Assembly: GCF_021184045.1 (NCBI RefSeq) | Contig: NZ_CP073710.1 | Coordinates: 620,001 to 684,000, forward strand | Direction: 5' to 3' | From: Methanococcoides orientis | GTDB lineage: Archaea > Halobacteriota > Methanosarcinia > Methanosarcinales > Methanosarcinaceae | Length of the DNA: 64,000 bases | Shown here: positions 1 through 64,000 of the stretch, piece by piece | How positions within the stretch are numbered: position 1 is the first letter of the stretch | Layout: the number at the start of each line of letters is the position of its first letter | The notes under the pieces: generated by a model | Databases searched by the model: none | What the model was told of the DNA's origin: nothing | What the model saw: only the letters and a program-made list of their open reading frames with translations | Program-made: the position numbers and the translations under genes

Positions 1-1
1 C

Positions 2-343
2 TTCGCACAGTTTGGTGGCGTGGCAGCACTGGAAGGACCACAGGAACCTGTCAATAACATGATCACGGAGTTCAAAGCAAGACGTGATATCCTTATCGAT
101 GGCCTGAACAAGATCGGCTTTAAGTGCAAGAAGCCAGATGGTGCTTTCTACGCATTTGCCGATGTAAGCGCGTTCGGTAACGGTGATGAAATAGCAGACA
201 AACTGTTGCAGGAAGCACACGTAGCAGTAACTCCGGGTTCAGGATTCGGTGCAAGCAGCAAGGATTTCATAAGGATCTCCTATGCTACATCACAGGAAAG
301 GATAAGGGAAGCACTTCAGAGAATAGAGGACACACTCCTCTAA
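2..343 (+). CDS. Aspartate/aromatic aminotransferase (class I/II), C-terminal part
   Basis: The open frame runs in from the window edge, so the N-terminal two thirds, including the PLP-binding lysine, are not visible. The visible 113 residues start with FAQFGGVAALEGPQ, a stretch typical of archaeal aspartate aminotransferases. They end with the small C-terminal domain, including the PDGAFYAF motif and an FIRISYA segment that in this fold carries the substrate-carboxylate-binding arginine. The expected reaction is PLP-dependent transfer of an amino group between an amino acid and 2-oxoglutarate in the cytoplasm. Exact substrate specificity cannot be read from this fragment. Confidence 0.85.
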   Translation, partial: FAQFGGVAALEGPQEPVNNMITEFKARRDILIDGLNKIGFKCKKPDGAFYAFADVSAFGNGDEIADKLLQEAHVAVTPGSGFGASSKDFIRISYATSQERIREALQRIEDTLL

Positions 344-433
344 ACCTTTTATTTTTAGGTTGCTTCTATTTTTTATTTTAACAATTTTGAATTAGATCAG
401 GCAGATTTGTTAGTTAACCAGTTACTTAGGTAG

Positions 434-865
434 TTAGTCCTGACTTTCACAATATCGCTCGAGTATCTTATTGACTATTCTTCCACTGCTGTATAGTGGA
501 CACTTCAGTGATTCGTCGATGCGTGTGACTTTTGCCTTAAATCCTTTTTCTTCCAGGCTTTTCTGAAGTTCCTCAATATCAAAGGTCTGGTCATGACCAA
601 GAACTATGATGTCGGGATCTATCTCATATAACGGGTCGAAGATGTCCTTTTCACTTCCAAGCATTGCTTTATCTACGACCTTTAATGAACTTATCATTTC
701 AAGTCTCTGAATTTCAGGAACAATAGGCTTTGCCTTGTGTCTTATCATGGAATCCCTTGCGACCAGGACATAAAGCTCATCACCAAGAGCACGGGCACTA
801 CTTAAGAAGAAAACATGTCCGGGATGTAAAATATCAAAAGTTCCTGTGGCAAGTACTCGTTTCAA
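434..865 (-). CDS. ribL: FAD synthetase RibL (archaeal cytidylyltransferase-like)
   Basis: A 143-residue nucleotidyltransferase that begins MKRVLATGTFDILHPGH. The HPGH motif is the class-defining HxGH nucleotide-binding signature, and SSGRI near the C-terminus matches the second conserved motif. The archaeal RibL family transfers AMP from ATP (or CMP) to FMN to make FAD; length and sequence fit it. The frame has two consecutive TTG codons at 868 and 865. The ribosome binding site GGGTGA is better spaced from the second, so 865 is preferred. No ATG start exists nearby. It is convergent with the aminotransferase gene. A glycerol-3-phosphate cytidylyltransferase-like enzyme is the alternative. 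Confidence 0.85.
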   Translation of the reverse strand: MKRVLATGTFDILHPGHVFFLSSARALGDELYVLVARDSMIRHKAKPIVPEIQRLEMISSLKVVDKAMLGSEKDIFDPLYEIDPDIIVLGHDQTFDIEELQKSLEEKGFKAKVTRIDESLKCPLYSSGRIVNKILERYCESQD

Positions 866-984
866 CAAAGATCACCCTGAAGATATGGATTAATGGATAG
901 AGATAGATGGATTATGCAGTTCAGGTAATACACAACAACATTAATAATATTACGCCGGGGATGAACAACAGACAATTCTATTGA

Positions 985-1782
985 TCAGTGTTCCATTTTC
1001 AAAACTTCATTGCGGAACTTCCTGTAGCAACCTTCAATGAGGCCAAGTTCTCCCTCGATATTCACGATGTCAAAGTCAAATATCTCCGCAAACTCCTTCA
1101 CGATGTCATCGAACTTCTTTTCATAACGCAGTCCGGTATCCAATTTTGCTACTTTCTTGTAGCCGACCGCATCAAAAACGAATTTAGAAGTTTCAGTATC
1201 ATTTGGGTCCTTTCCAAAACCACCGGCAACAAGCATATCTCCCCAGTTCGCTGCCCACATTGGTGTCAGGAAAAAGGTGCCTATTCCTTTGAAGCTCTTG
1301 AGGTGGTGCAGATATGCCTCCCTGCCTCCAAGCACTGCGCCTATGCAATCATCGATGATCTCCCCGTTCTCTTCCTTGAGGATACATATCTTGCACTCAA
1401 TATCCTCGAGATCCTTTTCAATATCCCCCAGAACATTACCGCAAAGTCCATAGAACAAAAGTATACCTTCCGAGTAAGGTGCCATTTCTTCGACTTTCGC
1501 ATAGACCTCGGATTTGAGGTTGGTGGGTATAGCATGTAATGCAAATTCAAGTATATTTATGATACAGCAATAGGAATCAGTACATTGTTCTGAGCACAGG
1601 GATGCCAGCTTACTTTCAGGTACAAGTTTGTAAGAAACCCCAATATCATCCAGCTTCTCTACAATGCCGGCACAGTCCTTGTTCTCGACTATGATCAGGT
1701 TATCTATCAAAGGATCATGTTCAACAAGATGAACGATCTCATCTTCGAACATCCTGCATCCTATCAGGCTTATTACAGGCAT
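985..1782 (-). CDS. DUF1638 domain-containing protein
   Basis: A 265-residue soluble protein starting MPVISLIGCRMFEDEI, with many cysteines (C9; a CSEQC...YCC cluster near residues 63-73; C114 in the LFYGLCGN motif). The YGLCG motif and the late GGREAYL segment are typical of DUF1638. That family is common in methylotrophic methanogens and often sits near corrinoid methyltransferase genes, but its reaction is unknown. A good ribosome binding site (AGAGGAG) precedes the ATG, and a TATA-like CTTATATAG lies near 1826-1836, about 50 nt upstream. Here it is a single-gene unit with no methyltransferase beside it. A cysteine-based metal or corrinoid role would be inference only. Confidence 0.75.
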   Translation of the reverse strand: MPVISLIGCRMFEDEIVHLVEHDPLIDNLIIVENKDCAGIVEKLDDIGVSYKLVPESKLASLCSEQCTDSYCCIINILEFALHAIPTNLKSEVYAKVEEMAPYSEGILLFYGLCGNVLGDIEKDLEDIECKICILKEENGEIIDDCIGAVLGGREAYLHHLKSFKGIGTFFLTPMWAANWGDMLVAGGFGKDPNDTETSKFVFDAVGYKKVAKLDTGLRYEKKFDDIVKEFAEIFDFDIVNIEGELGLIEGCYRKFRNEVLKMEH

Positions 1783-1887
1783 AGATCTACTCCTCTTTTA
1801 ACAGGTAAGTAATGTTGCAGGCCGGAACTATATAAGGATGCCTATCGTCATTTTTATCGCTTTTCTATGGGAATTAGGTGACAATTT

Positions 1888-1998
1888 TTGGAAACAAATT
1901 CGACGAATGAAGAAGATGGTAAAGCTGTCAAGCCTCTAATGCCATTTTCAGAGAAGGGCCTTATCAGGCACCTTCTAGATCATGTTTTGGAATTGTGA
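1888..1998 (+). CDS. Possible small ORF, 36 residues, overlapping modA 3' end
   Basis: A TTG codon at 1888, preceded by AGGTGA with suitable spacing, opens a 36-residue frame. It contains the segment MPFSEKGLIRHLLDH, which looks like ordinary amphipathic protein sequence. Its last 35 nt overlap the 3' end of modA on the other strand. I do not recognise it; it could be a small protein, the N-terminal relic of a lost gene, or chance. Confidence 0.2.
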   Translation: METNSTNEEDGKAVKPLMPFSEKGLIRHLLDHVLEL

Positions 1999-2776
1999 AA
2001 CCGTACTGCTCCAATATCGAGCTACCTTTTTCTCCCGTAACAAAATCGACGAATTTCTGAGACTCTTTCTGGTGTTGGGTTGATGTAACTACAGCGATGG
2101 GATAATTAATAGTTTCACTCATCGGTACAGAAGTTATCAATTCTATGGTATCTGGTTTTGCAGTCTTGACATCTGTCATGAAGACAAATCCGGCATCAAC
2201 TTCTCCTCTCTCTACATGAACCATTGCATTTTTTACCGTGTCACCTATTATCATCTTATTTTGCACGCTATTCCATAGGCCTTTTTCAATCAGCGATTGC
2301 TTTGCATACTTACCCACTGTTGAAATCTCTGTATCGGTGAACGCTATCCTTTTTACTTCAGGCTTTGAAAGGTCCTCCATTGTTGTTAGGTTAAGAACAT
2401 TACCTTTTGGAACTATTATCACAAGGTAGCTACCTGCAAAGTCTTTCCGAGAATCGTTGTAAACGAATCCATCAGAAGCCAGAATATCCATTTGGACTCT
2501 ATCTGCTGGAGCGTACACATCTATAGGTGCCCCTCCTTCAATTTGCATCCTTAAAGAACCAGCATTTGCAAAGTTTAGTATAACATCTATCTCAGGATTT
2601 TCAGCCTCAAACTCTTTTTCCATATCTGTGAACACTTCGGTCAACACCGCTGATGAAGATATGGTGATGGAGGTGGTTTTCTGTTCGCCATCATTTGAAT
2701 TAGTTAAGATAGCCGAAAGAGCTATGAAAATAATAATTGCTATGGCGAACACTAACGCTTGATTTCTTTTATTCAT
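1964..2776 (-). CDS. modA: Molybdate/tungstate ABC transporter substrate-binding protein (ModA type)
   Basis: A 270-residue exported binding protein. The N-terminus (MNKRNQALVFAIAIIIFIAL) is a signal or membrane anchor. It is followed by the periplasmic-binding-protein-like ModA core: the SSSAVLTEVF oxyanion-binding segment, GGAPIDVYAPAD, and late VTSTQHQKESQKFVDFV. The role is capture of molybdate or tungstate outside the membrane for delivery to a ModB/ModC permease; neither is encoded in this window. The start at 2776 is chosen because AAGGTG lies 6 nt upstream. Longer frames to 2791 and 2812 exist but lack that spacing. Substrate choice between Mo and W cannot be decided here. Confidence 0.85.
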   Translation of the reverse strand: MNKRNQALVFAIAIIIFIALSAILTNSNDGEQKTTSITISSSAVLTEVFTDMEKEFEAENPEIDVILNFANAGSLRMQIEGGAPIDVYAPADRVQMDILASDGFVYNDSRKDFAGSYLVIIVPKGNVLNLTTMEDLSKPEVKRIAFTDTEISTVGKYAKQSLIEKGLWNSVQNKMIIGDTVKNAMVHVERGEVDAGFVFMTDVKTAKPDTIELITSVPMSETINYPIAVVTSTQHQKESQKFVDFVTGEKGSSILEQYGFTIPKHDLEGA

Positions 2777-2885
2777 AAAAAGCACCTTCATTCCCGTATA
2801 TTTATAGCACATTGATTGGGATTATTTTGCTTAGTTTCCATAAGTTATTTCTATAAATGTCATCAATAGCGTTATGTTCAACTAA

Positions 2886-2902
2886 ACCAATCGGTTATTG
2901 GT
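2886..2902. promoter_or_regulatory. Inverted repeat upstream of modA, candidate operator
   Basis: ACCAAT-CGGTT-ATTGGT is a perfect 6-bp inverted repeat with a 5-nt spacer. It lies just downstream (in the modA sense) of a TATA-like ATTATATATAAC at about 2908-2920, where a repressor would block transcription. A second TATA-like GCTATAAATATAC at 2797-2809 lies much closer to the modA start. An oxyanion-responsive regulator is an inference from gene context. Confidence 0.35.
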
Positions 2903-3149
2903 AACTTCAAGTTATATATAATATTTTTGAATTGTATCTGTGCTTATATAAAATTCAGAGACCCTTTAATTTAAAATTATATGGATATATAAAAAAAAAT
3001 TTCAGACAAACTGGTAAATGAGTGGAATGATCAATATTCATACATTTCTCATTTTCAGTCTTGCGTACAAAAAGTTTCATATTAACTATATCCCAAAACA
3101 ATCATTTAGGATTAAATTCGAACTTAATGCAATAATATAAAAAGAGAAA

Positions 3150-3189
3150 CTAAATAAAAAAGTCAGATGCAGGCTTTAACATCGCCTGC
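3150..3189 (-). terminator. Hairpin/T-run terminator of symporter copy 1
   Basis: On the minus strand, just after the symporter stop at 3216, GCAGGC and GCCTGC form a 6-bp stem around a 9-nt loop (3169-3189). A T-rich tract follows (rc of AAATAAAAAAG). Confidence 0.5.
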
Positions 3190-3215
3190 AACTCATGATA
3201 TCCAGTAATAAATTC

Positions 3216-4808
3216 TCAATTCTTAGTTCCGTAGCACTTCTCAAGGTGATCCACTGCTGGCGGGGTCGTAACAAGACTTACACCAATTGCAACCAGCATT
3301 GCCAGAGGGGTTGCCACAAGGATTGGATCGATAACTGTCCATGTTCCTGTAAGTAATGTCTCTGTGCCAAAGAGTGCCTGGCAGATGCCAAGAGGTGCTG
3401 CTTCCTTTGCATGGACGAAAGTGAGCCAGAAAAGGCTGCTGAAAGTACCAACGATAAGACTTGCAATTGCACCTTCTTTTGTCATTCTCTTCCAGAACAG
3501 TGCACCCATATAAGTTGGGAGGAAAGCTGCTGCACAAAGTCCGAAGAATATAGCAGTAGCCCTTGCAATGATGCTTATAGGCAAAATGTATGCAAGGATG
3601 ACACTGACAAGGATGGCCACTGAGATACCGATCTTTGTAACATCCACGGTCTTTCCTGCATTCCCCCTCATCATGAACTCGCGATAGAAGTCGTGTCCGA
3701 TGGCTGTTCCCATTGTGTGGAACTGTGAGCTAAGGGTTGACATTGCAGCTGCAAGCAAGGTTATCATGAAGACGATAACAAACATTTCAGGCATTGCACT
3801 GTTGATGTATTCAGGCATGATGACGTCCATGTTTCCTTTTGCAACTTCAATGGCAAGCATTCCGGTAGTATTAAAGAAATAAACGTTTGAAAGTCCACCT
3901 ACGATGTATGCGACACCTGCCATCATGAGGATGAAAGGGCCACCAGCGAAGACTGCCCTGTTCAGGGATTTCTTACTGTCAACGGTCATGAACCTTACCG
4001 CAAGCTGTGGCTGTGCAAGCACACCAATGCCAACACCGAGGATGATGGTTGATACCATTGTCCACCAAATAGGAGAGCCGAATACCGGCATTGCTGTCCA
4101 TCCCTGATGACCACCTGCAGCCAGTGATTCAGGTACAAGTGGTGCAAGATTAGTGAGTGCCTGATGAGCTTCAACGATACCGCCAAGTTTTGCATAGGTA
4201 AGTGCGAGAAGAACTGCCATACCACCAAGCATAAGGGTTCCCTGAAGTGCATCGGTATACATAACAGCAAGCAATCCGCCTGTGATAACATAGGCAGCAA
4301 CAATAACTGTCAGGATAAGGATCGCAATATTATAGTCAACGGAAAGTGCGGTTTCCATGAACCTTGCACCACCGATAAGGACAATTCCTGCATAAAGAGG
4401 CATGAACAAAGCGATAAGAGCTCCGGAATAACCCTGAATGAAACGTGACTGGAACCGTCTTCCCAGAAGTTCAGGGAATGTAACAGCATTAAGGTTCACG
4501 CCAATGCTTCTTGTCCTTTTTCCAAATACGACAAAAGCGATGAAAATACCTACAAATATGTTCATGAATACGAGCCAGAGGGTTCCCAGACCAAGCGTTC
4601 CTGTCACACCGCCAAAACCGATGATCGCAGCTGTACTGATAAATGCTGCACCATAGGAAAGTGCGAGAATGTAAGGATTGACCTTTCTTCCGGCGAGCAT
4701 GTAGTCGTCGACCTCTTTAGTTCTCCTGTATGCAAGCCAGCCGCAATAGAAAACGGCGAGCATATAGATCAGGACAAATATTCCCAGGGTTGAAGTACTG
4801 ACCGCCAT
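3216..4808 (-). CDS. Sodium:solute symporter (SSS family), copy 1
   Basis: A 530-residue protein with about 13 membrane helices, of the SSS family (PutP, PanF and ActP relatives). Visible family features are the N-terminal helix after MAVSTST, the YMLAGRKVNPYILALSYGAAF segment of the sodium-binding first core helices, GGLLAVMYTDALQG, and the STLSSQFHTMGTAIGHDFYR segment. It should import an organic solute with Na+. The substrate is not deducible; small organic acids or osmolytes are typical for the family. A 39-residue one-helix gene lies 1 nt upstream in the same unit. Two further copies of this pair lie at 54877-58583, and all three proteins are of nearly equal length and closely similar. 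Confidence 0.88.
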   Translation of the reverse strand: MAVSTSTLGIFVLIYMLAVFYCGWLAYRRTKEVDDYMLAGRKVNPYILALSYGAAFISTAAIIGFGGVTGTLGLGTLWLVFMNIFVGIFIAFVVFGKRTRSIGVNLNAVTFPELLGRRFQSRFIQGYSGALIALFMPLYAGIVLIGGARFMETALSVDYNIAILILTVIVAAYVITGGLLAVMYTDALQGTLMLGGMAVLLALTYAKLGGIVEAHQALTNLAPLVPESLAAGGHQGWTAMPVFGSPIWWTMVSTIILGVGIGVLAQPQLAVRFMTVDSKKSLNRAVFAGGPFILMMAGVAYIVGGLSNVYFFNTTGMLAIEVAKGNMDVIMPEYINSAMPEMFVIVFMITLLAAAMSTLSSQFHTMGTAIGHDFYREFMMRGNAGKTVDVTKIGISVAILVSVILAYILPISIIARATAIFFGLCAAAFLPTYMGALFWKRMTKEGAIASLIVGTFSSLFWLTFVHAKEAAPLGICQALFGTETLLTGTWTVIDPILVATPLAMLVAIGVSLVTTPPAVDHLEKCYGTKN

Positions 4809-4809
4809 C

Positions 4810-4929
4810 TTAGCACTCCTCGTCCTCTTCTTCGTTCCACTTTAAAAGCCCATATACCATACATCCCAGTGCACTTACGATGCACAGGACATAGGCCAAC
4901 CATATCTGAGGGTCATCAATACCTAACAT
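4810..4929 (-). CDS. Symporter small accessory protein, copy 1
   Basis: A 39-residue protein starting MLGIDDPQIWLAYVLCIVSA, with one membrane helix (about residues 9-28), a basic/aromatic LLKW boundary and an acidic tail (EEEDEEC). Near-identical proteins precede the two other symporter copies (56463-56576 and 58464-58583), so the short start at 4929 is right and the longer frame to 5004 is not. Its stop is 1 nt before the symporter ATG, implying cotranslation and probably 1:1 assembly. Single-helix partners of SSS transporters are known in archaeal annotation as small accessory proteins; their function is not established. Confidence 0.85.
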   Translation of the reverse strand: MLGIDDPQIWLAYVLCIVSALGCMVYGLLKWNEEEDEEC

Positions 4930-4959
4930 AAATACCACTTGCCATTTTTTTTGTTTGAC

Positions 4960-4980
4960 GCTTGCTAACATGTAGCAAGC
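4960..4980. promoter_or_regulatory. Inverted repeat in leader of symporter copy 1
   Basis: GCTTGCTA-ACATG-TAGCAAGC is a perfect 8-bp inverted repeat. It lies between the promoter box at 5009-5025 and the start of the small accessory gene, at or just after the expected transcription start. Copy 2 has a related shorter dyad (TAGCA-A-TGCTA near 56620-56630). It could be an operator or an RNA hairpin in the leader. Confidence 0.4.
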
Positions 4981-5008
4981 TCGGATAATGGTAATTGTTA
5001 ACAAGGAC

Positions 5009-5025
5009 CATACTTTAATGTTTCG
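5009..5025 (-). promoter_or_regulatory. Conserved promoter box of symporter module, copy 1
   Basis: On the minus strand this reads CGAAACATTAAAGTATG: a BRE-like CGAAAC followed by a TATA-like ATTAAAGTAT. The same 17-bp box with two or three changes lies upstream of both other symporter modules (56629-56645 and 58640-58656). The distance to the small-protein ATG is about 80 nt here and 53-57 nt in the others. Confidence 0.55.
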
Positions 5026-5233
5026 AAGTTATTCGTAAAAAATAATACAATTGATTGAATGTAAACAGACATCAATGGAGCTAAAAGTGCATAGACGTTT
5101 TAGAGTGAACAGACTTGTGTTGTGAGCATCTCGTAATAAAAAGATGATGTGTTCGTACCAAAAATAAATATTATTTAAACTTTAGAAATATACAAATATA
5201 GAAAAATCCTATTGGTATACCTGTGATTACTCG

Positions 5234-6139
5234 ATGAAAAAAATAACAGGCATTTTAATTATTATTTTACTTATATCAACCCTGGGAATGGGTTGTGTTG
5301 GATCAACTGAAGACACAGACATTGGTGAACAGGAAGATCAAATAATCGTAGAAGAGCACAGTGAGCTATTTTCCCAGAAACAGGAAAGAATAGACCTGGT
5401 CAATGCTGCTATTGAGCTGATAGATGAAAAAGGAGAACTTGCATTTCCTGAATTCAGAGAAAAGGACAGCCAGTGGTACAATAATAATTCCTACATCACC
5501 GTCTGGAAGACTGAAGGAATACGTGTTGTCTTCCCTCCTAAAGTAAATGGTGAAGGCGGGAGTGTACTCGATCTTGAAGATTATAACGGTGAACCATTAG
5601 GCAGGATGATTATTGAGACTGCTTTAAGCGAAGATGGCGAGGGATGGGTAAATTATTACTGGCCAAAACCAGGTGAGACCGCTCCTTCCAAGAAATCTAC
5701 TTTCGTCAAGAGAACTACCATCGGCAACGAGACATATCTTGTGCATTCAGGTTTTTACGTCAATGACTACACCTATAATAAAAACCTCGAAGACATTGAT
5801 GATATCAACTACTTTGGAGAAGCAACCATTAGAAATCTGATCAATCCGAATAGAGTTGATATGGGTCTGGATATAGACTACAGCATTGCACACTTTATAA
5901 TCAAACCAGGTGATTTCCTTGAGCCACTTATTATGAAGAACCCGGAAACATATTATGTTCTTGAGGGTGAAGGTATTCTCTACATAGAAGATGTGCCGTT
6001 TGAACTTAGGAAAGGACAACTTGTCCTTGTACCTGAAAACGCAAAGCAGCACATGGAGAACACCGGAGATGTTGACCTTGAGTTCCTTGCTATAAACGAG
6101 CCTGCCTGGAAACCAGAGCACGAGATAATTCTGGAGTGA
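5234..6139 (+). CDS. Cache-cupin lipoprotein, copy 1
   Basis: A 301-residue exported lipoprotein. Residues 1-21 are a signal peptide ending in the lipobox-like LGMGC (lipidated Cys about 21). Residues about 45-180 resemble a single Cache sensor domain: QKQERIDLVNAAIELIDEKG, a WKTEGIRVVFPP strand, and GEGWVNYYWPKPG. Residues about 215-300 form a cupin_2 barrel (YSIAHFIIKPGD, ETYYVLEGEGILYIED, VPENAKQHMENTGD). The usual first cupin metal histidines are not obvious: the conserved strand reads KPGDFLEPLIMKN. The protein should sit outside the membrane and bind a small ligand. A close paralogue lies at 12652. Transcription ends at a hairpin that includes its stop codon. Confidence 0.75.
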   Translation: MKKITGILIIILLISTLGMGCVGSTEDTDIGEQEDQIIVEEHSELFSQKQERIDLVNAAIELIDEKGELAFPEFREKDSQWYNNNSYITVWKTEGIRVVFPPKVNGEGGSVLDLEDYNGEPLGRMIIETALSEDGEGWVNYYWPKPGETAPSKKSTFVKRTTIGNETYLVHSGFYVNDYTYNKNLEDIDDINYFGEATIRNLINPNRVDMGLDIDYSIAHFIIKPGDFLEPLIMKNPETYYVLEGEGILYIEDVPFELRKGQLVLVPENAKQHMENTGDVDLEFLAINEPAWKPEHEIILE

Positions 6140-6158
6140 TTTCTCACTCCACTTTTTT
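6133..6158 (+). terminator. Terminator overlapping the Cache-cupin stop codon
   Basis: GGAGTGA-TTTC-TCACTCC forms a perfect 7-bp stem with a 4-nt loop, followed by a run of six T. The left arm contains the TGA stop of the gene. Confidence 0.65.
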
Positions 6159-6295
6159 AAAGAGAATAATTTGTCATGGTTGCAATAGGAAAATTCAAAT
6201 TCAGAGTTAAAACATTATCACAGTAATAGTATTATTACATAGACCTGGTCATATTCAATTAGATATAAATCAGATATAATGGAAAGTAAATAAAT

Positions 6296-6330
6296 ATCTA
6301 AATAAATAAATAAATAAATAAATAGATAAA
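6296..6330. repeat. Tetranucleotide microsatellite (AAAT)n
   Basis: About seven head-to-tail AAAT/TAAA units interrupted near the end by TAGATAAA. It lies in the roughly 375-nt gene-free stretch between the Cache-cupin gene and the surface protease. Apart from a TATA-like AT-rich run near 6465-6480, nothing else is seen in that stretch. Confidence 0.7.
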
Positions 6331-6515
6331 AATCTCAAATATTTCTTCTTCAAATATCAATTACTTAGAATAAATATTGTATCTCAGGTAGAAGTACTTC
6401 TTTCTATTCACAAGAATCTCTAAATTATTATTCTTGTAGTTAGTCTATTTTCAGCAGCAATCAATATATATATATTTTTACAGGTATACTACTCATCCAG
6501 TTATTGAGGTGTACT

Positions 6516-9500
6516 ATGAAAAAATCTATGCTATTGGGAAATTTATTGCTTGCGTGTTGTCTTGTACTGATATTGCTATCAACTTCCTGTAATGCAGCAG
6601 GTATTGACCAGAACGCAGTTCCAAATTCGAATGAATCCTCTGCTTCAAAAATATCCATAGCACCCCTCAATCCTGCATTCGTCCAGTACCAGGAAGAACT
6701 GGAAAAGAGCCAGAATGATTATTCGATAAATTCAGTTACTATTTCAAGTCTCACATTATCAGATAGTTCTGGTGATGTCTCATCCAAGGATATTTTAAAC
6801 AGCATCCATGTTTTACAGGATGATGAGTTAGCTGGAAATATCGTACATCCAACCGGAATAATTCCTTCTCCTGTAGATTTATCTCACCTTTCACCTGTGA
6901 ATATGGAAGAATTTGTGGCAAGCGAAGAGTATGGATTTAGATCTTCCGGTGTCATGACAACTGGCACGGCGAGTTATCCTTCCCGCTACGACCTGCGTGA
7001 CAACAATGGTGTCACAGAAATAAGGGATCAGGGCAATGCCGGTAGTTGCTGGGCGCATTCAGGTATGGCTTCCCTGGAATCCTATCTTTTGCACAGCAGG
7101 TCAGAGGACTGGGACTTTTCTGAGAATAATGCCAAGAATACTTTAGTATATTTTAATCAAGATGGATTTGACCGTCCTCATTACGGTGAGGGCCTGGACC
7201 TGTTTACAGCTGCCTATCTGACCAGATGGGATGGTCCGGTGCTTGAGTCCGATGATCCTTATAATGACCTTTCAGGATCATCTCCCTCTGATACAACTGT
7301 AGCAAAACATGTCCAAGAGATCATGATACTTCCGGGGATAAACACTTCGGATAATCTCTTCAAATGGATACTCACTGATTATGGTGCAATCTCCGTGGGC
7401 ATGTGGCATGATAACTCATTCTTTAATTCGGATAACAATAGTTATTATTGCTACGACGATGTTGACTACCCGTGGATGAATCATTATGTAACTTTAGTCG
7501 GATGGGATGACAATTTTGACAGGCATAACTTCACTCCTGCAGCACCGGGGAACGGAGCTTTTATTATAAAGAATTCCTGGGGTGATAGCTGGGGTGAAGA
7601 TGGCTATTTCTATATATCCTACTATGACAGTGTAGTTGGATCCGATAAAGGGCCAGAGGGATTAGGTACTAAACCTTATATTTCTAATTTCATGTTCACG
7701 GCAGAAAATGTAAGTAACTATGACCATATCTACCAGTACGATTCACTTGGATGGGCTGCCTGCACAGGTTATAATAATACTACAGCATACGGTGCAAATA
7801 TTTTCACGGCAAGCTCTAACGAGACTCTGGAAGCAGTGAGCTTCTATACTGTGGACTCTAACTCATTCTATAACATCTCTGTCTATCTGGACCCGAAAGA
7901 TGGCCCGGTAAACAGTTCCGCCCTTGTTTCTGTAAAGAATGGTAGTATTCCCATTGCCGGCTACCATACAATCGATCTCGATGACAATGTTTCAATCCAG
8001 ACAGGACAAAATTTCTCAGTGGTAGTACAATTTACAACCCTGGATTATAATAATCCCATTGCAATTGAAATGGTAATACCTGGGTTCAGCAGCAATGCCC
8101 ATGCAGAAACAGGCCAGAGTTATATGAGCCTTAATGGTACCGAGTGGGAAGACATATCCGAATATAACAAGAACGCCTGCATAAAGGCTTTCACAACAGA
8201 AGAAAAAAAGCCAGAGGCAGGATTTGTAGCAGGTACAAGGTATGTCCATGTGAATGAAACCGTAGATTTCCACGATGCAAGTCTTTATTCTCCGGATACA
8301 TGGCAATGGGACTTCGGTGACAATTCCACATCAGTAGCTCAAAATCCTCTGCACACTTATTCAGATCCGGGCAGGTATAATGTTTCTCTAAACGCATCAA
8401 ATGCTTTTGGTAGTAACATCTCATTAAAAAGCTCTTTTGTTCATGTAGTTAATTCGACCATTGTTGTGAACAGTAGTGGAACTGCTGATTTCACAACCAT
8501 TGATGAAGCTATATGTGCTGCATCAAGTGGTGATACGATAGTGGTTGAGCCGGGTAATTATAATGAGAAACTCCAGTTCACAGGTGATAACATTAGCCTT
8601 GTTTCATCTAGTGGCAACCCTGCAGATGTTAGTGTAATCTCTCCTGATTCCAAAGACCGTACGATCGTTATAATAGCGGATAATATCACAATTTCCAGCA
8701 TAAATGTTTCAGGTGGTTCTTGGGGGATATATGTTGATGAATCAAGTGGATGTAACATAACTAACTGCTATGTCTCGGATAATTTCATTGGCATCCATAT
8801 GTATTCTTCACAGAACAACGACATATCGAATTGTACTATGCTGGACAATGGATTTGGATTAATGGTACAACGATCTGGTAACAATTATTTTGCAGACAAC
8901 TCCTTGGTCGATAATATCTTAGATTGTATGTTTGATTCAGAACCGAATGCCGTGAGTACGAGCAATACAATTGATGGCAAGCCCATCTACTATCTCGTGA
9001 ACAGTTCTGATGTGATAATCGATCCTGCTTCAAATGCCGGGCTTGTACATCTCATCGGTTGCTCGAATATAACTGTGCAGGATATATTTATTGAAAATAA
9101 TTTCTATGGTTTTTACCTTCACAATAGCAGCAATATCACGATTAAAAACTGCACAGCTAATGTTAACGCGTATGGTGTCCATCTTTCCTCTTCCGACGAA
9201 AATACGATGTATGGTTGCAATATAAGCGACAACATAATCGATGGAATCTCACTCACAGGATCAAGTGGCAATCTGATCTATAACAACTATTTCAACAATA
9301 TTTTCAGCAATGTACATGTTTCCGGTGGTGCGTCCAATGAATGGAATACTGCAATGACCACTGGTAGCAATATCATCAATGGAACTTATCTTGGAGGTAA
9401 TTTCTGGGCAAAGTCGGATGGCACGGGCTGGAGTCAAACGCATGATTCCGTTGGAAATGGTTTTTGTCAGGAGTATGATATAACGGATGATGGAAACAAC

Positions 9501-10274
9501 ACCGACCTTCTTCCGCTGACCAGTAATGAAGAACAGCAAGCAATAGTTGTTGAAAGCAATGCCCGGAATGACAATGACGGAATACGCATTCGGGTTGCCT
9601 CCAGCACCGTATCTGCTGCAAATGTAGCTGCAATGGATTCAAACGTCAAGTTTGTAGGAAGGAATGCTGAGGTGCAGTATGTCTTTACTAATAAGAACAC
9701 ACCTGTCACTGACATACGCTTTGAAGCAGAAACAAATGAAGGGTACGTCATGGCGACTGTTAATCTATTAAATGAGCAGCCGGAAAGTGCACCTGCATCT
9801 CCATCAGTGAGAGTATATCAGAGTATGGATATTGTTCTGGGGGATGAAAGATTATCATCTTCAGGCTTTATGGATGAAGCGACAATAGGATTTGCTGTCT
9901 CAAAAGAATGGATCATATCAAATGACATTGATGAAAATAGCATCCGTATGGAACACTATTCTGATGGTGTCTGGGATCGATTGCCCACTACTGTGGCATA
10001 CGAGGATGACGGCAATATATATTTTGAGGCTATAACAACAGGTTTCTCGCCTTTTATTATCTGTGCAGATATCGTTAATGAAAATATTAATAGTAAAGGT
10101 CCAGACGCAAATATTCCTGTGCTTGAGGATGATATGTCAGTAGGAGCCAGCGAAGAAGTCCAGTATACTGTTAAAGATGAGATAAATGGTAAACTATTGC
10201 TTTTGCTTGCATTAATACTGGTTGCATTCTTTGGTTCCATGTATTATAGAAAGAGATCAAACGGAAAAATATGA
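6516..10274 (+). CDS. Large surface papain-like cysteine protease with lectin-like, PKD, beta-helix and PGF-pre-PGF domains
   Basis: A 1252-residue exported protein. A signal peptide covers about residues 1-30. Residues about 150-380 are a C1A papain-like domain with the full catalytic set: Gln172 and Cys178 in DQGNAGSCWAHS, His323 in MNHYVTLVGWDD, Asn353 in IIKNSWGDSWGEDGYF. Next come a lectin-like beta domain (about 395-545), a PKD domain (about 568-650, WQWDFGDNSTS), a right-handed beta-helix of the NosD type (about 655-985, repeated N-I-T-I-x-N-C turns), a PGF-pre-PGF-like domain (about 1010-1175, ending TTGFSPFIICAD) and a C-terminal helix (about 1225-1243) with a basic tail. The start at 6516 has GAGGTG 4 nt upstream; an in-frame TTG at 6504 is less likely. 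It is probably cell-wall anchored and acts on external peptides. Confidence 0.85.
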   Translation: MKKSMLLGNLLLACCLVLILLSTSCNAAGIDQNAVPNSNESSASKISIAPLNPAFVQYQEELEKSQNDYSINSVTISSLTLSDSSGDVSSKDILNSIHVLQDDELAGNIVHPTGIIPSPVDLSHLSPVNMEEFVASEEYGFRSSGVMTTGTASYPSRYDLRDNNGVTEIRDQGNAGSCWAHSGMASLESYLLHSRSEDWDFSENNAKNTLVYFNQDGFDRPHYGEGLDLFTAAYLTRWDGPVLESDDPYNDLSGSSPSDTTVAKHVQEIMILPGINTSDNLFKWILTDYGAISVGMWHDNSFFNSDNNSYYCYDDVDYPWMNHYVTLVGWDDNFDRHNFTPAAPGNGAFIIKNSWGDSWGEDGYFYISYYDSVVGSDKGPEGLGTKPYISNFMFTAENVSNYDHIYQYDSLGWAACTGYNNTTAYGANIFTASSNETLEAVSFYTVDSNSFYNISVYLDPKDGPVNSSALVSVKNGSIPIAGYHTIDLDDNVSIQTGQNFSVVVQFTTLDYNNPIAIEMVIPGFSSNAHAETGQSYMSLNGTEWEDISEYNKNACIKAFTTEEKKPEAGFVAGTRYVHVNETVDFHDASLYSPDTWQWDFGDNSTSVAQNPLHTYSDPGRYNVSLNASNAFGSNISLKSSFVHVVNSTIVVNSSGTADFTTIDEAICAASSGDTIVVEPGNYNEKLQFTGDNISLVSSSGNPADVSVISPDSKDRTIVIIADNITISSINVSGGSWGIYVDESSGCNITNCYVSDNFIGIHMYSSQNNDISNCTMLDNGFGLMVQRSGNNYFADNSLVDNILDCMFDSEPNAVSTSNTIDGKPIYYLVNSSDVIIDPASNAGLVHLIGCSNITVQDIFIENNFYGFYLHNSSNITIKNCTANVNAYGVHLSSSDENTMYGCNISDNIIDGISLTGSSGNLIYNNYFNNIFSNVHVSGGASNEWNTAMTTGSNIINGTYLGGNFWAKSDGTGWSQTHDSVGNGFCQEYDITDDGNNTDLLPLTSNEEQQAIVVESNARNDNDGIRIRVASSTVSAANVAAMDSNVKFVGRNAEVQYVFTNKNTPVTDIRFEAETNEGYVMATVNLLNEQPESAPASPSVRVYQSMDIVLGDERLSSSGFMDEATIGFAVSKEWIISNDIDENSIRMEHYSDGVWDRLPTTVAYEDDGNIYFEAITTGFSPFIICADIVNENINSKGPDANIPVLEDDMSVGASEEVQYTVKDEINGKLLLLLALILVAFFGSMYYRKRSNGKI

Positions 10275-10290
10275 TCTCTTATTATTTTTT
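10251..10290 (+). terminator. Terminator overlapping the protease stop codon
   Basis: AAGAGATCA and TGATCTCTT form a perfect 9-bp stem around a 12-nt loop, followed by ATTATTTTTT. The right arm contains the TGA stop of the protease gene. Confidence 0.65.
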
Positions 10291-10533
10291 AAGATAAATA
10301 ATTCAAAAATGGGCTGTTTCGAAAACCTATTTTCTATTTAATTTTCACTAATGGTTTCTGAAGGTCATTGTCACGATTGTTCCCTTATGTTCTTTGTAGA
10401 AATGCTCGAATTGGTATGCCATAAAACATTTCTAACAAATTAATCAATAAAATAATATATTATATATGTAATTAGTTAACTTTCAGATTAGTATAAAGCT
10501 AAAATGTTCGGAAATTAAAATAGGAGATATATT

Positions 10534-11436
10534 ATGAGATTAGCAAAAACGTTTGTTTTAATCATTTTATTGATAGCAAGCTTTTCCGCTGGTTGTGTTG
10601 AAGAGGATACACAGGTTGCCAGCGCAAACGAACTTTTTGAAACAAGTCGATTCAATGAAGCGATCGAATCTTTTGACAAAGTGCTGGAGAGTGAAACAGG
10701 CAATGTCGATGCATTGAATGGTAAAGGTGCCTCTCTCAATGCCCTTAGCAGGTATGAGGAAGCTATAATATGCTCTGATAAAGCGATAGAGATCGAGCCT
10801 GAGAATCCTAAGTCATGGATTTTGAAAGGAGACTCTCTCAATGGACTTAGCAGGTATGATGAGGCGATTGAATGCTACAATAAGTCAATAGAGATCGATC
10901 CAGAAGACGCAGAGGCATGGATCGGCAAAGGATATATCGTTTATTCACTTGGAAAAGATAATGAGTCAATAGAGTACTTTGAGAAGGCGATTGAATGCTC
11001 AGATAGAGCAATAGAGAACGACACTCGTAATTTTTATTCATGGCATAACAAAGGATTCTCTCTCGCGGCACTTGGAATGCATAACGAATCGATCGAATGC
11101 TATGATAAAGCAATAGAACTCAATCCAGAATTTGTTTATTCATGGCACAACAAAGGATTCACTCTTTTGGCACTTGGAATGTATAACGAATCGATCGAAT
11201 GTTTTGATAAAACAATAGAACTCGATCCAGAGTCTGATAATTCATGGAATAGAAAAGGGGATGCTCTCAGTGAACTCGGTATGCATGATGAGGCAGTAGA
11301 ATGCTATGATAAAGCAATAGAACTCAATCCAGAGAATCATAAGGCATGGGCTGGAAAGGGGTGTGCACTTGATGAGCTTGGCAGACCTGATGAAGCAAGT
11401 GAATGCTATGAAAAGGCAGAAGAACTCCTCTCTTAA
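10534..11436 (+). CDS. TPR-repeat lipoprotein
   Basis: A 300-residue protein with a lipoprotein signal (ends SFSAGC, Cys about 21) and then about eight 34-residue tetratricopeptide repeats covering almost all of the mature chain. Typical units are AWIGKGYIVYSLGKDNESIEYF and SWNRKGDALSELGMHDEAVECY. One unit, around residues 145-165, is out of register, with the extra segment YFEKAIECSDRAIE. TPR arrays bind protein partners; this one would do so on the outer face of the membrane. The repeats at 11040-11240 are very similar at the DNA level (SWHNKGF twice), suggesting recent internal duplication. It follows the surface protease with its own promoter region (TATATTATATATG near 10455). Confidence 0.85.
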   Translation: MRLAKTFVLIILLIASFSAGCVEEDTQVASANELFETSRFNEAIESFDKVLESETGNVDALNGKGASLNALSRYEEAIICSDKAIEIEPENPKSWILKGDSLNGLSRYDEAIECYNKSIEIDPEDAEAWIGKGYIVYSLGKDNESIEYFEKAIECSDRAIENDTRNFYSWHNKGFSLAALGMHNESIECYDKAIELNPEFVYSWHNKGFTLLALGMYNESIECFDKTIELDPESDNSWNRKGDALSELGMHDEAVECYDKAIELNPENHKAWAGKGCALDELGRPDEASECYEKAEELLS

Positions 11437-11548
11437 GCTAAAAGAGATATTAGCTACGTAGAAATCCTAATTCATAGTTACAATGTAGTTGCAGTTATGG
11501 GATCTCCACAGGACCTATAATACAAAAAACAGATGGAAGGACGTGAAA

Positions 11549-12238
11549 ATGTATGAATTAATACTTTTAATAATATTAACTTTAGCTGCTGCTACTTTCG
11601 TCTGCTACCTTGGTGAAAAATATGGCGTAGGCATGTGTATCGGGATATTTGCGGGCCTTGTAGTTACGGGACAGATACTAGCCACCAAAGTAGCTTTGTT
11701 TGGTCCATTTGTAGTGCCAGCTGGAGTGATTGTTCATGCAACTACATTTCTCATAACTGATGCTTTATGTGAATTCCATGGTAAAAAAATTGCAAAACAA
11801 GCACTATGGAGTGGATTCTTAGCTTCTATTTTGCTGGTAATAGCAATACAAACAGCCATAGCATTACCTTCCGCACCCTTCTGGTCTGGACAGGAAGCAT
11901 TTGACTTAACTCTTAACTCTACAGGGAGAATTGTTTTTGCAAGTTTGATAGCATATATAATATCGCAGAATTGGGACGTATTTATCTTTGATAAGATCAA
12001 AACAAAAACAAATGGTAAACATCTATGGTTGAGAAATTGTGCATCCACAATGTCATCTCAAGGCTTAGACACCATTATTTTTATTACGATCGGTTTCTAC
12101 GGTCTAATGCCATTAGTTCCACTAATAATTGGTCAATATATTGTCAAACTCCTTATTGCTACGATGGACACACCGTTTTTATATGCAATAAAATGGGCTA
12201 AAGAAAAAAAATTGATGGGCTTAGCATTAAACCATTAA
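11549..12238 (+). CDS. Queuosine-precursor transporter family (YhhQ/VUT, formerly DUF165)
   Basis: A 229-residue membrane protein with about six helices. The family hallmarks are visible: ANKVAL-like ILATKVALFGPFVVPAGVI, then FLITDALCEFHGKKIAKQALWSG, SLIAYIISQNWDVFIFDKIK, and LRNCASTMSSQGLDTIIFI. Members import deazapurine precursors (preQ0/preQ1 or related bases). In an archaeon the product would be archaeosine in tRNA, which is inference. The start at 11549 is supported by GGACGTGA just upstream; the frame extends to 11489 without a better site. It follows the TPR lipoprotein by 112 nt. Confidence 0.8.
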   Translation: MYELILLIILTLAAATFVCYLGEKYGVGMCIGIFAGLVVTGQILATKVALFGPFVVPAGVIVHATTFLITDALCEFHGKKIAKQALWSGFLASILLVIAIQTAIALPSAPFWSGQEAFDLTLNSTGRIVFASLIAYIISQNWDVFIFDKIKTKTNGKHLWLRNCASTMSSQGLDTIIFITIGFYGLMPLVPLIIGQYIVKLLIATMDTPFLYAIKWAKEKKLMGLALNH

Positions 12239-12403
12239 TAGATTACAACAGTAGCATAATCCACCATAATAGACCATGCGATCTCAGAAGACCTTGCAGA
12301 TACTTTTAATCACAAAAGTGATCGATATTTACAATATCTTATGATATGGAAATCCAATGTAAGGTCTATTAATAGTTGAATTAGGAAATGATTGTTCAAG
12401 CCC

Positions 12404-12490
12404 ATGGACTATAGAAGTGATGAGATTGAACCGGTCGCATGGATACTTTTCATTCTATGTCTGGTATTCTTCGTGTTCTATTCATATTGA
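12404..12490 (+). CDS. Possible 28-residue single-helix membrane protein
   Basis: ATG at 12404 opens MDYRSDEIEPVAWILFILC and continues to a hydrophobic end VFFVFYSY. The composition (acidic N-terminus then about 16 hydrophobic residues) is that of a small membrane protein. No good ribosome binding site is adjacent; AGGAAATGA lies about 15 nt upstream. It lies in the otherwise empty 412-nt gap between the YhhQ gene and Cache-cupin copy 2, and nothing else is seen there except a TATA-like ATTATATATTAAG near 12580. Confidence 0.3.
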   Translation: MDYRSDEIEPVAWILFILCLVFFVFYSY

Positions 12491-12651
12491 CCATTAGCAA
12501 ATCGATATTTTAGAAAATGAACCCAGTTCTTTTTTAAAATAAAAAACTGATGAATGAACCATATACAATAATTATATATTAAGAAAGAAGGCTTAATGCA
12601 ATTTAAAATAAAATTCCAAATATTATTTTTAAATTGTACGGGTGTAATAAT

Positions 12652-13560
12652 ATGAGTGAACTAAAAAAGATACTTTGCGTTCTGTCCATGGCAATTCTGT
12701 TGCTGGCAGCTGCAGGCTGTGTGCAGCCAGATAATACAGAAATGAGTGAACAGGAAGAACAAATAGTCATAGAAGCGCAGAATGATCTATTATCCCTGAA
12801 ACAGGAAAGAATAGCCCTTGTCAATGCTGCTATTGAACTGATCGATGAAAAAGGAGAGCTTGCATTTCCTGAATTCAGAGAGAACAACAGTCAGTGGTAT
12901 CATAATGATTCCTACATAACCATCTGGAAGGCTGAAGGAATACGTGTTGTCTACCCTCCTAAAGCAAGCGGTGAGGGTGAGGATGTGAAAGATCTTGAAG
13001 ATTATAACGGTAAACCGTTCGGCAGGATGTTCATAGACACTGCTTTAAGTGAAGAGGGTGAGGGATGGGTTCATTATTACTGGCCAAAACCTGGCGAGAT
13101 TTCTCCTTCCAAGAAGTGTACATTCATCAAGAGAACTACTATCGATAACCAGACATACCTTGTGAATTCCGGCTTTTATCTCGATGACTACATTTACACC
13201 AATGATCTTGAAGATCTTGAACACTTCAGTCGTTTTGGAGACGTTTTTATTGGTAATTTGTTCCACCCTGAAACAACTGATAAAGAATTGGAAGTCAATT
13301 ACAGTATTGCTCATGTGATAATTAAGCCAGGTAAGTCCATTGGACCTCACATGATGACAAATCCTGAGGTATATTATATCCTTGAAGGCGAAGGTGTGCT
13401 CTACATAGAAGATGTACCATTTGAACTGAGCAAAGGAAAGCTTGTTCACATACCTGCTAATTCAAAACAATCCACGGAGAACACAGGGGATGTTGACCTT
13501 GAATTCTTTGCTATAAACGAGCCTGCCTGGGCAGAAGAGAATGAGGAAATGGTGGAGTGA
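12652..13560 (+). CDS. Cache-cupin lipoprotein, copy 2
   Basis: A 302-residue paralogue of the protein at 5234, collinear over its whole length: lipoprotein signal ending LAAAGC, Cache-like domain (LVNAAIELIDEKGELAFPEF, WKAEGIRVVYPP, GEGWVHYYWPKPGE) and a C-terminal cupin. The cupin strand reads IKPGKSIGPHMMTNPEVYYI, so it has a histidine (GPHMM) that copy 1 lacks, which may mark a difference in metal binding. The start at 12652 has GGGTG about 7 nt upstream and replaces a longer frame from 12634. DNA identity between copies is high in the Cache part and lower in the linker near residues 185-210. It is convergent with the DUF1673 array, with a 43-nt gap. Confidence 0.75.
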   Translation: MSELKKILCVLSMAILLLAAAGCVQPDNTEMSEQEEQIVIEAQNDLLSLKQERIALVNAAIELIDEKGELAFPEFRENNSQWYHNDSYITIWKAEGIRVVYPPKASGEGEDVKDLEDYNGKPFGRMFIDTALSEEGEGWVHYYWPKPGEISPSKKCTFIKRTTIDNQTYLVNSGFYLDDYIYTNDLEDLEHFSRFGDVFIGNLFHPETTDKELEVNYSIAHVIIKPGKSIGPHMMTNPEVYYILEGEGVLYIEDVPFELSKGKLVHIPANSKQSTENTGDVDLEFFAINEPAWAEENEEMVE

Positions 13561-13603
13561 TCCGCCATCCAGCCTTTCTTTGACACTTTCAATAGAAGGT
13601 ATT

Positions 13604-14335
13604 TTACGCTGTCTTCCTGTAGTGTTCAATAGCATCCTCTATTTCGGATGCTGTTACCTCATCAGTTATAAGCGAATAATAAGGACTCAATTTATACCAT
13701 CTCTTATTTTTGTATTCGATGTACAATTGTGTATCCAAATTGTAGTAATCTTTTTTCTGTTTTTGATATACAAACAGGGATAATGGCAACAGTGGGATCA
13801 TTGATAGAATTGTTCGCCATTCCCCCAGCATGACCATATGTGTAACTATTGCAAAAACGATTACAAAAGCTATGCATTTCAACATCAGAAGTGTTTTCTT
13901 TGAGTGCTCTACAAGCTTGTTGGAAATGATGGAACTAATCTCACTGTGGTTTAATGTAATATTTTTCATCCCGATGGAACTTAAATGCACACCAGAATCA
14001 TTGACCAAAATACTTGCCTGAAAGCTCCTAGATACAATGAAAAAGTAGAAAACATACACCACGGACACAATGATTAGATAATTCAAAAGACCAAGACTTG
14101 AAGGAAGACGAAACAACACACTCAATCCTGCTATTAGGAAAGCAGTATACAAGCTGCTATTGGTTGGAAAGATTACGTTAGCAGATCGGAACTGTCGAAT
14201 GTTAACTGTTTTACCCAAAGAACTTGCAGACTGGAAATCCGGTGAGCAATTTTTTTGCGGTTGTCTAAACTCTATATCTTTCACCGGACACCACCCCATA
14301 ATTTTCTTAATATTTTCTGCAAAACTATCAATCAT
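13604..14335 (-). CDS. DUF1673 family membrane protein, array member 4 (last)
   Basis: A 243-residue protein of a Methanosarcinales-specific family. The N-terminus carries the family motif KIMGWCPVKD. Two membrane helix pairs follow (about 75-120 and 165-205), with a PH-like soluble stretch between them (SGVHLSSIGMKNITLNHSEISSI), then a C-terminal soluble tail ending IEDAIEHYRKTA. It closely resembles array member 2 (15058). The start overlaps the stop of the previous gene by 4 nt (ATGA), so it is translationally coupled. Function is unknown. The helix plus soluble-domain layout recalls bacterial PH-domain membrane proteins, which is only a visual similarity. Confidence 0.7.
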   Translation of the reverse strand: MIDSFAENIKKIMGWCPVKDIEFRQPQKNCSPDFQSASSLGKTVNIRQFRSANVIFPTNSSLYTAFLIAGLSVLFRLPSSLGLLNYLIIVSVVYVFYFFIVSRSFQASILVNDSGVHLSSIGMKNITLNHSEISSIISNKLVEHSKKTLLMLKCIAFVIVFAIVTHMVMLGEWRTILSMIPLLPLSLFVYQKQKKDYYNLDTQLYIEYKNKRWYKLSPYYSLITDEVTASEIEDAIEHYRKTA

Positions 14336-15057
14336 CTCTCCAATGTCTCCTTCAGAATGTGATACTCAATATCATTTCTTGGAAATAGCGTGATGGCCTT
14401 ATTTTCAACATTTATTTTGATCGCTTTCGGACAATGGGATCTCCGGCGATTTATATAAATCATATATATATAAAGAAAATAAGGGAGCACAACCATTGTA
14501 GTATTTGATCTTATGTATTCCAATAATAGGGATTTTGTTGACAAGTTGTATAAGTACCGGGTATGCACAAAAAAGGCCAGTAGCATAACTATAATGAGCA
14601 CAATATAGAGCGGTCTTTTCCTGTACACGGTATTGTCAATAGTCTTTACTTCTTTAATCTGCTGTTTTGGAATGTTTATCGGTTTGAACAGAGGTGTTTT
14701 TATCATCAGTATTTCGGAACCAATGGAAACCCGGTTGTGATTGAACAGGAAAAAAGATGCCATCAACATAATGAGAACTAACACAAGGATAAGATGGCCT
14801 ACAGGTGTTATGGTAAACTGATCGTTAAAAACTAAAATCAGAAAAGACAAACTAAGGGTGAGTAAAATCGTTAACTGGCGCCAATCTATCATTTGGAGGG
14901 GAATATCTTTTTCCTTAATTGATTGGTTATCCATTTGACTCAGATTCATATTTTTAGATTTGAAATCCGGTGAGCAGTTCTTTTGAGCCGGTTTAAACTC
15001 GATATCTTTCATCGGACACCATCCCATCATTCTTTTGACACTTTCAAAGGATACCAT
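14332..15057 (-). CDS. DUF1673 family membrane protein, array member 3
   Basis: A 241-residue paralogue with the N-terminal RMMGWCPMKDIEF motif. It has hydrophobic segments near residues 65-105 and 150-205 and a soluble stretch between them. Its first 35 residues match member 4 closely (MGWCP, KDIEF, QKNCSPDF), but the rest is more divergent and the tail is shorter (ILKETLER). It is directly adjacent to member 2 upstream (TAA followed at once by ATG) and overlaps member 4 by 4 nt downstream. Function unknown. Confidence 0.65.
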   Translation of the reverse strand: MVSFESVKRMMGWCPMKDIEFKPAQKNCSPDFKSKNMNLSQMDNQSIKEKDIPLQMIDWRQLTILLTLSLSFLILVFNDQFTITPVGHLILVLVLIMLMASFFLFNHNRVSIGSEILMIKTPLFKPINIPKQQIKEVKTIDNTVYRKRPLYIVLIIVMLLAFFVHTRYLYNLSTKSLLLEYIRSNTTMVVLPYFLYIYMIYINRRRSHCPKAIKINVENKAITLFPRNDIEYHILKETLER

Positions 15058-15798
15058 TTACTGTGTCCTCCTATAATGGTCAATAGCATTCTGTATTTTA
15101 GATGCTGTCATCTCGTCTGTCATAATTGAATAATCAGAAGTAAGTTCATACCATCTTGTATACCGGTTTTTATTTTCATATTTGATGGATAATTGTGTCT
15201 CTATATCGTGATATTTCCCACCCAGGTTATGTTTTACAAGTAAGTATCCTGGTACGAATGAGACAATTGATATGATCATTTGCCACTCTCCGCGTATCGT
15301 TGCTGAATAAACAGCCAATGAAACAAGAGCTGATAGTGGTATTGCCAGTAGTAGAATTATTAAAACTGTAGATCTAATGCGCTTATTTGCTGTGACTGAT
15401 TTTATTTCGTTGTACTTTAATGTAATATGCTTCAGCTCAAAAGATTGTAAATGAATCCCACTTTCATCAATTAATACGTTTGATTGAATAAATTTTGTTA
15501 CAAGGAAGTAATATATGAAATACATTGCAACGATGGTAGGAATCAGGATTGTGGAACTCTCACCCCTGACTAAAAACAGAACCGCATTTAAAACTGATAC
15601 AACGATAATGAAAAACAGGGAAGTATTTGCAGGGAACATCACGTTTTCAGATTGAACCAGTTCAAGATTTGATCTGCCGGAAGGTTCGAGTGAAGTGTTT
15701 ACAAAATCAAGATCCTGATTTGATCTCAATTTCATTGAAGGTGTATTCGGGCACCACCCCATTAATTTTCGTATAGTTTCTGTCACATTTATTGTCAT
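15058..15798 (-). CDS. DUF1673 family membrane protein, array member 2
   Basis: A 246-residue paralogue starting MTINVTETIRKLMGWCPNTP. Helices lie near residues 55-100 and 150-190, with a soluble stretch between (ESGIHLQSFELKHITLKYNEIKSV) and a tail ASKIQNAIDHYRRTQ. Its ATG overlaps by 4 nt the stop of a 36-residue remnant of an HTH regulator (15795-15905). That is the same coupling seen between the intact regulator and member 1, so regulator plus DUF1673 was duplicated as a unit. Function unknown. Confidence 0.7.
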   Translation of the reverse strand: MTINVTETIRKLMGWCPNTPSMKLRSNQDLDFVNTSLEPSGRSNLELVQSENVMFPANTSLFFIIVVSVLNAVLFLVRGESSTILIPTIVAMYFIYYFLVTKFIQSNVLIDESGIHLQSFELKHITLKYNEIKSVTANKRIRSTVLIILLLAIPLSALVSLAVYSATIRGEWQMIISIVSFVPGYLLVKHNLGGKYHDIETQLSIKYENKNRYTRWYELTSDYSIMTDEMTASKIQNAIDHYRRTQ

Positions 15799-15905
15799 AC
15801 CAATCCCCTCAACTTCTCAAACAGTTCCTCTGCCAGTTTTGTAGGATCGTCCGTTTGTTCGATCTTTATCTTTATCTTCATCTCATCTGCAAAATCCCAA
15901 TGCAT
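15795..15905 (-). pseudogene. Relic of HTH regulator (C-terminal 36 residues)
   Basis: The minus strand reads MHWDFADEMKIKIKIEQTDD and ends LAEELFEKLRGLV. It matches the last residues of the intact regulator at 16294 (LLWDFADEMKIKLEQTDDPTRLAEEMFEKLRELV) with a KI insertion. The helix-turn-helix and all N-terminal sequence are missing. The remnant still begins with ATG and overlaps the next DUF1673 start by ATGA, so it may persist as a leader peptide. It is too short for a DNA-binding protein. Confidence 0.75.
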
Positions 15906-15940
15906 TTTGATAGAATTATTTTATCCTGCCACCTTTCTTT

Positions 15941-16297
15941 TCATTCACGATCGGCTTTTTCTCTATAAAGTTTCTTGAATTTCAACATAGTGAATATCCA
16001 GATTATTGCAAGACCAGATGTGCCTATAGTGAACCGATTCGCCTGCAATGAACTCATATCACTTCCTAAATAGGAAGTTAATTGCCATATTATTAAAATA
16101 GAAAGTGCAACTAATGAAAGGATAACTGTTCTTATTTCTTTTTCTGGTTTCATTTGTTCTTGGCCCCCTCTTATTCCTGAAGGTTTCAGTGAAGTGTTTG
16201 AAAAATCAATCTGCTGAGATGACTTAAATCCCCCCGCAGTTGCATTGGGACACCATCCCATGACTTTACGTATAGTTCCTGTCACATTTATTGTCAT
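15941..16297 (-). CDS. DUF1673 family membrane protein, short form, array member 1
   Basis: A 118-residue protein starting MTINVTGTIRKVMGWCPNAT, with the family motif, two hydrophobic segments (about 56-75 and 88-105) and a basic tail. It lacks the inner soluble stretch, second helix pair and C-terminal tail of members 2-4, so it is either a truncated copy or a natural short form. Its start overlaps the regulator stop by 4 nt (ATGA). Its first 50 residues match member 2 closely (QIDFSNTSLKPSG versus DLDFVNTSLEPSG). Confidence 0.65.
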   Translation of the reverse strand: MTINVTGTIRKVMGWCPNATAGGFKSSQQIDFSNTSLKPSGIRGGQEQMKPEKEIRTVILSLVALSILIIWQLTSYLGSDMSSLQANRFTIGTSGLAIIWIFTMLKFKKLYREKADRE

Positions 16298-16740
16298 ACT
16301 AACTCCCTCAATTTCTCAAACATTTCCTCCGCCAATCTTGTAGGATCGTCCGTCTGTTCGAGCTTGATCTTCATCTCATCTGCAAAATCCCAGAGCAATT
16401 CCATGCACTCCTTGTACCTGCTGCATTCATTGCAATCTCCTTCGTGCTCATACCACACCTGAACGCCATTTTTTTCAGAAATAAAAATCAAGGCATCAAC
16501 ATTCAGAGGAATTGACTGGCCGAACAATATGCCCCGTTCAACGTTCATACGTTCCACATGGATCTGGTTTGACCTTGCCATCTCAAGCAATAAATTTTCA
16601 ACACGTTTGTCCATTCCAATAAGTGCCCGGGATACTGCTTGTCTGGAGATGTTGAACGAGTGTGCGATATTGATGTTGCGGGATCCACTCCTTCGTAGTT
16701 TCCAGAACTCGAACTGTCTATCTCCTGTTGGAAGGAACAT
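16294..16740 (-). CDS. HTH transcriptional regulator leading the DUF1673 array
   Basis: A 148-residue protein. Residues about 10-45 form a helix-turn-helix (FWKLRRSGSRNINIAHSFN, ISRQAVSRALIGMDKRVENLL). The middle resembles a small beta domain (IPLNVDALIFISEKNGVQVWYEHE). It is followed by three cysteines in C-x2-C-x5-C spacing (GDCNECSRYKEC), which suggests a metal or redox site. It overlaps the following DUF1673 gene by ATGA, so the pair is made together and the array is probably autoregulated. A second copy of its 3' end survives at 15795. Confidence 0.7.
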   Translation of the reverse strand: MFLPTGDRQFEFWKLRRSGSRNINIAHSFNISRQAVSRALIGMDKRVENLLLEMARSNQIHVERMNVERGILFGQSIPLNVDALIFISEKNGVQVWYEHEGDCNECSRYKECMELLWDFADEMKIKLEQTDDPTRLAEEMFEKLRELV

Positions 16741-16997
16741 ATGTCAACATATGTATGTTTACTATAAATACATTATTAATTTATTTTACTATTATACAAA
16801 ACAAATCAGTAAAATTATCATTAATTTAATCTCATCCAATTATTTATGTATGTCTTTGATAATTAAAAATTATATTGAACTTAATAATTTGATGAAATGG
16901 GCATAAAATTATTATAATGAACTGCTATGCTATAAAGTAAAGACTTTTAAAATGAATAAATGATAAAATTGAATATAATCAGAAGGAAGGCATGCAA

Positions 16998-17288
16998 ATG
17001 AGCAAAAGTGATTCAGAATGGATGGTTGCCGGACTTATTGTATTCTTTGCGATGATTGTTTTTGCATATCACATAGGCCAACTGCTATGGGGAATAATCC
17101 TAATAGCTCTTGTTTTCTGGATGCTCATGTTGGCTGACTGTCTGCGAAGAGGGACAGATAGTTTCCCCGGCAAAGGAGAGTATGACAAATTTATCTGGTC
17201 GGCTGCCTTAATTTTTCTGAATTTCATAGGTGCGATCTTGTATTATTATCTGGTTCGGAAGCAGGATATCATTGGAGAAATATCATGA
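16998..17288 (+). CDS. PLDc_N-like small membrane protein
   Basis: A 96-residue protein with three hydrophobic helices. The last two form a PLDc_N-type domain: a helix ending WMLMLADCLRR, a FPGKGEYDKFIWS loop, and FLNFIGAILYYYLVRK. PLDc_N is the two-helix region found before phospholipase D-like catalytic domains, but it also occurs alone as here. The start at 16998 has GGAAGG 7 nt upstream; an ATG at 16992 is too close. The stop overlaps the next gene by 4 nt. The last 46 residues are nearly repeated in the K+ channel gene at 17666. Confidence 0.7.
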   Translation: MSKSDSEWMVAGLIVFFAMIVFAYHIGQLLWGIILIALVFWMLMLADCLRRGTDSFPGKGEYDKFIWSAALIFLNFIGAILYYYLVRKQDIIGEIS

Positions 17289-17656
17289 GCAAGGAAACTG
17301 CAATAATATTGGGGGCAAGTGGAGGAATCTTCGGAGTTGGTGCTTCTGCAATTACATTTTTGGTTGCAGCGTACAATTTCGGATTTGGAAGCAGGATCAT
17401 AGACTATGCTCCCAGTCAGGTTTTTGGAATTGCAAACTTTATAGTCCTGGGTTTAGGTCTCATAGCACTGGCATTAAGCATGATTGGAATTGCAGGCTCG
17501 GTTGTTGCTAGAACGGACAAGAAGAAAGGTGCTAAATTAATGCTGGCATCAGGTATATTTGGTTTCTTCCTTCTCTTTGCATTGTGGATCATGCCGGGAA
17601 TACTGCTCACTGCCGGTGGAATTATAGCAATGCGTACGGACGAAGGAACTATGTAA
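17285..17656 (+). CDS. DUF4064 family membrane protein
   Basis: A 123-residue protein with four hydrophobic segments and the glycine-rich pattern of DUF4064: an ILGASGGIFGVGASAITFLV start, LGLIALALSMIGIAGSVVAR in the middle, and GILLTAGGIIAMRTDEG at the end. It is coupled by ATGA overlap to the PLDc_N gene before it and followed after 9 nt by the channel gene, so the three form one unit. Function is unknown; the family is common in bacteria and archaea as small membrane proteins. Confidence 0.65.
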   Translation: MSKETAIILGASGGIFGVGASAITFLVAAYNFGFGSRIIDYAPSQVFGIANFIVLGLGLIALALSMIGIAGSVVARTDKKKGAKLMLASGIFGFFLLFALWIMPGILLTAGGIIAMRTDEGTM

Positions 17657-17665
17657 AAATAAATC

Positions 17666-18157
17666 GTGGAATTTGATCAAATGCATAATCATTTTTTTAA
17701 AAGATTTCAACCAAGAAATTGCTCAAAATTAATTCAATTTATATTTTTGATGTTGTCCCTTACAGTAATCTCAGGTGTCCTGATGTACTTTGTCGAAGGG
17801 GCAACTCGTGGATTTAGCAGTATACCAAAAAGCATCTACTGGGCTATTACAACATTTACAACTGTAGGGTATGGGGATATAATTCCACAAACTGATACTG
17901 GCAGAACAATTCACTCTTTCATAAGAATATTAGGCATAAGCACACCATTTATAATTATTGGATCAGCTTTTGTTTTCCTGTTCAAAATGCTGATCGACTG
18001 CCTCCAGAGACCTTTGGAAGACTTCCCACAAGGGGAAAGATATGATAAGTTGATCTGGTCTCTTGCAATCATCTTCCTGAATTTCATTGGTGCGGTCTTG
18101 TATTACTATCTGGTTCGGAATCAGGATAACAATGAAAATTACATAAGTAAAAAATGA
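17666..18157 (+). CDS. Two-helix K+ channel fused to PLDc_N
   Basis: A 163-residue membrane protein. Helix 1 is about residues 24-45. A pore loop with the complete selectivity filter TTFTTVGYGDI follows at about 65-75. Helix 2 (about 95-115) then runs directly into a PLDc_N domain (LIDCLQRPLEDFPQGERYDK, FLNFIGAVLYYYLVRN). The start is GTG at 17666 or ATG at 17681; no clear ribosome binding site decides between them. The filter predicts K+ conduction as a tetramer. The C-terminal 46 residues and their DNA are very similar to the gene at 16998, so this is a local fusion. It lacks any RCK or other known regulatory domain. Confidence 0.75.
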   Translation: MEFDQMHNHFFKRFQPRNCSKLIQFIFLMLSLTVISGVLMYFVEGATRGFSSIPKSIYWAITTFTTVGYGDIIPQTDTGRTIHSFIRILGISTPFIIIGSAFVFLFKMLIDCLQRPLEDFPQGERYDKLIWSLAIIFLNFIGAVLYYYLVRNQDNNENYISKK

Positions 18158-18168
18158 AAGAGGTTTAA

Positions 18169-18330
18169 ATGACTAGATGACCAATAAAAGCAATGATTTT
18201 AGGACTACAAATTGTGTTGTTGGGTGGATTCATGATCATTGATACTTCAACCAACTTGAATGGCATTGAATGCCTGATAATTCTAGCCGGATTATTTGTC
18301 AGTCTTGGTGGGTATATTCGTGATGTTTGA
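18169..18330 (+). pseudogene. Small membrane protein interrupted by an in-frame TGA
   Basis: A strong ribosome binding site (AAAGAGGT) precedes an ATG at 18169 that reads MTR and then TGA. The same frame continues PIKAMILGLQIVLLGG... to a stop at 18330, giving a two-helix hydrophobic protein. Without the TGA the product would be 52 residues. An internal ATG at 18193 gives 45 residues but has no ribosome binding site. Either a nonsense mutation inactivated the gene or translation reinitiates at 18193. It follows the channel gene by 11 nt. Confidence 0.5.
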
Positions 18331-18434
18331 AAATAAACTTACATACAATTGATGAATAGTGGCGATACAGGCTATGGATTTAGATTATTACATCCATTTG
18401 CTACTATAATAAAACCTAATCCTGAAAAAGTACT

Positions 18435-18971
18435 TCAATCATTTCCTCCTTCGGCTACTCTTTTCTCAAGAGCACGGGAATAGCTATCAAATGCCCTATC
18501 ATTAAAACAAACTATCAGAACCTTCTCGATAGAATTGCCCTTCCCAAGGAAATCAGCGATCTCACTTACCGCTATCCCCGCAGCCCTTTCCACAGGGAAT
18601 CCGTAAGCACCTGTGCTTATTGAAGGAAAGGCGATCGTTCTCACACCATTCCTTACCGCTACTTTCAGACTGTTGCGATAGCATCGGGCCAGCATCTCAT
18701 CTTCCCCGGAAGTTCCACCTCTCCATATCGGACCTACAGTGTGTATCACCCACTTTGCAGGAAGACGATACCCTGAAGTGATCTTTGCCTCTCCCGTTGG
18801 ACAGCCCTTCAGACTCCTGCATTCCTCAAGAAGCTCAGGTCCCGCTGCATAATGGATAGCACCATCAACCCCGCCACCTCCCAGAAGGGAATTGTTGGCA
18901 GCATTTACGATGGCATCAACATCCAGTTCTACAATATCACCTTTGGTAACTACTATCCTGTCCGAAAGCAT
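18435..18971 (-). CDS. Macro-domain protein, O-acetyl-ADP-ribose deacetylase type
   Basis: A 178-residue single macro domain. Visible ligand-binding motifs are [54 protein letters not shown], and [17 protein letters not shown]. These match the MacroD/YmdB subgroup, which hydrolyses O-acetyl-ADP-ribose or removes ADP-ribose from protein carboxylates. It is soluble and cytoplasmic, and stands alone between the channel operon and the GntP permease. The tail [10 protein letters not shown] is not part of the domain. Confidence 0.9.
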
Positions 18972-19040
18972 ACATTATAGTATGGTCTGATGGGACTTTA
19001 GAATTATCCTGCTTTTCCTTTCCGTTTCTTGATCAAGGCT

Positions 19041-20300
19041 TCAGCCAAGCAGGAAAATCACCATGGAACAACAGAAGATCAGAATCCCGGCACCTGCAAG
19101 AGGAAGCGTGAACCTGCGAACGACAGTGGGTATAGAATCTCCTGTGGAGCGTTGTATCAGCCAGAAATAAGGGTCACTGACATATGAAACGACCAGTGTG
19201 CCGGCTGAGATCATCAGTATGAGGGGGATCGTTGGAATTGAAGCAACAATATCTGTACCGGCGAGGATTGTTGCTGTGATGACTGCTGTGACCACACGGG
19301 AGCCCTGTGCCGTCTGAATGAGGACTGCAAGTGCAAAAGGGATCACAACTACTGGAAGGATGGCGGATATCAATGTAAAGACCTCATCCGGGAAGCTGCT
19401 TGCAGATATTACAAACCCAAGGGCCCCTGCGCCACAAAGGTCGAAGAGTATGATTCCTGCGTTCTTGGTCCCTTTCTCAAGTGCGAGCCTGCGTGGCCCT
19501 TCGCTTACTAGCAGAAGTGAGGCGAATACTGAGATCACAAGAGCGATGTTTACGTCACTGATGGCTGACAGGGGGGAGAACAAATAGCCTATCGTTATCA
19601 GAAGGACTGGCAGTGCAATTGGTAGCCAGACCTTCCATCTGGGCAGGGAAATCATCACAGGTTCCACGAGTCCTTCAAGTTCCGGAACCGGGTGTTGCTG
19701 GCCTCTGCTTAGTCTTTTCGAGACAACGTAACCGATGCCTAGCAGGAATATGGAAAGAGGAACTGTTATGAGATTGATGCTGAAACTCTCTGATGCCGGG
19801 ACACTGAAAGTCGTGGTCATGCTATAAACAACCGGCAATGGCAAAATGAGCACGAATGAGAGAACACTTCCAAAGGCTGCCATGTAGAAAAGCCTTCCAT
19901 TTGAGGAATGTTCCTTCTCCATCTGTTCAATAAGGGGAAGCATCACTACATATGCAGTAAGACAGCACATGAGTGGAATGGAAAGAAGGTAGCCTACAAC
20001 TCCTGCAGCCATATCAGGTGCTTTGATGGCTCGTTTCACATCATCCACGATCCTTTCAATAAAGTGTCCGTGTCTCAGGATCTGGGCTATCACTGCTCCA
20101 CAATATATGGGGATTCCCAGAAGAGAAAAGATTCGACCGGCACCACCGGTAACATACTGTACCAGCCATTCGGTCATTCCATTGAGTATTCCAAATATGA
20201 ATGCAGCTGCTATCAGGGTAAGGAAGGGGGTGACGTGAAATCTTATAGTGAGGATACTGATGAAAATAATAATAAATATAAAGATGAGCAGTGATTCCAT
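19041..20300 (-). CDS. GntP-family permease (gluconate:H+ symporter-like)
   Basis: A 419-residue polytopic membrane protein with about 11-12 helices. GntP/ion-transporter features include FHVTPFLTLIAAAFIFGIL near the N-terminus, GSRVVTAVITATIL, and the family-typical VSDPYFWLIQRSTGDSIPTVVR segment near the C-terminus. GntP members import gluconate or related sugar acids; substrate here is uncertain, and a methanogen has no obvious use for gluconate. It is divergent from the Fe-S protein at 20327 with only 26 nt between the ATGs, so the two share a very compact promoter region or overlapping promoters. Confidence 0.75.
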   Translation of the reverse strand: MESLLIFIFIIIFISILTIRFHVTPFLTLIAAAFIFGILNGMTEWLVQYVTGGAGRIFSLLGIPIYCGAVIAQILRHGHFIERIVDDVKRAIKAPDMAAGVVGYLLSIPLMCCLTAYVVMLPLIEQMEKEHSSNGRLFYMAAFGSVLSFVLILPLPVVYSMTTTFSVPASESFSINLITVPLSIFLLGIGYVVSKRLSRGQQHPVPELEGLVEPVMISLPRWKVWLPIALPVLLITIGYLFSPLSAISDVNIALVISVFASLLLVSEGPRRLALEKGTKNAGIILFDLCGAGALGFVISASSFPDEVFTLISAILPVVVIPFALAVLIQTAQGSRVVTAVITATILAGTDIVASIPTIPLILMISAGTLVVSYVSDPYFWLIQRSTGDSIPTVVRRFTLPLAGAGILIFCCSMVIFLLG

Positions 20301-20326
20301 ACAAGGTTTGATGTATCAGGAGATAT

Positions 20327-21445
20327 ATGATGCCATCGGAAGATCAAAGGAGCAATAAGATGGATGAAGACCTGCTTGCTGTGGATTATTGTATCGATTG
20401 TGGAAAATGCTATGATGTCTGTCATATTTCAAAAGTGACGGACAACAAGTACACGCCAAGATCGAAGATAATGTTGCTACAGAAGCTGCTCGATGGAGAT
20501 GAACTAGAGCAGGAAGAAATTAATGATATTTATCTTTCAACCCGCTGCGGTGCTTGCGATGATGTATGCCCCGTGAACATTCCGATCACAGATATAATCC
20601 AGAGAGAAAGGGAAATACTGGCACAACAGGGAAAAGAACCTGCCAGAACCACACAGATAAGCAGGAATATTCTCGAAGCAGGAAGTCCGGGAAGGAAGGA
20701 TGCTTCAATTCGAAACTCGTGGGTCACAGACGAACTTGAGCTTGATGATAGCTCTGATGTGGCTTACATGGCAGGTTGCTGGATAGCATTTGCACATCAG
20801 GATATCGCCAGCTCCACCATTAAGATACTCAATGCAGGAGGTATAACTCCAAAGGCTATTCCGGAAGAGAAATGCTGTGGTCTTTTCCTGATAGACAACG
20901 GTCATCTTGAAGAAGCTAAGGAATATGCAAAAGAGTATGTTGAATATCTTGAATCCCTCGGGATAAAAAAGGTCATTGCTTCATGTCCGGGATGTTATCT
21001 TGTTCTTAAGGAAGAATATCCGAAGCTCTTCCGTGAACCTGAATTTGAGGTCATATATTCACTTTCACTTTTCGAGCAGCTCATTGATGAAAGAAAACTC
21101 ATTCCAAAGAAGCTGAACAAGACTGTATCCATAAGGGATGCCTGTGCAATTATGGATATGTCAGACATCCCAAGAAAGATCCTCTCTGAAATGGGAGTTG
21201 AGGTCAGGGAGATGTTCGACAGAAAAAAGGCATGTTGTGGTGGTCCTGCCGGAGTGAAACCAAATTTCCCGGAAATTTCATCGAAGACTGCAATGCTTAC
21301 CATCGAACATTTCAAGGACACTCCTGATGGAACTATTTCCTACTGTCCGTTCTGTTACCATCATCTGGAAAACGTGTGTCAGGAAAAAAATAAAGAGATG
21401 GATATGCAGGACATCTCTCTACTGCTTTTGCAGAGCATACTTTGA
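20327..21445 (+). CDS. HdrD/GlpC-like Fe-S oxidoreductase with two CCG domains
   Basis: A 372-residue soluble protein. Residues about 22-32 (CIDCGKCYDVC) and about 76-83 (CGACDDVC) are ligands of two 4Fe-4S clusters, each lacking one canonical Pro-spaced cysteine in plain view. Two cysteine-rich CCG domains follow: the first with AGCWIAF, EEKCCGLFLID and SCPGCYLVL, the second with RDACAIMD, KKACCGGPAG and YCPFCYHHL. This is the layout of HdrD and GlpC-type subunits that carry noncubane or 4Fe-4S catalytic clusters for disulfide reduction. No HdrE cytochrome or flavoprotein partner is adjacent. AGGAGAT precedes the ATG. The physiological partner is unknown. Confidence 0.8.
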   Translation: MMPSEDQRSNKMDEDLLAVDYCIDCGKCYDVCHISKVTDNKYTPRSKIMLLQKLLDGDELEQEEINDIYLSTRCGACDDVCPVNIPITDIIQREREILAQQGKEPARTTQISRNILEAGSPGRKDASIRNSWVTDELELDDSSDVAYMAGCWIAFAHQDIASSTIKILNAGGITPKAIPEEKCCGLFLIDNGHLEEAKEYAKEYVEYLESLGIKKVIASCPGCYLVLKEEYPKLFREPEFEVIYSLSLFEQLIDERKLIPKKLNKTVSIRDACAIMDMSDIPRKILSEMGVEVREMFDRKKACCGGPAGVKPNFPEISSKTAMLTIEHFKDTPDGTISYCPFCYHHLENVCQEKNKEMDMQDISLLLLQSIL

Positions 21446-21472
21446 ATTTGAATAATTGATGGCTTAATAGGA

Positions 21473-21511
21473 GGCTACTTTAAAATTAAACTTTCAATTT
21501 AGTTAGTAGCC
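21473..21511. terminator. Long imperfect hairpin between convergent genes
   Basis: GGCTACT and AGTAGCC are 7-bp inverted arms around an AT-rich loop that can itself pair partly. It lies between the convergent Fe-S protein and pyruvate kinase genes, so it may terminate either. The rest of the gap is purine-rich repeats of AAGTAAGT type with a GTTGGCCAAC palindrome at 21549-21558. Confidence 0.35.
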
Positions 21512-21584
21512 ATCCAGTTGGTCAGCAAGTAAATAAGTAAGCGGATAAGTTGGCCAACCGAGCAGCCAGCTAAGTAGTAAGTAA

Positions 21585-23015
21585 TTAAGTCAATTGTATG
21601 ATCTTCAGAAGGTTTGTACCGCCTTCATGACCCTGGGTCAGGACGATCATGTCTTTGGATTTGCCTATGCCCTTTGATATCATGGTATTGTTTACCTTAT
21701 CTTCAAGGCCTTCAAACCCATCCATCACTTTGATGGGATATACACCATAGGAATATGCCAGCTGCTCACATGTCAGGTCCAGATGGCTCATGGCAATGAT
21801 CCATTCATCTGGCTTGAATCTTGAAATACGCCTTGGAGTGCCACCTGAATACGTAGGTACTACCACGTACTCTATGGGAAGCCGTTTGATAGCTTCGTAT
21901 ACCTGAAGTGAAATAACATCACTGATGATCATTGTGGTCTCATCTATCCCTTTTCTGATAAGATCTAAACCAAACCCTGTCCTTGCACGCCATTCTTCGG
22001 TTCTCTTTGCAATATTGATCATGGTACTAACGGTCTCTACCGGATATTTTCCAACCGCAGTTTCACCGGATAACATTACAGCATCGGTTCCGTCAAGGAT
22101 AGCATTTGCCACATCGGTCGCTTCGGCACGTGTTGGCCTTATATTTTCGGTCATAGACTCAAGCATATGAGTTGCAGTTATTACCGGTATACCGCGAAGA
22201 TTGGCTTTATGAATCAGCTGCTTCTGGGCTATTGGGACCTCTTCTATTGGTATTTCCACACCAAGATCACCACGTGCAACCATCAGGCCATCGACCATAT
22301 CAAGTATTCCATCTATGTTCTTCAGTGCCTGCTCTCTCTCTATCTTCCCTACAAGGAAAACAGAATGTCCCTGTTTCTCAGCATGATATCGCACTTTCTC
22401 GATATCGGAACCAAGCTCTATGAACGATACACTGAAACAATTGACACCTTCGCTCAATGCAAAATCCACGATCTCGAGGTCCCGTTTTGTGACAGGATCA
22501 AGTAAAAGGTTGGTTCCGGGAATGTTGACACCTTTATGGGAGGAAAGCAGACCTCCCACTACAACCTCACATTCGGCTTCATTGTTGCAAACGCCATTGC
22601 ATCGCATCTGGATAAAACCATCATTAAAATAAACATCAGAGGGTTTTGCAATACAATATGGAAGCTTATCGAAATCTACAGGAATAAGATTACCTGAGCC
22701 TACGATCTTGTCCGTTGTCAGTTTAATCTTGTCGCCTTTCTGCAGGGTAATGGGCTCATCTTGAATCTCTCCAACACGGATCTTCGGACCCGGGAGATCT
22801 GCCATGATAGATACAACGACATCCATTTCCTGACATAGCTTTTTGATCGTACGAATGACCTTACCATGGCTTTCAAAGTTGCCATGGGAGAAATTGATCC
22901 TTGCGACGTTCATACCGGCCAGTATAAGTTTACGCAACACCTCTTCCGAAGAAGAAGCAGGTCCGATGGTGCATACTATCTTGGTCTTGTGGTCCGGCAG
23001 CTTCATTGAAGTCAT
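21585..23015 (-). CDS. pyk: Pyruvate kinase
   Basis: A 476-residue protein covering all three pyruvate kinase domains. Visible motifs are KIVCTIGPASSSEE and ARINFSHG at the N-terminus, SVSFIELGSDI, the catalytic-lysine region FLVGKIEREQALKNIDGI, the signature ARGDLGVEIPIEEVPIAQK, and ATHMLESM plus DAVMLSGETAVGKYP. It makes pyruvate and ATP from PEP and ADP. In a methylotrophic methanogen it would act in central carbon metabolism alongside acetyl-CoA from CODH/ACS. Start is ATG 23015 or 23006 (MKLPDHK); a TATA-like GTATATAATT at 23021-23030 is unusually close and leaves the true start unsettled. Confidence 0.92.
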   Translation of the reverse strand: MTSMKLPDHKTKIVCTIGPASSSEEVLRKLILAGMNVARINFSHGNFESHGKVIRTIKKLCQEMDVVVSIMADLPGPKIRVGEIQDEPITLQKGDKIKLTTDKIVGSGNLIPVDFDKLPYCIAKPSDVYFNDGFIQMRCNGVCNNEAECEVVVGGLLSSHKGVNIPGTNLLLDPVTKRDLEIVDFALSEGVNCFSVSFIELGSDIEKVRYHAEKQGHSVFLVGKIEREQALKNIDGILDMVDGLMVARGDLGVEIPIEEVPIAQKQLIHKANLRGIPVITATHMLESMTENIRPTRAEATDVANAILDGTDAVMLSGETAVGKYPVETVSTMINIAKRTEEWRARTGFGLDLIRKGIDETTMIISDVISLQVYEAIKRLPIEYVVVPTYSGGTPRRISRFKPDEWIIAMSHLDLTCEQLAYSYGVYPIKVMDGFEGLEDKVNNTMISKGIGKSKDMIVLTQGHEGGTNLLKIIQLT

Positions 23016-23105
23016 GATTAAATTATATACTGGCTGCCTTAAAGCATTAACTATGTAGTAATGATCAGTATTAATTTAAAAAAAGAATTAAAGGGTGTAG
23101 AGGTA

Positions 23106-23363
23106 TTATTTCGTTTCTTCGGATCCGGAATGATACACAATTGAATCCCTTGCATATGTTCCGCGCTTTTTGGAAGGATTGGACTCAAATAGTTCGCCCA
23201 TTTCCAGAGAAAGCCCGGTGAACCTTTCATGAAGCATATTAATGTAAGCTGTCAATTCAGTGATCTGACCATCCAGGTCCATGATCATTTCATCTTTTTC
23301 CTGCAGTTGACGTTTAAGTCCTTCGATCTGTCTCTGAATTTCCTTGAATGGATCATTTTCCAT
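23106..23363 (-). CDS. Small coiled-coil protein
   Basis: An 85-residue protein. Residues 1-55 are strongly heptad-patterned (IQRQIEGLKRQLQEKDEMI and DLDGQITELTAYINMLHE), which predicts a coiled coil, followed by a basic/serine tail. The start at 23363 is set by AAGAGGTG 6 nt upstream. I do not recognise a family. It stands alone upstream of pyk on the same strand. Confidence 0.6.
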   Translation of the reverse strand: MENDPFKEIQRQIEGLKRQLQEKDEMIMDLDGQITELTAYINMLHERFTGLSLEMGELFESNPSKKRGTYARDSIVYHSGSEETK

Positions 23364-23506
23364 AAATAGCACCTCTTAAGAGATCATGAACAATAGATAG
23401 TCGAAATTTGATGTATCTTTAATGCCAGCTTAATGGATAAAGCTTATTGTTCGTTAAAATGTATGGGAATTTTTTAAAAATACTATTCGACTTTATAAAA
23501 AGAGGT

Positions 23507-23929
23507 TTACAATATTTCTCCAAGAAACCTTCTTTTTGCACGTACTTCAACAGGTCGGTCTTCAAGCCTGAAATGGTTGATGGCCTTTTTCCCCTGTTTT
23601 TTTCTTGTATAACGCAATTCTCCTCCGTAGAGGAGAAAATCATTCATTACATCTTCGAACTGGATGCGTTCTGTGTGAGATAGTTCTATTACACTTATTC
23701 CATCAAGAAACCAATTGTATACTTTAAGAAGAAATACCTCACGCACACGTTTAAGCTTTTCAGGATCATAATTGCATGGTGCAGTAAGGTAGATGGTCCT
23801 TTTAAGCTCAGGTGACCATCCAGCGATCTTTTCTTCCAGTTCAATAAATTGTATGGGGATCTCTTCCCCTTCTTCTGGTTTTGGCCGGTATCTTGAAAGG
23901 TGGCTTTTATCAGTTTTCAGATTCACCAC
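23507..23929 (-). CDS. Conserved-looking hypothetical protein, coupled to the rhomboid gene
   Basis: A 140-residue soluble protein, highly charged. The N-terminal third is proline-rich (SRYRPKPEEGEEIPIQF). The middle is helical (DPEKLKRVREVFLLKVYNWF) and the C-terminus is basic (RYTRKKQGKKAINHF). I do not recognise a family. Its start overlaps the end of the rhomboid gene by 7 nt, so the two are cotranscribed and probably coupled. Function unknown. Confidence 0.6.
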   Translation of the reverse strand: MVNLKTDKSHLSRYRPKPEEGEEIPIQFIELEEKIAGWSPELKRTIYLTAPCNYDPEKLKRVREVFLLKVYNWFLDGISVIELSHTERIQFEDVMNDFLLYGGELRYTRKKQGKKAINHFRLEDRPVEVRAKRRFLGEIL

Positions 23930-24873
23930 CTTCGAGGATCATACTCTGCTCTTCTGCGTTGTTTTCTGGTATTCCTGATCCTAAGTCCCATGTATAGTCC
24001 TACCAGAACACCACTAAGGTGTGCAGTATGGGCGATCATGTCAGGAGCTCCTATTAATGCAAAGTCAAGCAGTACAAAGAGCATGAGGGCGTATTTTATC
24101 CTCATTGGTATGAAGTATACATATACCTGCATATCCGGGGCTAATATAGTTAGTGTGGCGAAAACTCCCATGATGGCACCGCTGGCTCCAACCATGGGGT
24201 AGCTGACACTGCTGGTAAGTGCATATCCAATGGCTGCGACAATGCCTGAGATGAAGTAAACATACAGGAACATGTCCTTTCCTATGCGTCTTTCCAGTTC
24301 TCTTCCGAAAAAGAACAATACCAGCATGTTGAAGAATATGTGCCCGAAACTGGCATGTAGGAACATGTGTGTTATCAAGGTCCATGGTTTCAGGAAAATA
24401 GTGCTCGGGACAAGCTGGAATAGTTCCACATAACCTGGTATCAGCTCAAGGAAGAATGAAATGATACAGATGAATATAATGGCCATTGAAGGACTTGTTG
24501 ATATTGATGACCTTGTCCTTTGAACTGCACCTGTAGCTGCTCCTTTTGCAGCAGTTTTGGCTGCATCTTTCATCATATTCTTTATAACGTCATCAATTTC
24601 CGGTCCCGCTCCGTATGCCTGACCTCCGGTAGTGCTTCTGTTATAGTTCCCTGATGTTCCGGAAGTTCCTGAAGAATATCCTGCATTGCGATCAAGTCCC
24701 TCACAAGCATGTCTTTCAGGAAGTCTGTGGTCTGAGCAGAACGTCTTACCACAATGACGGCAGGTAAACATCATAGGTTCCTGTTTCCCACATATCCAGC
24801 ATTTATTATCCAAAGTATCCTCCCGATCACAAATAATATTATCCGGATCTAATATGTCAATATCTGCTATCAA
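23923..24873 (-). CDS. AN1-type zinc finger plus rhomboid intramembrane protease
   Basis: A 316-residue protein. Residues about 25-57 form an AN1-type zinc finger (C25, C28, C38, C41, C46, H49, H55, C57). A serine/glycine-rich linker follows, then a six-helix rhomboid domain from about 130. Catalytic residues are Ser231 in GASGA and His285 in HTAHLSG; the HMFLHASFGHIFFNM helix is the usual rhomboid motif. It should cut membrane protein helices inside the bilayer, with the zinc finger in the cytoplasm. A zinc finger in front of a rhomboid occurs in several archaea. Its TATA region overlaps the gap before cdhA. Confidence 0.9.
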   Translation of the reverse strand: MIADIDILDPDNIICDREDTLDNKCWICGKQEPMMFTCRHCGKTFCSDHRLPERHACEGLDRNAGYSSGTSGTSGNYNRSTTGGQAYGAGPEIDDVIKNMMKDAAKTAAKGAATGAVQRTRSSISTSPSMAIIFICIISFFLELIPGYVELFQLVPSTIFLKPWTLITHMFLHASFGHIFFNMLVLFFFGRELERRIGKDMFLYVYFISGIVAAIGYALTSSVSYPMVGASGAIMGVFATLTILAPDMQVYVYFIPMRIKYALMLFVLLDFALIGAPDMIAHTAHLSGVLVGLYMGLRIRNTRKQRRRAEYDPRRW

Positions 24874-25035
24874 ATAAAATGATTTCTAATGGTGACAATC
24901 TCTACATGTTTTTTTATTTTATGCAGTATGGTGTATTTTTAAAATTAGATGTATGCTCTTCCTGTTTTTGGTGTTTGTAACGGCGTAAACTCACAAAAGA
25001 ATTGTCGGGTATAATCATGACAAATTATGGAAACG

Positions 25036-25044
25036 TTTATATAG
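25036..25044 (+). promoter_or_regulatory. Probable cdh operon promoter (TATA box)
   Basis: TTTATATAG preceded by a BRE-like GGAAACG. Transcription would start near 25065, leaving a leader of about 115 nt before cdhA. A second, weaker TATA-like CTATATAC lies near 25130 and would give a much shorter leader. The 24874-25180 gap holds no gene. Confidence 0.5.
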
Positions 25045-25180
25045 TAGATGTGCATACTAAACCCACATTCAAAAGACTGTATATCAGTTATTACGTTTTA
25101 CATAATTCGTAACACCCTCGGGGAATAGTCTATATACCCCTCTAACTATGAAATGTTCAATCCAGGAGGAGAGAAAACAT

Positions 25181-27589
25181 ATGAGTGAGCTAACTACAGG
25201 TAGCTTTTCTATCGACGACCTTGAAAATGTTCAGATCACCATCAACAACATTGTAGGTGCTATTGAAAAGGAAGCTGAAAGCATTGATGCTGAAATGGGC
25301 CCTACAGTTAAGCCCGGTGTCTCATCACTAAGAGATTGGGATCACAATATTCTTGACAGGTACAACGCTGTCTACACTCCAATGTGTGACCAGTGTTGTT
25401 ATTGTACCTTCGGACCATGTGATCTTAGCGGTAACAAAGAAGGAGCATGTGGTATCGATCTTGCAGGCCACAATGCACGTGAGTTCATGCTTCGTGTCAT
25501 CACAGGTGCAGCAGCACACTCCGGACACGGAAGACACCTTCTCCATCACCTGATCGACCTGCATGGCAAGGACTTCCCTCTTGATGTCGGTGCTACTAAT
25601 ATTATTGCTCCGAACGTCCAGCTTGTAACTGGTGTCCAGCCAAAGACACTTGGAGATCTCGACAGTGTTCTTAGCTATGTTGAAGAACAGCTTACCCAAC
25701 TGCTTGCAGCTGTCCACATGGGTCAGGAAGGAGCAGCTATTGATTTCGAATCAAAGGCACTTCATGGCGGTATGCTTGATCATGTTGGTATGGAGATCTC
25801 AGATATCGCACAGATATCCTGTCTCGATTTCCCTAAGGCAGATGAGGAGCCACCACTTTCCGATATCGGAATGGGATGTCTTGATTCTTCCAAGCCTACA
25901 CTGATCGTTATCGGACATAACGTTGCAGCAATTACTGATATTATTGATTACATGGATGAAAAGGATCTCAACGATAAGATGGAGATCGGTGGTCTGTGCT
26001 GTACTGCACTTGACATGACCCGTTATAAGGCAGGCGACGGGACACCACCAACCGCAAAGATCGTTGGTACCCTTGCAAAGGAACTGAAGACCATCAGGTC
26101 CGGAATTCCTGATGTTATCGTTGTGGATGAACAGTGTATCCGTGCTGATGTCCTCGAAGAGGCAAGCAAGCTCATGATCCCTGTCATTACAACCAATGAT
26201 AAGGTCATGTACGGACTTAAGGACCGTTCTGATGATGATATCGAAGACATCCTTGAAGACCTTACCACCGGTAAGGAGAAAGGTGCACTCATGTTCGATT
26301 ATGAGAAGCTCGGGGAGCTTGCACCACGTCTTACAATGATGATGTCCGAGATCAGGGAGCAGAAAGGCATCAAGGCACTTCCTGCAGAAGAGGATCTTAA
26401 GACAATTGCAGACTCCTGTGTCCACTGTGGCGCCTGTGAAATTGCATGTCCTGACAGTCTTCCTATCAGTGAGGCATTTACCCGCCTTAGTGAAGGTGAC
26501 CTGACAAAGTTCGAGTGGCTCCACGACAAATGTATTGCATGTGGCCGCTGCGAATACGCATGTCCTAAAGACATCGATATCGTTGACGTTATCGAGAAAT
26601 CCTCACAGCGTGTCATCAGTGAGGAAGTAGGAAAGGTCCGTGTCGGTAGAGGACCTATCAGTGATCCTGAGATCAGGGAAGAAGGTGTCAACCTTGTCCT
26701 TGGTACAACACCAGGTATCGTTGCACTGGTCGGATGTTCCAACTATCCTGACGGGACAAAGGATCTTTACACAGTAGCCGAAGAGATGCTCAGAAGGAAC
26801 TACATCGTTGTTGTTTCCGGCTGTTCCGCAATGGACCTTGGTATGTACAAGAATGAGGATGGCCTGACACTTTATGAGCAGTATCCTTCAAGGTTCAGGA
26901 GCGGTGGCCTGATGAACACAGGTTCATGTGTTTCCAACTCACACATATCAGGAGCGGTTATCAAGGTCGCAGCTATCTTCGCACAGAAGAACATCTCAGG
27001 TAACTTCGAAGAGATCGCAGATTACACTCTAAACCGTGTTGGTGCTGTTGGTGTTGCATGGGGTGCATACTCCCAAAAGGCAGCTTCCATTGGAACAGGA
27101 TGCTCAAGGCTTGGTATCCCTGTAATTCTCGGTCCTCACGGTTCAAAGTATCGCAGAGCACTCATTGCAAAGCCATATGAGGAAGAGAAGTGGACGGTTT
27201 ACGATGCAAGAAATGGTAGTGAGATGAAGATCCCGGCAGCTCCGGACTATCTGCTTACCACTGCTGAGACCGTTGAAGAGATGATGCCAATGCTGGCAAA
27301 GAGCTGTATCCGCCCAAGTGATAACAACATGGGAAGGATGATCAAGCTGACACATTACATCGAGCTTAGCCAGAAATACCTTGGTGTCATGCCTAACGAC
27401 TGGCACAAGTTCGTCAGAACAGAAACTGATCTTCCGCTTGCAAAGCGTGAAGAGCTGCTGAAGATACTTGAAGCCGAACATGGATGGGAGATCGACTGGA
27501 AGAGGAAGAAGATCCTTTCCGGACCAGCAATGAAATCCGATGTTTCAGCACAGCCGACTAACCTTAAGAGACTTTGCAAGGAGGCTTAA
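25181..27589 (+). CDS. cdhA: CODH/ACS complex subunit alpha, carbon monoxide dehydrogenase
   Basis: An 802-residue Ni-Fe-S protein of the acetyl-CoA decarbonylase/synthase complex. It interconverts CO and CO2 and exchanges electrons with ferredoxin. Visible motifs are the N-terminal cluster cysteines from Cys69 ([16 protein letters not shown]), two ferredoxin-type 4Fe-4S motifs ([11 protein letters not shown] at 413-423 and [11 protein letters not shown] at 451-461) and C-cluster region cysteines in [21 protein letters not shown] and [10 protein letters not shown]. The start at 25181 (MSELTTG) follows AGGAGGAG. It is first of six genes; the next ribosome binding site AAGGAGG overlaps its end. 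Confidence 0.97.
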
Positions 27590-27592
27590 ATC

Positions 27593-28108
27593 ATGGTCGA
27601 CGTAATTAAGAACACCCAGATACACTGCACATACGGTTGCAAGACCTCAAAGGCAGTACAGCCAAATGTAGCTGGAAAGATGATCTCAAAAGCAAAACGC
27701 CCTCTGTTCATTGTAGGATCCCAGATCCTTAAGGACGAAGAGCTGTTGAAGCGTACCATCGAGATTGCAAAGAAAGCAGATTTGCCGGTAGCTGCTACCG
27801 GCCACTCCATCAGTGGAATGGTAGACTCAGGTGTCAATGCAAAATATATCAATGTCCATGCACTGGCAACATATCTTTGTGACCCTGAATGGAAAGGACT
27901 TGACGGCGAAGGTCAGTATGATACCGTAATTATGCTGGGACATTTGAAATACTATGTTAACCAGGTACTTTCCGGTCTCAAGAGCTTTTCCAGCCTTAAG
28001 ACCATTTCAATTGAAAGACATTACATCCAAAATGCTACCATGTCCTTTGGAAACATCAGTCCTGAGGTACACCTTGAAGCACTGGATGAACTGATCGAGA
28101 ATCTATAA
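27593..28108 (+). CDS. cdhB: CODH/ACS complex subunit epsilon
   Basis: A 171-residue protein of the CdhB family. It binds CdhA in the alpha2-epsilon2 subcomplex and is thought to aid electron transfer, possibly through bound flavin. Family features are [19 protein letters not shown] near the start, [12 protein letters not shown], and [16 protein letters not shown]; the fold is nucleotide-binding-like. The gap to cdhA is 3 nt, and AAGGAGG sits inside the end of cdhA. This is the usual family length. Confidence 0.95.
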
Positions 28109-28169
28109 TCCCGACAAAATCACATAAATCATATTACAAACATTAGGTTACAATTACGGAGGACAAAAT

Positions 28170-29579
28170 ATGGCAGAGGAATTCCCCTTTGAGATATCCC
28201 CTATGTTCGAAGGGGAAAGGATTAGAAAGGACGGCATGCATGTCGAACTCTCAGGACCGAAATCAAAAGGTTACGAGCTTGTAAGAGCTACACCTATGGA
28301 TGAAGTAGAGGATGGTAAGTTCACACTTATCGGTCCTGATCTTTCAGAAATGGAAGAGGGATCAAGACATCCGTTCGCAATGATCTACAAGATCGCAGGA
28401 GAGCTTGTGGAAGAAGACCTTGAGTCTATCGTCGAACGTAGGAACCACGATTTCCAGAACTACATCCAGGGTTTAATGCACCTGAACCAGCGTTACGATG
28501 TATGGATACGTGTCAGCAAGGATGCTGTGGCTAAGGGTTTAACATCCTTTGAGCCAATAGCACAGGCTGTTATGATGCTCTTCAAGAACGAACTTCCATT
28601 CATAGAGAAGGTCGAAGCTGTCTATGTGACTGATCTTGCAGAGATCGAGAAAGAGATGGACAACGTAAAGGCCATCTACAAGTCAAGAGATGACAGGACA
28701 CGTGACCTGCACGATGAGGATGTAGACACATTCTATGGCTGCAGTCTCTGTCAGTCATTTGCTCCATCCAACGTTTGTGTTATCACACCAGACAGGATCT
28801 CACTTTGTGGTGCTATCAACTGGTTCGATGGTCGTGCAGCAGCAAAGGTCGACCCTGAAGGTCCGCAGTTCGCGATTCCTAAGGGCGATGTGATCGATGC
28901 TGAATCCGGTGAATTCTCCGGTGTTAACGAGGTCGCAAAGTCACTTTCAAGCGGTGAATATGACCGTATCAAACTTCACTCTTTCTTTGAATATCCACAC
29001 ACATCATGTGGTTGCTTCGAGGTAGTAGGTTTCTACATACCTGAGGTCGATGGTATTGGCTGGGTAGACAGGGATTATGCAGGCACTGCACCAAATGGTC
29101 TTCCATTCTCTACAATGGCAGGTCAGACCGGTGGTGGAAAGCAGGTATCTGGTTTCCTTGGTGTCGGTATGAATTATTTCAGATCACCAAAGTTCATTCA
29201 GGCTGATGGCGGATGGGACCGTGTCGTATGGATGCCAAAACACCTGAAAGACCGTGTACTTTCTGACATACCTGCTGAGATCGCTGATAAGGTTGCAACC
29301 GAAGAAGATGCTCCGGACCTTGATTCACTGAGAAGTTTCCTTACTGACAAGGAACATCCAATAGTCGAGAGATGGGAATCAGAGGAAGAACCTGAGGCAG
29401 AAGAAGATGTAGAGGAAGAAGCAGCAACATTTGCAGCACCGGCTATGATGCAGGCAGCAATGCCAATGCAGGGTATGCCAATGATGATGCCACCTTCATC
29501 CGGAACTGGCGGTGTCAAGATCATCCTCAAGAATGCAAAGGTCAGCATAGACAAAGTGATAATCCAGAAAAAGGAGTAA
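28170..29579 (+). CDS. cdhC: CODH/ACS complex subunit beta, acetyl-CoA synthase
   Basis: A 469-residue protein that holds the A cluster, where methyl, CO and CoA combine to acetyl-CoA or the reverse. A-cluster cysteines are visible at 191 and 194 (CSLC) and at 280 and 282 (SCGCFE), matching the known Cys-x2-Cys and Cys-x-Cys ligands. Residues about 400-420 are a very acidic linker, followed by a methionine-rich stretch (MMQAAMPMQGMPMMMPPS) before a short C-terminal domain. It is the archaeal form, without the N-terminal CODH-binding domain of bacterial ACS. GGAGG precedes the ATG. Confidence 0.97.
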   Translation: MAEEFPFEISPMFEGERIRKDGMHVELSGPKSKGYELVRATPMDEVEDGKFTLIGPDLSEMEEGSRHPFAMIYKIAGELVEEDLESIVERRNHDFQNYIQGLMHLNQRYDVWIRVSKDAVAKGLTSFEPIAQAVMMLFKNELPFIEKVEAVYVTDLAEIEKEMDNVKAIYKSRDDRTRDLHDEDVDTFYGCSLCQSFAPSNVCVITPDRISLCGAINWFDGRAAAKVDPEGPQFAIPKGDVIDAESGEFSGVNEVAKSLSSGEYDRIKLHSFFEYPHTSCGCFEVVGFYIPEVDGIGWVDRDYAGTAPNGLPFSTMAGQTGGGKQVSGFLGVGMNYFRSPKFIQADGGWDRVVWMPKHLKDRVLSDIPAEIADKVATEEDAPDLDSLRSFLTDKEHPIVERWESEEEPEAEEDVEEEAATFAAPAMMQAAMPMQGMPMMMPPSSGTGGVKIILKNAKVSIDKVIIQKKE

Positions 29580-29591
29580 ACGAGGCCTTCT

Positions 29592-30344
29592 GTGACAAAA
29601 GTAATTGCAATAACAGGTAAGGGTGGAACAGGGAAGACTGCAACAACCAGTCTTCTCATCCGCCATCTTACAAGAACTGATAAGCTTGTCCTCGCTATCG
29701 ACGCAGACCCGGATACAAATCTTCCGGAGACCCTTGGTTGCGAGACTATCAAGACAGTCGGTGATATGAAACAGTTCATGCAGGATGAAAGGGACAACTT
29801 CCCTCCTGACATTAACAAGGAATCCATCTTCGAATCAAAGATCTATGAGATCCTTGAGGAGATGCCCAAGTACGACCTTATCGTAATGGGTCGTCCAGAA
29901 GGCTCAGGATGCTACTGTTATGTCAATAACCTGCTTCGTGGTATCATGGACAAGGTCGTAAAGAACTATGATGTTGTCATTCTCGATACGGAAGCAGGAC
30001 TTGAGCATTTCAGCCGTAAGATCATTCGTGATGTTGATGATCTCATCGTGGTTACCGATGGCTCAAGACGTGGTCTGAGGACCGCCGAGCGCATAAGGGA
30101 ACTTACCGAGGAGCTTGAGACCAATATAAAGAATATCTATGTTGTTGCGAACAAAGTCACAGATGCCAATAAGGAAGAAATCAAGAAAACTGCAAAAGAT
30201 CTTGATCTCGAACTCATCGGAACTGTTCCGATGGACAGCATGATCGCAGAAAGAGACCTTAAAGGGTTACCCCTTTTCGACCTTCCTGACGAGTCTGTTG
30301 CTGTACAAGAGGTTGGAAGGATCGCGGAGAAACTTGGTTTGTAA
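29592..30344 (+). CDS. cooC: CooC/AcsF-type ATPase, nickel insertion factor for CODH/ACS
   Basis: A 250-residue MinD/CooC-type P-loop ATPase. The deviant Walker A is GKGGTGKT at residues 9-16, and switch motifs are visible (DADPDTNLPETLG; VILDTEAGLEHFSR). The cysteines in GSGCYCYVNNLLR form the CxC motif where CooC-type dimers bind nickel. It should use ATP to mature the Ni sites of CdhA or CdhC. It starts with GTG, after GAGG. Its position between cdhC and cdhD is standard for Methanosarcinaceae. Confidence 0.92.
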   Translation: MTKVIAITGKGGTGKTATTSLLIRHLTRTDKLVLAIDADPDTNLPETLGCETIKTVGDMKQFMQDERDNFPPDINKESIFESKIYEILEEMPKYDLIVMGRPEGSGCYCYVNNLLRGIMDKVVKNYDVVILDTEAGLEHFSRKIIRDVDDLIVVTDGSRRGLRTAERIRELTEELETNIKNIYVVANKVTDANKEEIKKTAKDLDLELIGTVPMDSMIAERDLKGLPLFDLPDESVAVQEVGRIAEKLGL

Positions 30345-30384
30345 GAACTTTCATTACTTCACTTAATCAAATGGTGGAATTCAT

Positions 30385-31701
30385 ATGTCAAATAAGATGA
30401 AATTATCAGGTCTTACTGATATCCTTAAAGATCTTGATGTCGAGTCACTTGAAGGAGTGACCATAGAAGGAGACATTGAGCTTGATATCAGTGGAGGCGG
30501 AGGTCTTAATCCTGCTATGGCCTATGCACTTGGTCATGAAGCTGCACAGATCTCATTACATGTCGCAAATATCGCAAGGATGCTGGGATACCCTGTAGAC
30601 CAGCTTTTCGCTGCATCCATGGGCGGACTTCCACAGGCACCTGTAGCCGGACAGTCCAGGATACAGGACCTCATTCCTGCAAAGTTCGATGTTTCTAAGA
30701 TGAGTGAATGGGCAACTCCTATCCAGGAAGTGACCCTTGGTGCTACATCAGCAGATGGTGGTTCAAGGAAGAGCACTGTCACTCTTGGTGGAGAGAATGC
30801 ACTTCCATATTACTTCGATGCTGAAATGCCACACCGCAACTACGTCACAATGGATGTCTTCGATATGCCTATCGGAATGGCAAAATCTGTCAAAGGCAAC
30901 TATGAAGATGTTATCAACGATCCTGCAGAATGGGCAAAGAAGGTCGTACGTGACTTCAACGCAGATATGGTAACAATACACCTTATCTCAACAGATCCTC
31001 TGATCAACGATACACCTGCAAGGGAAGCAGCAAAGGTCGTAGAGGATGTCCTTCAGGCAGTTGACGTACCTATCGTCATTGGTGGTTCAGGTAACCCACA
31101 GAAGGATCCTGAGGTTCTTGAAAAGGCAGCTGAGGTCGCAGAAGGCGAGCGTGTGCTTCTGGCATCTGCAAGTCTCAACCTTGATTACGAAAGGGTTGCA
31201 AAGGCTGCAACAGACCACGGTCATGCAGTACTTTCCTGGACACAGCTTGAGATCAACGCACAGAAGGAACTTAACAGGAAGCTCATGAAGCAGTGCGGAG
31301 TCCCAAGGGACAGCATCGTAATGGACCCGACAACCGCAGCTCTTGGTTACGGTCTGGACTATGCTTACACTAACATGGAACGTATAAGGCTTGCAGGTCT
31401 TATGGGTGATGAAGAACTGACATTCCCAATGTCTTCCGGTACTACCAATGCATGGGGTGCCCGTGAGTCATGGATGAAGGAATCACCACTAAGCCAGGAT
31501 TCCGACTGGGGTCCACGTGAGTACAGAGGTCCTATCTGGGAGATCGTTACAGGTCTTACACTCTCACTTGCAGGAAACGATATGTTCATGATGATGCATC
31601 CAACATCTGTACAGGTTCTCAAAGAGATCACACAGACACTCTATGGTTCCATTGAGGCAGATGAGATCGACATTACCAACTGGATCGGAGCGGAGGTGTG
31701 A
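30385..31701 (+). CDS. cdhD: CODH/ACS complex subunit delta, corrinoid Fe-S protein small subunit
   Basis: A 438-residue protein with a TIM-barrel fold of the CdhD family, the small subunit of the corrinoid/iron-sulfur protein that passes the methyl group between tetrahydro(sarcina)pterin and the A cluster. Visible features are an N-terminal [20 protein letters not shown] segment, [15 protein letters not shown], and [37 protein letters not shown] further on. It is followed after 3 nt by cdhE, and GGAGGTG for cdhE overlaps its last codons. Length is normal. Confidence 0.96.
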
Positions 31702-31704
31702 AAA

Positions 31705-33114
31705 ATGAAAATTAACAGCCCTCTTGAAGCTTATAAATTCCTTCCGGGCACCAACTGTGGTGAGTGTGGCGAAACATCCTGTATGGCATTTGCATCCCAC
31801 CTTATTGACAGGTCATTGAAAGCTACTGATTGTACTCCTCTTGTAAGTGAAGAGAAGTACAAGAAGAAATATGCTGAGCTTGAAGCACTTCTTGCACCTG
31901 AGATCAGGGAAGTTGTGATCGGTGTCGGTGAAAAGGCAGTAAGCATTGGTGGCGATGATGTATTGCACCGCCATAAACTTACATTCTTCAACAAGACTGC
32001 ATTCGCATACGATGTCTGGGACACTATGGATGAGAAGGACCTTGTTGAAAGGGTGAACAAGATACAGGACTTCAAGAAATTCTATGTAGGAGATTTCCTG
32101 ACACTTGACATGATCGCAGTGCGCAGCATTTCAGACGATCCTGCAAAGTTCGCAGCAGCAGTAAAGAAAGTAATGGAAACCACTGATTTCCCAATGGTCC
32201 TCTGTTCATTCAATCCTGAAGTTCTCAAAGCAGGACTTGAGGTGGCAGCAGAAAAGAGACCACTTCTTTATGCAGCTAACAAGGACAACTGGCAGGATGT
32301 TGCAGCTCTTGCACAGGAATACAATGTTCCTGTGACAGTGTTCGCACCAAACGATCTTGACATGCTCAAGTCACTGGCCAAGACATTCTCAGAAAATGGT
32401 ATTGAGGATGTTGTCCTCGATCCGGGAACATTCCCAACAGGCAAGGGACTGAGAACAACCTTCCAGAACTTCCTGAAGATCAGAAGGGCAGGCATCAATG
32501 GTGACCGTGACATTGCATTCCCTATCATGGCAGTACCTCTTACAGCATGGATGGCACACGATGACGATGTCAGTGCATCCTACTGGGAAACCGTGGTTGC
32601 ATCAGTATTCACTGTCAAGTACGGCGATATCATGATACTCCATAGTATTGAGGGATACGCACAGTTACCAGAGGTTCACATCCGTGACACCATCTACACC
32701 GACCCACGTAAGCCGGTCACAGTAGATCCGGGAGTCTATGAGGTAGGTTCACCAACAGCAGATTCACCTCTGCTTGTCACAACTAACTTCGCCCTTACAT
32801 ACTACACTGTAGAGAGTGACTTGTCATCCAATGGTATTGACTGTTACCTCACAGCTATCGACACCGATGGTATTGGTGTGGAAGCTGCTGTAGCAGGCGG
32901 TCAGCTCACAGCTGCAAAGATCAAGAAGGGACTGGATGATGCCGGCTTCGACATGAAGGAGAAGCTCAACAACAATGTAGTTGTACTTCCGGGACTTGCA
33001 GCACGTCTTCAGGGTGATGTTGAGGACGAGACTGGTGCCGCTGTTATGATCGGTCCGGCAGATTCAGGAAGACTTCCTGGCTGGATGGAACAGAACTGGC
33101 CACCAAAGAAATAA
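31705..33114 (+). CDS. cdhE: CODH/ACS complex subunit gamma, corrinoid Fe-S protein large subunit
   Basis: A 469-residue protein, the large corrinoid/Fe-S subunit. The N-terminal 4Fe-4S cluster ligands are Cys18, Cys21, Cys26 and Cys43 (NCGECGETSC). A TIM-barrel methyltransferase-like domain (to about residue 320) and a C-terminal cobamide-binding domain (VAGGQLTAAKIKKGLDDAG, LPGLAARLQGDVED) follow. Together with CdhD it carries the methylcobamide. It is the last gene of the operon; a perfect hairpin and T-run lie 15 nt after the stop. Confidence 0.96.
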   Translation: MKINSPLEAYKFLPGTNCGECGETSCMAFASHLIDRSLKATDCTPLVSEEKYKKKYAELEALLAPEIREVVIGVGEKAVSIGGDDVLHRHKLTFFNKTAFAYDVWDTMDEKDLVERVNKIQDFKKFYVGDFLTLDMIAVRSISDDPAKFAAAVKKVMETTDFPMVLCSFNPEVLKAGLEVAAEKRPLLYAANKDNWQDVAALAQEYNVPVTVFAPNDLDMLKSLAKTFSENGIEDVVLDPGTFPTGKGLRTTFQNFLKIRRAGINGDRDIAFPIMAVPLTAWMAHDDDVSASYWETVVASVFTVKYGDIMILHSIEGYAQLPEVHIRDTIYTDPRKPVTVDPGVYEVGSPTADSPLLVTTNFALTYYTVESDLSSNGIDCYLTAIDTDGIGVEAAVAGGQLTAAKIKKGLDDAGFDMKEKLNNNVVVLPGLAARLQGDVEDETGAAVMIGPADSGRLPGWMEQNWPPKK

Positions 33115-33129
33115 ATCAATTTATACTAT

Positions 33130-33163
33130 CCGTGTCAGCTCTGACACGGAAAACCTTTTTTTT
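33130..33163 (+). terminator. cdh operon terminator
   Basis: CCGTGTCAG-CT-CTGACACGG forms a perfect 9-bp stem with a minimal loop. A run of eight T follows within 7 nt (33156-33163). Confidence 0.8.
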
Positions 33164-33186
33164 ATTGTATTACCATTTATCTAGCT

Positions 33187-34122
33187 ATGGCTAAAATCGA
33201 ACCAAAGCGAACTTTTCTAAAACGTCACAACAACATTGTACTTCTCATCGGTGTTTCACTTCTACTTGCAGGTTTTTATGGTCTCTTCTATAGTGGTCAG
33301 GAAGATCAATGGACAATGACAGATGATGGATTGCTGTCATATCCTGAGCGTGAAGAACTTGAATATTCCGTCATCAATCTTGACGACTCCAACCCCGATT
33401 ATGTTGTAAAGACAATCATATACACAAGCAGGGAAGCAGAGGTAGATTCCCTCTTAACGATTCCTTCCACAGATAGCAACAACAGCGATCCTGTCCCTGC
33501 TGTTGTTATCCTGCCGGGCGCAGGCGTTACTAAAGAAGGTGAACATAACCTTTCTGTGCTGCTGGCTGAAATGGGTTATGCATCTATCGTCATCGACCAG
33601 CGTAATCTTGGTGCAGTAAATGTGGAAAATGATATAATGCTCTTCAGGAACGGTGCTGAGCCTGTTGAGTTCCTGATGGTCTATGATGCATTGATGGCAT
33701 CAGATGTACTGCGTGACCAGCCTGAGATCGATGGCTCGAAAATAGCAATGCTTGGCTCTAGCAACGGTGGAAGGTTTGCTATCATTGCAACATCCATTGA
33801 TGAGTCCATATCCGGTGTCATCGGCATAAGTACAAGTGGATATGATTCCGATTCTCTCGATAGGGAAGATGTCATTGATCAGGCAGCCTATGATCTTTAC
33901 ATATCGATCGATCCTGACAACTATGTTGGTGGTATATCTCCACGTCCTTTTGTGATGATACACTCCCTTAATGATACTATCATTCCTTACGATTCTGCAA
34001 TGAACACATTCGAAAAGGCCGAAGAACCAAAGTCATTCGGAGCTGTTGATAGTGCAGCACATGGTTATACTGACGCGATGTATCCATATCTGGAAAGCGG
34101 ATTGGAAGAGATCTTTGCTTAA
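33187..34122 (+). CDS. Membrane-anchored alpha/beta hydrolase
   Basis: A 311-residue protein with one N-terminal helix (about residues 17-37, IVLLIGVSLLLAGFYGLFY) and an extracytoplasmic alpha/beta hydrolase domain. The nucleophile is Ser in LGSSNGGRFA (about residue 197), the acid is Asp in HSLNDTIIP and the base is His in AAHGYTD. It most resembles dienelactone-hydrolase or DUF-type peptidase folds; substrate is unknown. It begins 24 nt after the cdh terminator T-run and so is probably transcribed separately. A bidirectional hairpin separates it from the CobN-like gene. Confidence 0.8.
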   Translation: MAKIEPKRTFLKRHNNIVLLIGVSLLLAGFYGLFYSGQEDQWTMTDDGLLSYPEREELEYSVINLDDSNPDYVVKTIIYTSREAEVDSLLTIPSTDSNNSDPVPAVVILPGAGVTKEGEHNLSVLLAEMGYASIVIDQRNLGAVNVENDIMLFRNGAEPVEFLMVYDALMASDVLRDQPEIDGSKIAMLGSSNGGRFAIIATSIDESISGVIGISTSGYDSDSLDREDVIDQAAYDLYISIDPDNYVGGISPRPFVMIHSLNDTIIPYDSAMNTFEKAEEPKSFGAVDSAAHGYTDAMYPYLESGLEEIFA

Positions 34123-34190
34123 TATATCTATTGATGAACGATTAATGGATAAATGAGCAATTAAGCAATCAAAAAAGTAAAAAAGAAACA

Positions 34191-34210
34191 GGCATCCATC
34201 TAAGGATGCC
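34191..34210. terminator. Bidirectional terminator between convergent genes
   Basis: GGCATCC and GGATGCC form a 7-bp stem with a 6-nt loop. It is followed by a T-rich tract on the plus side (ACTTATTTTT) and by one on the minus side (rc of the A-rich run 34170-34189). It sits between the stops at 34122 and 34219. Confidence 0.65.
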
Positions 34211-34218
34211 ACTTATTT

Positions 34219-37200
34219 TTAGAGTCTTTGTCTGCGGAATCCGTAGATGATAGTTCCTACGGCAACCAGAACAACTGCTGTAGCGATCACGTCAGATCCT
34301 GAGAATCCACTTGAGGATGCATTCTCTTCAGAAGTTGTTTCCTTTGTCATCTCGTATCCTTCCACATAGTTATCATCCACTGCAGATCCCTGTTCTGTAG
34401 CAGTTCCATAACCTGCGGTATCAGTGTTTGTGCTTGTGGTATTGACTATGTTTGCAGAAGGTGTGTTCGAGCTGCTCTTACTGCTGGCACTGGTTTCAGG
34501 ATAACGATGTGTTGCTTCCTGCATAAGTTCATTGTACTTCTCAAGAGTATCCCTATCTACATCTACTCCCAGAAGGGATATCTGTCCGGAGATGAACTGG
34601 TCGAGTGAAGGATTACCACAAGTGTGATGGCAGCAGGTAACACCGTTCTCAGCAACGGACTCAACATAATCTTTAATGAGGCTCTTAAGCACTTCATCAG
34701 ATGCATCCCAGTTACCCTTTCTTGCAGTCTCGATCATCCTTGCGTTCATGGACTGATATGCGTAAGGGTTGTTCTCTTTGATCCAATCTGCATTTTCACC
34801 GGTCATGTATGTCTCATACACACTGTCCCATACATGTTCATCAATTAGGTCAGGGCATACGGCTTCCCATCCCCAGAGATTTTCGATGAAGTCTCCCATA
34901 GCACCTGCTCCTTCAAAGCCATGCTGTTGCATGCCCTCGATCCAGGACGGGTTGAGGTACCTTGTAACGATCTCCCTTGAGAGATATGTCTTAAGGGTCT
35001 CTATTGTTTCAGCATCCGGGTTCTGGAGGTTCATTATGTAAGTGTCCGGAGTTGTACCGGAAGCTTCTCCTACAACCAGCATCAATCCGCCCATGTACTG
35101 GAAGAAATCATCTGTGTCAAGGGCACCGTAGGTGTTTGAACTGCGGCTGTGCAATATAGCTTCAACGTCCTCAAGGTTATCCTCAAAGACTTCCTTATTA
35201 TCCACGGAGCTATCGGCGACATCCCATTGGCTGACGATATCTTCAATGCTCTCTCCCCAGACATATTCACCATATGCATGACTCATCCTTTCCATGTAAA
35301 GGTCAGCAAGAGCCGTGTTGTCTTCCCATGTATCACTCGCAGAGATCGCATTAGCCATACCTGTTCCATAGGCACCATCCTCAGGACCGAATATCCTGAG
35401 CAGTGAAATGGTCATGGATGCCGTTTCATTCTGGAAGGTTGCATTCAGTCCGTTGTAGATGTTGTTGGTATTTTCCCTGACATAGTTCGTGTTCTCTGCA
35501 GGGTCATACGGGATATATTCGGGCGTTGGACGTTCCTCATCCTCTTTATATCCATTATCCGGTGCATTGTATGCGAGATATACCGCTTTATCTATCAGTT
35601 CTACTTTGTGTGGGAAGCTATCCCTGTAAAGACCAGATATCTGTACAAGTACATCTATACGTGGACGACCGAGCTCTGAAGAATCGATCAGCTCTACGTC
35701 TACAACTTTCGTTCCATCCCAAACAGGCTTTACTCCGAGAAGATACAGGATCTCTGCTTCCATTACGCCTTCGTGACGTGTGGATTCTCCTGCCCATAGG
35801 ACAAATGCGACTTTCCTTGGATATTCGCCATTATTCTCAGCCATGTAAATATCAATTGTCTCGTTGGCAAGATCCATTCCAAGTTTCCATGCATGAGGGG
35901 TTGGAATGATCTGTTCATCGGAAGCATAGAAGTTCATTCCTGATGGTAGGGTATCTGGACGTAGTATTGGGTCTCCTCCGAGATTAGCTGCAATATATTT
36001 ACCGTCCATCGCATTGATTACCTGTTGTGTCTCGTTCTCACTCTGACTCAGGGTATTGGCATACTCCACAGAATCTGACAGGTAAGCATCCATTTTTACG
36101 GAACTGTTGCCAACTCCAAGAACCTGTTCCTGAGCATCAGTGGAACCAATTCCCTGATTCAATACGAGGTCAAGAAGTGATACTGATGCATTTTCGGATG
36201 TATTATACAGTGCAACTTCTTCCTTGAAATCATTTCCAAGCATGGAACAGACCATTTCATTTAGTTGTTCATCTTGTGGTGAAGTTCCAAGGATGTGCAG
36301 TCCATATGGCATGGATGTTGTTCTGAGTTCTCTTAAGACATCGTCAAGTTCGTCCAGGAACTCATCTCTGGTAGCATTGTCCTGTGAAAGGCTCATGTCA
36401 ACCCTTTCATCAAGATGTAGTTCGAGTGTCAGGTTTACTATTTCTTTGTAGCGTGCTTCCTGCATACTAGGATCACTGGAAAGGGTGTTGTACTGACCTA
36501 TCTTTTGATTCAACGTTGTGTAGTTACCATAACTTCCGGACATCACAACCGGTGGTATGAGGTGATCGATAATGATGGCATTACCTCTGCGTTTTGCCTG
36601 CATGCCTTCTCCGACACCATCCATTACATATGGATAAACTACAGGTATGTCACCAGTCATTATAGCGGGCCATTCATCTCTGAACAGACCAAATTCTTTT
36701 CCGGGTAACCATTCAACAGTTCCATGTCTTCCCATGTTTATCATTACATCAGCATCGAACTCGTTCTGTAACCAGAGGTAGAATGCGATGTATTGGTGGT
36801 GGGGTGGGAGTTCTCCTGCATGATAAATTGCATCATTGTCCTGTAACCATCCGCGGGTAGGCTGTGGAGCAAGAATTACATTTTCACTGATCTCTATTTT
36901 TGGTATGACTATGAACTTGTTCCCGTTTTCGTCCTCATGGACCATTATCTCTCCGGGTGCTTCACCCCACATATCAATTACTTCCTGTTTTCTCTCTTCG
37001 GGAAGTGCATCGAACCATCCATTATAGGTCTCTTCAGGTATCAGTTCTACTTTGTCGGTATCCACAAGCTCTTCCAGTTTTCCTGGAGCCCATGTGCCTA
37101 TGTTCGTTCCCTGTGTCAGGAAGAGGTCTACAAGTTCTGTTTCGTTAGGGATTTCAGATTCGTTCACTTGATATCCTGCATCATCCATTGCATTCAGTAG

Positions 37201-39402
37201 ATTGTTAATACTTGGAATGACCTCAAGGTATGAAGCACCGATGTTGTCTTTTCCTGCTCCATGGTTATAGTAAACGACAACTGCCTTCTTTTCGGATTCA
37301 TCTTTTAGAGCAAGTTCTGTCTGTGCTTCAGCTCTGTCCACAAGCCAATCTATCTGACTCTCAACAGGAACGTAAATATCATTTCCCTGAGAATCAATTT
37401 CTTCTGATGCGATCATGATCGGATCGATCCAGCCCCATGACTCTGGCCTGTAGATCCTCAACATATTAGTGTTTGGTAGTGGATTAGTCGCTTCCTGCCA
37501 CTCTGTTAGGTTCATGTAGCTATTGAGTACTGTGTTCATGACCGGTACACCCAGTCCGTCGATGTCAAAGTACTGGCTACGATAAGTGCTTGAAAGTATC
37601 AGGTCAACTTTGGTTTCAGGGCTGTAATTAAAGAATGGGTCGGAAGGTTCCGTTTTGGCACTATAGCATGCGATGACATTCATTCCTCTTAGTTCCAGCT
37701 TTTCAATTATGTCATCATAAGCTGCCATATCATCCGGATAATAGGAGGCATAAAATGTCATACCAATGGTTGGAGCATCCACATCAAAGGAGTGTTCTGC
37801 TGGATCCCTGTTGCTGTACCACTCGAAGTATTCACTGGCATTGTTAGTGAAATGTGGTGCAGGCATGCCGGGATGGTAAATTGCCCTATCTGAACCTATG
37901 GGCTCTTCAACTTGCAGGTCATTGCGATCGCCAAGTGTGGTTGCCAGGAAGAATATTAGATTATCAAAGTTTGACTCATCTATAGCACCATATATCCAGT
38001 AATCCTGCAGCTCGTCTTCGAATTTGTCTTCACTGGAAAAGCTTTCTGGAACTACATAGTTTTCATTTAGGAGTGTATTGTAACCTACAACGATTGTTCC
38101 GTTTGCAATTGCCTCATCGATATTATCCGTGATCAATGAAGCAGTATCTGAGAACATGTTAACGTAGATGATATCCATCTCCGTAAAATTGACATCACTT
38201 TCAATTGTTGATGGTAAATAATATGAAACCGTTATGTTGTAGTCAGGATTGCTGTTTATCCTTTCAACTACACTGTTTAATTTTGCAGAATAGCTTTCAT
38301 AACCTGTTATTATGGAAATATTAAGGTGATGATCATTTGCACCTAGCTTTTCTTTTAGCAATAGTACTGTGGTGTATGGATGGACCTCTTCTGGAGCATC
38401 CTTTACTTTCTTATATGTTTGACCTGATACTGATGATCTGTTAAGCAAGCTCATCAAGTATTCCATTTCTGTTGCATCAATATTCCTGCTACTGGTATTT
38501 AGATATTCAAAACAATCAGAATTTGCTATACTGATATCAACTTCTGCTTTACGCCATGTATTATCCTCTGATTTGTTTATTCCAATTAGTGTGTAGTCAC
38601 CGTTTGGAATTCCGGTTAATGTGTAGTGACCAGTCAAACTACTGGTTGTGTTGGCAACAAGTTCGTTTGTAGTTGAATCAAACAATAATACGGTGGTGTA
38701 TGGATGTACCTCTTCTGGAGCATCCTTTACTTTCTTATATGTTTGACCTAATACTGATGATCTGTTAAGCAAGCTCATCAGGTATTCCATTTCTGTTGCA
38801 TCAATATTCCTGCTACTGGTATTTAGATATTCAAAACAATCAGAATTTGCTATACTGATATCAACTTCTGCTTTACGCCATGTATTATCCTCTGATTTGT
38901 TTATTCCAATTAGTGTGTAGTCACCGTTTGGAATTCCAATTAGTGTGTAGTGACCAGTCAAACTACTGGTTGTGTTGGCAACAAGTTCGTTTGTAGTTGA
39001 ATCAAACAATAATACAGTGGTGTATGGATGGACTTCTTCTGGAGCATCCTTTACTTTCTTATATGTTTGACCTGATACTGATGATCTGTTAAGTAAGTTC
39101 ACCAGGTATTCCATTTCTGTTGCATCAATATTCCTACTACTTGTATTTAGATATTCAAAACGATCAGAATTTGCTATACTGATACCAACTTCTGCTTTAC
39201 GCCATGTATTATCTTCTGATTTGTTTATTCCAATTAGTGTGTAGTTCCCATTTGGAATTTCAGTTAATGTATAATCTCCATTCAGATCACTAGTCGTATT
39301 CGCAACGACCGCCATATTATCATAACTTCCTGCCGATACCACTGGCATTGCAAGTGCCAGCAACAAAAGTATGCTTAAAGCTAATATGCCGTATTTTTTC
39401 AT
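34219..39402 (-). CDS. Extracytoplasmic CobN/Mg-chelatase H-like protein with N-terminal tandem repeats
   Basis: A 1727-residue protein. A signal peptide covers residues 1-24 (MKKYGILALSILLLLALAMP). Three tandem repeats of 108 residues each occupy about 25-345, each with NGDYTLIGINKSEDNTWRKAE, DATEMEYL and KDAPEEVHPYTTVLL. The CobN/BchH core follows at about 360-1630, with VINMGRHGTVEWLPGKE-like text, YPYVMDGVGEGMQAKRRGNA and GRPRIDVLVQISGLYRDSFP. A Ser/Thr-rich linker, one helix (about 1702-1720) and a FRRQRL tail end the chain. CobN inserts cobalt into a corrin ring in the cytoplasm with CobS/CobT. Here the core should lie outside the membrane, so a chelatase reaction is doubtful; metal or tetrapyrrole binding is possible. 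The start at 39402 follows GGTGG. Confidence 0.85.
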   Translation of the reverse strand: MKKYGILALSILLLLALAMPVVSAGSYDNMAVVANTTSDLNGDYTLTEIPNGNYTLIGINKSEDNTWRKAEVGISIANSDRFEYLNTSSRNIDATEMEYLVNLLNRSSVSGQTYKKVKDAPEEVHPYTTVLLFDSTTNELVANTTSSLTGHYTLIGIPNGDYTLIGINKSEDNTWRKAEVDISIANSDCFEYLNTSSRNIDATEMEYLMSLLNRSSVLGQTYKKVKDAPEEVHPYTTVLLFDSTTNELVANTTSSLTGHYTLTGIPNGDYTLIGINKSEDNTWRKAEVDISIANSDCFEYLNTSSRNIDATEMEYLMSLLNRSSVSGQTYKKVKDAPEEVHPYTTVLLLKEKLGANDHHLNISIITGYESYSAKLNSVVERINSNPDYNITVSYYLPSTIESDVNFTEMDIIYVNMFSDTASLITDNIDEAIANGTIVVGYNTLLNENYVVPESFSSEDKFEDELQDYWIYGAIDESNFDNLIFFLATTLGDRNDLQVEEPIGSDRAIYHPGMPAPHFTNNASEYFEWYSNRDPAEHSFDVDAPTIGMTFYASYYPDDMAAYDDIIEKLELRGMNVIACYSAKTEPSDPFFNYSPETKVDLILSSTYRSQYFDIDGLGVPVMNTVLNSYMNLTEWQEATNPLPNTNMLRIYRPESWGWIDPIMIASEEIDSQGNDIYVPVESQIDWLVDRAEAQTELALKDESEKKAVVVYYNHGAGKDNIGASYLEVIPSINNLLNAMDDAGYQVNESEIPNETELVDLFLTQGTNIGTWAPGKLEELVDTDKVELIPEETYNGWFDALPEERKQEVIDMWGEAPGEIMVHEDENGNKFIVIPKIEISENVILAPQPTRGWLQDNDAIYHAGELPPHHQYIAFYLWLQNEFDADVMINMGRHGTVEWLPGKEFGLFRDEWPAIMTGDIPVVYPYVMDGVGEGMQAKRRGNAIIIDHLIPPVVMSGSYGNYTTLNQKIGQYNTLSSDPSMQEARYKEIVNLTLELHLDERVDMSLSQDNATRDEFLDELDDVLRELRTTSMPYGLHILGTSPQDEQLNEMVCSMLGNDFKEEVALYNTSENASVSLLDLVLNQGIGSTDAQEQVLGVGNSSVKMDAYLSDSVEYANTLSQSENETQQVINAMDGKYIAANLGGDPILRPDTLPSGMNFYASDEQIIPTPHAWKLGMDLANETIDIYMAENNGEYPRKVAFVLWAGESTRHEGVMEAEILYLLGVKPVWDGTKVVDVELIDSSELGRPRIDVLVQISGLYRDSFPHKVELIDKAVYLAYNAPDNGYKEDEERPTPEYIPYDPAENTNYVRENTNNIYNGLNATFQNETASMTISLLRIFGPEDGAYGTGMANAISASDTWEDNTALADLYMERMSHAYGEYVWGESIEDIVSQWDVADSSVDNKEVFEDNLEDVEAILHSRSSNTYGALDTDDFFQYMGGLMLVVGEASGTTPDTYIMNLQNPDAETIETLKTYLSREIVTRYLNPSWIEGMQQHGFEGAGAMGDFIENLWGWEAVCPDLIDEHVWDSVYETYMTGENADWIKENNPYAYQSMNARMIETARKGNWDASDEVLKSLIKDYVESVAENGVTCCHHTCGNPSLDQFISGQISLLGVDVDRDTLEKYNELMQEATHRYPETSASSKSSSNTPSANIVNTTSTNTDTAGYGTATEQGSAVDDNYVEGYEMTKETTSEENASSSGFSGSDVIATAVVLVAVGTIIYGFRRQRL
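38371..39340 (-). repeat. 324-bp tandem repeats within the CobN-like gene, three copies
   Basis: The marker GGTGTATGGA recurs at 38371, 38695 and 39019, exactly 324 bp apart, which keeps the reading frame (108 codons). The two downstream copies (lower coordinates) differ by only a few bases; the third, nearest the start codon, is more divergent and truncated by the signal peptide end. The repeats may bind cell-wall or a surface ligand. Confidence 0.9.
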
Positions 39403-39465
39403 ATATCTACCACCAATAATGCAGCACATTCTGTCAACAAGTGCAGCTGACCGAATGGCGTGCAT

Positions 39466-40150
39466 TTAAACCTTCAAATATTTTGAATCAGGCTGTTTCA
39501 AATTCACTTAAGATAGTGTAAATCAACTTGTTTTAAAAATCCAAAAAAATTAGCATATTTTTTATTCCTGAGTCTGGGAGAACCTGGATCACACGATTGT
39601 TGTTGGAGTTCTACTTTTATTCATTATATGGTAGGAAATATGATTGACATTTTTTTGATTTTTCATTAGCGAATTACTTATCTAAAGATAAATTGAATTT
39701 ATGTTTGTAATTATACTAATATATAAAACAACAAAAACGTTATTTTATTTTAATATAATTACATTTAAAACATTGAGGCATATTTATGTCTCATATGTTT
39801 TCATAAGTAGAACGAATTATCCTATATAAGTTTGCTGAATGTGCAACTATTATTATCTTTAATGCTAATGTTACAATAAGTCTAATGCTTATTGGTGTCT
39901 TTTTTAAAAATATGATGTACTTTGCAATTACTTTGATTCATAATCTATAAATAAAATAAAACATTTAATTAAAGCTGCTTTTATTTGTATAACTAAATAT
40001 ATCTCGAATGATTACATTAAGATAATTCTGTATCTGTAAATTAAGTCTTTTACTGGACACTTCAGGTCAAAAAACAGTATCTTATCAAGCATTATACTAC
40101 AAATATTCTTAAGTAAGAGAATCTTCGGCAAGTATCAATGCTGGTGAATG
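39466..40150. other. Gene-free AT-rich stretch upstream of the CobN-like gene
   Basis: About 700 nt of very AT-rich DNA with no supportable gene on either strand. Several TATA-like runs are present, but I could not single out one promoter. The A+T content and length are unusual for this window and could hold regulation of the CobN-like gene. I see no repeats or RNA structure. Confidence 0.4.
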
Positions 40151-40181
40151 AATTGCAGTATAAGATAAAAAGAAAAAGAGC

Positions 40182-40201
40182 CTGAACTTTTGTTCGTTCA
40201 G
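40182..40201 (-). terminator. Terminator overlapping the stop codon of the acidic lipoprotein
   Basis: CTGAAC-TTTTGTTC-GTTCAG forms a 6-bp stem; on the minus strand it is followed by CTCTTTTTCTTTTTA. The stem includes the TGA stop at 40198-40200. Confidence 0.55.
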
Positions 40202-40449
40202 ACCTCTTCAATAGTCAGGTTCTCATCCTCATCAAGTTCCATGAGTGTAGCTTCCAGTTCGTCAAGATCACTTTCGAGATCCTCGATCTCCGAATCGGTT
40301 AGTCCGACCCCTTCTTCTGCAAGTATCTCATCTGCAGTTGGTGCTTCGGCATCAACCACCTCTTCTGCAGGCTGGTCGTCAACACAACCTGAGAAGGTGA
40401 GTCCTATCAGCAGGATCGCGATAATTCCAATGTGCTTAAAGCTGACCAT
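40198..40449 (-). CDS. Small acidic lipoprotein
   Basis: An 83-residue protein with a lipoprotein signal ending LTFSGC (Cys 22). The mature part is extremely acidic and helical (TDSEIEDLESDLDELEATLM). It begins 2 nt after the stop of the secreted protein at 40452, so both come from one mRNA. No family is recognised. It may pair with its neighbour on the cell surface, which is inference. Confidence 0.7.
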   Translation of the reverse strand: MVSFKHIGIIAILLIGLTFSGCVDDQPAEEVVDAEAPTADEILAEEGVGLTDSEIEDLESDLDELEATLMELDEDENLTIEEV

Positions 40450-40451
40450 GA

Positions 40452-41762
40452 TTAGTCCTCCTGTGGCTTATTACTTTCATCATTTTGGCCGGATGTATCA
40501 GCTCCTTTCACACCTTCAGTTCCTAAATCAGCTGATATTTCTTCCTCAACGCCTTCGTCGTTAACCTCTTCAGCTTCTGAAACTTCTCCTGCAAACTCGG
40601 TCACAAATGCTTCAGCACCTTCACCAATCCGGTATGATCCCTCGCCTGAGAGTGAAGCACTTCCATCTCCTTCTGCAAAGACTGTTATGTCCTCACCGCG
40701 GATCATAATGGTAAGCCTGCTTCCCTTAATGATGGCATCGCCGGTGAAGTTGTGATATACAAAGGCATGGTACCCGTCTTCTGCTCTCTCTTCATTGACC
40801 AGTTCATATGTTCCGGTGACATCAATATATAAATCTCTGGCAAGGTCCTTGACAACAAGCATTGCATCTGTTGCGCTGATGGTAGCGTTCAGTTGTCCGG
40901 AAAGGACAATAGTTCCGTCTCCTTCTGCATTAAGAGGACCCTCGCCTGCCATGTTCACAAAACCTTTTCTGAATTGTTTCATCTCACGGAGTAGTTCCCT
41001 GAGCCTTTCGTTAGCTTCTCTGCTCTTCTTAATTGCCTCCTCAACATCACCTTTTTCCTGGAGTGATTCTGCTTCAGCTATCAGTTCATTATATTCAGTA
41101 AGCATTTCCTGAAGATCTTCGACATCCTCGCCGTTCTGTTCCATCTCTCTTATTTCATTCTGCAGGCGTTCAGATATACGATTGGTGTTGGCAATATGAT
41201 TTTCAAGTTTCTCACCAACTTTTACTGAAGTGAAGTCTCGAATATCCTTTATTGCATCCATCCAGAGCTTCTTTATATCTCTCATTGCATCTGAAAGCTC
41301 CTTTCTTGTCTCGGCTTCCTCAACAACTACTCTGGCAAGTTCGAATTCACCGATGTAACTGTTAATGGTCTCGTTCACGTCTTCAGGATAGTCGCCTTCA
41401 TCCCTTATGTTCTCGAGACGAAGTACCATGTAATCGATTGTACCATTGAGGTAAACTTTAGATGCGTCGATCATTTCTTCAGATGTAAGCTCACCTCTTA
41501 CCTGCTGCCTCTTTACCATCTGGAACTCATATGTCAGGTTGTTGTATTCCTTCTTTGCCTCCTGAATATTTATCCTGTCCTGCGTCCTTAATCTGTCTTG
41601 TTCCTGTAGGCCGAACGTTTCATTGGAATTGTTCATCTGCATTTTTCCGGGTGCAGCCTCAAATCCATTTACAGTATCTGCAAGTGCTGTTATGGGAAGT
41701 AAGCTGACCATCATCAGCACAGTAGCAATAATTGCAAAACCTTTAATCGTTCCTAACTTCAT
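40452..41762 (-). CDS. Secreted coiled-coil protein with C-terminal beta domain
   Basis: A 436-residue exported protein. The signal peptide ends about residue 29 (LPITALA). Residues about 50-270 are mostly charged helix with coiled-coil heptads (DRLRTQDRINIQEAKKEYNN; EYNELIAEAESLQEKG). Residues about 275-380 look like beta strands with alternating glycine (GEGPLNAEGDGTIVLSGQ; EGDGSASLSGEGSYRIGEG). The tail is acidic and disordered-looking. No anchor is seen, so it may be released or held by the lipoprotein downstream. The start at 41762 follows GGAGG; a GTG at 41777 overlaps that site. A TATA-like AGTATATATCC lies near 41818-41830. Confidence 0.7.
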   Translation of the reverse strand: MKLGTIKGFAIIATVLMMVSLLPITALADTVNGFEAAPGKMQMNNSNETFGLQEQDRLRTQDRINIQEAKKEYNNLTYEFQMVKRQQVRGELTSEEMIDASKVYLNGTIDYMVLRLENIRDEGDYPEDVNETINSYIGEFELARVVVEEAETRKELSDAMRDIKKLWMDAIKDIRDFTSVKVGEKLENHIANTNRISERLQNEIREMEQNGEDVEDLQEMLTEYNELIAEAESLQEKGDVEEAIKKSREANERLRELLREMKQFRKGFVNMAGEGPLNAEGDGTIVLSGQLNATISATDAMLVVKDLARDLYIDVTGTYELVNEERAEDGYHAFVYHNFTGDAIIKGSRLTIMIRGEDITVFAEGDGSASLSGEGSYRIGEGAEAFVTEFAGEVSEAEEVNDEGVEEEISADLGTEGVKGADTSGQNDESNKPQED

Positions 41763-42174
41763 TCCGGTTTCCTCCACTATTATGAAATTGACTTACAAAA
41801 CAATATTTGGGGTTATTGGATATATACTTACTTTGAAATTAATTTATTTAGATTACATGTTCTTAAAATTTACAGGTATTTTCAAACATAATTTTTCTAA
41901 TAAAACTTGATGACGGTTTATTTGCTAAAACTAAGCTCAAATAAAGTTTTTATTATAATTTAATAATCTACAGTCAGTTTACCTCTCGATTTCTATATTT
42001 TAGGTTTAATAAATTCCTCTTTATCATTTTTTTGTAAAACCCATCTTTTAAGGTTCAGTTCCCGAAGAACTGGAGTGGGAAGATGTTGGAATATTGAGAA
42101 ATTTTCTGTTGTTTAGTGATAGAAATGCTATTTTCAATTAAAAAAGAAAAAGTATGATGGGTGAATTAAAAGTA

Positions 42175-42203
42175 AGATGTGGGGGTCAAGGGCGCCCACA
42201 TCT
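42175..42203 (-). terminator. Terminator after secreted protein at 42221
   Basis: AGATGTGGG and CCCACATCT form a perfect 9-bp stem around an 11-nt loop, just past the stop at 42221. The minus-strand downstream side is T-rich. The rest of 41778-42174 has no gene; a weaker CAGTTC-CCGAA-GAACTG hairpin lies at 42056-42072. Confidence 0.6.
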
Positions 42204-42220
42204 GAGATGCTTTTTTAAAT

Positions 42221-43453
42221 TTATTTATTTTTACCTCCCTTCTTCTTTGATTGTGAATTTCCCATCACAATAGCATTGCTTTCCCCATAAAATTCCGTGC
42301 CTGCGGGATATACGCCTTCTTCAAATACACCCCTGATGTAGAGTGGGACAGAACCAGTCATATCATCACCACTACAGGAAGATTCAAGAAAGGCACCAAA
42401 GGTCACGGGTTCGCCGTGAACATCATACCCAAGTTGGGAACTAAACACATCACTTCTGACATACTGCAATACGAGATTGCCTGTTTCGGGGCTGATCTCA
42501 TATTCATCATGTTCATTCTTAAGATCGATAGCATTTTCTATTTTTATTGCACCTACTTTGTGTTGACCGGTTTCGTTATAAATTCCATCATCTTCAGTCA
42601 AAATAACCCCCAGCTCTATGTTCACAAGAAACTTGTCGTTCATATCCTGAACATCATATCGAGCATAATCGACTTCAAGAGTGTCTGCATCAGTACCGTT
42701 TGCGTTGTTTTTAACCTCCATACCAAACATAGGACATTTTGACTCCAGCATGATTGTAAGAGGCGAGACTAAAGCACTTACCACTACAGGTTCAGTTACA
42801 AGTTCGCATGCGGGTTCATTTGCATTTATAATCACAACTTCACTTGTAGGAACATCATTTGTCTCAGAGGTAGCTGCATGTTTTCCTTTATCTCCTCCTC
42901 CAGCCTTTTCAGGCATTTCTCCCTGAAGTTTTACATCGACAACCGAATCGGTTGCTTTGAATTTCACATCTCCGCTCTGATTTCCTTCAGTTTCCGGATA
43001 TGTGATTATACCTGTTACCTCAATTTTCAATGGGCTATCGAGGTCATCGGTAGGAGAGTTAGAATCTAATGTCACATTATATCTAGCGACCATAATTGCC
43101 AAAACGAAATCCCCGGTCGTTTCACTTCGTTTAATTTCGAAGCGGTCGAATTCCGTCTTACCGCTGAATATTATTCCACCAGTGCTGTTGGTAATTTCGG
43201 CATAGAACTCTGTTTCATTTAATCCCAATTCATCAGCCCAATCGGTATCATTTAGATACTCAAACGATGGATAGTTCTCTAAGCCGGGATCATATACATC
43301 CAATTCCAGCCAGGGACTGTTTGCACTTAACACAAACATATCCGGCATTACCTCCATTTCAACCTCAACTTCTCCCTCTTCCGCTGAAGCCACAGACAAG
43401 CTCATTAAGACAAGAGCCAGTCCAATACATATTACTATACTTTTGTCTCTCAT
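42221..43453 (-). CDS. Secreted protein of unknown function with basic C-terminus
   Basis: A 410-residue exported protein. The signal peptide ends at SVASA (about residue 24). The mature chain begins with acidic text and appears to be two beta-rich halves. Each has a SP(W/L)-type strand followed by an internal VARYNVTL or VDYARYDVQDMNDKF motif, suggesting an old duplication. It has several NxS/T sequons, no membrane anchor, and ends in a lysine-rich tail (SQSKKKGGKNK). I do not recognise a family; S-layer-associated proteins look similar. The start at 43453 follows GGGTGG. A TATA-like CTTTAAATATAAAC lies at 43483-43496, giving a very short leader. Confidence 0.6.
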   Translation of the reverse strand: MRDKSIVICIGLALVLMSLSVASAEEGEVEVEMEVMPDMFVLSANSPWLELDVYDPGLENYPSFEYLNDTDWADELGLNETEFYAEITNSTGGIIFSGKTEFDRFEIKRSETTGDFVLAIMVARYNVTLDSNSPTDDLDSPLKIEVTGIITYPETEGNQSGDVKFKATDSVVDVKLQGEMPEKAGGGDKGKHAATSETNDVPTSEVVIINANEPACELVTEPVVVSALVSPLTIMLESKCPMFGMEVKNNANGTDADTLEVDYARYDVQDMNDKFLVNIELGVILTEDDGIYNETGQHKVGAIKIENAIDLKNEHDEYEISPETGNLVLQYVRSDVFSSQLGYDVHGEPVTFGAFLESSCSGDDMTGSVPLYIRGVFEEGVYPAGTEFYGESNAIVMGNSQSKKKGGKNK

Positions 43454-43765
43454 ACGCACCACCCTTTAAATTTATGGAATCTGTTTATATTTAAAGCCGT
43501 GTAGGTAATTCCCCAATCCTACAACAAAATATTTTCAATTCCATGCCACCATTTACAATTAGATACCACCACCCTGCACAATACTCAATTATGCTATCAC
43601 TCACTATGTAAAATATTCACTTTTTACGCATAAATAATTTTCTTATTTTCTAAAAGTTAACATCGTTAACTCTTATTTACTAAATAAGTTATTGCTATTC
43701 TAATAAGGACTTTAATAAGCAAACATCGATTAACGTAAAGCTTCACTTCGATTTTATTATAAACT

Positions 43766-43775
43766 GGTATATAAG
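43766..43775 (+). promoter_or_regulatory. Probable promoter of the geranylgeranyl reductase gene
   Basis: GGTATATAAG is a good TATA box about 105 nt upstream of the ATG at 43875, predicting a leader near 75 nt. The 410-nt gap between the divergent genes has no ORF that I can support. Confidence 0.45.
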
Positions 43776-43874
43776 TTAGCCACAGGTGCCATATAATCTT
43801 AAATAAAATAAATCAATTGTAACTACCTTCCCCGATCATTAGAAATAAATAATCGGGACCTTTGGAGCAATATT

Positions 43875-45101
43875 ATGAAAGATCGGTATGATGTGATCGT
43901 TGTAGGTGCAGGACCGGCTGGTTCGATAGCAGCAACCACTGCTGCAAGGAAAGGACTTTCTGTTCTTCTTGTTGAGAAGCGACAGGAGATAGGTGCACCT
44001 ATAAGATGTGCTGAGGGTGTAAGCAAAATACGACTTCAACAGCATATTGAACCTGATGAAAAATGGATCTGCTCTGAAGTTAAAGGAGCACATATCATAT
44101 CGCCTAATGGTATTACCATTACGATGTCTGAAGAGAATGCCGGGTCTGAGGTCGGTTATGTTCTTGACAGGAAAGTATTTGATCGTTCACTTACAGAACA
44201 AAGTGCAGAAGCTGGTGCTGATGTTCTTGTAAAGGCAAGGGTAACCGGACTTATTATTGAGAATGGGGCTGTATGTGGCGTTCACCTGATGTATCACGGT
44301 GATATGCATATGATACGCTCCAGTATTGTCATTGGTGCAGATGGAGTTGAATCCAAGGTCGGCAGGTGGGCAGGTATCGATACATCCCTTAAGCCCTCAC
44401 AGGTTGAAACATGTGCACAGTTTCTTGTAAGTGGTTCTGGTATTAATCAGAATTTCTGTTATTTCTATATCGGAAATGAAGTTGCACCTTCAGGATATAT
44501 CTGGTTGTTCCCTAAAGGCGGTGACGTTGCAAATGTGGGTATCGGTATACTTGGGAACAAGGCCGGTATCAAGAGGCCGATAGACCTATTGACCGAATTT
44601 GTTGAGAATAATATCTCTGAAGGCAGGATCATTGAACGAGTTGCTGGTGCAGTTCCTGCAAGTGGTCCTATTGAGAGGACAATCGCCAGTGGATTGATGC
44701 TTGTAGGTGATGCTGCAAGGCAGTCCGACCCCTTTACAGGCGGCGGGATAAGCAATGCCATGGATGCTGGAATGATGGCGGGCGAGGTTGCAGCAAAGGC
44801 TATCGCATCCGGTGATGTTTCTGAGAATATGCTTCAGGAATACGAATCACTCTGGCGTGAGACTATCGGAAAGGATATTGGCAACAGCCTGATCGTGAAG
44901 GAAACATTCTTTAACCTGGCAGATGATGATCTCAACAGTCTTGCTGAATCAGTCAAGGATGTGGATTTCGATAAGATGGATTTCATTGTACTTGTGTCTG
45001 CATTGTTCAAGAGTAACAAGAAACTTCTCTGGAATCTCAGGCCATTGTTCACCCAGAAACTAAAACAGAAATTCTCTGCTAAGAGCATATTCAGGAAATG
45101 A
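43875..45101 (+). CDS. Geranylgeranyl reductase family FAD protein (archaeal lipid saturation)
   Basis: A 408-residue flavoprotein. The FAD-binding [10 protein letters not shown] lies at residues 11-20, followed by the E-K-R ribose-binding strand. The substrate motif [10 protein letters not shown] (YxWxFP) is near residue 213, and the second FAD motif [17 protein letters not shown] near 275. Family members reduce the double bonds of digeranylgeranylglycerol phospholipids to make saturated archaeol, with reduced ferredoxin or F420 as donor. CAEGVSK near residue 38 holds the conserved cysteine. The closest relatives by eye are Methanosarcina-type reductases. It is followed at 56 nt by the NMD3 gene, probably cotranscribed. 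Confidence 0.88.
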
Positions 45102-45157
45102 AGTTTGTTGTATTGTACAAAAGACTAATATCCAACTACTGACCATTCACAACTCTA

Positions 45158-46219
45158 ATGAGCTTTACATTATGCCCAAAGTGTGGGGCAGAGACCAAAA
45201 GACTCTACAAAAACGTTTGTAGGAAATGCTTTTTAGAACAATTTACTTTAGCTGTGCTTCCGCTTGTCCTTCACACACGGATATGCTCCAAGTGCAATGC
45301 ACGATTTGACCGCAATAAATGGCGGGATGAAGGAGATCTTGAGGATATCGCCATAAGGACTGTTGAGGACGAGCTTTTTATCCACGATGAAGCGGACGAT
45401 GTTGAGGTCAGCATTGATCCTCGGGAGATGACTCCCCATCTCTACAAAGTAAGAGTGGGGATCGATGCCATGGTCGAGGGAGAACCACTGCATCAGGAGC
45501 TCAAGGCAGAGGTTCGCATCATACGTGAAGCCTGTGACAGGTGCAGCCGGATGGCAGGTGGCTATTTCGAGGCTATTCTGCAGATAAGGGCAGCAAACAG
45601 AATCGTAACTCCTGAAGAGATCGATTCCTGTAAGCTCATCTCTGCCGAGATGGTAGAGAAATTATGGAAAAAAGGAGACCGTTTTGCGTTCATTACGGAT
45701 TGCATTGATTCAAAGGATGGAGCTGATCTATATCTTGGTTCGGCAAATGCAGGCCGTCAGATATGCAAGTCCATTGTATCAGAAATCGGGGGGACCTTTT
45801 CAGAGTCTCCTACGCTTTACAGTCATAAAGATGGGAAAGACCTTTACAGAATTACTTTTTCCATGAGATTGCCTGAGTTCATGCCAGGTGATATCATTCT
45901 CTTTAAAGGAGATGTTATCGAGATCAGGAACTCCGGAAAGAACTCCAAAGGTATCTACCTTGCAACTGGTGCCAAGTTCCTCGAAGAAACTGAAAAGCTC
46001 AATGGTGCTATACGCATAGCCAACAGGGATGATGCAGTTGGTGCTGTTCTTGTAGCTGTGGAGGGCGATGATATAATGGTCCTTGATCCTTCTACTTATC
46101 AGACTATAACATTAAAGAAACCTATGTTCTTCTCATCCGAGTCCGGAAGTGAGATACCGGTGATAAGTACCGAGCAGGGACTTTTTGCTCTGCCGGAGGA
46201 CAGTGCACACAGGCTATAA
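45158..46219 (+). CDS. NMD3-family ribosome-associated zinc protein
   Basis: A 353-residue protein. The N-terminal zinc-ribbon cysteines are CPKCG and CRKC (residues 6-25) then CSKC and CDRC further on. The rest matches the archaeal NMD3 layout (an eIF5A-like and OB-like region, ending in LDPSTYQTITLKKP). In eukaryotes NMD3 binds the 60S subunit for export. Archaeal homologues are presumed to act in large-subunit maturation, which is inference. It is followed 14 nt later by the ATP-grasp gene, whose ribosome binding site overlaps its stop. Confidence 0.85.
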   Translation: MSFTLCPKCGAETKRLYKNVCRKCFLEQFTLAVLPLVLHTRICSKCNARFDRNKWRDEGDLEDIAIRTVEDELFIHDEADDVEVSIDPREMTPHLYKVRVGIDAMVEGEPLHQELKAEVRIIREACDRCSRMAGGYFEAILQIRAANRIVTPEEIDSCKLISAEMVEKLWKKGDRFAFITDCIDSKDGADLYLGSANAGRQICKSIVSEIGGTFSESPTLYSHKDGKDLYRITFSMRLPEFMPGDIILFKGDVIEIRNSGKNSKGIYLATGAKFLEETEKLNGAIRIANRDDAVGAVLVAVEGDDIMVLDPSTYQTITLKKPMFFSSESGSEIPVISTEQGLFALPEDSAHRL

Positions 46220-46233
46220 GGAGGTTATCTTTT

Positions 46234-47385
46234 TTGGAGAACGTTCTTGTTTTAGGGTACAGTAGCAGGAACATAGCCTGCTCAGCTACAAAAGCCGGCT
46301 ATAATGTCTATGCCATCGATGCCTTTTGTGACATGGACCTGAAAGAAAATACGGTTGCCTGTCAATCCCTTCTTACAAATGAAGACATTGATATCAAGGA
46401 CATAGATAAAAAAACCATTCTTGAACTGATCGATAATTTTGATGTATGTCCCGATGCCATCGTACTCGGTTCCGGGTTTGAAGAACTGGATCTTAGAGAT
46501 CAGTCCTGCAGGATACTGAACAATGATCCTGTTACCATGAAACAGGTTTCTGACAAATCATTTCTTGCAGAAGAGCTTGAGTCTCTGGGAATTTCCCATC
46601 CTCGCTCAGGTAATGTGGAAGAAGCTGATGAGATCGGATATCCCCTCATGGTGAAACCTAAATGTGCAGGAGGGGGTCGTTTGAATAGGATCGCACATAA
46701 TGAAGATGATCTTAATGCTATTCTGGAAGAGATCCCTGAACTGGATCCGACCTTGACATCCGGTGATATCATGGTACAGGAGTTCCTTTCAGGTTTTCCC
46801 GCAAGTGTTTCTCTCATAGCGGATGGGTCCCGTGCAGTTCCTATAGCGGCCAACGAGCAGCTTATCGGTGTTCCGTGGCTTTCCGGTTTGCCTTTTGCGT
46901 ACTGTGGTAATATAACGCCTTACAGGACACCTTACACTCAACAGATGTATGGGATATCTGAAAGGATCGCATTAGAATTTGGACTAATCGGCTCCAATGG
47001 TGTGGATTTTCTCCTTACTGATACAGGGCCTGTGGTAATAGAGGTAAATGCCCGATTGCAGGGAAGTCTGGATACTGTGGAAATGGCAACCGGCGTTAAT
47101 CTCTTTGATCTTCATGTACGGTCTTTTGATGGCATTCTTCCGGAAGAAACTCCTGATATATGTCAATATGCTATTCGGGCTGTATTGTATGCTGATAAGA
47201 ATGTAACTGTGGATGGCTCATTTTATGAGAAGATAAGGACGGAACCCATTGCTGATATTCCTGCACAGGGCTATCAGGCTCTTCCTGATGATCCCATTGC
47301 ATCAATACTTGCTACAGGTGCTACCCGCGAAGATGTTATGGAAAAGGCATTGGACACAACATACAGAATAAGAAACATGGCTTAA
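46234..47385 (+). CDS. ATP-grasp enzyme (carboxylate-amine ligase type)
   Basis: A 383-residue protein. The N-terminus (NVLVLGYSSRNIACSATKAG) is a Rossmann-like pre-ATP-grasp domain. The ATP-grasp core follows, with PLMVKPKCAGGGRLNRI (phosphate loop), VQEFLSGFPASVSL, and metal-binding GVDFLLTDTGPVVIEVNARLQGS. Such enzymes join a carboxylate to an amine through an acylphosphate; the substrate is unknown. The start is TTG at 46234: an ideal AAGGAGG lies 8 nt upstream and no ATG is available. It may belong to cofactor biosynthesis, for which methanogens have several ATP-grasp ligases. Confidence 0.8.
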   Translation: MENVLVLGYSSRNIACSATKAGYNVYAIDAFCDMDLKENTVACQSLLTNEDIDIKDIDKKTILELIDNFDVCPDAIVLGSGFEELDLRDQSCRILNNDPVTMKQVSDKSFLAEELESLGISHPRSGNVEEADEIGYPLMVKPKCAGGGRLNRIAHNEDDLNAILEEIPELDPTLTSGDIMVQEFLSGFPASVSLIADGSRAVPIAANEQLIGVPWLSGLPFAYCGNITPYRTPYTQQMYGISERIALEFGLIGSNGVDFLLTDTGPVVIEVNARLQGSLDTVEMATGVNLFDLHVRSFDGILPEETPDICQYAIRAVLYADKNVTVDGSFYEKIRTEPIADIPAQGYQALPDDPIASILATGATREDVMEKALDTTYRIRNMA

Positions 47386-47522
47386 GACTGGAAGGACGAA
47401 ACTCATATCAATTATTTATGGATTAGTTATAAATAACAAAATACCCAAGAGTCCTATCCTTAGTTTAATAATTATTCATACTATCTACTTATAAATACGA
47501 TCTTACTTGAAAGGTGATACTA

Positions 47523-48023
47523 TTGACAGATTTAAATGATCCAGTTGTCCGAGGATATCTGATACAATTAATGGGTGAAGAAGGGCTTGAGATGATCGAG
47601 AAGATGCCTGAGGGCGAGGTCACTGACGAGCAGATCGCCGAAGCAACCGGTGTTATGCTCAACATTGTCAGGAGAACACTTTTCATCATGAACGAGAACA
47701 AGCTTGCGATCTGCAGAAGGGAGCGTGATTCCAGCAGTGGATGGCTTACTTACCTGTGGCAGCTCGATCTTAGTGACATTGAGTCCCATCTTGCAAAAGA
47801 AAAAAAGAGACTTTTCAAGAACCTTCAGTTACGTCTTGAATCTGAAGAAGATAATGTATTCTACACATGTCCTGAAGGATGTGTAAGGTTCCAGTTCAAT
47901 GATGCAAGTGAATGTGAGTTCCTTTGCCCTGCATGTGGTGAGGATCTTATGTTCGAAGATAATTCACCTATGGTCGAAAAGCTCACAAAACGTCTTGAAG
48001 AGCTAAAAACCAGCAATCCATGA
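47523..48023 (+). CDS. tfe: Transcription initiation factor E, alpha subunit (TFE)
   Basis: A 166-residue protein. The N-terminal winged helix (LNDPVVRGYLIQLMGEEGLEM; EQIAEATGVMLNIVRRTLFI) and C-terminal zinc ribbon (YTCPEGCVRFQF, FLCPACGEDL) are those of archaeal TFE. TFE helps open promoter DNA with TBP, TFB and RNA polymerase. The start is TTG at 47523, with GGTGA just upstream; the GTG at 47514 lies within that ribosome binding site. TATA-like boxes are near 47488-47497 and 47427-47438. Its stop overlaps the HD gene by 4 nt (ATGA). Confidence 0.92.
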   Translation: MTDLNDPVVRGYLIQLMGEEGLEMIEKMPEGEVTDEQIAEATGVMLNIVRRTLFIMNENKLAICRRERDSSSGWLTYLWQLDLSDIESHLAKEKKRLFKNLQLRLESEEDNVFYTCPEGCVRFQFNDASECEFLCPACGEDLMFEDNSPMVEKLTKRLEELKTSNP

Positions 48024-48526
48024 TCTCACCTTCTGATGCCCTGAAAATTCTTGTGGAAGCAGGCTGTGCAGCGAACGTTATCCGCCATTGCCAGGTGGTT
48101 TCAAAGAAGGCGGTGGAAATTGCTGCTGCATACAGGGGATCAGGTAAGGATGTAGATCTCGGGATCGTGGAACTGGGTGCCCTTCTTCATGATATTGGAA
48201 GATGTCGTACTCATGGAATAAGGCACGCTCTGGAAGGGGCATTGATCGCAGAAGATCTTGATCTTGATCCTCGGCTGGTACGTATTATAAGGAACCATAT
48301 CGGTGCAGGTATAACCTGTCAGGAAGCTTCACTTCTGGGTCTTCCTGAAGACAATTACCTTCCTGTGAGCATCGAAGAGAAGATCGTGTCTCATGCTGAT
48401 AATCTTGTAATGGGGGAAGAAACTGTGACCATTTCAAGATGTATCCAGCGTATGAAGGACAGAGGGATGAGTGAAGATGCTATTGCCAGGGTTCAGGATC
48501 TTGCAGATGAGGTCGGAATTTATTGA
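48020..48526 (+). CDS. HD-domain hydrolase, TIGR00295 type
   Basis: A 168-residue protein with the HD superfamily metal ligands: H24 or so in NVIRHCQVVS, HD in GALLHDIGRCRTHG, then HALEGALIA and IRNHIGAG, and the later D in SHADNLV. The HDIG text and length match the TIGR00295 family found in methanogens. Such proteins usually hydrolyse phosphoesters or nucleotides; substrate unknown. It is translationally coupled to tfe, which suggests a role in nucleic-acid or nucleotide metabolism but does not prove it. Confidence 0.8.
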   Translation: MISPSDALKILVEAGCAANVIRHCQVVSKKAVEIAAAYRGSGKDVDLGIVELGALLHDIGRCRTHGIRHALEGALIAEDLDLDPRLVRIIRNHIGAGITCQEASLLGLPEDNYLPVSIEEKIVSHADNLVMGEETVTISRCIQRMKDRGMSEDAIARVQDLADEVGIY

Positions 48527-48562
48527 TCTCTATATTGTTATTTGAAAAATGACTATGGATAA

Positions 48563-48573
48563 ATTTATATATT
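48563..48573 (+). promoter_or_regulatory. Proteasome beta promoter TATA box
   Basis: ATTTATATATT, about 95 nt before the psmB start, in a 134-nt gap after the HD gene. It predicts transcription from near 48595. Confidence 0.45.
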
Positions 48574-48660
48574 AAAATCACTAAAGAGATGTTGTATTGC
48601 GGGAAGCAAAACACATTTTTACCTATTGATTTTCTCGTTTTTTACTATGAGGTATAATTA

Positions 48661-49293
48661 ATGGATAATGATAAGCATTTAAAAGGCACAACTACTGTAG
48701 GTATAGTGTGCTCTGATGGAGTAGTCCTTGCTACTGAACAGAGAGCAACAATGGGGAATTTTATCGCCAGCAAGACTGCAAAGAAGATCTATCAGATCGA
48801 TGACCTTGTGGGAATGACCACTGCAGGTTCTGTAGGCGATGCACAGCAGATCGTACGTGTCATTAGTGTAGAATCCAAGCTTTTCAAGATGCGCAGGCAG
48901 GAGTCAGTCACCATCAAAGGTATTGCGACACTTCTCTCTAATCTTTTGAGCGGACAGAGATATTATCCACTTATGGTTCAGTTGCTTATTGGCGGATTTG
49001 ACAAGAACGGACCTGCAGTTTATTCATTGGATGCACTTGGAGGCAAGATCGAAGAGACAAAGGCAGTGTCAACAGGTTCAGGATCTCCGATGGCATATGG
49101 TGTTCTCGAGGACCGCTATAAAGAGGATATGACCGTAGATGAAGGAGTTGACCTTGCAATACGTGCTCTTCACAATGCAATGAAGAGGGATTCCGCTTCC
49201 GGAGAAGGTATTGACGTCGTTGTGATCACAAAGGACAAGTATGAAAGACTTGATCAGGAAGAGGTTAAGGAAAAACGTAAAGCTTTATATTGA
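48661..49293 (+). CDS. psmB: 20S proteasome beta subunit
   Basis: A 210-residue Ntn hydrolase. A 9-residue propeptide (MDNDKHLKG) precedes the catalytic Thr10 ([20 protein letters not shown]). The fold's Asp and Lys are in CSDGVVLA and [10 protein letters not shown], and [13 protein letters not shown] is the conserved C-terminal motif. Autocleavage exposes Thr10, which cuts peptides inside the 20S barrel. Length is normal for archaea. The alpha subunit is not in this window. A hairpin and T-run follow. Confidence 0.96.
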
Positions 49294-49301
49294 TTTTATG
49301 C

Positions 49302-49352
49302 AGATCAGATCCGTTCTTATGGGTTTGATCTAATTTTAATATATTTTTTTTA
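49302..49352 (+). terminator. Probable psmB terminator
   Basis: AGATCA and TGATCT form the base of an imperfect stem (49302-49331); a T-rich tract ending in eight T follows. Confidence 0.4.
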
Positions 49353-49396
49353 AATTTTAACATTTTTTGACTTTTTTGAAATAGGAAGGCTATTTA

Positions 49397-51307
49397 ATGG
49401 CAATAGAAGATGTACTATCTGACCTAAAAAAGAAAATAGAAGAAAAGGTCCCTGATGGAACTACCATCACCAGTGTTGAGTTTGAGGGACCTCAACTTGT
49501 TGTTTATACTGAGGATCCTAAAAATTTTGCAGACAATGGTCATATCGTAAGGAACCTTGCAAAAGCTCTTCGAACAAGGATAGTCGTTCGTCCGGACCCT
49601 AAGGTCTTAGTTCCTCCAGAGGATGCTATCGAAAAGATAAAAGATACCGTTCCAAAGGATTCCATTCTAACTAATTTTCACTTTGATCCTGATGTGGGAG
49701 AAGTGGTCATAGAAGCGGAGAAACCCGGACTTGTGATAGGTAAGCACGGAGAGACACTCCGTGAGATCACAAAGAAGATCGGCTGGACACCAAAGGTTGT
49801 CCGCACGCCGCCGATCAAATCCCGAACTGTTAATAACATCAGGGAATTTATGAGAACCAACCACAAGGACCGTAAAGAGATCCTTAAGACAGTTGGTCGC
49901 AATATTCACAGGGAATGTACCTCAAAGGATAAGTGGGTAAGGGTTACATCACTGGGCGGTTGTAAAGAAGTAGGAAGAAGTTGTTTCCTTTTATCAACTC
50001 CTGAGTCAAAGGTCCTGATCGATTGTGGTGTGAACGTTGGTTCAGACGACAATATGACTCCATACCTCTATTTACCTGAAGTACAGCCACTTAACCAGAT
50101 CGATGCGGTTGTAATTACACATGCTCACCTTGACCACCAGGGACTTGTTCCTCTACTTTACAAATATGGATATGAAGGTCCTATTTACTGCACATCACCT
50201 ACAAGGGATATGATGGTGCTCTTACAGCTGGATTATATCGATGTAGCTGCAAAAGATGGTAAAAGGATACCTTACGAGTCTTCAAATGTGCGTGACGGAC
50301 TTAAACACACCATTGCACTTGATTTCGAAGAGGTCACCGATATTGCACCTGATATCAAGCTCACATTCCACAATGCCGGCCATATCATTGGTTCAGCAAT
50401 ATCACATTTCCATATTGGTGATGGTCTTCACAATGTTGTTATCACCGGTGACTACAAGTACGGTCCGACAAGGCTCTTTGACCCGGCTGTCAACAAATTC
50501 CCGCGTGTTGAGACCGTTATAACAGAATCGACCTATGGTGCATCCTCGGCAACACAACCATCCCTTAAAGAAGCTGAGAAGAATCTTCAGCAGATCGTCA
50601 AAAAGACAATTGCCAATAATGGTATTGTACTGATACCTGCGTTTGCTGTTGGAAGAAGCCAGGAAGTCATGATAGTTCTTGAAGATGCTATCAGGAAAGG
50701 CATAATTGACGATATTCCTGTCTACCTTGATGGTATGATATGGGAGGCTACAGCAATCCATGCGACCTATCCGGAATACCTGAACAATAACCTCAGGAAG
50801 CTCATTTTCCAGAAAGGACAGAATCCGTTCCTTGCAGAATGCTTCAAGCCGGTAGATTCCCATGACCTTCGAAAGAAGATCATCAATGATCCACACCCAT
50901 GCGTTATCCTCTCAACCTCCGGTATGATGAATGCAGGTCCTGTTATGGAATATTTCAAGGCATTTGCACCTGATCCTAACAACACTCTTGTGTTCGTCGG
51001 TTACCAGGCAGATGGTACCCTTGGAAGACGTATCCAGAAAGGCTGGAAGGAGATCCCGCTCTCATCCAAGAACGGAGCTGAAGTTGTCCAGATGAATATG
51101 GATGTGGAGGTGGTCGATGGTTTCTCAGGTCACTCTGACAGAAAACAGCTGATGGACTTCTTCAAGAAGATGAAGCCACAGCCAGAGCGTGTTTTCACTG
51201 AGCACGGTGATGAACGTTCATGCATTGATCTTGCAAGTTCATTGCACAAGAAATATCGCCTTGAAACAAGAGCACTTACAAACCTTGAGACTGTAAGGCT
51301 TGTTTGA
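49397..51307 (+). CDS. fttA: aCPSF1/FttA, KH-MBL-beta-CASP ribonuclease and transcription termination factor
   Basis: A 636-residue protein. Residues about 1-65 and 70-140 are two KH-like domains ([20 protein letters not shown]). The metallo-beta-lactamase core follows, with the zinc motif THAHLDHQG, and the beta-CASP inserts ([44 protein letters not shown]). In archaea this protein cuts the 3' end of nascent RNA and releases RNA polymerase. Length and domain order are typical. It follows psmB after a terminator, and a convergent HAD gene lies 32 nt beyond. Confidence 0.95.
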
Positions 51308-51339
51308 AGCATCTATTAGAAAAAAGGATATTGAAAGAA

Positions 51340-52017
51340 TTACCTGGGCGATTCTATATCGCTCAGGAATTCAATTAATTGTTTGTGATCCTGAATTATC
51401 CGGTCTGCTCTCTTAAGTTTTTCAGCATCCACATAGGTTGGAACTGCCACACAGTAAATTCCTGCATTCTTTGCAGAATCTATGCCAAGAGGTGCGTTCT
51501 CGATCACAAGGCAGTTCTCTTTTTCTACTTTTAATATTTCCATGGCCTTAAGATAAGGTTCAGGATCTGGTTTTCCATTGGTAACATCAGCACCTGATAT
51601 CGTCACTTCGAAGATGTCCGGATAGAATTCATTTATCATACTATCCACGATCGGACGATCTGAACCGGAAACCACGGCAAGATGGAAATCGGTTTTAAGT
51701 TTCTTCAGTAGATCGTACATGCCGTCAAAAGGAGCTATATTCTTCTTTTTTAAGAACAGTTCACGCTTTCGAACCCGAAGCTTTTCGATAATTTCAGGAT
51801 CTGGTTCACGACCGGCCTTTTTGAATATGAGCTTTATGACGCCTGCGTGGTTGGAACCTTCAATATCATAGATATCTTGCCGGAAGATGTCAATACCAAC
51901 TTCAGAGAATGTGTGTACCCAGGCATCAGCATGACATGGCATAGAATCCATAAGGACCCCATCAGCGTCAAATATCAGTGAATTTAACATGCATTTAAAA
52001 TCTGGTTGATATGACAT
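51340..52017 (-). CDS. HAD-family phosphatase (beta-phosphoglucomutase-like)
   Basis: A 225-residue HAD hydrolase. Motif I is FDADGVLMDSM (nucleophile Asp in DxDGV), motif II is VVSGSDR, motif III Lys is in DVTNGKPDPEPYL and motif IV is VIENAPLGIDSAKNAG. A four-helix cap after motif I marks subfamily I. Substrates are usually small phosphorylated sugars or phosphoglycolate; here unknown. The start at 52017 follows AGGTAA; an in-frame ATG at 51990 (MLNSLIF) is the alternative and fits the usual family N-terminus. Confidence 0.88.
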   Translation of the reverse strand: MSYQPDFKCMLNSLIFDADGVLMDSMPCHADAWVHTFSEVGIDIFRQDIYDIEGSNHAGVIKLIFKKAGREPDPEIIEKLRVRKRELFLKKKNIAPFDGMYDLLKKLKTDFHLAVVSGSDRPIVDSMINEFYPDIFEVTISGADVTNGKPDPEPYLKAMEILKVEKENCLVIENAPLGIDSAKNAGIYCVAVPTYVDAEKLKRADRIIQDHKQLIEFLSDIESPR

Positions 52018-52115
52018 AAAGATTACCTGTTCGGTCTTCCTTTTAATAGTTTATATAATGGTTTTCGAAAGGATTAATAACTATACGAACCCATTTTATT
52101 AGTGAGGTGAAATGT

Positions 52116-52241
52116 ATGTCAAAGTACCATAAACGCGAGTCAGAACGTAAGGGTGAAAAGAAGATCGAAATTCTGGAAGACAAATTAATACACGAAAACC
52201 TCGAAGATCTCAAAGGAGAAGGCGGTGAAATACTAGATTGA
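52116..52241 (+). CDS. Small charged protein coupled to the SAMP gene
   Basis: A 41-residue, highly charged protein starting MSKYHKRESERKGEKK, with a second half EDKLIHENLEDLKGEGGEIL. GAGGTGA lies 5 nt upstream of the ATG, and its TGA overlaps the TTG start of the next gene (TTGA). No family is recognised. Spacing, ribosome binding site and coupling make it a credible gene despite its size. Confidence 0.6.
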   Translation: MSKYHKRESERKGEKKIEILEDKLIHENLEDLKGEGGEILD

Positions 52242-52450
52242 GTCCGCAAGTAGAAGTGAAGATATTTCCTGAAAGTCCGGAAGGACAGATCATAGATGTT
52301 CCTGATGGAGCAACCTATGAAGACCTGTTAAAAATTCTGGATATAAATCAGGAGCTAGTAATATTATTAAACAACGGTCAGGCTGTTCCCATTGATGGGA
52401 CAGTCGATGCCGGAACAATAACTATTCTCAGGGCGATATCAGGCGGCTGA
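52238..52450 (+). CDS. MoaD/ThiS-like small archaeal modifier protein
   Basis: A 70-residue beta-grasp protein starting (TTG) MSPQVEVKIFPES and ending in the diglycine RAISGG that is activated by adenylation. The middle (DGATYEDLLKILDINQELV, LLNNGQAVPIDG) is the ubiquitin-like fold. It may act as sulfur carrier in molybdopterin or thiolated tRNA synthesis, or as a protein modifier (SAMP). The TTG overlaps the previous stop, with GGTGA about 11 nt upstream. The MoaE partner could be the fusion at 58830. Confidence 0.85.
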   Translation: MSPQVEVKIFPESPEGQIIDVPDGATYEDLLKILDINQELVILLNNGQAVPIDGTVDAGTITILRAISGG

Positions 52451-52650
52451 TACTACTCTGTAATATAATACATCGCAGCAATATAATTCATTAACAGTTC
52501 GTTTGAATATTGCTGCAATGTAATGTATATGGTTCCAAGACTTACAATATATTTTTATAAAACAGAGTAATGTGATTGTTGATCATATAAATCAAAAAAA
52601 GCAAAGCTGTTTTGAAACTTCTTTTCTTACAACCAAAGAACACAGCTAAC

Positions 52651-52679
52651 AAAAAAAATCCGGAGGGATCTAAATCCGG
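52651..52679 (-). terminator. Terminator of the regulator at 52687
   Basis: On the minus strand CCGGATTTAGATCCCTCCGG is a short imperfect hairpin followed by a run of eight T. It lies 8 nt after the stop. Confidence 0.6.
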
Positions 52680-52686
52680 GTGCTCT

Positions 52687-53061
52687 TTATTTGGCAAGAG
52701 TTTTCAGTTTGTTGATTATGCGCATTCTTGCTTCGTTTTCCTCACGGATCTTTTCTTCATAATGTTTAATGATCTTTGCAAAAGGAGTTGTTAAAGAATA
52801 GATCTTTGTAGGTCTTCCTTTGCCGGTCACCTTCTCATTATGAACTGATATCCAGGAGTTCTCTCTCATTTCTCTCATTGCAACACTGACTTCGGGTTGA
52901 CGAAGACCTGTGCTCATTTCTATCTCCTGCGAAGAGGCTTCTTTCACATTTGATAGATATGCAATGGTCGTAGCAAGATTCCTTGTCATTCCAAGACTCT
53001 TTAGAGACTCCACGATCTCCTCGTTGGATTCACTCAATTGCTTTCCACCAAAGCTTATCAT
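52687..53061 (-). CDS. Winged-helix transcriptional regulator (TrmB/ArsR-like)
   Basis: A 124-residue DNA-binding protein. Residues about 15-85 form a winged helix (LATTIAYLSNVKEASSQEIE, GLRQPEVSVAMREMRENSWI, then wing GKGRPTKIYSLT), followed by a C-terminal helix likely to dimerise (YEEKIREENEARMRIINK). Predicted transcriptional control; targets unknown. The start at 53061 (MISFGGK) has GGTG 6 nt upstream. ATG 53067 abuts that site and the 53118 frame would extend into a probable leader with TATA-like TTTAAATATAA near 53135. Confidence 0.75.
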   Translation of the reverse strand: MISFGGKQLSESNEEIVESLKSLGMTRNLATTIAYLSNVKEASSQEIEMSTGLRQPEVSVAMREMRENSWISVHNEKVTGKGRPTKIYSLTTPFAKIIKHYEEKIREENEARMRIINKLKTLAK

Positions 53062-53393
53062 GTCCATCACCGTACCGCTATTGTAGAATAAATACTGTAG
53101 AGTATTTTCTACCCCCAATTAAAGATGTGTCATTATTATATTTAAACTGTGTGTGACGAATTAGGCAATTATGCAGGGAATATATAAATACATATTATAA
53201 TATTTAATCTACTTATTTTACATGTATATTTTTAAAGAACAGCCTTCAAGATCATCCCGGATCTTATACAGGGTGACTACTATTGGGGAATTGTTATGGG
53301 GGAGTTTTGTATGGAAAGTCTTGTATGCAAACTCTGGTATAGAGATTTCCCATAAGTCCCTGGTATGGAAATCCATCAACTAACATAGATGAT

Positions 53394-54527
53394 TCAATAA
53401 TTGGTCAACAGCACCAGTTTTTCCCCGACGATTTCCAGAACGTTTTCTCGCATATTTTCAAAGCTATCAAATCTTGCACGATCATTGCCATCGAAAAGTT
53501 TCTTGCGTATAAGTTTCCCGATAATATCATCCCATCCCGGCTCAAGTTGCAGGACAAGAGATCCCGGATAAAAGTGTGCAGTGTGTGAAAAACCATCGGG
53601 ATCTCCATCAGTGATCCCAATTACAGGAATATGCAACCTGTAGAGAATATCACCTGCTATTGCAGTCGTATCATCACCTACAGTGATGGCACATTTACAT
53701 CCTTCGGCAAGTTCTATGGATCGCTCTGCTAGATGATCGATCAAAGTAGCCATGAGGGAAGAGTTGCTTTCATGGATCAATGTATGGCATTTTTTTGGTC
53801 CGATCCCAACTTCAGGCAAACTGCGTCTTATAGCGCCGGTCTTAACCCAGGCTTTCCTGATATCAAGTGGTTCCAAGGATTCGTACATGTGTAGTTTCTC
53901 AAGTCCATGCTCTTTGATTATGCCGCCCTCTAATCCTGTTACAAAACCGTTTTCCACTACAATGGATACATCCTCGGAAATAGCTTTACCAATGACGAAT
54001 CCTTCTATCATGATAAGCTCGCCGGTATGAACTCCTCGTATTTTTCTCATGGTCTTTGTGCCTACAGTCGAGATATCAACATCCCCGTGATCCTGACCTT
54101 CAGATACTGGCATTGCAAGCAGATCTCCCATTTTTGTTGCGAGACTGTAACCTTCATCATTCCAGTAGATCACGCTGCTATCTTCACATCCCGGGCTTTC
54201 TATCTGGATGATGGGGTTGAGGTTCCTGTCAGAAAGCCTGGACATTACAATACTGCCAAATTCAACCCCATTCTCTGGCGTTTTCCCATGATTGAGCAGG
54301 AAAACAGCGTCACAGTTGCCAAGAAGGGAATCAATAGCATTACTGGGTTTGAGGCTTTCCTTAATATCTATAAGGTCTTCCATGTGTGCATCCATGACTG
54401 CGATCTTTCCCATTGTGCCACCAAGCTTCGCAGTGACTTTCCCCATGCCTGAGAGAATCTCCAGTATATGTTTTGCATGACCGGAATCGATAACTTCAGG
54501 TCCGTGGATAACAACACCTATTTTCAT
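53394..54527 (-). CDS. DUF2117 domain-containing protein
   Basis: A 377-residue soluble protein of a family limited to methanogens and relatives. It starts MKIGVVIHGPEVIDSGHAK and has CDAVFLLNHGKTPENGVEFG, GFVIGKAISEDVSIVVENGF, and a late TVGDDTTAIAGDILYRLHIPVIGITDGDPDG. The last resembles a P-loop-free nucleotide- or metal-binding region. No function is established. The ATG at 54527 is preferred over a longer frame to 54578. It stands alone, with no gene in the 275 nt between it and the regulator except an unsupported 20-codon frame. Confidence 0.7.
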   Translation of the reverse strand: MKIGVVIHGPEVIDSGHAKHILEILSGMGKVTAKLGGTMGKIAVMDAHMEDLIDIKESLKPSNAIDSLLGNCDAVFLLNHGKTPENGVEFGSIVMSRLSDRNLNPIIQIESPGCEDSSVIYWNDEGYSLATKMGDLLAMPVSEGQDHGDVDISTVGTKTMRKIRGVHTGELIMIEGFVIGKAISEDVSIVVENGFVTGLEGGIIKEHGLEKLHMYESLEPLDIRKAWVKTGAIRRSLPEVGIGPKKCHTLIHESNSSLMATLIDHLAERSIELAEGCKCAITVGDDTTAIAGDILYRLHIPVIGITDGDPDGFSHTAHFYPGSLVLQLEPGWDDIIGKLIRKKLFDGNDRARFDSFENMRENVLEIVGEKLVLLTNY

Positions 54528-54876
54528 GGTTAATACTTTGTGATGGACCTTATTTTTGGTTTTCGATGTGATCTCCAAACAATAAAATCAATACATTTAT
54601 ATTCGATGTAAACGAACTTAAATTAGGCAAAAGTCGAAATAATTATTATGAAGTATAAATCCATCCCCTCTAAACTTCCGTCATAGACTTTTGCCTTTCA
54701 TCTTATTCTGATCACTTTCTTTTAGAATAGCTTATGTCATGTATCTTTAAATTTTTTTATACTACAAAGTAAAAGCTTTCAGCTCATTTCTTTATCAAAA
54801 AAGAAAAATGCGAAAGATGTCAACATGAAGTTTATCAGTTAATTTTCTTCTCTGTTGATCATCTTATCTGCTGATC

Positions 54877-56463
54877 TTATTTTTTATAGCAGGTCGCAAG
54901 ATGTTCTTCCGATGGTGGTTCTGTCATCAGGCTGACCGCAATGGCCACAATGGCTGAAATAGGAGTGGCCACCAGTATCGGGTCAACAACTGTCCAGGTC
55001 CCGGTCAGGATCGTATCCATACCGAAAAGTGCCTGTGAAATGCCCAGTGGTACTGCCTCTTTTGCGTGGACAAATGTCAGCCAGAAAAGGCTGCTGAATG
55101 TACCGACCAGAAGACTTGCAATTGCACCCTGACGGGTCATTCTCTTCCAGAAAAGAGCACCTGCATACATGGGCAGGAAAGCTGCTGCACAAATTCCGAA
55201 GAATATTGCTGTTGCTCTTGCAATTATGCTAATAGGCAGGATGTATGCAAGTATCACACTCGCAATAATGGTAATGAAAATTCCCACTCTTGTCATAGTT
55301 ACTGTCTGCCCGGATTTTCCTTTCATAAGGAACTCGCGATAGAAGTCGTGACCAATCGCACTTCCCATTGTGTGGTACTGTGAACTCATGGTCGACATTG
55401 CTGCTGCAAGAAGGGTCACCATGAATATAATTACAAACAGGTCAGGCATGGCACTGTTGATATATTCAGGAATGATAAGATCCTGATTACCACCGGCTGC
55501 GGCGATGGCTATCAGGCCATCCGTCTGGAAGAAATATACGTTGGAAAGTGAACCTACGATAAAGGCGACACCTGTCATCATAAGGATAAAAGGTCCTCCC
55601 ACAAAGACTGCCCTGTTGAGCGACTTCTTGCTGTTCACGGTCATGAAACGTACTGCAAGCTGTGGCTGTGCAAGAACGCCGATACCCACGCCAAGCACCA
55701 GTGTTGAAATAAGTGTCCACCAGATAGGTGAGCCAAACGCTGGCATTGAGGTCCATCCCATATGTCCTCCTGCAGCCAGGCTATCGGGTACAAGACCTGC
55801 CATGTTGGTAAGTGCCATATGGGCCTCGGTAACGCCTCCGAGCTTAATATATGTAAGAACCAGAAGGACGGTCATACCAATGAACATCAGGGCTCCCTGC
55901 AAGGCATCGGTGTACATGACGGCAAGTAATCCTCCTGTAATAACATAAGCTGCAACAATGATCGCAAGGATCAGGACTGCAACATCATAATTGATCCCCA
56001 GAGTGGTTTCAACAAATCTTGCTCCACCGATCAGGACAATTCCTGCGTAAAGAGGCATGAACAACCCGATAATTGCTCCGGAAAAACCTTGTATGAAACG
56101 GGATTGGTACCTCTTTCCCAGAAGTTCGGGGAAAGTGACTGCCTTAAGATTAGCTCCCATACTCCTGGTTCTGGATCCGAATAAAACGAAAGCAACAAAG
56201 ATCCCTACAATTATAGTCATGGCAGCAAGCCACAAGAGTCCCATTCCCAGGACCGCGGCAGCACCGCCAAACCCTACAATTGCCGATGTGCTGATGAATG
56301 CAGCACCGTAGGAAAGGGCAAGAATGACTGGATGCACGTTCCTTCCTGCCAGCATGTAGTCATCCACTTCCTTGGTACGCTTGTATGCAAGCCAGCCGCA
56401 CCAGAAAACAACCATCAGGTAAATAAGTACAACAATTCCGAGAAGGGGGATACTCACTGCCAT
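54877..56463 (-). CDS. Sodium:solute symporter (SSS family), copy 2
   Basis: A 528-residue SSS transporter closely similar to copies 1 and 3, with about 13 helices and the same landmarks: YMLAGRNVHPVILALSYGAAF, GGLLAVMYTDALQG, STMSSQYHTMGSAIGHDFYR, and LPISIIARATAIFFGICAAAFLP. Differences cluster in the loop after residue 210 (GGVTEAHMALTNM) and the external loop with QTDGLIAIAAAGGNQD. These may tune substrate choice. Its ATG overlaps the stop of the small accessory gene by 1 nt. The substrate is unknown. Confidence 0.88.
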   Translation of the reverse strand: MAVSIPLLGIVVLIYLMVVFWCGWLAYKRTKEVDDYMLAGRNVHPVILALSYGAAFISTSAIVGFGGAAAVLGMGLLWLAAMTIIVGIFVAFVLFGSRTRSMGANLKAVTFPELLGKRYQSRFIQGFSGAIIGLFMPLYAGIVLIGGARFVETTLGINYDVAVLILAIIVAAYVITGGLLAVMYTDALQGALMFIGMTVLLVLTYIKLGGVTEAHMALTNMAGLVPDSLAAGGHMGWTSMPAFGSPIWWTLISTLVLGVGIGVLAQPQLAVRFMTVNSKKSLNRAVFVGGPFILMMTGVAFIVGSLSNVYFFQTDGLIAIAAAGGNQDLIIPEYINSAMPDLFVIIFMVTLLAAAMSTMSSQYHTMGSAIGHDFYREFLMKGKSGQTVTMTRVGIFITIIASVILAYILPISIIARATAIFFGICAAAFLPMYAGALFWKRMTRQGAIASLLVGTFSSLFWLTFVHAKEAVPLGISQALFGMDTILTGTWTVVDPILVATPISAIVAIAVSLMTEPPSEEHLATCYKK

Positions 56464-56576
56464 TAGAGCTCCTCCTCTTCATTCCATTTTAAAAGACCAT
56501 AGACCATACAACCAAGAGCGCTTACAACGCAAAGGACGTAAGCGATCCAGATCTGAGGGTCATCTATTCCTAACAT
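56463..56576 (-). CDS. Symporter small accessory protein, copy 2
   Basis: A 37-residue protein, MLGIDDPQIWIAYVLCVVSA then LGCMVYGLLKWNEEEEL. It is identical to copies 1 and 3 except two conservative changes and a shorter acidic tail. GGTGA precedes the ATG, and TAATG joins it to the symporter. Its length is below usual gene-finding limits, so it is easily missed. Conservation of the helix with loss only in the tail argues for selection on the membrane part. Confidence 0.85.
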   Translation of the reverse strand: MLGIDDPQIWIAYVLCVVSALGCMVYGLLKWNEEEEL

Positions 56577-56628
56577 AATTGTCACCACGTTTTTTATCAA
56601 TATAAATCATGACAAATGTTAGCAATGC

Positions 56629-56645
56629 TATACATTAATGTTTCG
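56629..56645 (-). promoter_or_regulatory. Conserved promoter box of symporter module, copy 2
   Basis: On the minus strand CGAAACATTAATGTATA, the copy 2 version of the box at 5009-5025; 53 nt separate it from the small-protein ATG. Confidence 0.5.
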
Positions 56646-56743
56646 TCTGAAAAAAAGTATATATTTAGAATAAATTTGGCAGTTGTTCACAAGGTCTTAA
56701 TATATATGCTGCCAGATATATAAAAAAGCCATGCGGTAGTTAA

Positions 56744-56772
56744 TGCGCTGAACTGAATAGCAGCTCAGGCAT
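56744..56772. repeat. Relic of the mobB-moaE 3' end and terminator
   Basis: These 29 bp match 58809-58837, the end of the MobB-MoaE gene with its hairpin, at 26 of 29 positions. Here the hairpin CTGAACT-N7-AGCTCAG has one mismatch and no gene precedes it. It marks the edge of a duplication that created symporter copies 2 and 3. A further hairpin AGGACAG-N8-CTGTCCT lies at 56798-56819. Confidence 0.6.
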
Positions 56773-56871
56773 TATACTGCCGGTATTCTGATGGATCAGG
56801 ACAGCAACGATACTGTCCTTTTGTATGATCCGTTCACAGATCTTCTTAGTGTTTTGATCCGCTAGTTTCTC

Positions 56872-58464
56872 TTATTTCTGATTGCTGTAACAAGTCTCAA
56901 GGTGCTCCTTCGATGGAGGCTTTGTGGCAAGGCTGACAACCACTGCGACGACCATTGCAAGGGGGGTTGCTACGAGGATAGGGTCAACAACTGTCCATGT
57001 TCCTGTGAGCAATGTGTCCATTCCGAAGATCGCTTTTGATATGCCGAGGGGGACTGCTTCCTTTGCATGGACGAATGTCAGCCAGAAAAGGCTGCTTACT
57101 GTACCTACAAGCATACTTGCGATAGCACCTTCTTTTGTCATTCTCTTCCAGAACAATGCACCGATGTACATTGGAAGGAATGCTGCTGCACACAACCCGA
57201 AGAAGATCGCTGTTGCTCTTGCAATGATACTTATTGGAAGTATGTAGGCCAGGATGACACTTGCAAGTATCGTCACTGCAATACCAAGTCTTGTGATGTT
57301 CACCGTGTTTCCGATCTCTCCTTTCTTGATATACTCGCGGTAGAGGTCATGTCCTATAGCGGTTCCCATTGTATGGAACTGTGAGCTCAGTGTAGACATT
57401 GCAGCTGCAAGTAGTGTCAGCATGAAGAGAACAACGAACAATTCCGGCATTGCACCATTGATATATTCCGGCATAATGAGGTCAGTGTTCCCTTTTGCTG
57501 CTGCTACTGAAATAAGCCCCTGTGTCTTCTGGAAATAGACATTTGAGAGGGCTCCTACGGTAAAGGCCACACCGGTCATCATCAGGATAAATGGTCCTCC
57601 TACGAAGACAGCACGATTTAGTGCCTTGTCGTTCTCAACTGTCATAAACCTGACAGCAAGCTGAGGCTGTGCCAGTACGCCGATCCCTACTCCAAGAACG
57701 AGAGTTGAAATCAGCGTCCACCAGATGGGCGTACCGAAAGCCGGCATCGCGGTCCATCCAAGATGACCTCCCGCAGCAAGGGATTCAGGAACAAGACTTG
57801 ACATGCCTGAAAGTGCTTCGTGTGCTGCAGTGACACCTCCGAGTTTGACATATGTCAGTGCAAGCAGGATTATCATACCAACGAACATGAAAGCACCCTG
57901 CAATGCATCGGTATACATTACAGCAATAAGTCCGCCTGTAATGACGTAAGCTGCTACTATGATCGTAAGGATAAGAACTGCAATATCGTAGTTCACTCCA
58001 AGTGTGGTTTCAACAAAACGAGCTCCACCGATCAGGACGATACCTGCATAAAGTGGCATGAACACGCCGATCAGCGCTCCGGAGAATCCCTGGATGAACC
58101 GGGACTGGAAACGTTTTCCAAGCAATTCCGGGAATGTGACAGCATTGAGACGGGCACCAATGCTTCTTGTTCTTTTTCCAAATATGACAAAAGCGATGAA
58201 GATACCGACAATGATGTTCATCACTGCAAGCCAGAGCAGACCCATGCCAAGAGCACCTGCTGCACCGCCAAAACCGACGATCGCAGATGTACTGATAAAA
58301 GTCGCACCATAGGAAAGTGCAAGAATATAAGGATGGATCGTTCGTCCGGCGACCATGTAGTCATCGATCTGTTTTGTTTTCTTGTATCCTAATAATCCCA
58401 GGTAGAAAATTATCATCAGATATACAAGTACAATAACTCCAAGCAGAGGGGTACTGACTGCCAT
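56872..58464 (-). CDS. Sodium:solute symporter (SSS family), copy 3
   Basis: A 530-residue SSS transporter, tandem to copy 2. It begins MAVSTPLLGVIVLVYLMIIF and has YMVAGRTIHPYILALSYGATF, GGLIAVMYTDALQGAF, STLSSQFHTMGTAIGHDLYR and the same LPISIIARATAIFFGLCAAAFLP block. It is closest to copies 1 and 2 in all helices; loops near residues 215-235 and 305-330 differ. The stop of its 39-residue partner overlaps the ATG by 1 nt. Substrate unknown. Having three paralogues in one window suggests several related substrates or conditions. Confidence 0.88.
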   Translation of the reverse strand: MAVSTPLLGVIVLVYLMIIFYLGLLGYKKTKQIDDYMVAGRTIHPYILALSYGATFISTSAIVGFGGAAGALGMGLLWLAVMNIIVGIFIAFVIFGKRTRSIGARLNAVTFPELLGKRFQSRFIQGFSGALIGVFMPLYAGIVLIGGARFVETTLGVNYDIAVLILTIIVAAYVITGGLIAVMYTDALQGAFMFVGMIILLALTYVKLGGVTAAHEALSGMSSLVPESLAAGGHLGWTAMPAFGTPIWWTLISTLVLGVGIGVLAQPQLAVRFMTVENDKALNRAVFVGGPFILMMTGVAFTVGALSNVYFQKTQGLISVAAAKGNTDLIMPEYINGAMPELFVVLFMLTLLAAAMSTLSSQFHTMGTAIGHDLYREYIKKGEIGNTVNITRLGIAVTILASVILAYILPISIIARATAIFFGLCAAAFLPMYIGALFWKRMTKEGAIASMLVGTVSSLFWLTFVHAKEAVPLGISKAIFGMDTLLTGTWTVVDPILVATPLAMVVAVVVSLATKPPSKEHLETCYSNQK

Positions 58465-58583
58465 TAGAAGTCATCCTCCTCTTCTTCATTCCATTTCAAA
58501 AGACCATAAACCATACAACCAAGAGCGCTTACAATGCAAAGTACGTAGGCGAGCCAGATCTGTGGGTCATCTATTCCTAACAT
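58464..58583 (-). CDS. Symporter small accessory protein, copy 3
   Basis: A 39-residue one-helix protein; residues 1-33 are identical to copy 1 and only the acidic tail differs (EEEEDDF). GGTGA lies upstream of the ATG, and the leader shares its first 15 nt with copy 2. Its TAA overlaps the symporter ATG (TAATG). Confidence 0.85.
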   Translation of the reverse strand: MLGIDDPQIWLAYVLCIVSALGCMVYGLLKWNEEEEDDF

Positions 58584-58639
58584 AATTGTCACCACGTTTT
58601 ATAATAAATGTACAAATCATGTCAAGCGTTAACACGAGG

Positions 58640-58656
58640 CATACTTTAAGGTTTCG
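58640..58656 (-). promoter_or_regulatory. Conserved promoter box of symporter module, copy 3
   Basis: On the minus strand CGAAACCTTAAAGTATG, one base different from copy 1; 57 nt from the small-protein ATG. TTCAGA upstream is also shared with copy 2. Confidence 0.55.
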
Positions 58657-58812
58657 TCTGAAATAAGTATATTCTGGAAGTCATTGAACATATAGTTGCA
58701 TCAATGTCCATAAGTATACGGAAGCTGACGTGTGGTGGAGTTGTATAAGTAATAAAAGGTCAATTAAATGGAGAATTGTAATTAATTTACATGTAAAATA
58801 AGATTGGATGCG

Positions 58813-58833
58813 CTGAACTGAAAGGCAGTTCAG
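58813..58833 (-). terminator. Terminator overlapping the MobB-MoaE stop codon
   Basis: CTGAACT-GAAAGGC-AGTTCAG is a perfect 7-bp stem; the TGA stop (58830-58832) is inside it. A T-rich stretch follows on the minus strand. Confidence 0.55.
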
Positions 58834-59654
58834 GCATGGTCGTGTACCCAGAAGTTACCGTCAACAGTGATCTCTTTCTTCCAGATTGGTACTTCTGACT
58901 TCACTCTTTCAAGTGTCTCTGCAAGAGCCGGGAAAAGCTGCTGCCTGTGGCCAGCTGCCACGACGATGTACACAATATCCTCCAGAGGTTTAATAGTGCC
59001 GACCTTGTGATGGATCAGCACGTCTATGATGCCTTCCTGCTGCATGATCTCTTCGCGGATCTTCTGAATGCTTGCATCAGCAGCCGTTTTATAACTCTCG
59101 AACTCGAGCTGGCTGGTCCTGAAGTCCTCATTGTCCACACGTACAATCCCGGTAAAGCTTCCTATCCCGCCTACCTTTTCTATCCCAGGAGTCTCCTTTA
59201 TCTGCTTGAGAAGCAGGTCAAGTGTCACATGGTCAGGCTGTTCCTTTATCAGCTCCACAAGCTTGTCAAGATCCCAGTCAGACCTTGCAGGAAGCTTTGC
59301 AATCACATTTTGAACATCCTCATCCACATCTCCCAGTAATATCTTCGCAATAGAGTTGTTCTTTGCACCTTCTACCACAGCAAAGTCCATTCCTGCGTCT
59401 GCAAGAGCATCGATGGCCTTCTCAACAGAAGGGTCACGCTGGATGGAAACAAGCTCACTGTTGGTTATAGCTGTGACCATGTCAGCTCCGGCATCGAAAT
59501 GTTTGCCTGTATCAGTTTTCGGATCATCAAGGCGATGGTCAAGCATCATTTTGGCTGTTCCCACACGACCAAGTTTTGAAAGCTCTTGAACCAGCTTTGT
59601 AACAAGGGTTGTTTTTCCTGTATTCTTGTATCCTATTACTGAGATGACTTTCAT
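58830..59654 (-). CDS. MobB-MoaE fusion (molybdopterin cofactor biosynthesis)
   Basis: A 274-residue protein. Residues 1-125 are MobB-like, with the P-loop GYKNTGKTTLV at 8-18 and VVEGAKNNSIAKIL; MobB binds GTP and aids guanylylation of the cofactor. Residues about 155-274 are MoaE, the large subunit of molybdopterin synthase, with FTGIVR, HHKVGTIKPLEDIVYIVVAAGHR and the catalytic-lysine stretch VPIWKKE. MoaE works with a thiocarboxylated MoaD, possibly the SAMP-like protein at 52238. A TATA box at 59678-59687 (GCTTATATAG) lies about 29 nt before the ATG, predicting a leaderless mRNA. The fused order is known in archaea. Confidence 0.9.
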   Translation of the reverse strand: MKVISVIGYKNTGKTTLVTKLVQELSKLGRVGTAKMMLDHRLDDPKTDTGKHFDAGADMVTAITNSELVSIQRDPSVEKAIDALADAGMDFAVVEGAKNNSIAKILLGDVDEDVQNVIAKLPARSDWDLDKLVELIKEQPDHVTLDLLLKQIKETPGIEKVGGIGSFTGIVRVDNEDFRTSQLEFESYKTAADASIQKIREEIMQQEGIIDVLIHHKVGTIKPLEDIVYIVVAAGHRQQLFPALAETLERVKSEVPIWKKEITVDGNFWVHDHA

Positions 59655-59677
59655 GGTCTTTCTGTATTTTCAGCTCA

Positions 59678-59687
59678 CTATATAAGC
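59678..59687 (-). promoter_or_regulatory. Leaderless promoter of mobB-moaE
   Basis: GCTTATATAG, centred about 29 nt upstream of the ATG at 59654, so transcription should begin at or very near the start codon. No ribosome binding site precedes the ATG. Confidence 0.5.
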
Positions 59688-59830
59688 ACGTTGGATTATG
59701 GAAACACAAATAGAAATGGATAGATAAAGTAAATGAAAGCAGACAATAAGAAATGAAAATAGGAAGTAAAACGGAAAATAAAAAGGATATTCCTTATAAA
59801 AATATAAAGCAACAACTTAAATTTCGGCTG

Positions 59831-59840
59831 CTTTATATTA
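59831..59840 (+). promoter_or_regulatory. Leaderless promoter of radC
   Basis: CTTTATATTA, centred about 27 nt before the radC ATG at 59863; no ribosome binding site is present. This predicts a leaderless transcript. Confidence 0.45.
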
Positions 59841-59862
59841 ATCCACTATATTATACCTCCAC

Positions 59863-60552
59863 ATGCCTGACCATAAAGTGCGTATACATGACATGCCTGA
59901 AGAGGAACGCCCAAGGGAGCGCCTGCTAAAGTACGGCCCCAGCTCACTTTCCAATGCAGAGCTGCTGTCAATTATCCTTCGCACAGGCTCAAAGGACGAG
60001 AACGTCCTGAACATGTGTGCACGCATACTTTCTGAATATAACCTGAAGCAGCTCAGCCAGGCAAACATCAGCCAGCTAACAAAGATGCGTGGTATTGGTC
60101 CTGCAAAGGCTACACAGATAGCTGCCGTTTTTGAACTTGCAAGAAAGCTGGAGGTCTTCATGGATGATCCCAAACGGAAGATACGATCAGCCGGTGATGT
60201 CTATTCACTCCTTTATCCAAAGCACAGGGAGCTCAAAAAGGAAATTCTCACTGCTCTCTACCTTGACACCAAGAACCAGATCCTTCGGGAAGAGGTCGTA
60301 TCCATTGGCAGCCTGAACGCGAACATCGTCCACCCTCGCGAGGTGTTCAAGTCAGCACTTATGGAGTCATCAGCATCTGTCATACTGACTCATAACCACC
60401 CTTCAGGCGACCCGTCACCAAGCAGGGAGGACATAGCTGTTACTGAAAAGCTTGTTGAGGGTGGGAAGATCCTCGGGATCAATGTTCTGGATCATGTGAT
60501 AATCGGGGATGGCAGGTATGTCAGTCTGAAAGAGGAAGGTTTCATCAGTTGA
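59863..60552 (+). CDS. radC: RadC family JAB/MPN-domain protein
   Basis: A 229-residue protein. The N-terminal helix-hairpin-helix region (RLLKYGPSSLSNAELLSIIL; LTKMRGIGPAKATQIAAVFEL) precedes a JAB1/MPN metalloprotease-like domain with the metal motif HNHPSGDPSPSREDI. RadC was named for DNA repair but a repair role is doubtful; nucleic-acid or deubiquitinase-like activity has been proposed. Length is standard. It is divergent from mobB-moaE, with both promoters in a 208-nt gap that otherwise holds AT-rich DNA. Confidence 0.92.
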   Translation: MPDHKVRIHDMPEEERPRERLLKYGPSSLSNAELLSIILRTGSKDENVLNMCARILSEYNLKQLSQANISQLTKMRGIGPAKATQIAAVFELARKLEVFMDDPKRKIRSAGDVYSLLYPKHRELKKEILTALYLDTKNQILREEVVSIGSLNANIVHPREVFKSALMESSASVILTHNHPSGDPSPSREDIAVTEKLVEGGKILGINVLDHVIIGDGRYVSLKEEGFIS

Positions 60553-60602
60553 TATTTTGTCAATCAATATTTCATCAAATACTAGGGCTATCGGTACTAT
60601 TT

Positions 60603-61103
60603 TCAATCGACGTGGCTGAGAAGTTCCATAAGCTGTAGCACAAAAATAAGCAATGCAAGTAGCAGGTATGGTATTTTTCGGAATGCAATTAGGAAGCCTA
60701 TTAGTGAATGGGCAAGTGAATACTTCCAGAAATCATCAATAATATCAAATATGTATGTCCATTCAAAATACCTGTCAAGTCGTGAGAATTGGAAATCAAC
60801 AATTGCACCGATGGGTACGGCATAAAAGAACATAAGTGGTATTATCACTAGTCCTAACATTGCAGAAGACAGTTTGTTTCCTGTGTAGTAGGCATAGCAA
60901 GCCAATGTAATAATTGGTCCAACCAGTATAACGAACATAGAAAATGGATCGAACAGCACTCCTATCAATGCAAGTATGAATGGAAATCCCAGAATGACAA
61001 ATATGGAATAAGATGGGTCTTTGATGGCATCTTTAATTCTATCTGTATATTCTGTTCTTTTCTTCGCAGAAAGATTTAGTTTCATTGTAGCTGAATTCAT
61101 CAT
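60603..61103 (-). CDS. Membrane protein of unknown function
   Basis: A 166-residue protein. A charged N-terminus (NLSAKKRTEYTDRIKDAIKD) is followed by about five hydrophobic helices (FVILGFPFILALIGVLF, FVILVGPIITLACYAYY, LGLVIIPLMFFYAVPIGAIV, then two more). No family is recognised. The start could be 61103 or the internal ATG at 61085 (MKLNLSA). It stands alone, convergent with radC. Function unknown. Confidence 0.55.
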   Translation of the reverse strand: MMNSATMKLNLSAKKRTEYTDRIKDAIKDPSYSIFVILGFPFILALIGVLFDPFSMFVILVGPIITLACYAYYTGNKLSSAMLGLVIIPLMFFYAVPIGAIVDFQFSRLDRYFEWTYIFDIIDDFWKYSLAHSLIGFLIAFRKIPYLLLALLIFVLQLMELLSHVD

Positions 61104-61209
61104 TCAATATTTAATTATATGTATTATTCATAAATATATGATGTATCTCTAATTTGTTTTATTTATTTTGTCCCCTTAATTTCAATGAACTGATCCATAT
61201 GAATACCGC

Positions 61210-61734
61210 TTATCTTTTTGCATAATGGAGCATTGCAATTCCATTCACAGTTTCATTCTTTAACAATTTCAGCTTGATCTCAGGATTTTTGTCTTTGAAA
61301 AGAGAGATCCCTTCTCCCAGGACACAGGGGATAACAGAAATAAAGTATTCATCGATCAGGTCTTTCTTTATGAAGTCATCAATAAGTCCTGCACCGCCTA
61401 TTATCCAGACATCTCTCCCATTTTCTCGTTTTAGTTTTCCAATGAGATCTTCGACATTTTCATCAGTAAATTCAACATCTTCGTTGTTGTCCCTTTTTTC
61501 TGATGTGTAAACATATCCTCTGGTCCCCTTGTATGGATATTCTCCGAAAGTAAGTATCTGGTCGTATGTCTTCCGACCCATGATCACTGTATCAACGGAT
61601 CCATAGAATTCATCATAACCAATATCCTCATCAGGTTCAGAGCCATCACCTTCCAGCCAGTCAACATCCCCATTCTTTCGTGCGATGTAGCCATCTAGAC
61701 TCATTGCAATATACAAAATAACATTTCGACTCAT
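61210..61734 (-). CDS. Dihydrofolate reductase-like (RibD C-terminal) protein
   Basis: A 174-residue protein of the RibD-C/DHFR-like family. It starts MSRNVILYIAMSLDGYIARK (NADPH-binding strand and DGYIA motif), then VDTVIMGRKTYDQIL and GRDVWIIGGAGLIDDFIKKD, VIPCVLGEGISLFKD. Such standalone proteins reduce pterin or related carbonyls; the true substrate is not known. The start at 61734 has AAGGTGA upstream; the 12 residues before it in frame contain that site. It is followed on the same strand by 476 nt upstream of the MarR gene, possibly its target. Confidence 0.8.
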   Translation of the reverse strand: MSRNVILYIAMSLDGYIARKNGDVDWLEGDGSEPDEDIGYDEFYGSVDTVIMGRKTYDQILTFGEYPYKGTRGYVYTSEKRDNNEDVEFTDENVEDLIGKLKRENGRDVWIIGGAGLIDDFIKKDLIDEYFISVIPCVLGEGISLFKDKNPEIKLKLLKNETVNGIAMLHYAKR

Positions 61735-61801
61735 TTTTTCTTCACCTTTCAATTTTAGTCCTTTTGGCATACACTTTCAGCTGTCAGCTTCTCGCCACTC
61801 A

Positions 61802-62227
61802 TTACTTAGTTTCCTCTTCAAGTCCTCTGGAGATCCGATTCCATAAATTTGCGAATAGCTTGAAGTCGTCATCACCAAGTATTTCCTCTATCTTTCTGAA
61901 GAACTGTTGATCTGCAGAATCAAGAACTTCAAGAACTTCTTTTCCAGTGTCGGAAATACATAGGTGAGAGAAACGTCTGTCCTGAGTGGATTCCCGGACA
62001 GCTACAAGTCCCATCTCCTGAAGCTTTTTGACCGCATTGCTTACAGCAGGTTTTGATACCCTCACACTGCTTGCCAGTTCTGACATGGTTGGGTCACCTA
62101 ATGTCTTGATCTGAGTGAGATACAAGTACAATCTTGCACTCAGGTCCCTGTTATTGTCAGGTTTCCCATCATTAACGATCTTGTTGTAGTATATGCTAAC
62201 ATTTTCAAAAGATAGTTGATCAGGCAT
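61802..62227 (-). CDS. MarR-family transcriptional regulator
   Basis: A 141-residue winged-helix protein. The helix-turn-helix is LGDPTMSELASSVRVSKPAV and the wing ESTQDRRFSHLCISDTGKEV, both typical of MarR. It should repress transcription as a dimer and respond to a small molecule. It lies 67 nt upstream of the DHFR-like gene on the same strand, so the two may be an operon in which it controls its neighbour. A perfect dyad in its own promoter suggests autoregulation. Confidence 0.85.
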   Translation of the reverse strand: MPDQLSFENVSIYYNKIVNDGKPDNNRDLSARLYLYLTQIKTLGDPTMSELASSVRVSKPAVSNAVKKLQEMGLVAVRESTQDRRFSHLCISDTGKEVLEVLDSADQQFFRKIEEILGDDDFKLFANLWNRISRGLEEETK

Positions 62228-62232
62228 AATAG

Positions 62233-62249
62233 TTAATTAAGTTAATTAA
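62233..62249. promoter_or_regulatory. Dyad operator of the MarR gene
   Basis: TTAATTAA-G-TTAATTAA is a perfect 17-bp dyad. It lies between the TATA-like AAGTATATAAT at about 62249-62259 and the ATG at 62227, where a bound dimer would block transcription. Confidence 0.5.
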
Positions 62250-62316
62250 TTATATACTTATTGGGGATAACGTTTTGCCTGAGAGATCATTTCGGACAAA
62301 TCGTCTATTTAACAAA

Positions 62317-62326
62317 ACTTTTAAAC
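62317..62326 (+). promoter_or_regulatory. Leaderless promoter of mmp11
   Basis: ACTTTTAAAC-type TATA box about 29 nt before the ATG at 62351; there is no ribosome binding site, so a leaderless transcript is likely. Confidence 0.4.
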
Positions 62327-62350
62327 CATTGCCTGTAATTATCCATTCAG

Positions 62351-63259
62351 ATGAAAGAAGTAGAACTCACAGACCCCTACACCATTCCTTACAGGGGCAT
62401 ATATGTAGTCTGCGATGAAGAGAATAAGAGCGCAGAGATAATTGAGCATACCAATTGCTATAGTGGGGCTGCATGGTCACGTTTCCATTATGCGAGATCT
62501 CCACTGATACAGCAGGCACGTGCTGTGGGGGACATGACTCGCTATCTTATGAGTACCGGGGTATGCGACCTGTCACTTCAGCCATCTGTGGCTGCTGCAG
62601 GGATCGAGTCCGTTGTGGTTGAAGGCGATGAGGTCTCAATAACCTATGCAGGTCTTGGTGGCGGCGGTGTGGGTGCTACGAAATGCAGGGCATTTGCACA
62701 GGGAGTATTGCGCTACGACGTTAGTGAATCCGGTGGCGGGAAAGCTGCCAAAGGCACTATTGTAGTTCCGAGACGTGAGCGTGTCCTTATCGGCATCGAT
62801 GATACCGATACAAAGGAAGAGGGAGCCACGTGGTCCATGACACACAACATTGCAACGGCGCTGAACTGCAACGAATCCGTTTATCTTTCACATTCACTTG
62901 TACAGCTATTCCCGGTATCAGCAAAGACGCAGAACTGTGTTTCCACTGTGCTGGAGTTCGGTTGTGTCAGCAAGGAAGCAAAGCAGGAGCTTCTGGAAAA
63001 CCTGAAGGCTGCGCTCCTTAAATACAGTGTTTCCGATGAGACCGGAATGGTCGTACTATCATCTTTTGAAGCTACCAGGATGGAGGAATACAGCACCATG
63101 TGCCGTAGCGGGGAGCTAACTAAGGATATCGCCATGGAACATGCAGAGAAGAACGGTGTTGATGTCTGGCTCGATGGGAACGGTGTCATTGGTGCTCTTG
63201 CATCACTTGCATGGTTCGCACGACCTGATGAATCGGTAGATCTGGACGCAAAGTTATGA
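62351..63259 (+). CDS. Methanogenesis marker protein 11
   Basis: A 302-residue protein of a family present in almost all methanogens. It starts MKEVELTDPYTIPYRGIYVV and contains a glycine-rich turn (YAGLGGGGVGATKCRAFAQG), a PRRERVLIGIDDTDTKEEGA stretch resembling the IDDTD motif of TiaS-type ATP-dependent tRNA enzymes, and a C-terminal GELTKDIAMEHAEKNGVDVW. Its function is unknown. It is coupled to the next gene by ATGA overlap. Confidence 0.88.
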   Translation: MKEVELTDPYTIPYRGIYVVCDEENKSAEIIEHTNCYSGAAWSRFHYARSPLIQQARAVGDMTRYLMSTGVCDLSLQPSVAAAGIESVVVEGDEVSITYAGLGGGGVGATKCRAFAQGVLRYDVSESGGGKAAKGTIVVPRRERVLIGIDDTDTKEEGATWSMTHNIATALNCNESVYLSHSLVQLFPVSAKTQNCVSTVLEFGCVSKEAKQELLENLKAALLKYSVSDETGMVVLSSFEATRMEEYSTMCRSGELTKDIAMEHAEKNGVDVWLDGNGVIGALASLAWFARPDESVDLDAKL

Positions 63260-64000
63260 CCGGAACTGACAAGAGAATCGGAACTTCAGAGATCTCCGGA
63301 CTTGAAGCACTCTATTTTGGATTGATCGACAGCAACGTGGAGTTTGTCACAGGAGTTGCCGGCTTTCCTGTCACTGCCGTAATGAACTATTTTGAGAAGA
63401 ATCTCGGACCTGAAATTCCCACGCTCTGGATGACGAACGAGAAGGTCGCCCTGGAGGCAGCACTTGGTGCCTCAGTTTCAGGCAAACGATCTCTTGTCCT
63501 CACAAAGCATGTGGGCATGAACGTCCTTTCCGACCCCCTTGTTACATCTGTCACCCACACCATTGGTGCCGGGTTAGTGATCGTAGCAGGAGATGATCCC
63601 GGGGTCAGAGCATCCCAGAACGAGCAGGATTCACGATGGTACGGCGAGGTTGCAGAGGTTGCTGTATTCGACCCGTCGAATCCGGAGGCTACTTACAGTT
63701 CACTTATCAGGGCTTTCGAACTCTCCGAAAGTACGAAAACTCCTGTGATAGTCAGGATAACCGACCGCCTGGAAAAAACCACTGGAACTGTTACAAGATC
63801 AGATGACATTAAAACAGAGACCGAAGCAAAAGCCACATTTGACAGGTCGATCTGGAAGCTGACAATGCGTGGCAAGCACCAGCATTTTCACATAAATGTA
63901 CAGCCGTTGCTTGTGGATGAAGCAGAGAACAACCCTCTGACCCGATCTGTTAAAGCTGGTAAGTCAAACAAGATCGGAATCATATCTTCAGGCTATCCCT
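63256..64000 (+). CDS. Indolepyruvate/2-oxoacid oxidoreductase alpha-like (TPP-dependent), N-terminal part
   Basis: The gene runs off the window; about 248 residues are visible. It starts MTGTDKRIGTSEISGLEALY and has NEKVALEAALGASVSGKRSLVLTKHVGMNVLSDPLVT, the pyrimidine-binding domain of IorA-like TPP enzymes, followed by GAGLVIVAGDDPGVRASQNEQDSR. Such enzymes oxidise 2-oxoacids with ferredoxin. The catalytic half and any Fe-S domain are beyond the edge. It follows marker 11 with 4-nt overlap, an arrangement that suggests joint function. Confidence 0.8.
   Translation, partial: MTGTDKRIGTSEISGLEALYFGLIDSNVEFVTGVAGFPVTAVMNYFEKNLGPEIPTLWMTNEKVALEAALGASVSGKRSLVLTKHVGMNVLSDPLVTSVTHTIGAGLVIVAGDDPGVRASQNEQDSRWYGEVAEVAVFDPSNPEATYSSLIRAFELSESTKTPVIVRITDRLEKTTGTVTRSDDIKTETEAKATFDRSIWKLTMRGKHQHFHINVQPLLVDEAENNPLTRSVKAGKSNKIGIISSGYP

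Follow-up and report, generated by a model that had tools for sequence, protein, structure and literature searches.

Gene organisation of the locus

The window (i.e. the whole stretch of DNA that was analysed, 64,000 nucleotides) comprises bases 620001-684000 of the single-contig, 2.49 Mb genome of Methanococcoides orientis (G000). On its plus strand, three tightly spaced genes in an operon-like arrangement encode a stand-alone PLDc_N protein, a DUF4064 protein and a K+ channel to which PLDc_N is fused within one open reading frame. The stand-alone PLDc_N gene (16992..17288, +, 98 aa; PF13396, E 5.3e-7, 29.9 bits, above cut-off) encodes an additional N-terminal hydrophobic stretch (judged by eye), followed by the PLDc_N hairpin; an earlier, sequence-only reading of this DNA had recognised the gene, but its start lies at 16992 rather than at 16998. 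The start of the DUF4064 gene (17285..17656, +, 123 aa; PF13273, E 4e-7, 30.6 bits, slightly below the cut-off of 32.1) overlaps the PLDc_N stop codon (ATGA). The fused gene (+), with its Ion_trans_2 and PLDc_N parts, begins either at GTG 17666 (163 aa) or at ATG 17681 (158 aa) and ends at 18157. The five codons upstream of the ATG (VEFDQ) are found in G009 as well, and an ATG occupies the equivalent place in G008, which favours GTG 17666 as the probable start; residues are numbered here from ATG 17681 (the 158-aa form).

A divergent gene at 16294..16740 (-) encodes an N-terminus that is HTH-like by eye and a CxxCxxxxxC stretch. Its product gave no match in a Pfam search at E 0.01; the gene is retained beside the operon in G004, G006 and G009, and its product is possibly a regulator. 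Further along (13604-16297, -) lies an array of DUF1673 (MGWCP) membrane genes, three of them over the Pfam cut-off and one weak; DUF1673 appears in a passage of PMC4158269 in a list of families expanded in the 'dark matter islands' of Methanosarcina. A small hydrophobic ORF lies 3' of the channel (18181-18330, +); the 45-aa frame inside it had no Pfam match at E 1, and its sole homologue among 111 family genomes, in G121, is interrupted by stops.

The two parts of the fused channel and the helix they share

The channel-derived part (residues 1-87; 17681..17941, +) is 54-58% identical to the unfused channels of the genus and matches Ion_trans_2 with E 2.6e-15 (56.5 bits versus a cut-off of 22.5, over residues 23-100 in a numbering that begins one residue later). 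It holds the first transmembrane (TM) helix, the pore helix, the selectivity filter TVGYGD (residues 61-66) and the first half of the second helix, including the hinge glycine Gly85. The S1-S4 voltage sensor of six-helix voltage-gated K+ channels is absent, the ORF having only about 16-21 residues before TM1. Of the 32 alignment columns that are invariant in ten other channels, 26 are retained, and three of the six losses are residues 91-93 in the junction, where the VPT of these channels is replaced by I-I-I. The V-P-T/PVP inner-helix motif is thereby absent, although a gapped alignment suggests that Pro89 may be its shifted counterpart. Against three relatives the pore part has a dN/dS of 0.19-0.23, with dS near saturation, and much of the history behind this value may predate the fusion. 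Judged by its sequence, the gene thus appears to encode an intact, pore-only K+ channel; three further Ion_trans_2 genes are present in the genome.

The PLDc_N-derived part (residues 96-149; 17966..18127, +) consists of the C-terminal half of the second helix, a short loop and a third helix. It scores 27.0 bits against PF13396 (cut-off 23.3; E 4.4e-6; profile positions 7-38 of 42), far above what chance would give. Of the 15 residues that do not vary among 23 stand-alone copies (not counting the distant L001), it also retains 14; the one loss, W100L, falls in the helix common to channel and PLDc_N. The DCLQR...KLIW...G..LYYYLV pattern is shared with the stand-alone PLDc_N (PF13396) proteins, from which the fusion differs in that channel sequence takes the place of the extra N-terminal stretch and of the first half of helix 1. 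A complete PLDc_N helix 1 is therefore absent, helix 1 being a chimera with channel TM2, and for this reason the part is better called a PLDc_N-derived hairpin than a whole PLDc_N protein. A catalytic PLD domain was not found in the 158-aa protein (no Pfam or NCBIfam match at E 1), and a PDB sequence search with stand-alone PLDc_N returned nothing below E 0.013.

Between the two parts lies a junction zone within the second helix (residues 88-95; 17942..17965, +). Compared with the unfused channels of the genus, the protein is channel up to about residue 87 and PLDc_N from about residue 96. When each residue of the fused TM2 was compared with 24 PLDc_N helices and with 57 channel helices (out of 73 distinct ones, 16 being dropped as out of register), a single breakpoint scored best before residue 92, with several points from 88 to 96 scoring nearly equally. 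The BLAST match to channels reaches about residue 104, with a gap, while that to PLDc_N (L017) reaches back to residue 84 and so ends beside the hinge glycine. Both families can be aligned across this stretch, which places the junction to a zone and not to a single base. On these alignments, the splice lies about 3-11 residues past the hinge glycine, inside the second helix, and consequently the inner-gate half of TM2 derives from PLDc_N helix 1.

Structure prediction is in line with this. The AF2 monomer model (11 sequences; mean pLDDT 75.6) has helices at residues 3-39, 48-60, 72-109 and 119-157, of which the first three form the TM - pore helix - TM fold, and a single-sequence model (pLDDT 59.7) likewise has one helix at 72-112. 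That the second pore helix passes straight into the PLDc_N helix, as the sequence-only reading had claimed, is thus borne out both by the unbroken helix 72-109, with no separate helix for PLDc_N helix 1 in the AF2 model, and by the comparison with unfused relatives. Along this helix the block means of AF2 confidence drop from 90 to 71, the values from residue 91 onward being about 62-74, and about 62-73 over residues 91-120. The model matches K+ channel pores in Foldseek, and VIA-align superposes 91 residues on 4h33 at Z 12.7 and rmsd 2.6, and model 10-110 on residues 22-124 of KcsA entries at Z about 11.7; for helical models a Z below about 13 may lack specificity, but in this case the sequence points the same way. 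In the overlay I93, F97 and F101 fall at T107, A111 and V115 of KcsA, residues that line its gate. Helix 119-157 had no fold match in a structure comparison that barely covered this part.

Distribution and origin of the fusion

A search for the same fusion elsewhere, as the sequence-only reading had proposed, found both halves matched in one of 60 relatives (E up to 1e-6), one of 237 class genomes (among the matches listed, E up to 1e-10) and one of 392 phylum genomes (residues 56-158, E up to 1e-9), which was G000 itself each time; the three sets share genomes, and fusions in distant sequences may have escaped these searches. When the window and all 178 loci were scanned for frames that combine GYGD with a PLDc_N motif, the window gene alone came up. 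A peptide-pattern search that included bacteria gave 36 loci, none with both motifs in one frame, and Methanolobus halotolerans as the nearest named relative of the channel. Several candidates were rejected on inspection: G015, G020, G033, G133 and the second G155 locus, as well as G022, G208 and G233 (with matches past residue 105), have a channel and no PLDc_N match at E 0.01, while G050, G070, G084 and G186, together with G046, G054, G058, G100 and G109 (all early-start or long-frame PLDc_N matches), have no channel match. Phages and viral contigs gave no matches, and plasmids gave four records, none covering 80% of the query, with the matches on its first 60 residues.

Among the 11 genomes of the genus, one has the fusion, three (G005, G008 and G009, the last at two loci) have an unfused channel of 115-120 aa in the order PLDc_N - DUF4064 - channel, and three have the PLDc_N - DUF4064 pair without the channel; in G001, G002, G007 and G010 no channel of this type was found at E 1e-6. 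All five channel loci found in the genus hence adjoin PLDc_N and DUF4064, and at the loci checked outside the genus neither was found alongside the short channels. The unfused channels of G005, G008 and G009 share with the fused gene an orthologous pore part, the gene order and the start region, but they end after TM2 and carry no PLDc_N. One of the two G009 copies (L098, around 4500-4870), which is the copy flanked, as in the window, by the HTH and DUF1673 genes, has an in-frame TGA shortly before the first TM helix and is likely broken or restarted downstream. In the sisters G003, G004 and G006, counterparts of the stand-alone PLDc_N gene lie, with DUF4064 in one to three copies and without a channel, beside the same macrodomain gene, which is 90-91% identical. 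In G004 (L096, 2309-3350, -), three tandem DUF4064 genes stand where the window has one DUF4064 gene and the fused channel.

In the pore tree the fused channel groups with the operon channels of the genus (81/74), and the clade that contains them (96/97, starred) is one of short channels; 2 of the 28 listed loci (L077 and L167) were missed by the motif and left out of this tree. Its branch is 0.76 long, versus about 0.17-0.24 for the genus relatives. The likeliest course of events would seem to be that an unfused channel came first, was joined to PLDc_N in the G000 line and disappeared from the sisters.

Less clear is where the PLDc_N part came from. The sequence-only reading had taken it for a near-match to the separate PLDc_N gene upstream and thus for the product of a local gene fusion. 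The similarity is real, as in a search of the genome's proteins the upstream gene matches query residues 91-148 with E 5.1e-18 and 64% identity, but near-match overstates it, since over 48 codons 32 of 48 residues and 99 of 144 bases (69%) agree (34/66 bases over codons 1-22 and 65/78 over the remaining 26). In fact, the other PLDc_N copies match the fused domain about equally well (60-73% of amino acids and 61-69% of DNA, the distant L001 excluded). The fusion stands, while its being local does not follow, since other copies come as close to the domain as the neighbour does. In the PLDc_N tree (55 columns) the fused copy falls in another PLDc_N subgroup, with L103, L017, L093, L033 and L034 (94/90, not starred), on a long end branch. 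The 3' end is ambiguous: in its last 28 codons the fused domain agrees equally with the neighbour and with the G003 copy (69/84 each), although of 24 copies compared only the neighbour shares the codons GTT CGG near the end of the fused gene. A recent duplication of the upstream gene was accordingly rejected as a simple account, with identities and tree against it and the last codons ambiguous. A donor via the small downstream ORF was rejected as well, as the locus of its G121 homologue has no PLDc_N, DUF4064 or channel match (E 0.01). Codon and tree data would agree with a 'DCLQRP'-type donor and, perhaps, a 3' end that the neighbour converted afterwards.

One 'DCLQRP'-type copy, in G005 (L103, 2078-3286, -; E 1.5e-7), starts a multi-helix membrane protein of about 400 aa, beyond which start no Pfam match over the cut-off was found.

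Possible role of PLDc_N in channel opening

The 5/5 gene adjacency in the genus, together with the fusion itself, suggests a functional link between PLDc_N and the channel, as the sequence-only reading had supposed, even though PLDc_N is joined to quite other domains in relatives. We tentatively prefer the reading, to which we give somewhat less than an even chance, that the protein is a K+ channel with PLDc_N helix 1 as its gate and a third helix that couples partner proteins to opening. Four fused subunits might form a K+ pore ringed by four extra helices, in which PLDc_N helix 1 would form the cytoplasmic gate (with I93, F97 and F101), while helix 2 would re-enter from the cytoplasmic face, pack on the pore and hold or move the gate. 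Helix 2 may also offer a docking surface for the co-encoded stand-alone PLDc_N and DUF4064 proteins, which in the relatives would act as separate subunits of the unfused channel. PLDc_N would then be coupled to channel gating. In favour of PLDc_N as gate, both domains score over their cut-offs in one ORF and the invariant residues of channel and PLDc_N are largely kept. Against it count the occurrence in one genome, the long branch (which drift could also give), the modest AF2 confidence from residue 91 on, the lack of the channel in the sisters, the short channels outside the genus without PLDc_N or DUF4064 at the loci checked, and the separate PLDc_N gene that remains, meaning that the fusion did not replace PLDc_N.

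The orientation of PLDc_N in the membrane is a further difficulty. In K+ channels TM2 runs from outside to inside, so that the loop following residue 110 would be expected in the cytoplasm, with helix 2 leading back outside. In L171 (G054) and L173 (G109), PLDc_N is followed by a hydrophobic stretch, a proline-rich linker and a TIG match (20.8 and 22.0 bits, respectively, versus a cut-off of 20.9). Such a TIG-like domain is usually exported, and if it is so here, helix 1 of these proteins would run from inside to outside. Perhaps PLDc_N can insert in both orientations, or else one of the two readings is wrong; as the orientation suggested by L171 and L173 opposes the simple reading, our confidence in PLDc_N helix 1 as gate was lowered to the level given above.

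Of the alternatives, a passive anchor fares best, although we still consider it rather unlikely. The channel would then work, with PLDc_N having replaced the old tail and the third helix stabilising or placing the subunit and taking no part in opening. We know of no catalytic residues in PLDc_N, filter and hinge are intact, and PLDc_N is joined elsewhere to a DUF1673 segment (G004, G006) and to TIG-like domains (G054, G109), much like a general membrane module; the splice, however, lies in the gate half of TM2 and not behind the gate, so that the gate itself is altered.

Somewhat less probable still is that the gene is an accidental product of recombination heading for loss, as the channel has seemingly been lost in the sisters. 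G003, G004 and G006 indeed have PLDc_N - DUF4064 at the same place without the channel, and the in-frame stop in one G009 copy, the long branch and the single genome point the same way. Yet the ORF is intact, the splice is in frame, the invariants are retained (26/32 and 14/15) and dN/dS is low, though with the reservation on its history made above.

That the protein has no pore function of its own and regulates other K+ channels, as an assembly factor or dominant-negative subunit making PLDc_N-PLDc_N contacts with the stand-alone PLDc_N/DUF4064 proteins, is very unlikely. The genome does have three other Ion_trans_2 genes and has kept a separate PLDc_N gene, but the TVGYGD filter and pore helix are fully kept, which would be needless in a non-conducting subunit. 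An artefact of sequencing or assembly that joined two neighbouring genes, a possibility that the sequence-only reading had allowed for, is hardly credible: it has in its favour the occurrence in one genome and nothing beyond that, whereas the genome is a single contig and neither the channel tail nor the front half of PLDc_N left a convincing trace in any frame of 17657-18434 (best E 0.046, antisense). As both are missing without trace, a single indel does not account for the junction, two independent losses at one in-frame point would be required, and a sequencing slip behind the fusion appears unlikely.

Known systems resemble the fused channel in part. Among archaeal and bacterial Kv-type channels, that of Methanolobus halotolerans (L040) and the pore of Lmo2059 (4h33) share with it the pore helix, TVGYGD and the hinge glycine, but L040 has S1-S4 and a zinc-ribbon-like tail, and its VPT inner-gate motif is replaced in the fused channel. 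In ionotropic glutamate receptors the M4 helix follows the pore-lining helix. This is an analogy for a membrane helix placed after the pore-lining one (a GluA1/A2 chain, 7ocd, gives Z 11.7 over the pore); these receptors have an inverted pore and ligand-binding domains, and no homology to PLDc_N is claimed. A literature search for a role of PLDc_N found none, the term being mostly paired with Leishmania, presumably because of a plasmid of similar name. The component families are known, but the search found no K+ channel with PLDc_N, we know of none described, and the combination is to our knowledge new. In one passage of PMC3581485 SHOCT is said to accompany PLDc_N often, and a passage of PMC12505970 describes AuxB of S. 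aureus, a DUF4064 member, as a membrane protein of four helices with GpsB and PknB as binding partners.

PLDc_N is a common, widespread and unexplained membrane domain, and its fusion to a channel of known fold provides a testable lead on its role. In a wider reading, which we regard as unlikely, PLDc_N proteins are partner subunits of membrane pores, PLDc_N/DUF4064 docking on a short K+ channel and setting its gate, and here fused to it as the inner gate. In that reading the channel would owe its inner gate to a membrane domain foreign to it, an architecture of its own. The fusion also offers a natural experiment on the extent to which the inner gate of a K+ channel is exchangeable.

Other proteins with PLDc_N, and other genes of the window, were noted along the way. 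The DUF1673 MGWCP N-terminal segment is joined to PLDc_N in G004 (L096, 4338-4751, +; E 1.5e-7) and G006 (L097, 3192-3605, -; E 6.7e-7), near the same site, but here the whole PLDc_N protein is retained, with neither a shared helix nor a channel; in the window's counterpart (15941-16297) this DUF1673 start leads into another membrane part. PLDc_N begins frames of 264-309 aa in L171 (1806-2615), L173 (1708-2499) and L172 (G058; 1930-2856), followed by a hydrophobic stretch and a C-terminal domain that is TIG-like in L171 and L173 and unnamed in L172. Elsewhere in the window, two paralogues (5234-6139 and 12634-13560, +) have N-termini that resemble lipoprotein signals by eye and join a Cache sensor domain with a cupin, both genes lying in the same neighbourhood, and the gene at 6504-10274 (+) encodes an exported-looking, papain-family protease of 1256 aa with lectin-like, PKD and NosD beta-helix parts.

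Follow-up and report, generated by a model that had tools for sequence, protein, structure and literature searches.

A one-helix protein encoded beside a single clade of SSS symporters in Methanococcoides orientis and its relatives

Three symporter pairs in the M. orientis window

The window, a 64,000-nt stretch of the Methanococcoides orientis genome, carries three genes for SSS symporters on its minus strand, each directly preceded by the gene for a small one-helix protein. Copy 1 comprises a 39-aa small protein (MLGIDDPQIWLAYVLCIVSALGCMVYGLLKWNEEEDEEC; 4810..4929, stop included) and a 530-aa symporter (3216..4808), copy 2 a 37-aa small protein (56463..56576, stop included) and a 528-aa symporter (54877..56463), and copy 3 a 39-aa small protein (58464..58583, stop included) and a 530-aa symporter (56872..58464). 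Copies 2 and 3 lie in tandem, and at both of their junctions (TAATG) one base is common to the stop and start codons; in copy 1 (TAAGATG) the symporter ATG lies 1 nt past the small-gene stop. We thereby confirmed the coordinates and junctions of the initial annotation, which had described three SSS symporters directly preceded by genes for 37–39-residue proteins with TAATG or a 1-nt gap. Roughly 65–100 nt 5' of each small gene, we found by eye a common box, CGAAAC[AC]TTAA[AT]GTAT, resembling BRE and TATA elements (CGAAACATTAAAGTATG at 5009..5026, CGAAACATTAATGTATA at 56629..56646 and CGAAACCTTAAAGTATG at 58640..58657, all on the minus strand); judging from these boxes, each pair may have a promoter of its own.

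All three small proteins belong to NCBIfam family NF045580, "symporter small accessory protein", which they match end to end and without difference (residues 1–33 of 33; 74.6, 72 and 74.6 bits for copies 1, 2 and 3, about twice the curated cut-off of 35 bits). The family name implies the same gene context, and each of the three copies shows the family trait of being encoded beside an SSS symporter; the pairing in the window is therefore already known to annotation through NF045580. The family nonetheless has its name from a database, a full-text search for that name and searches on small SSS subunits having returned no paper on it. The small proteins have no Pfam match at E values up to 1, and hence none to the MetS family. 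The symporters score 204.8, 210.3 and 212.3 bits (copies 1–3) against PF00474, for which the Pfam gathering score is 22.8. Against the PutP sodium/proline symporter model (TIGR02121) they reach 211–220 bits, compared with an equivalog cut-off of 515.5, leaving the label "proline symporter" unsupported.

The small proteins share an architecture of a G-I-x-D-P start, a single hydrophobic segment and then W-N and an acidic tail. Within their first 33 residues they differ at 0–2 positions, whereas the symporters are 75–80% identical to each other, in keeping with the earlier observation that the symporters vary while the small protein hardly does. Of the 33 codons compared between small genes 1 and 3, 18 differ without changing a single amino acid, indicating that this invariance reflects selection on the peptide rather than recent copying. 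In our tree, the three window symporters are placed apart from one another within the Methanosarcinaceae. The host genome holds six SSS genes, three of the paired clade with an NF045580-type small gene and three others without one, and it holds exactly three members of the small-gene family, all inside the window.

Co-occurrence, gene order and selection across archaea and bacteria

Across 295 genomes of the phylum, the small gene was present in 104, the clade symporter in 106 and both in 103, so that at most four genomes have just one partner gene. The three symporter-only genomes belong to a distant group, f4, and both f4 genomes that we fetched hold a diverged small gene below the cut-off; the single small-gene-only genome carries a degenerate relic and no symporter. 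In the host's family, the small gene is found in 87 of 101 genomes and in all 14 genera. NF045580 as curated does not reach every relative, the f4 copies and some Archaeoglobus-like copies scoring below its cut-off. In the f4 genomes, the diverged small protein (MIWGMDxWVFTAFIL...VYGLWPRK; 20–23 bits, loci L258 and L259) is encoded 5' of a distant SSS.

The earlier proposal raised the question of whether homologous symporters commonly lack the small gene, and we found that they do not. Among 251 full-length clade symporters in the fetched loci, a set in which some genes were fetched repeatedly and some loci were brought in via the small gene, the small gene is directly upstream in 242 and directly downstream in 2. 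Two others (L148 and L161) have just a neighbor's small gene, located downstream, and five lack it altogether (a symporter at a contig edge, the second tandem copies in L182 and L183, L198 and L257). Loci picked by the symporter alone (L122–L201) likewise mostly have the small gene. Intact solitary members of the clade are thus rare (L198, L257 and the two tandem second copies), and their existence means that the small protein may not be needed or may work in trans. One of them, L257 (G006:C1:782576-784150, minus strand), has no flanking small gene and lies in a genome that holds another complete pair. In L148, a frame 5' of the second symporter (approximately 1020–1114) resembles a worn small gene (GKNSPQVRIHILSF...YLICGLVNWK) with no start.

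Stop and start overlap in 143 of the 242 upstream-type pairs and are separated by 0–30 nt in a further 80, and the pairs of Methanosarcina, most species of which have a single pair in the genome, have gaps of 90–150 nt. The order is reversed in a gammaproteobacterial bin (L177/L218) and a KSB1 bin (L188/L216), where the small gene begins about 20 nt past the end of the symporter gene. In L081, L083 and L089, whose small gene is degenerate, the symporter is broken or gone. A scan of named genomes for the symporter, together with the tree, placed the clade in Methanosarcinales, Methanotrichaceae and Methanomicrobiales; it also occurs in an Archaeoglobus-like family (f6, given that name by inference) and is scattered among bacteria, including Prolixibacteraceae, Elusimicrobiota, Omnitrophota, Kiritimatiellota, KSB1 and others, several of these being metagenome bins with possibly mistaken labels. 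In Bacteroidota it is rare (2 of 395 genomes). According to the tree, pairing with the small gene is ancestral and losses are isolated. Across these many phyla, the small gene is linked to this one symporter clade and nothing else, while the other neighbors vary.

A pooled dN/dS of 0.133 over 749 pairs of close relatives shows purifying selection on the small gene. Residues conserved in at least 90% of the small proteins (weighted, 233 pairs) are G3, D6, Y13, C23, Y26, G27 and W31, and a conserved helix face is formed by I9, Y13, C16, A20, C23, G27 and W31 (permutation p = 0.035). Near-perfect co-occurrence, adjacency in either order, joint decay, purifying selection and one conserved helix face together strongly support a dedicated partnership between the small protein and the symporter.

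Fold of the symporter and a candidate contact site

For structure prediction we used L152, from a Methanosarcina-like bin, translating the small gene, the 90-nt spacer and the symporter in one frame with stops as glycine, and we supplied AlphaFold2 with 76 relatives. The resulting read-through model (pLDDT 87.8, pTM 0.86) has an SSS, LeuT-like fold whose matches include CHT1 (VIA Z 39), SiaT (33) and SGLT1/2 (32). By tens of residues, the small helix has pLDDT values of 86, 96 and 96 when fused to the symporter, versus 63, 88 and 92 when folded alone; this gain fits docking of the helix, short of proof. When the symporter model is compared with SGLT chains, the match ends at chain residue 569 and the model ends soon after, the small helix itself being unaligned, and from this end point the last SGLT helix seems to be absent from the paired symporter. 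Lysine and arginine occur in the small protein only after the helix, and these counts favor a C-terminus inside; the acidic C-terminal tails and the bridge states of the L152 model (read singly, at residues 3, 6, 129 and 362) do not favor that orientation.

We also looked for coevolution between the two proteins. Their sequence distances correlate at 0.79, a value obtainable from shared ancestry alone, and mutual information between them showed no excess over shuffles. In mean-field DCA on 233 pairs, which amount to only about 83 effective sequences, the top inter-protein pair, symporter F287 with small-protein M24, outscored every intra-symporter pair, and K280-L29 and T297-C16 fell on one antiparallel line with it. 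The best pair scored 2.57 and the best band 6.85, compared with at most 2.03 and 5.79, respectively, in 12 within-clade shuffles. Alignment to SGLT1 identifies symporter residues 284–305 as the core helix TM7, and the coevolution signal points weakly to TM7 as the site of the small protein, a lead only.

Role of the small protein, related systems and cargo

We consider it likely that the small protein is a subunit, probably an obligate one, of a 13-helix, SGLT-like Na+ symporter and that translational coupling lets it be synthesized shortly before the symporter. Dedicated to a single clade of Na+/solute symporters that have 13 helices and the SGLT/CHT1/SiaT fold, this single-helix subunit would be translated immediately before its partner, and the usually coupled or overlapping stop and start would have both proteins made together. 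We infer that the conserved face described above would pack along the exterior of the symporter, tentatively on TM7, where the helix could aid transporter folding, stability or the holding of the scaffold. Of the earlier proposal, the partnership is thus well supported, and action on a part common to the transporters, for example in assembly or gating, is a possibility.

The same overlaps and short gaps would also be expected if the small ORF were a leader whose translation sets that of the downstream symporter, with the peptide itself doing little. The swapped gene order in two bacteria (L177 and L188) largely refutes this reading, the long Methanosarcina gaps speak against it, and amino acids rather than DNA are kept, as the codon comparison of copies 1 and 3 and the dN/dS show; with the order swapped and the protein under selection, we set a pure leader peptide aside as very improbable. 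Just as improbable, in our estimate, is operon-level co-conservation of two proteins that never touch, the small one having a separate membrane function: the evidence for contact is no more than suggestive, with mutual information at its null level, but such a gene would hardly stay bound to one symporter clade across many phyla while the neighbors change. A protein that conditionally regulates activity, specificity or turnover, of the AcrZ or MgtR kind rather than a structural subunit, deserves more weight, since bacteria have well-documented transporter regulators with a single helix (PMC10710835), and we regard it as a minority possibility. The genes of such regulators usually lie away from the transporter gene and are switched on by a signal, whereas adjacency and co-occurrence are nearly fixed here, a better fit to the constitutive partner that we favor.

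Small membrane proteins are encoded beside other LeuT-fold symporters. MetS is a small one-helix subunit of the methionine/alanine importer MetPS, encoded beside a LeuT-fold sodium symporter, and the window module resembles it in joining a one-helix protein gene to a LeuT-fold sodium symporter gene; MetP, however, is an NSS protein and the window symporters are SSS, and the window small proteins have no Pfam match to MetS. Two-helix partners of SSS proteins include DUF4212/TIGR03647, DUF485 beside ActP and DUF997 beside PanF. They share with the window proteins a small membrane gene adjoining an SSS gene, as does DUF3311, which adjoins MctP (PMC9100948), but all four are longer, have two helices and do not match the window small proteins. 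Human SGLT2 and SGLT1 carry MAP17 (PDZK1IP1), a stabilizing single-helix auxiliary subunit tied to the bundle domain that binds SGLT2 at TM13, the last SGLT helix (PMC10803289). The window module likewise pairs a single-helix protein with an SSS-fold symporter, but the docking helix of MAP17 is the one that appears to be missing from the paired symporter, and we found no sequence relation between MAP17 and the window small proteins. The near-perfect pairing over archaea and bacteria offers a clean natural system for studying the need of some LeuT-fold symporters for an additional helix, an issue already posed by MAP17 and SGLT2.

Neighboring genes give hints of cargo for part of the clade. Among 80 named loci, a phenylacetate-CoA-ligase-like gene lies near the clade symporter in 12 and an ACT-pair protein in 10, and several have an IOR alpha or beta subunit, a prephenate dehydratase, an aminotransferase or a PaaI-like thioesterase nearby. 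In bacteria and some methanogens (L173–L178, L183–L187, L192–L195 and L161), clade symporters sit within operons of aryl-CoA ligase, ACT and indolepyruvate ferredoxin oxidoreductase genes. Because genes of aryl-CoA and indolepyruvate metabolism share operons with these members, gene context suggests that the cargo of several bacterial and methanogen relatives is an aryl acid that is converted to aromatic amino acids or derived from them, and these operons supply a testable cargo. We did not carry this assignment over to the window copies, whose own neighbor genes are uninformative on substrate; the host's iorA and ligase gene, at 709–713 kb of the genome, adjoin a different SSS.

That different, panF-like SSS (genome 713462-714871, plus strand) has a one-helix partner of its own. 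A 29-residue ORF (MPLPYIYLMIAVIIMLATTFFFVLRQDHD; 713383-713469, plus strand) overlaps the start of the symporter gene by 8 nt at its 3' end and belongs to a second family of 28–33 residues with the pattern MPLPY...LRRxHD (L262–L291). The ORF is present in all 29 relatives with upstream room, its non-overlapping part has a dN/dS of 0.154, and it is found in 21 of 295 phylum genomes, which, among those sampled in both searches, are the ones that carry its symporter. This family has no NCBIfam match, and DUF3311 was rejected as its identity (13.6 bits in 1 of 22 members against a Pfam gathering score of 30). It has no evident sequence in common with the window family and is a new by-product of this work, unannotated and unrelated to that family; its 29-residue gene shows that gene callers overlook partners even smaller than those in the window. 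More speculatively, and with doubt prevailing, prokaryotic SSS symporters might repeatedly have gained unrelated one-helix subunits of 28–60 residues, the window family replacing the missing last SGLT helix plus a MAP17-like scaffold and the 29-residue family doing likewise for the symporter beside methanogen iorA and aryl-CoA ligase genes. At the end of the window itself (63298-64000, plus strand, extending to genome position 684818), we observed an IorA-like match of 311 bits, below the cut-off, with one in-frame TGA.
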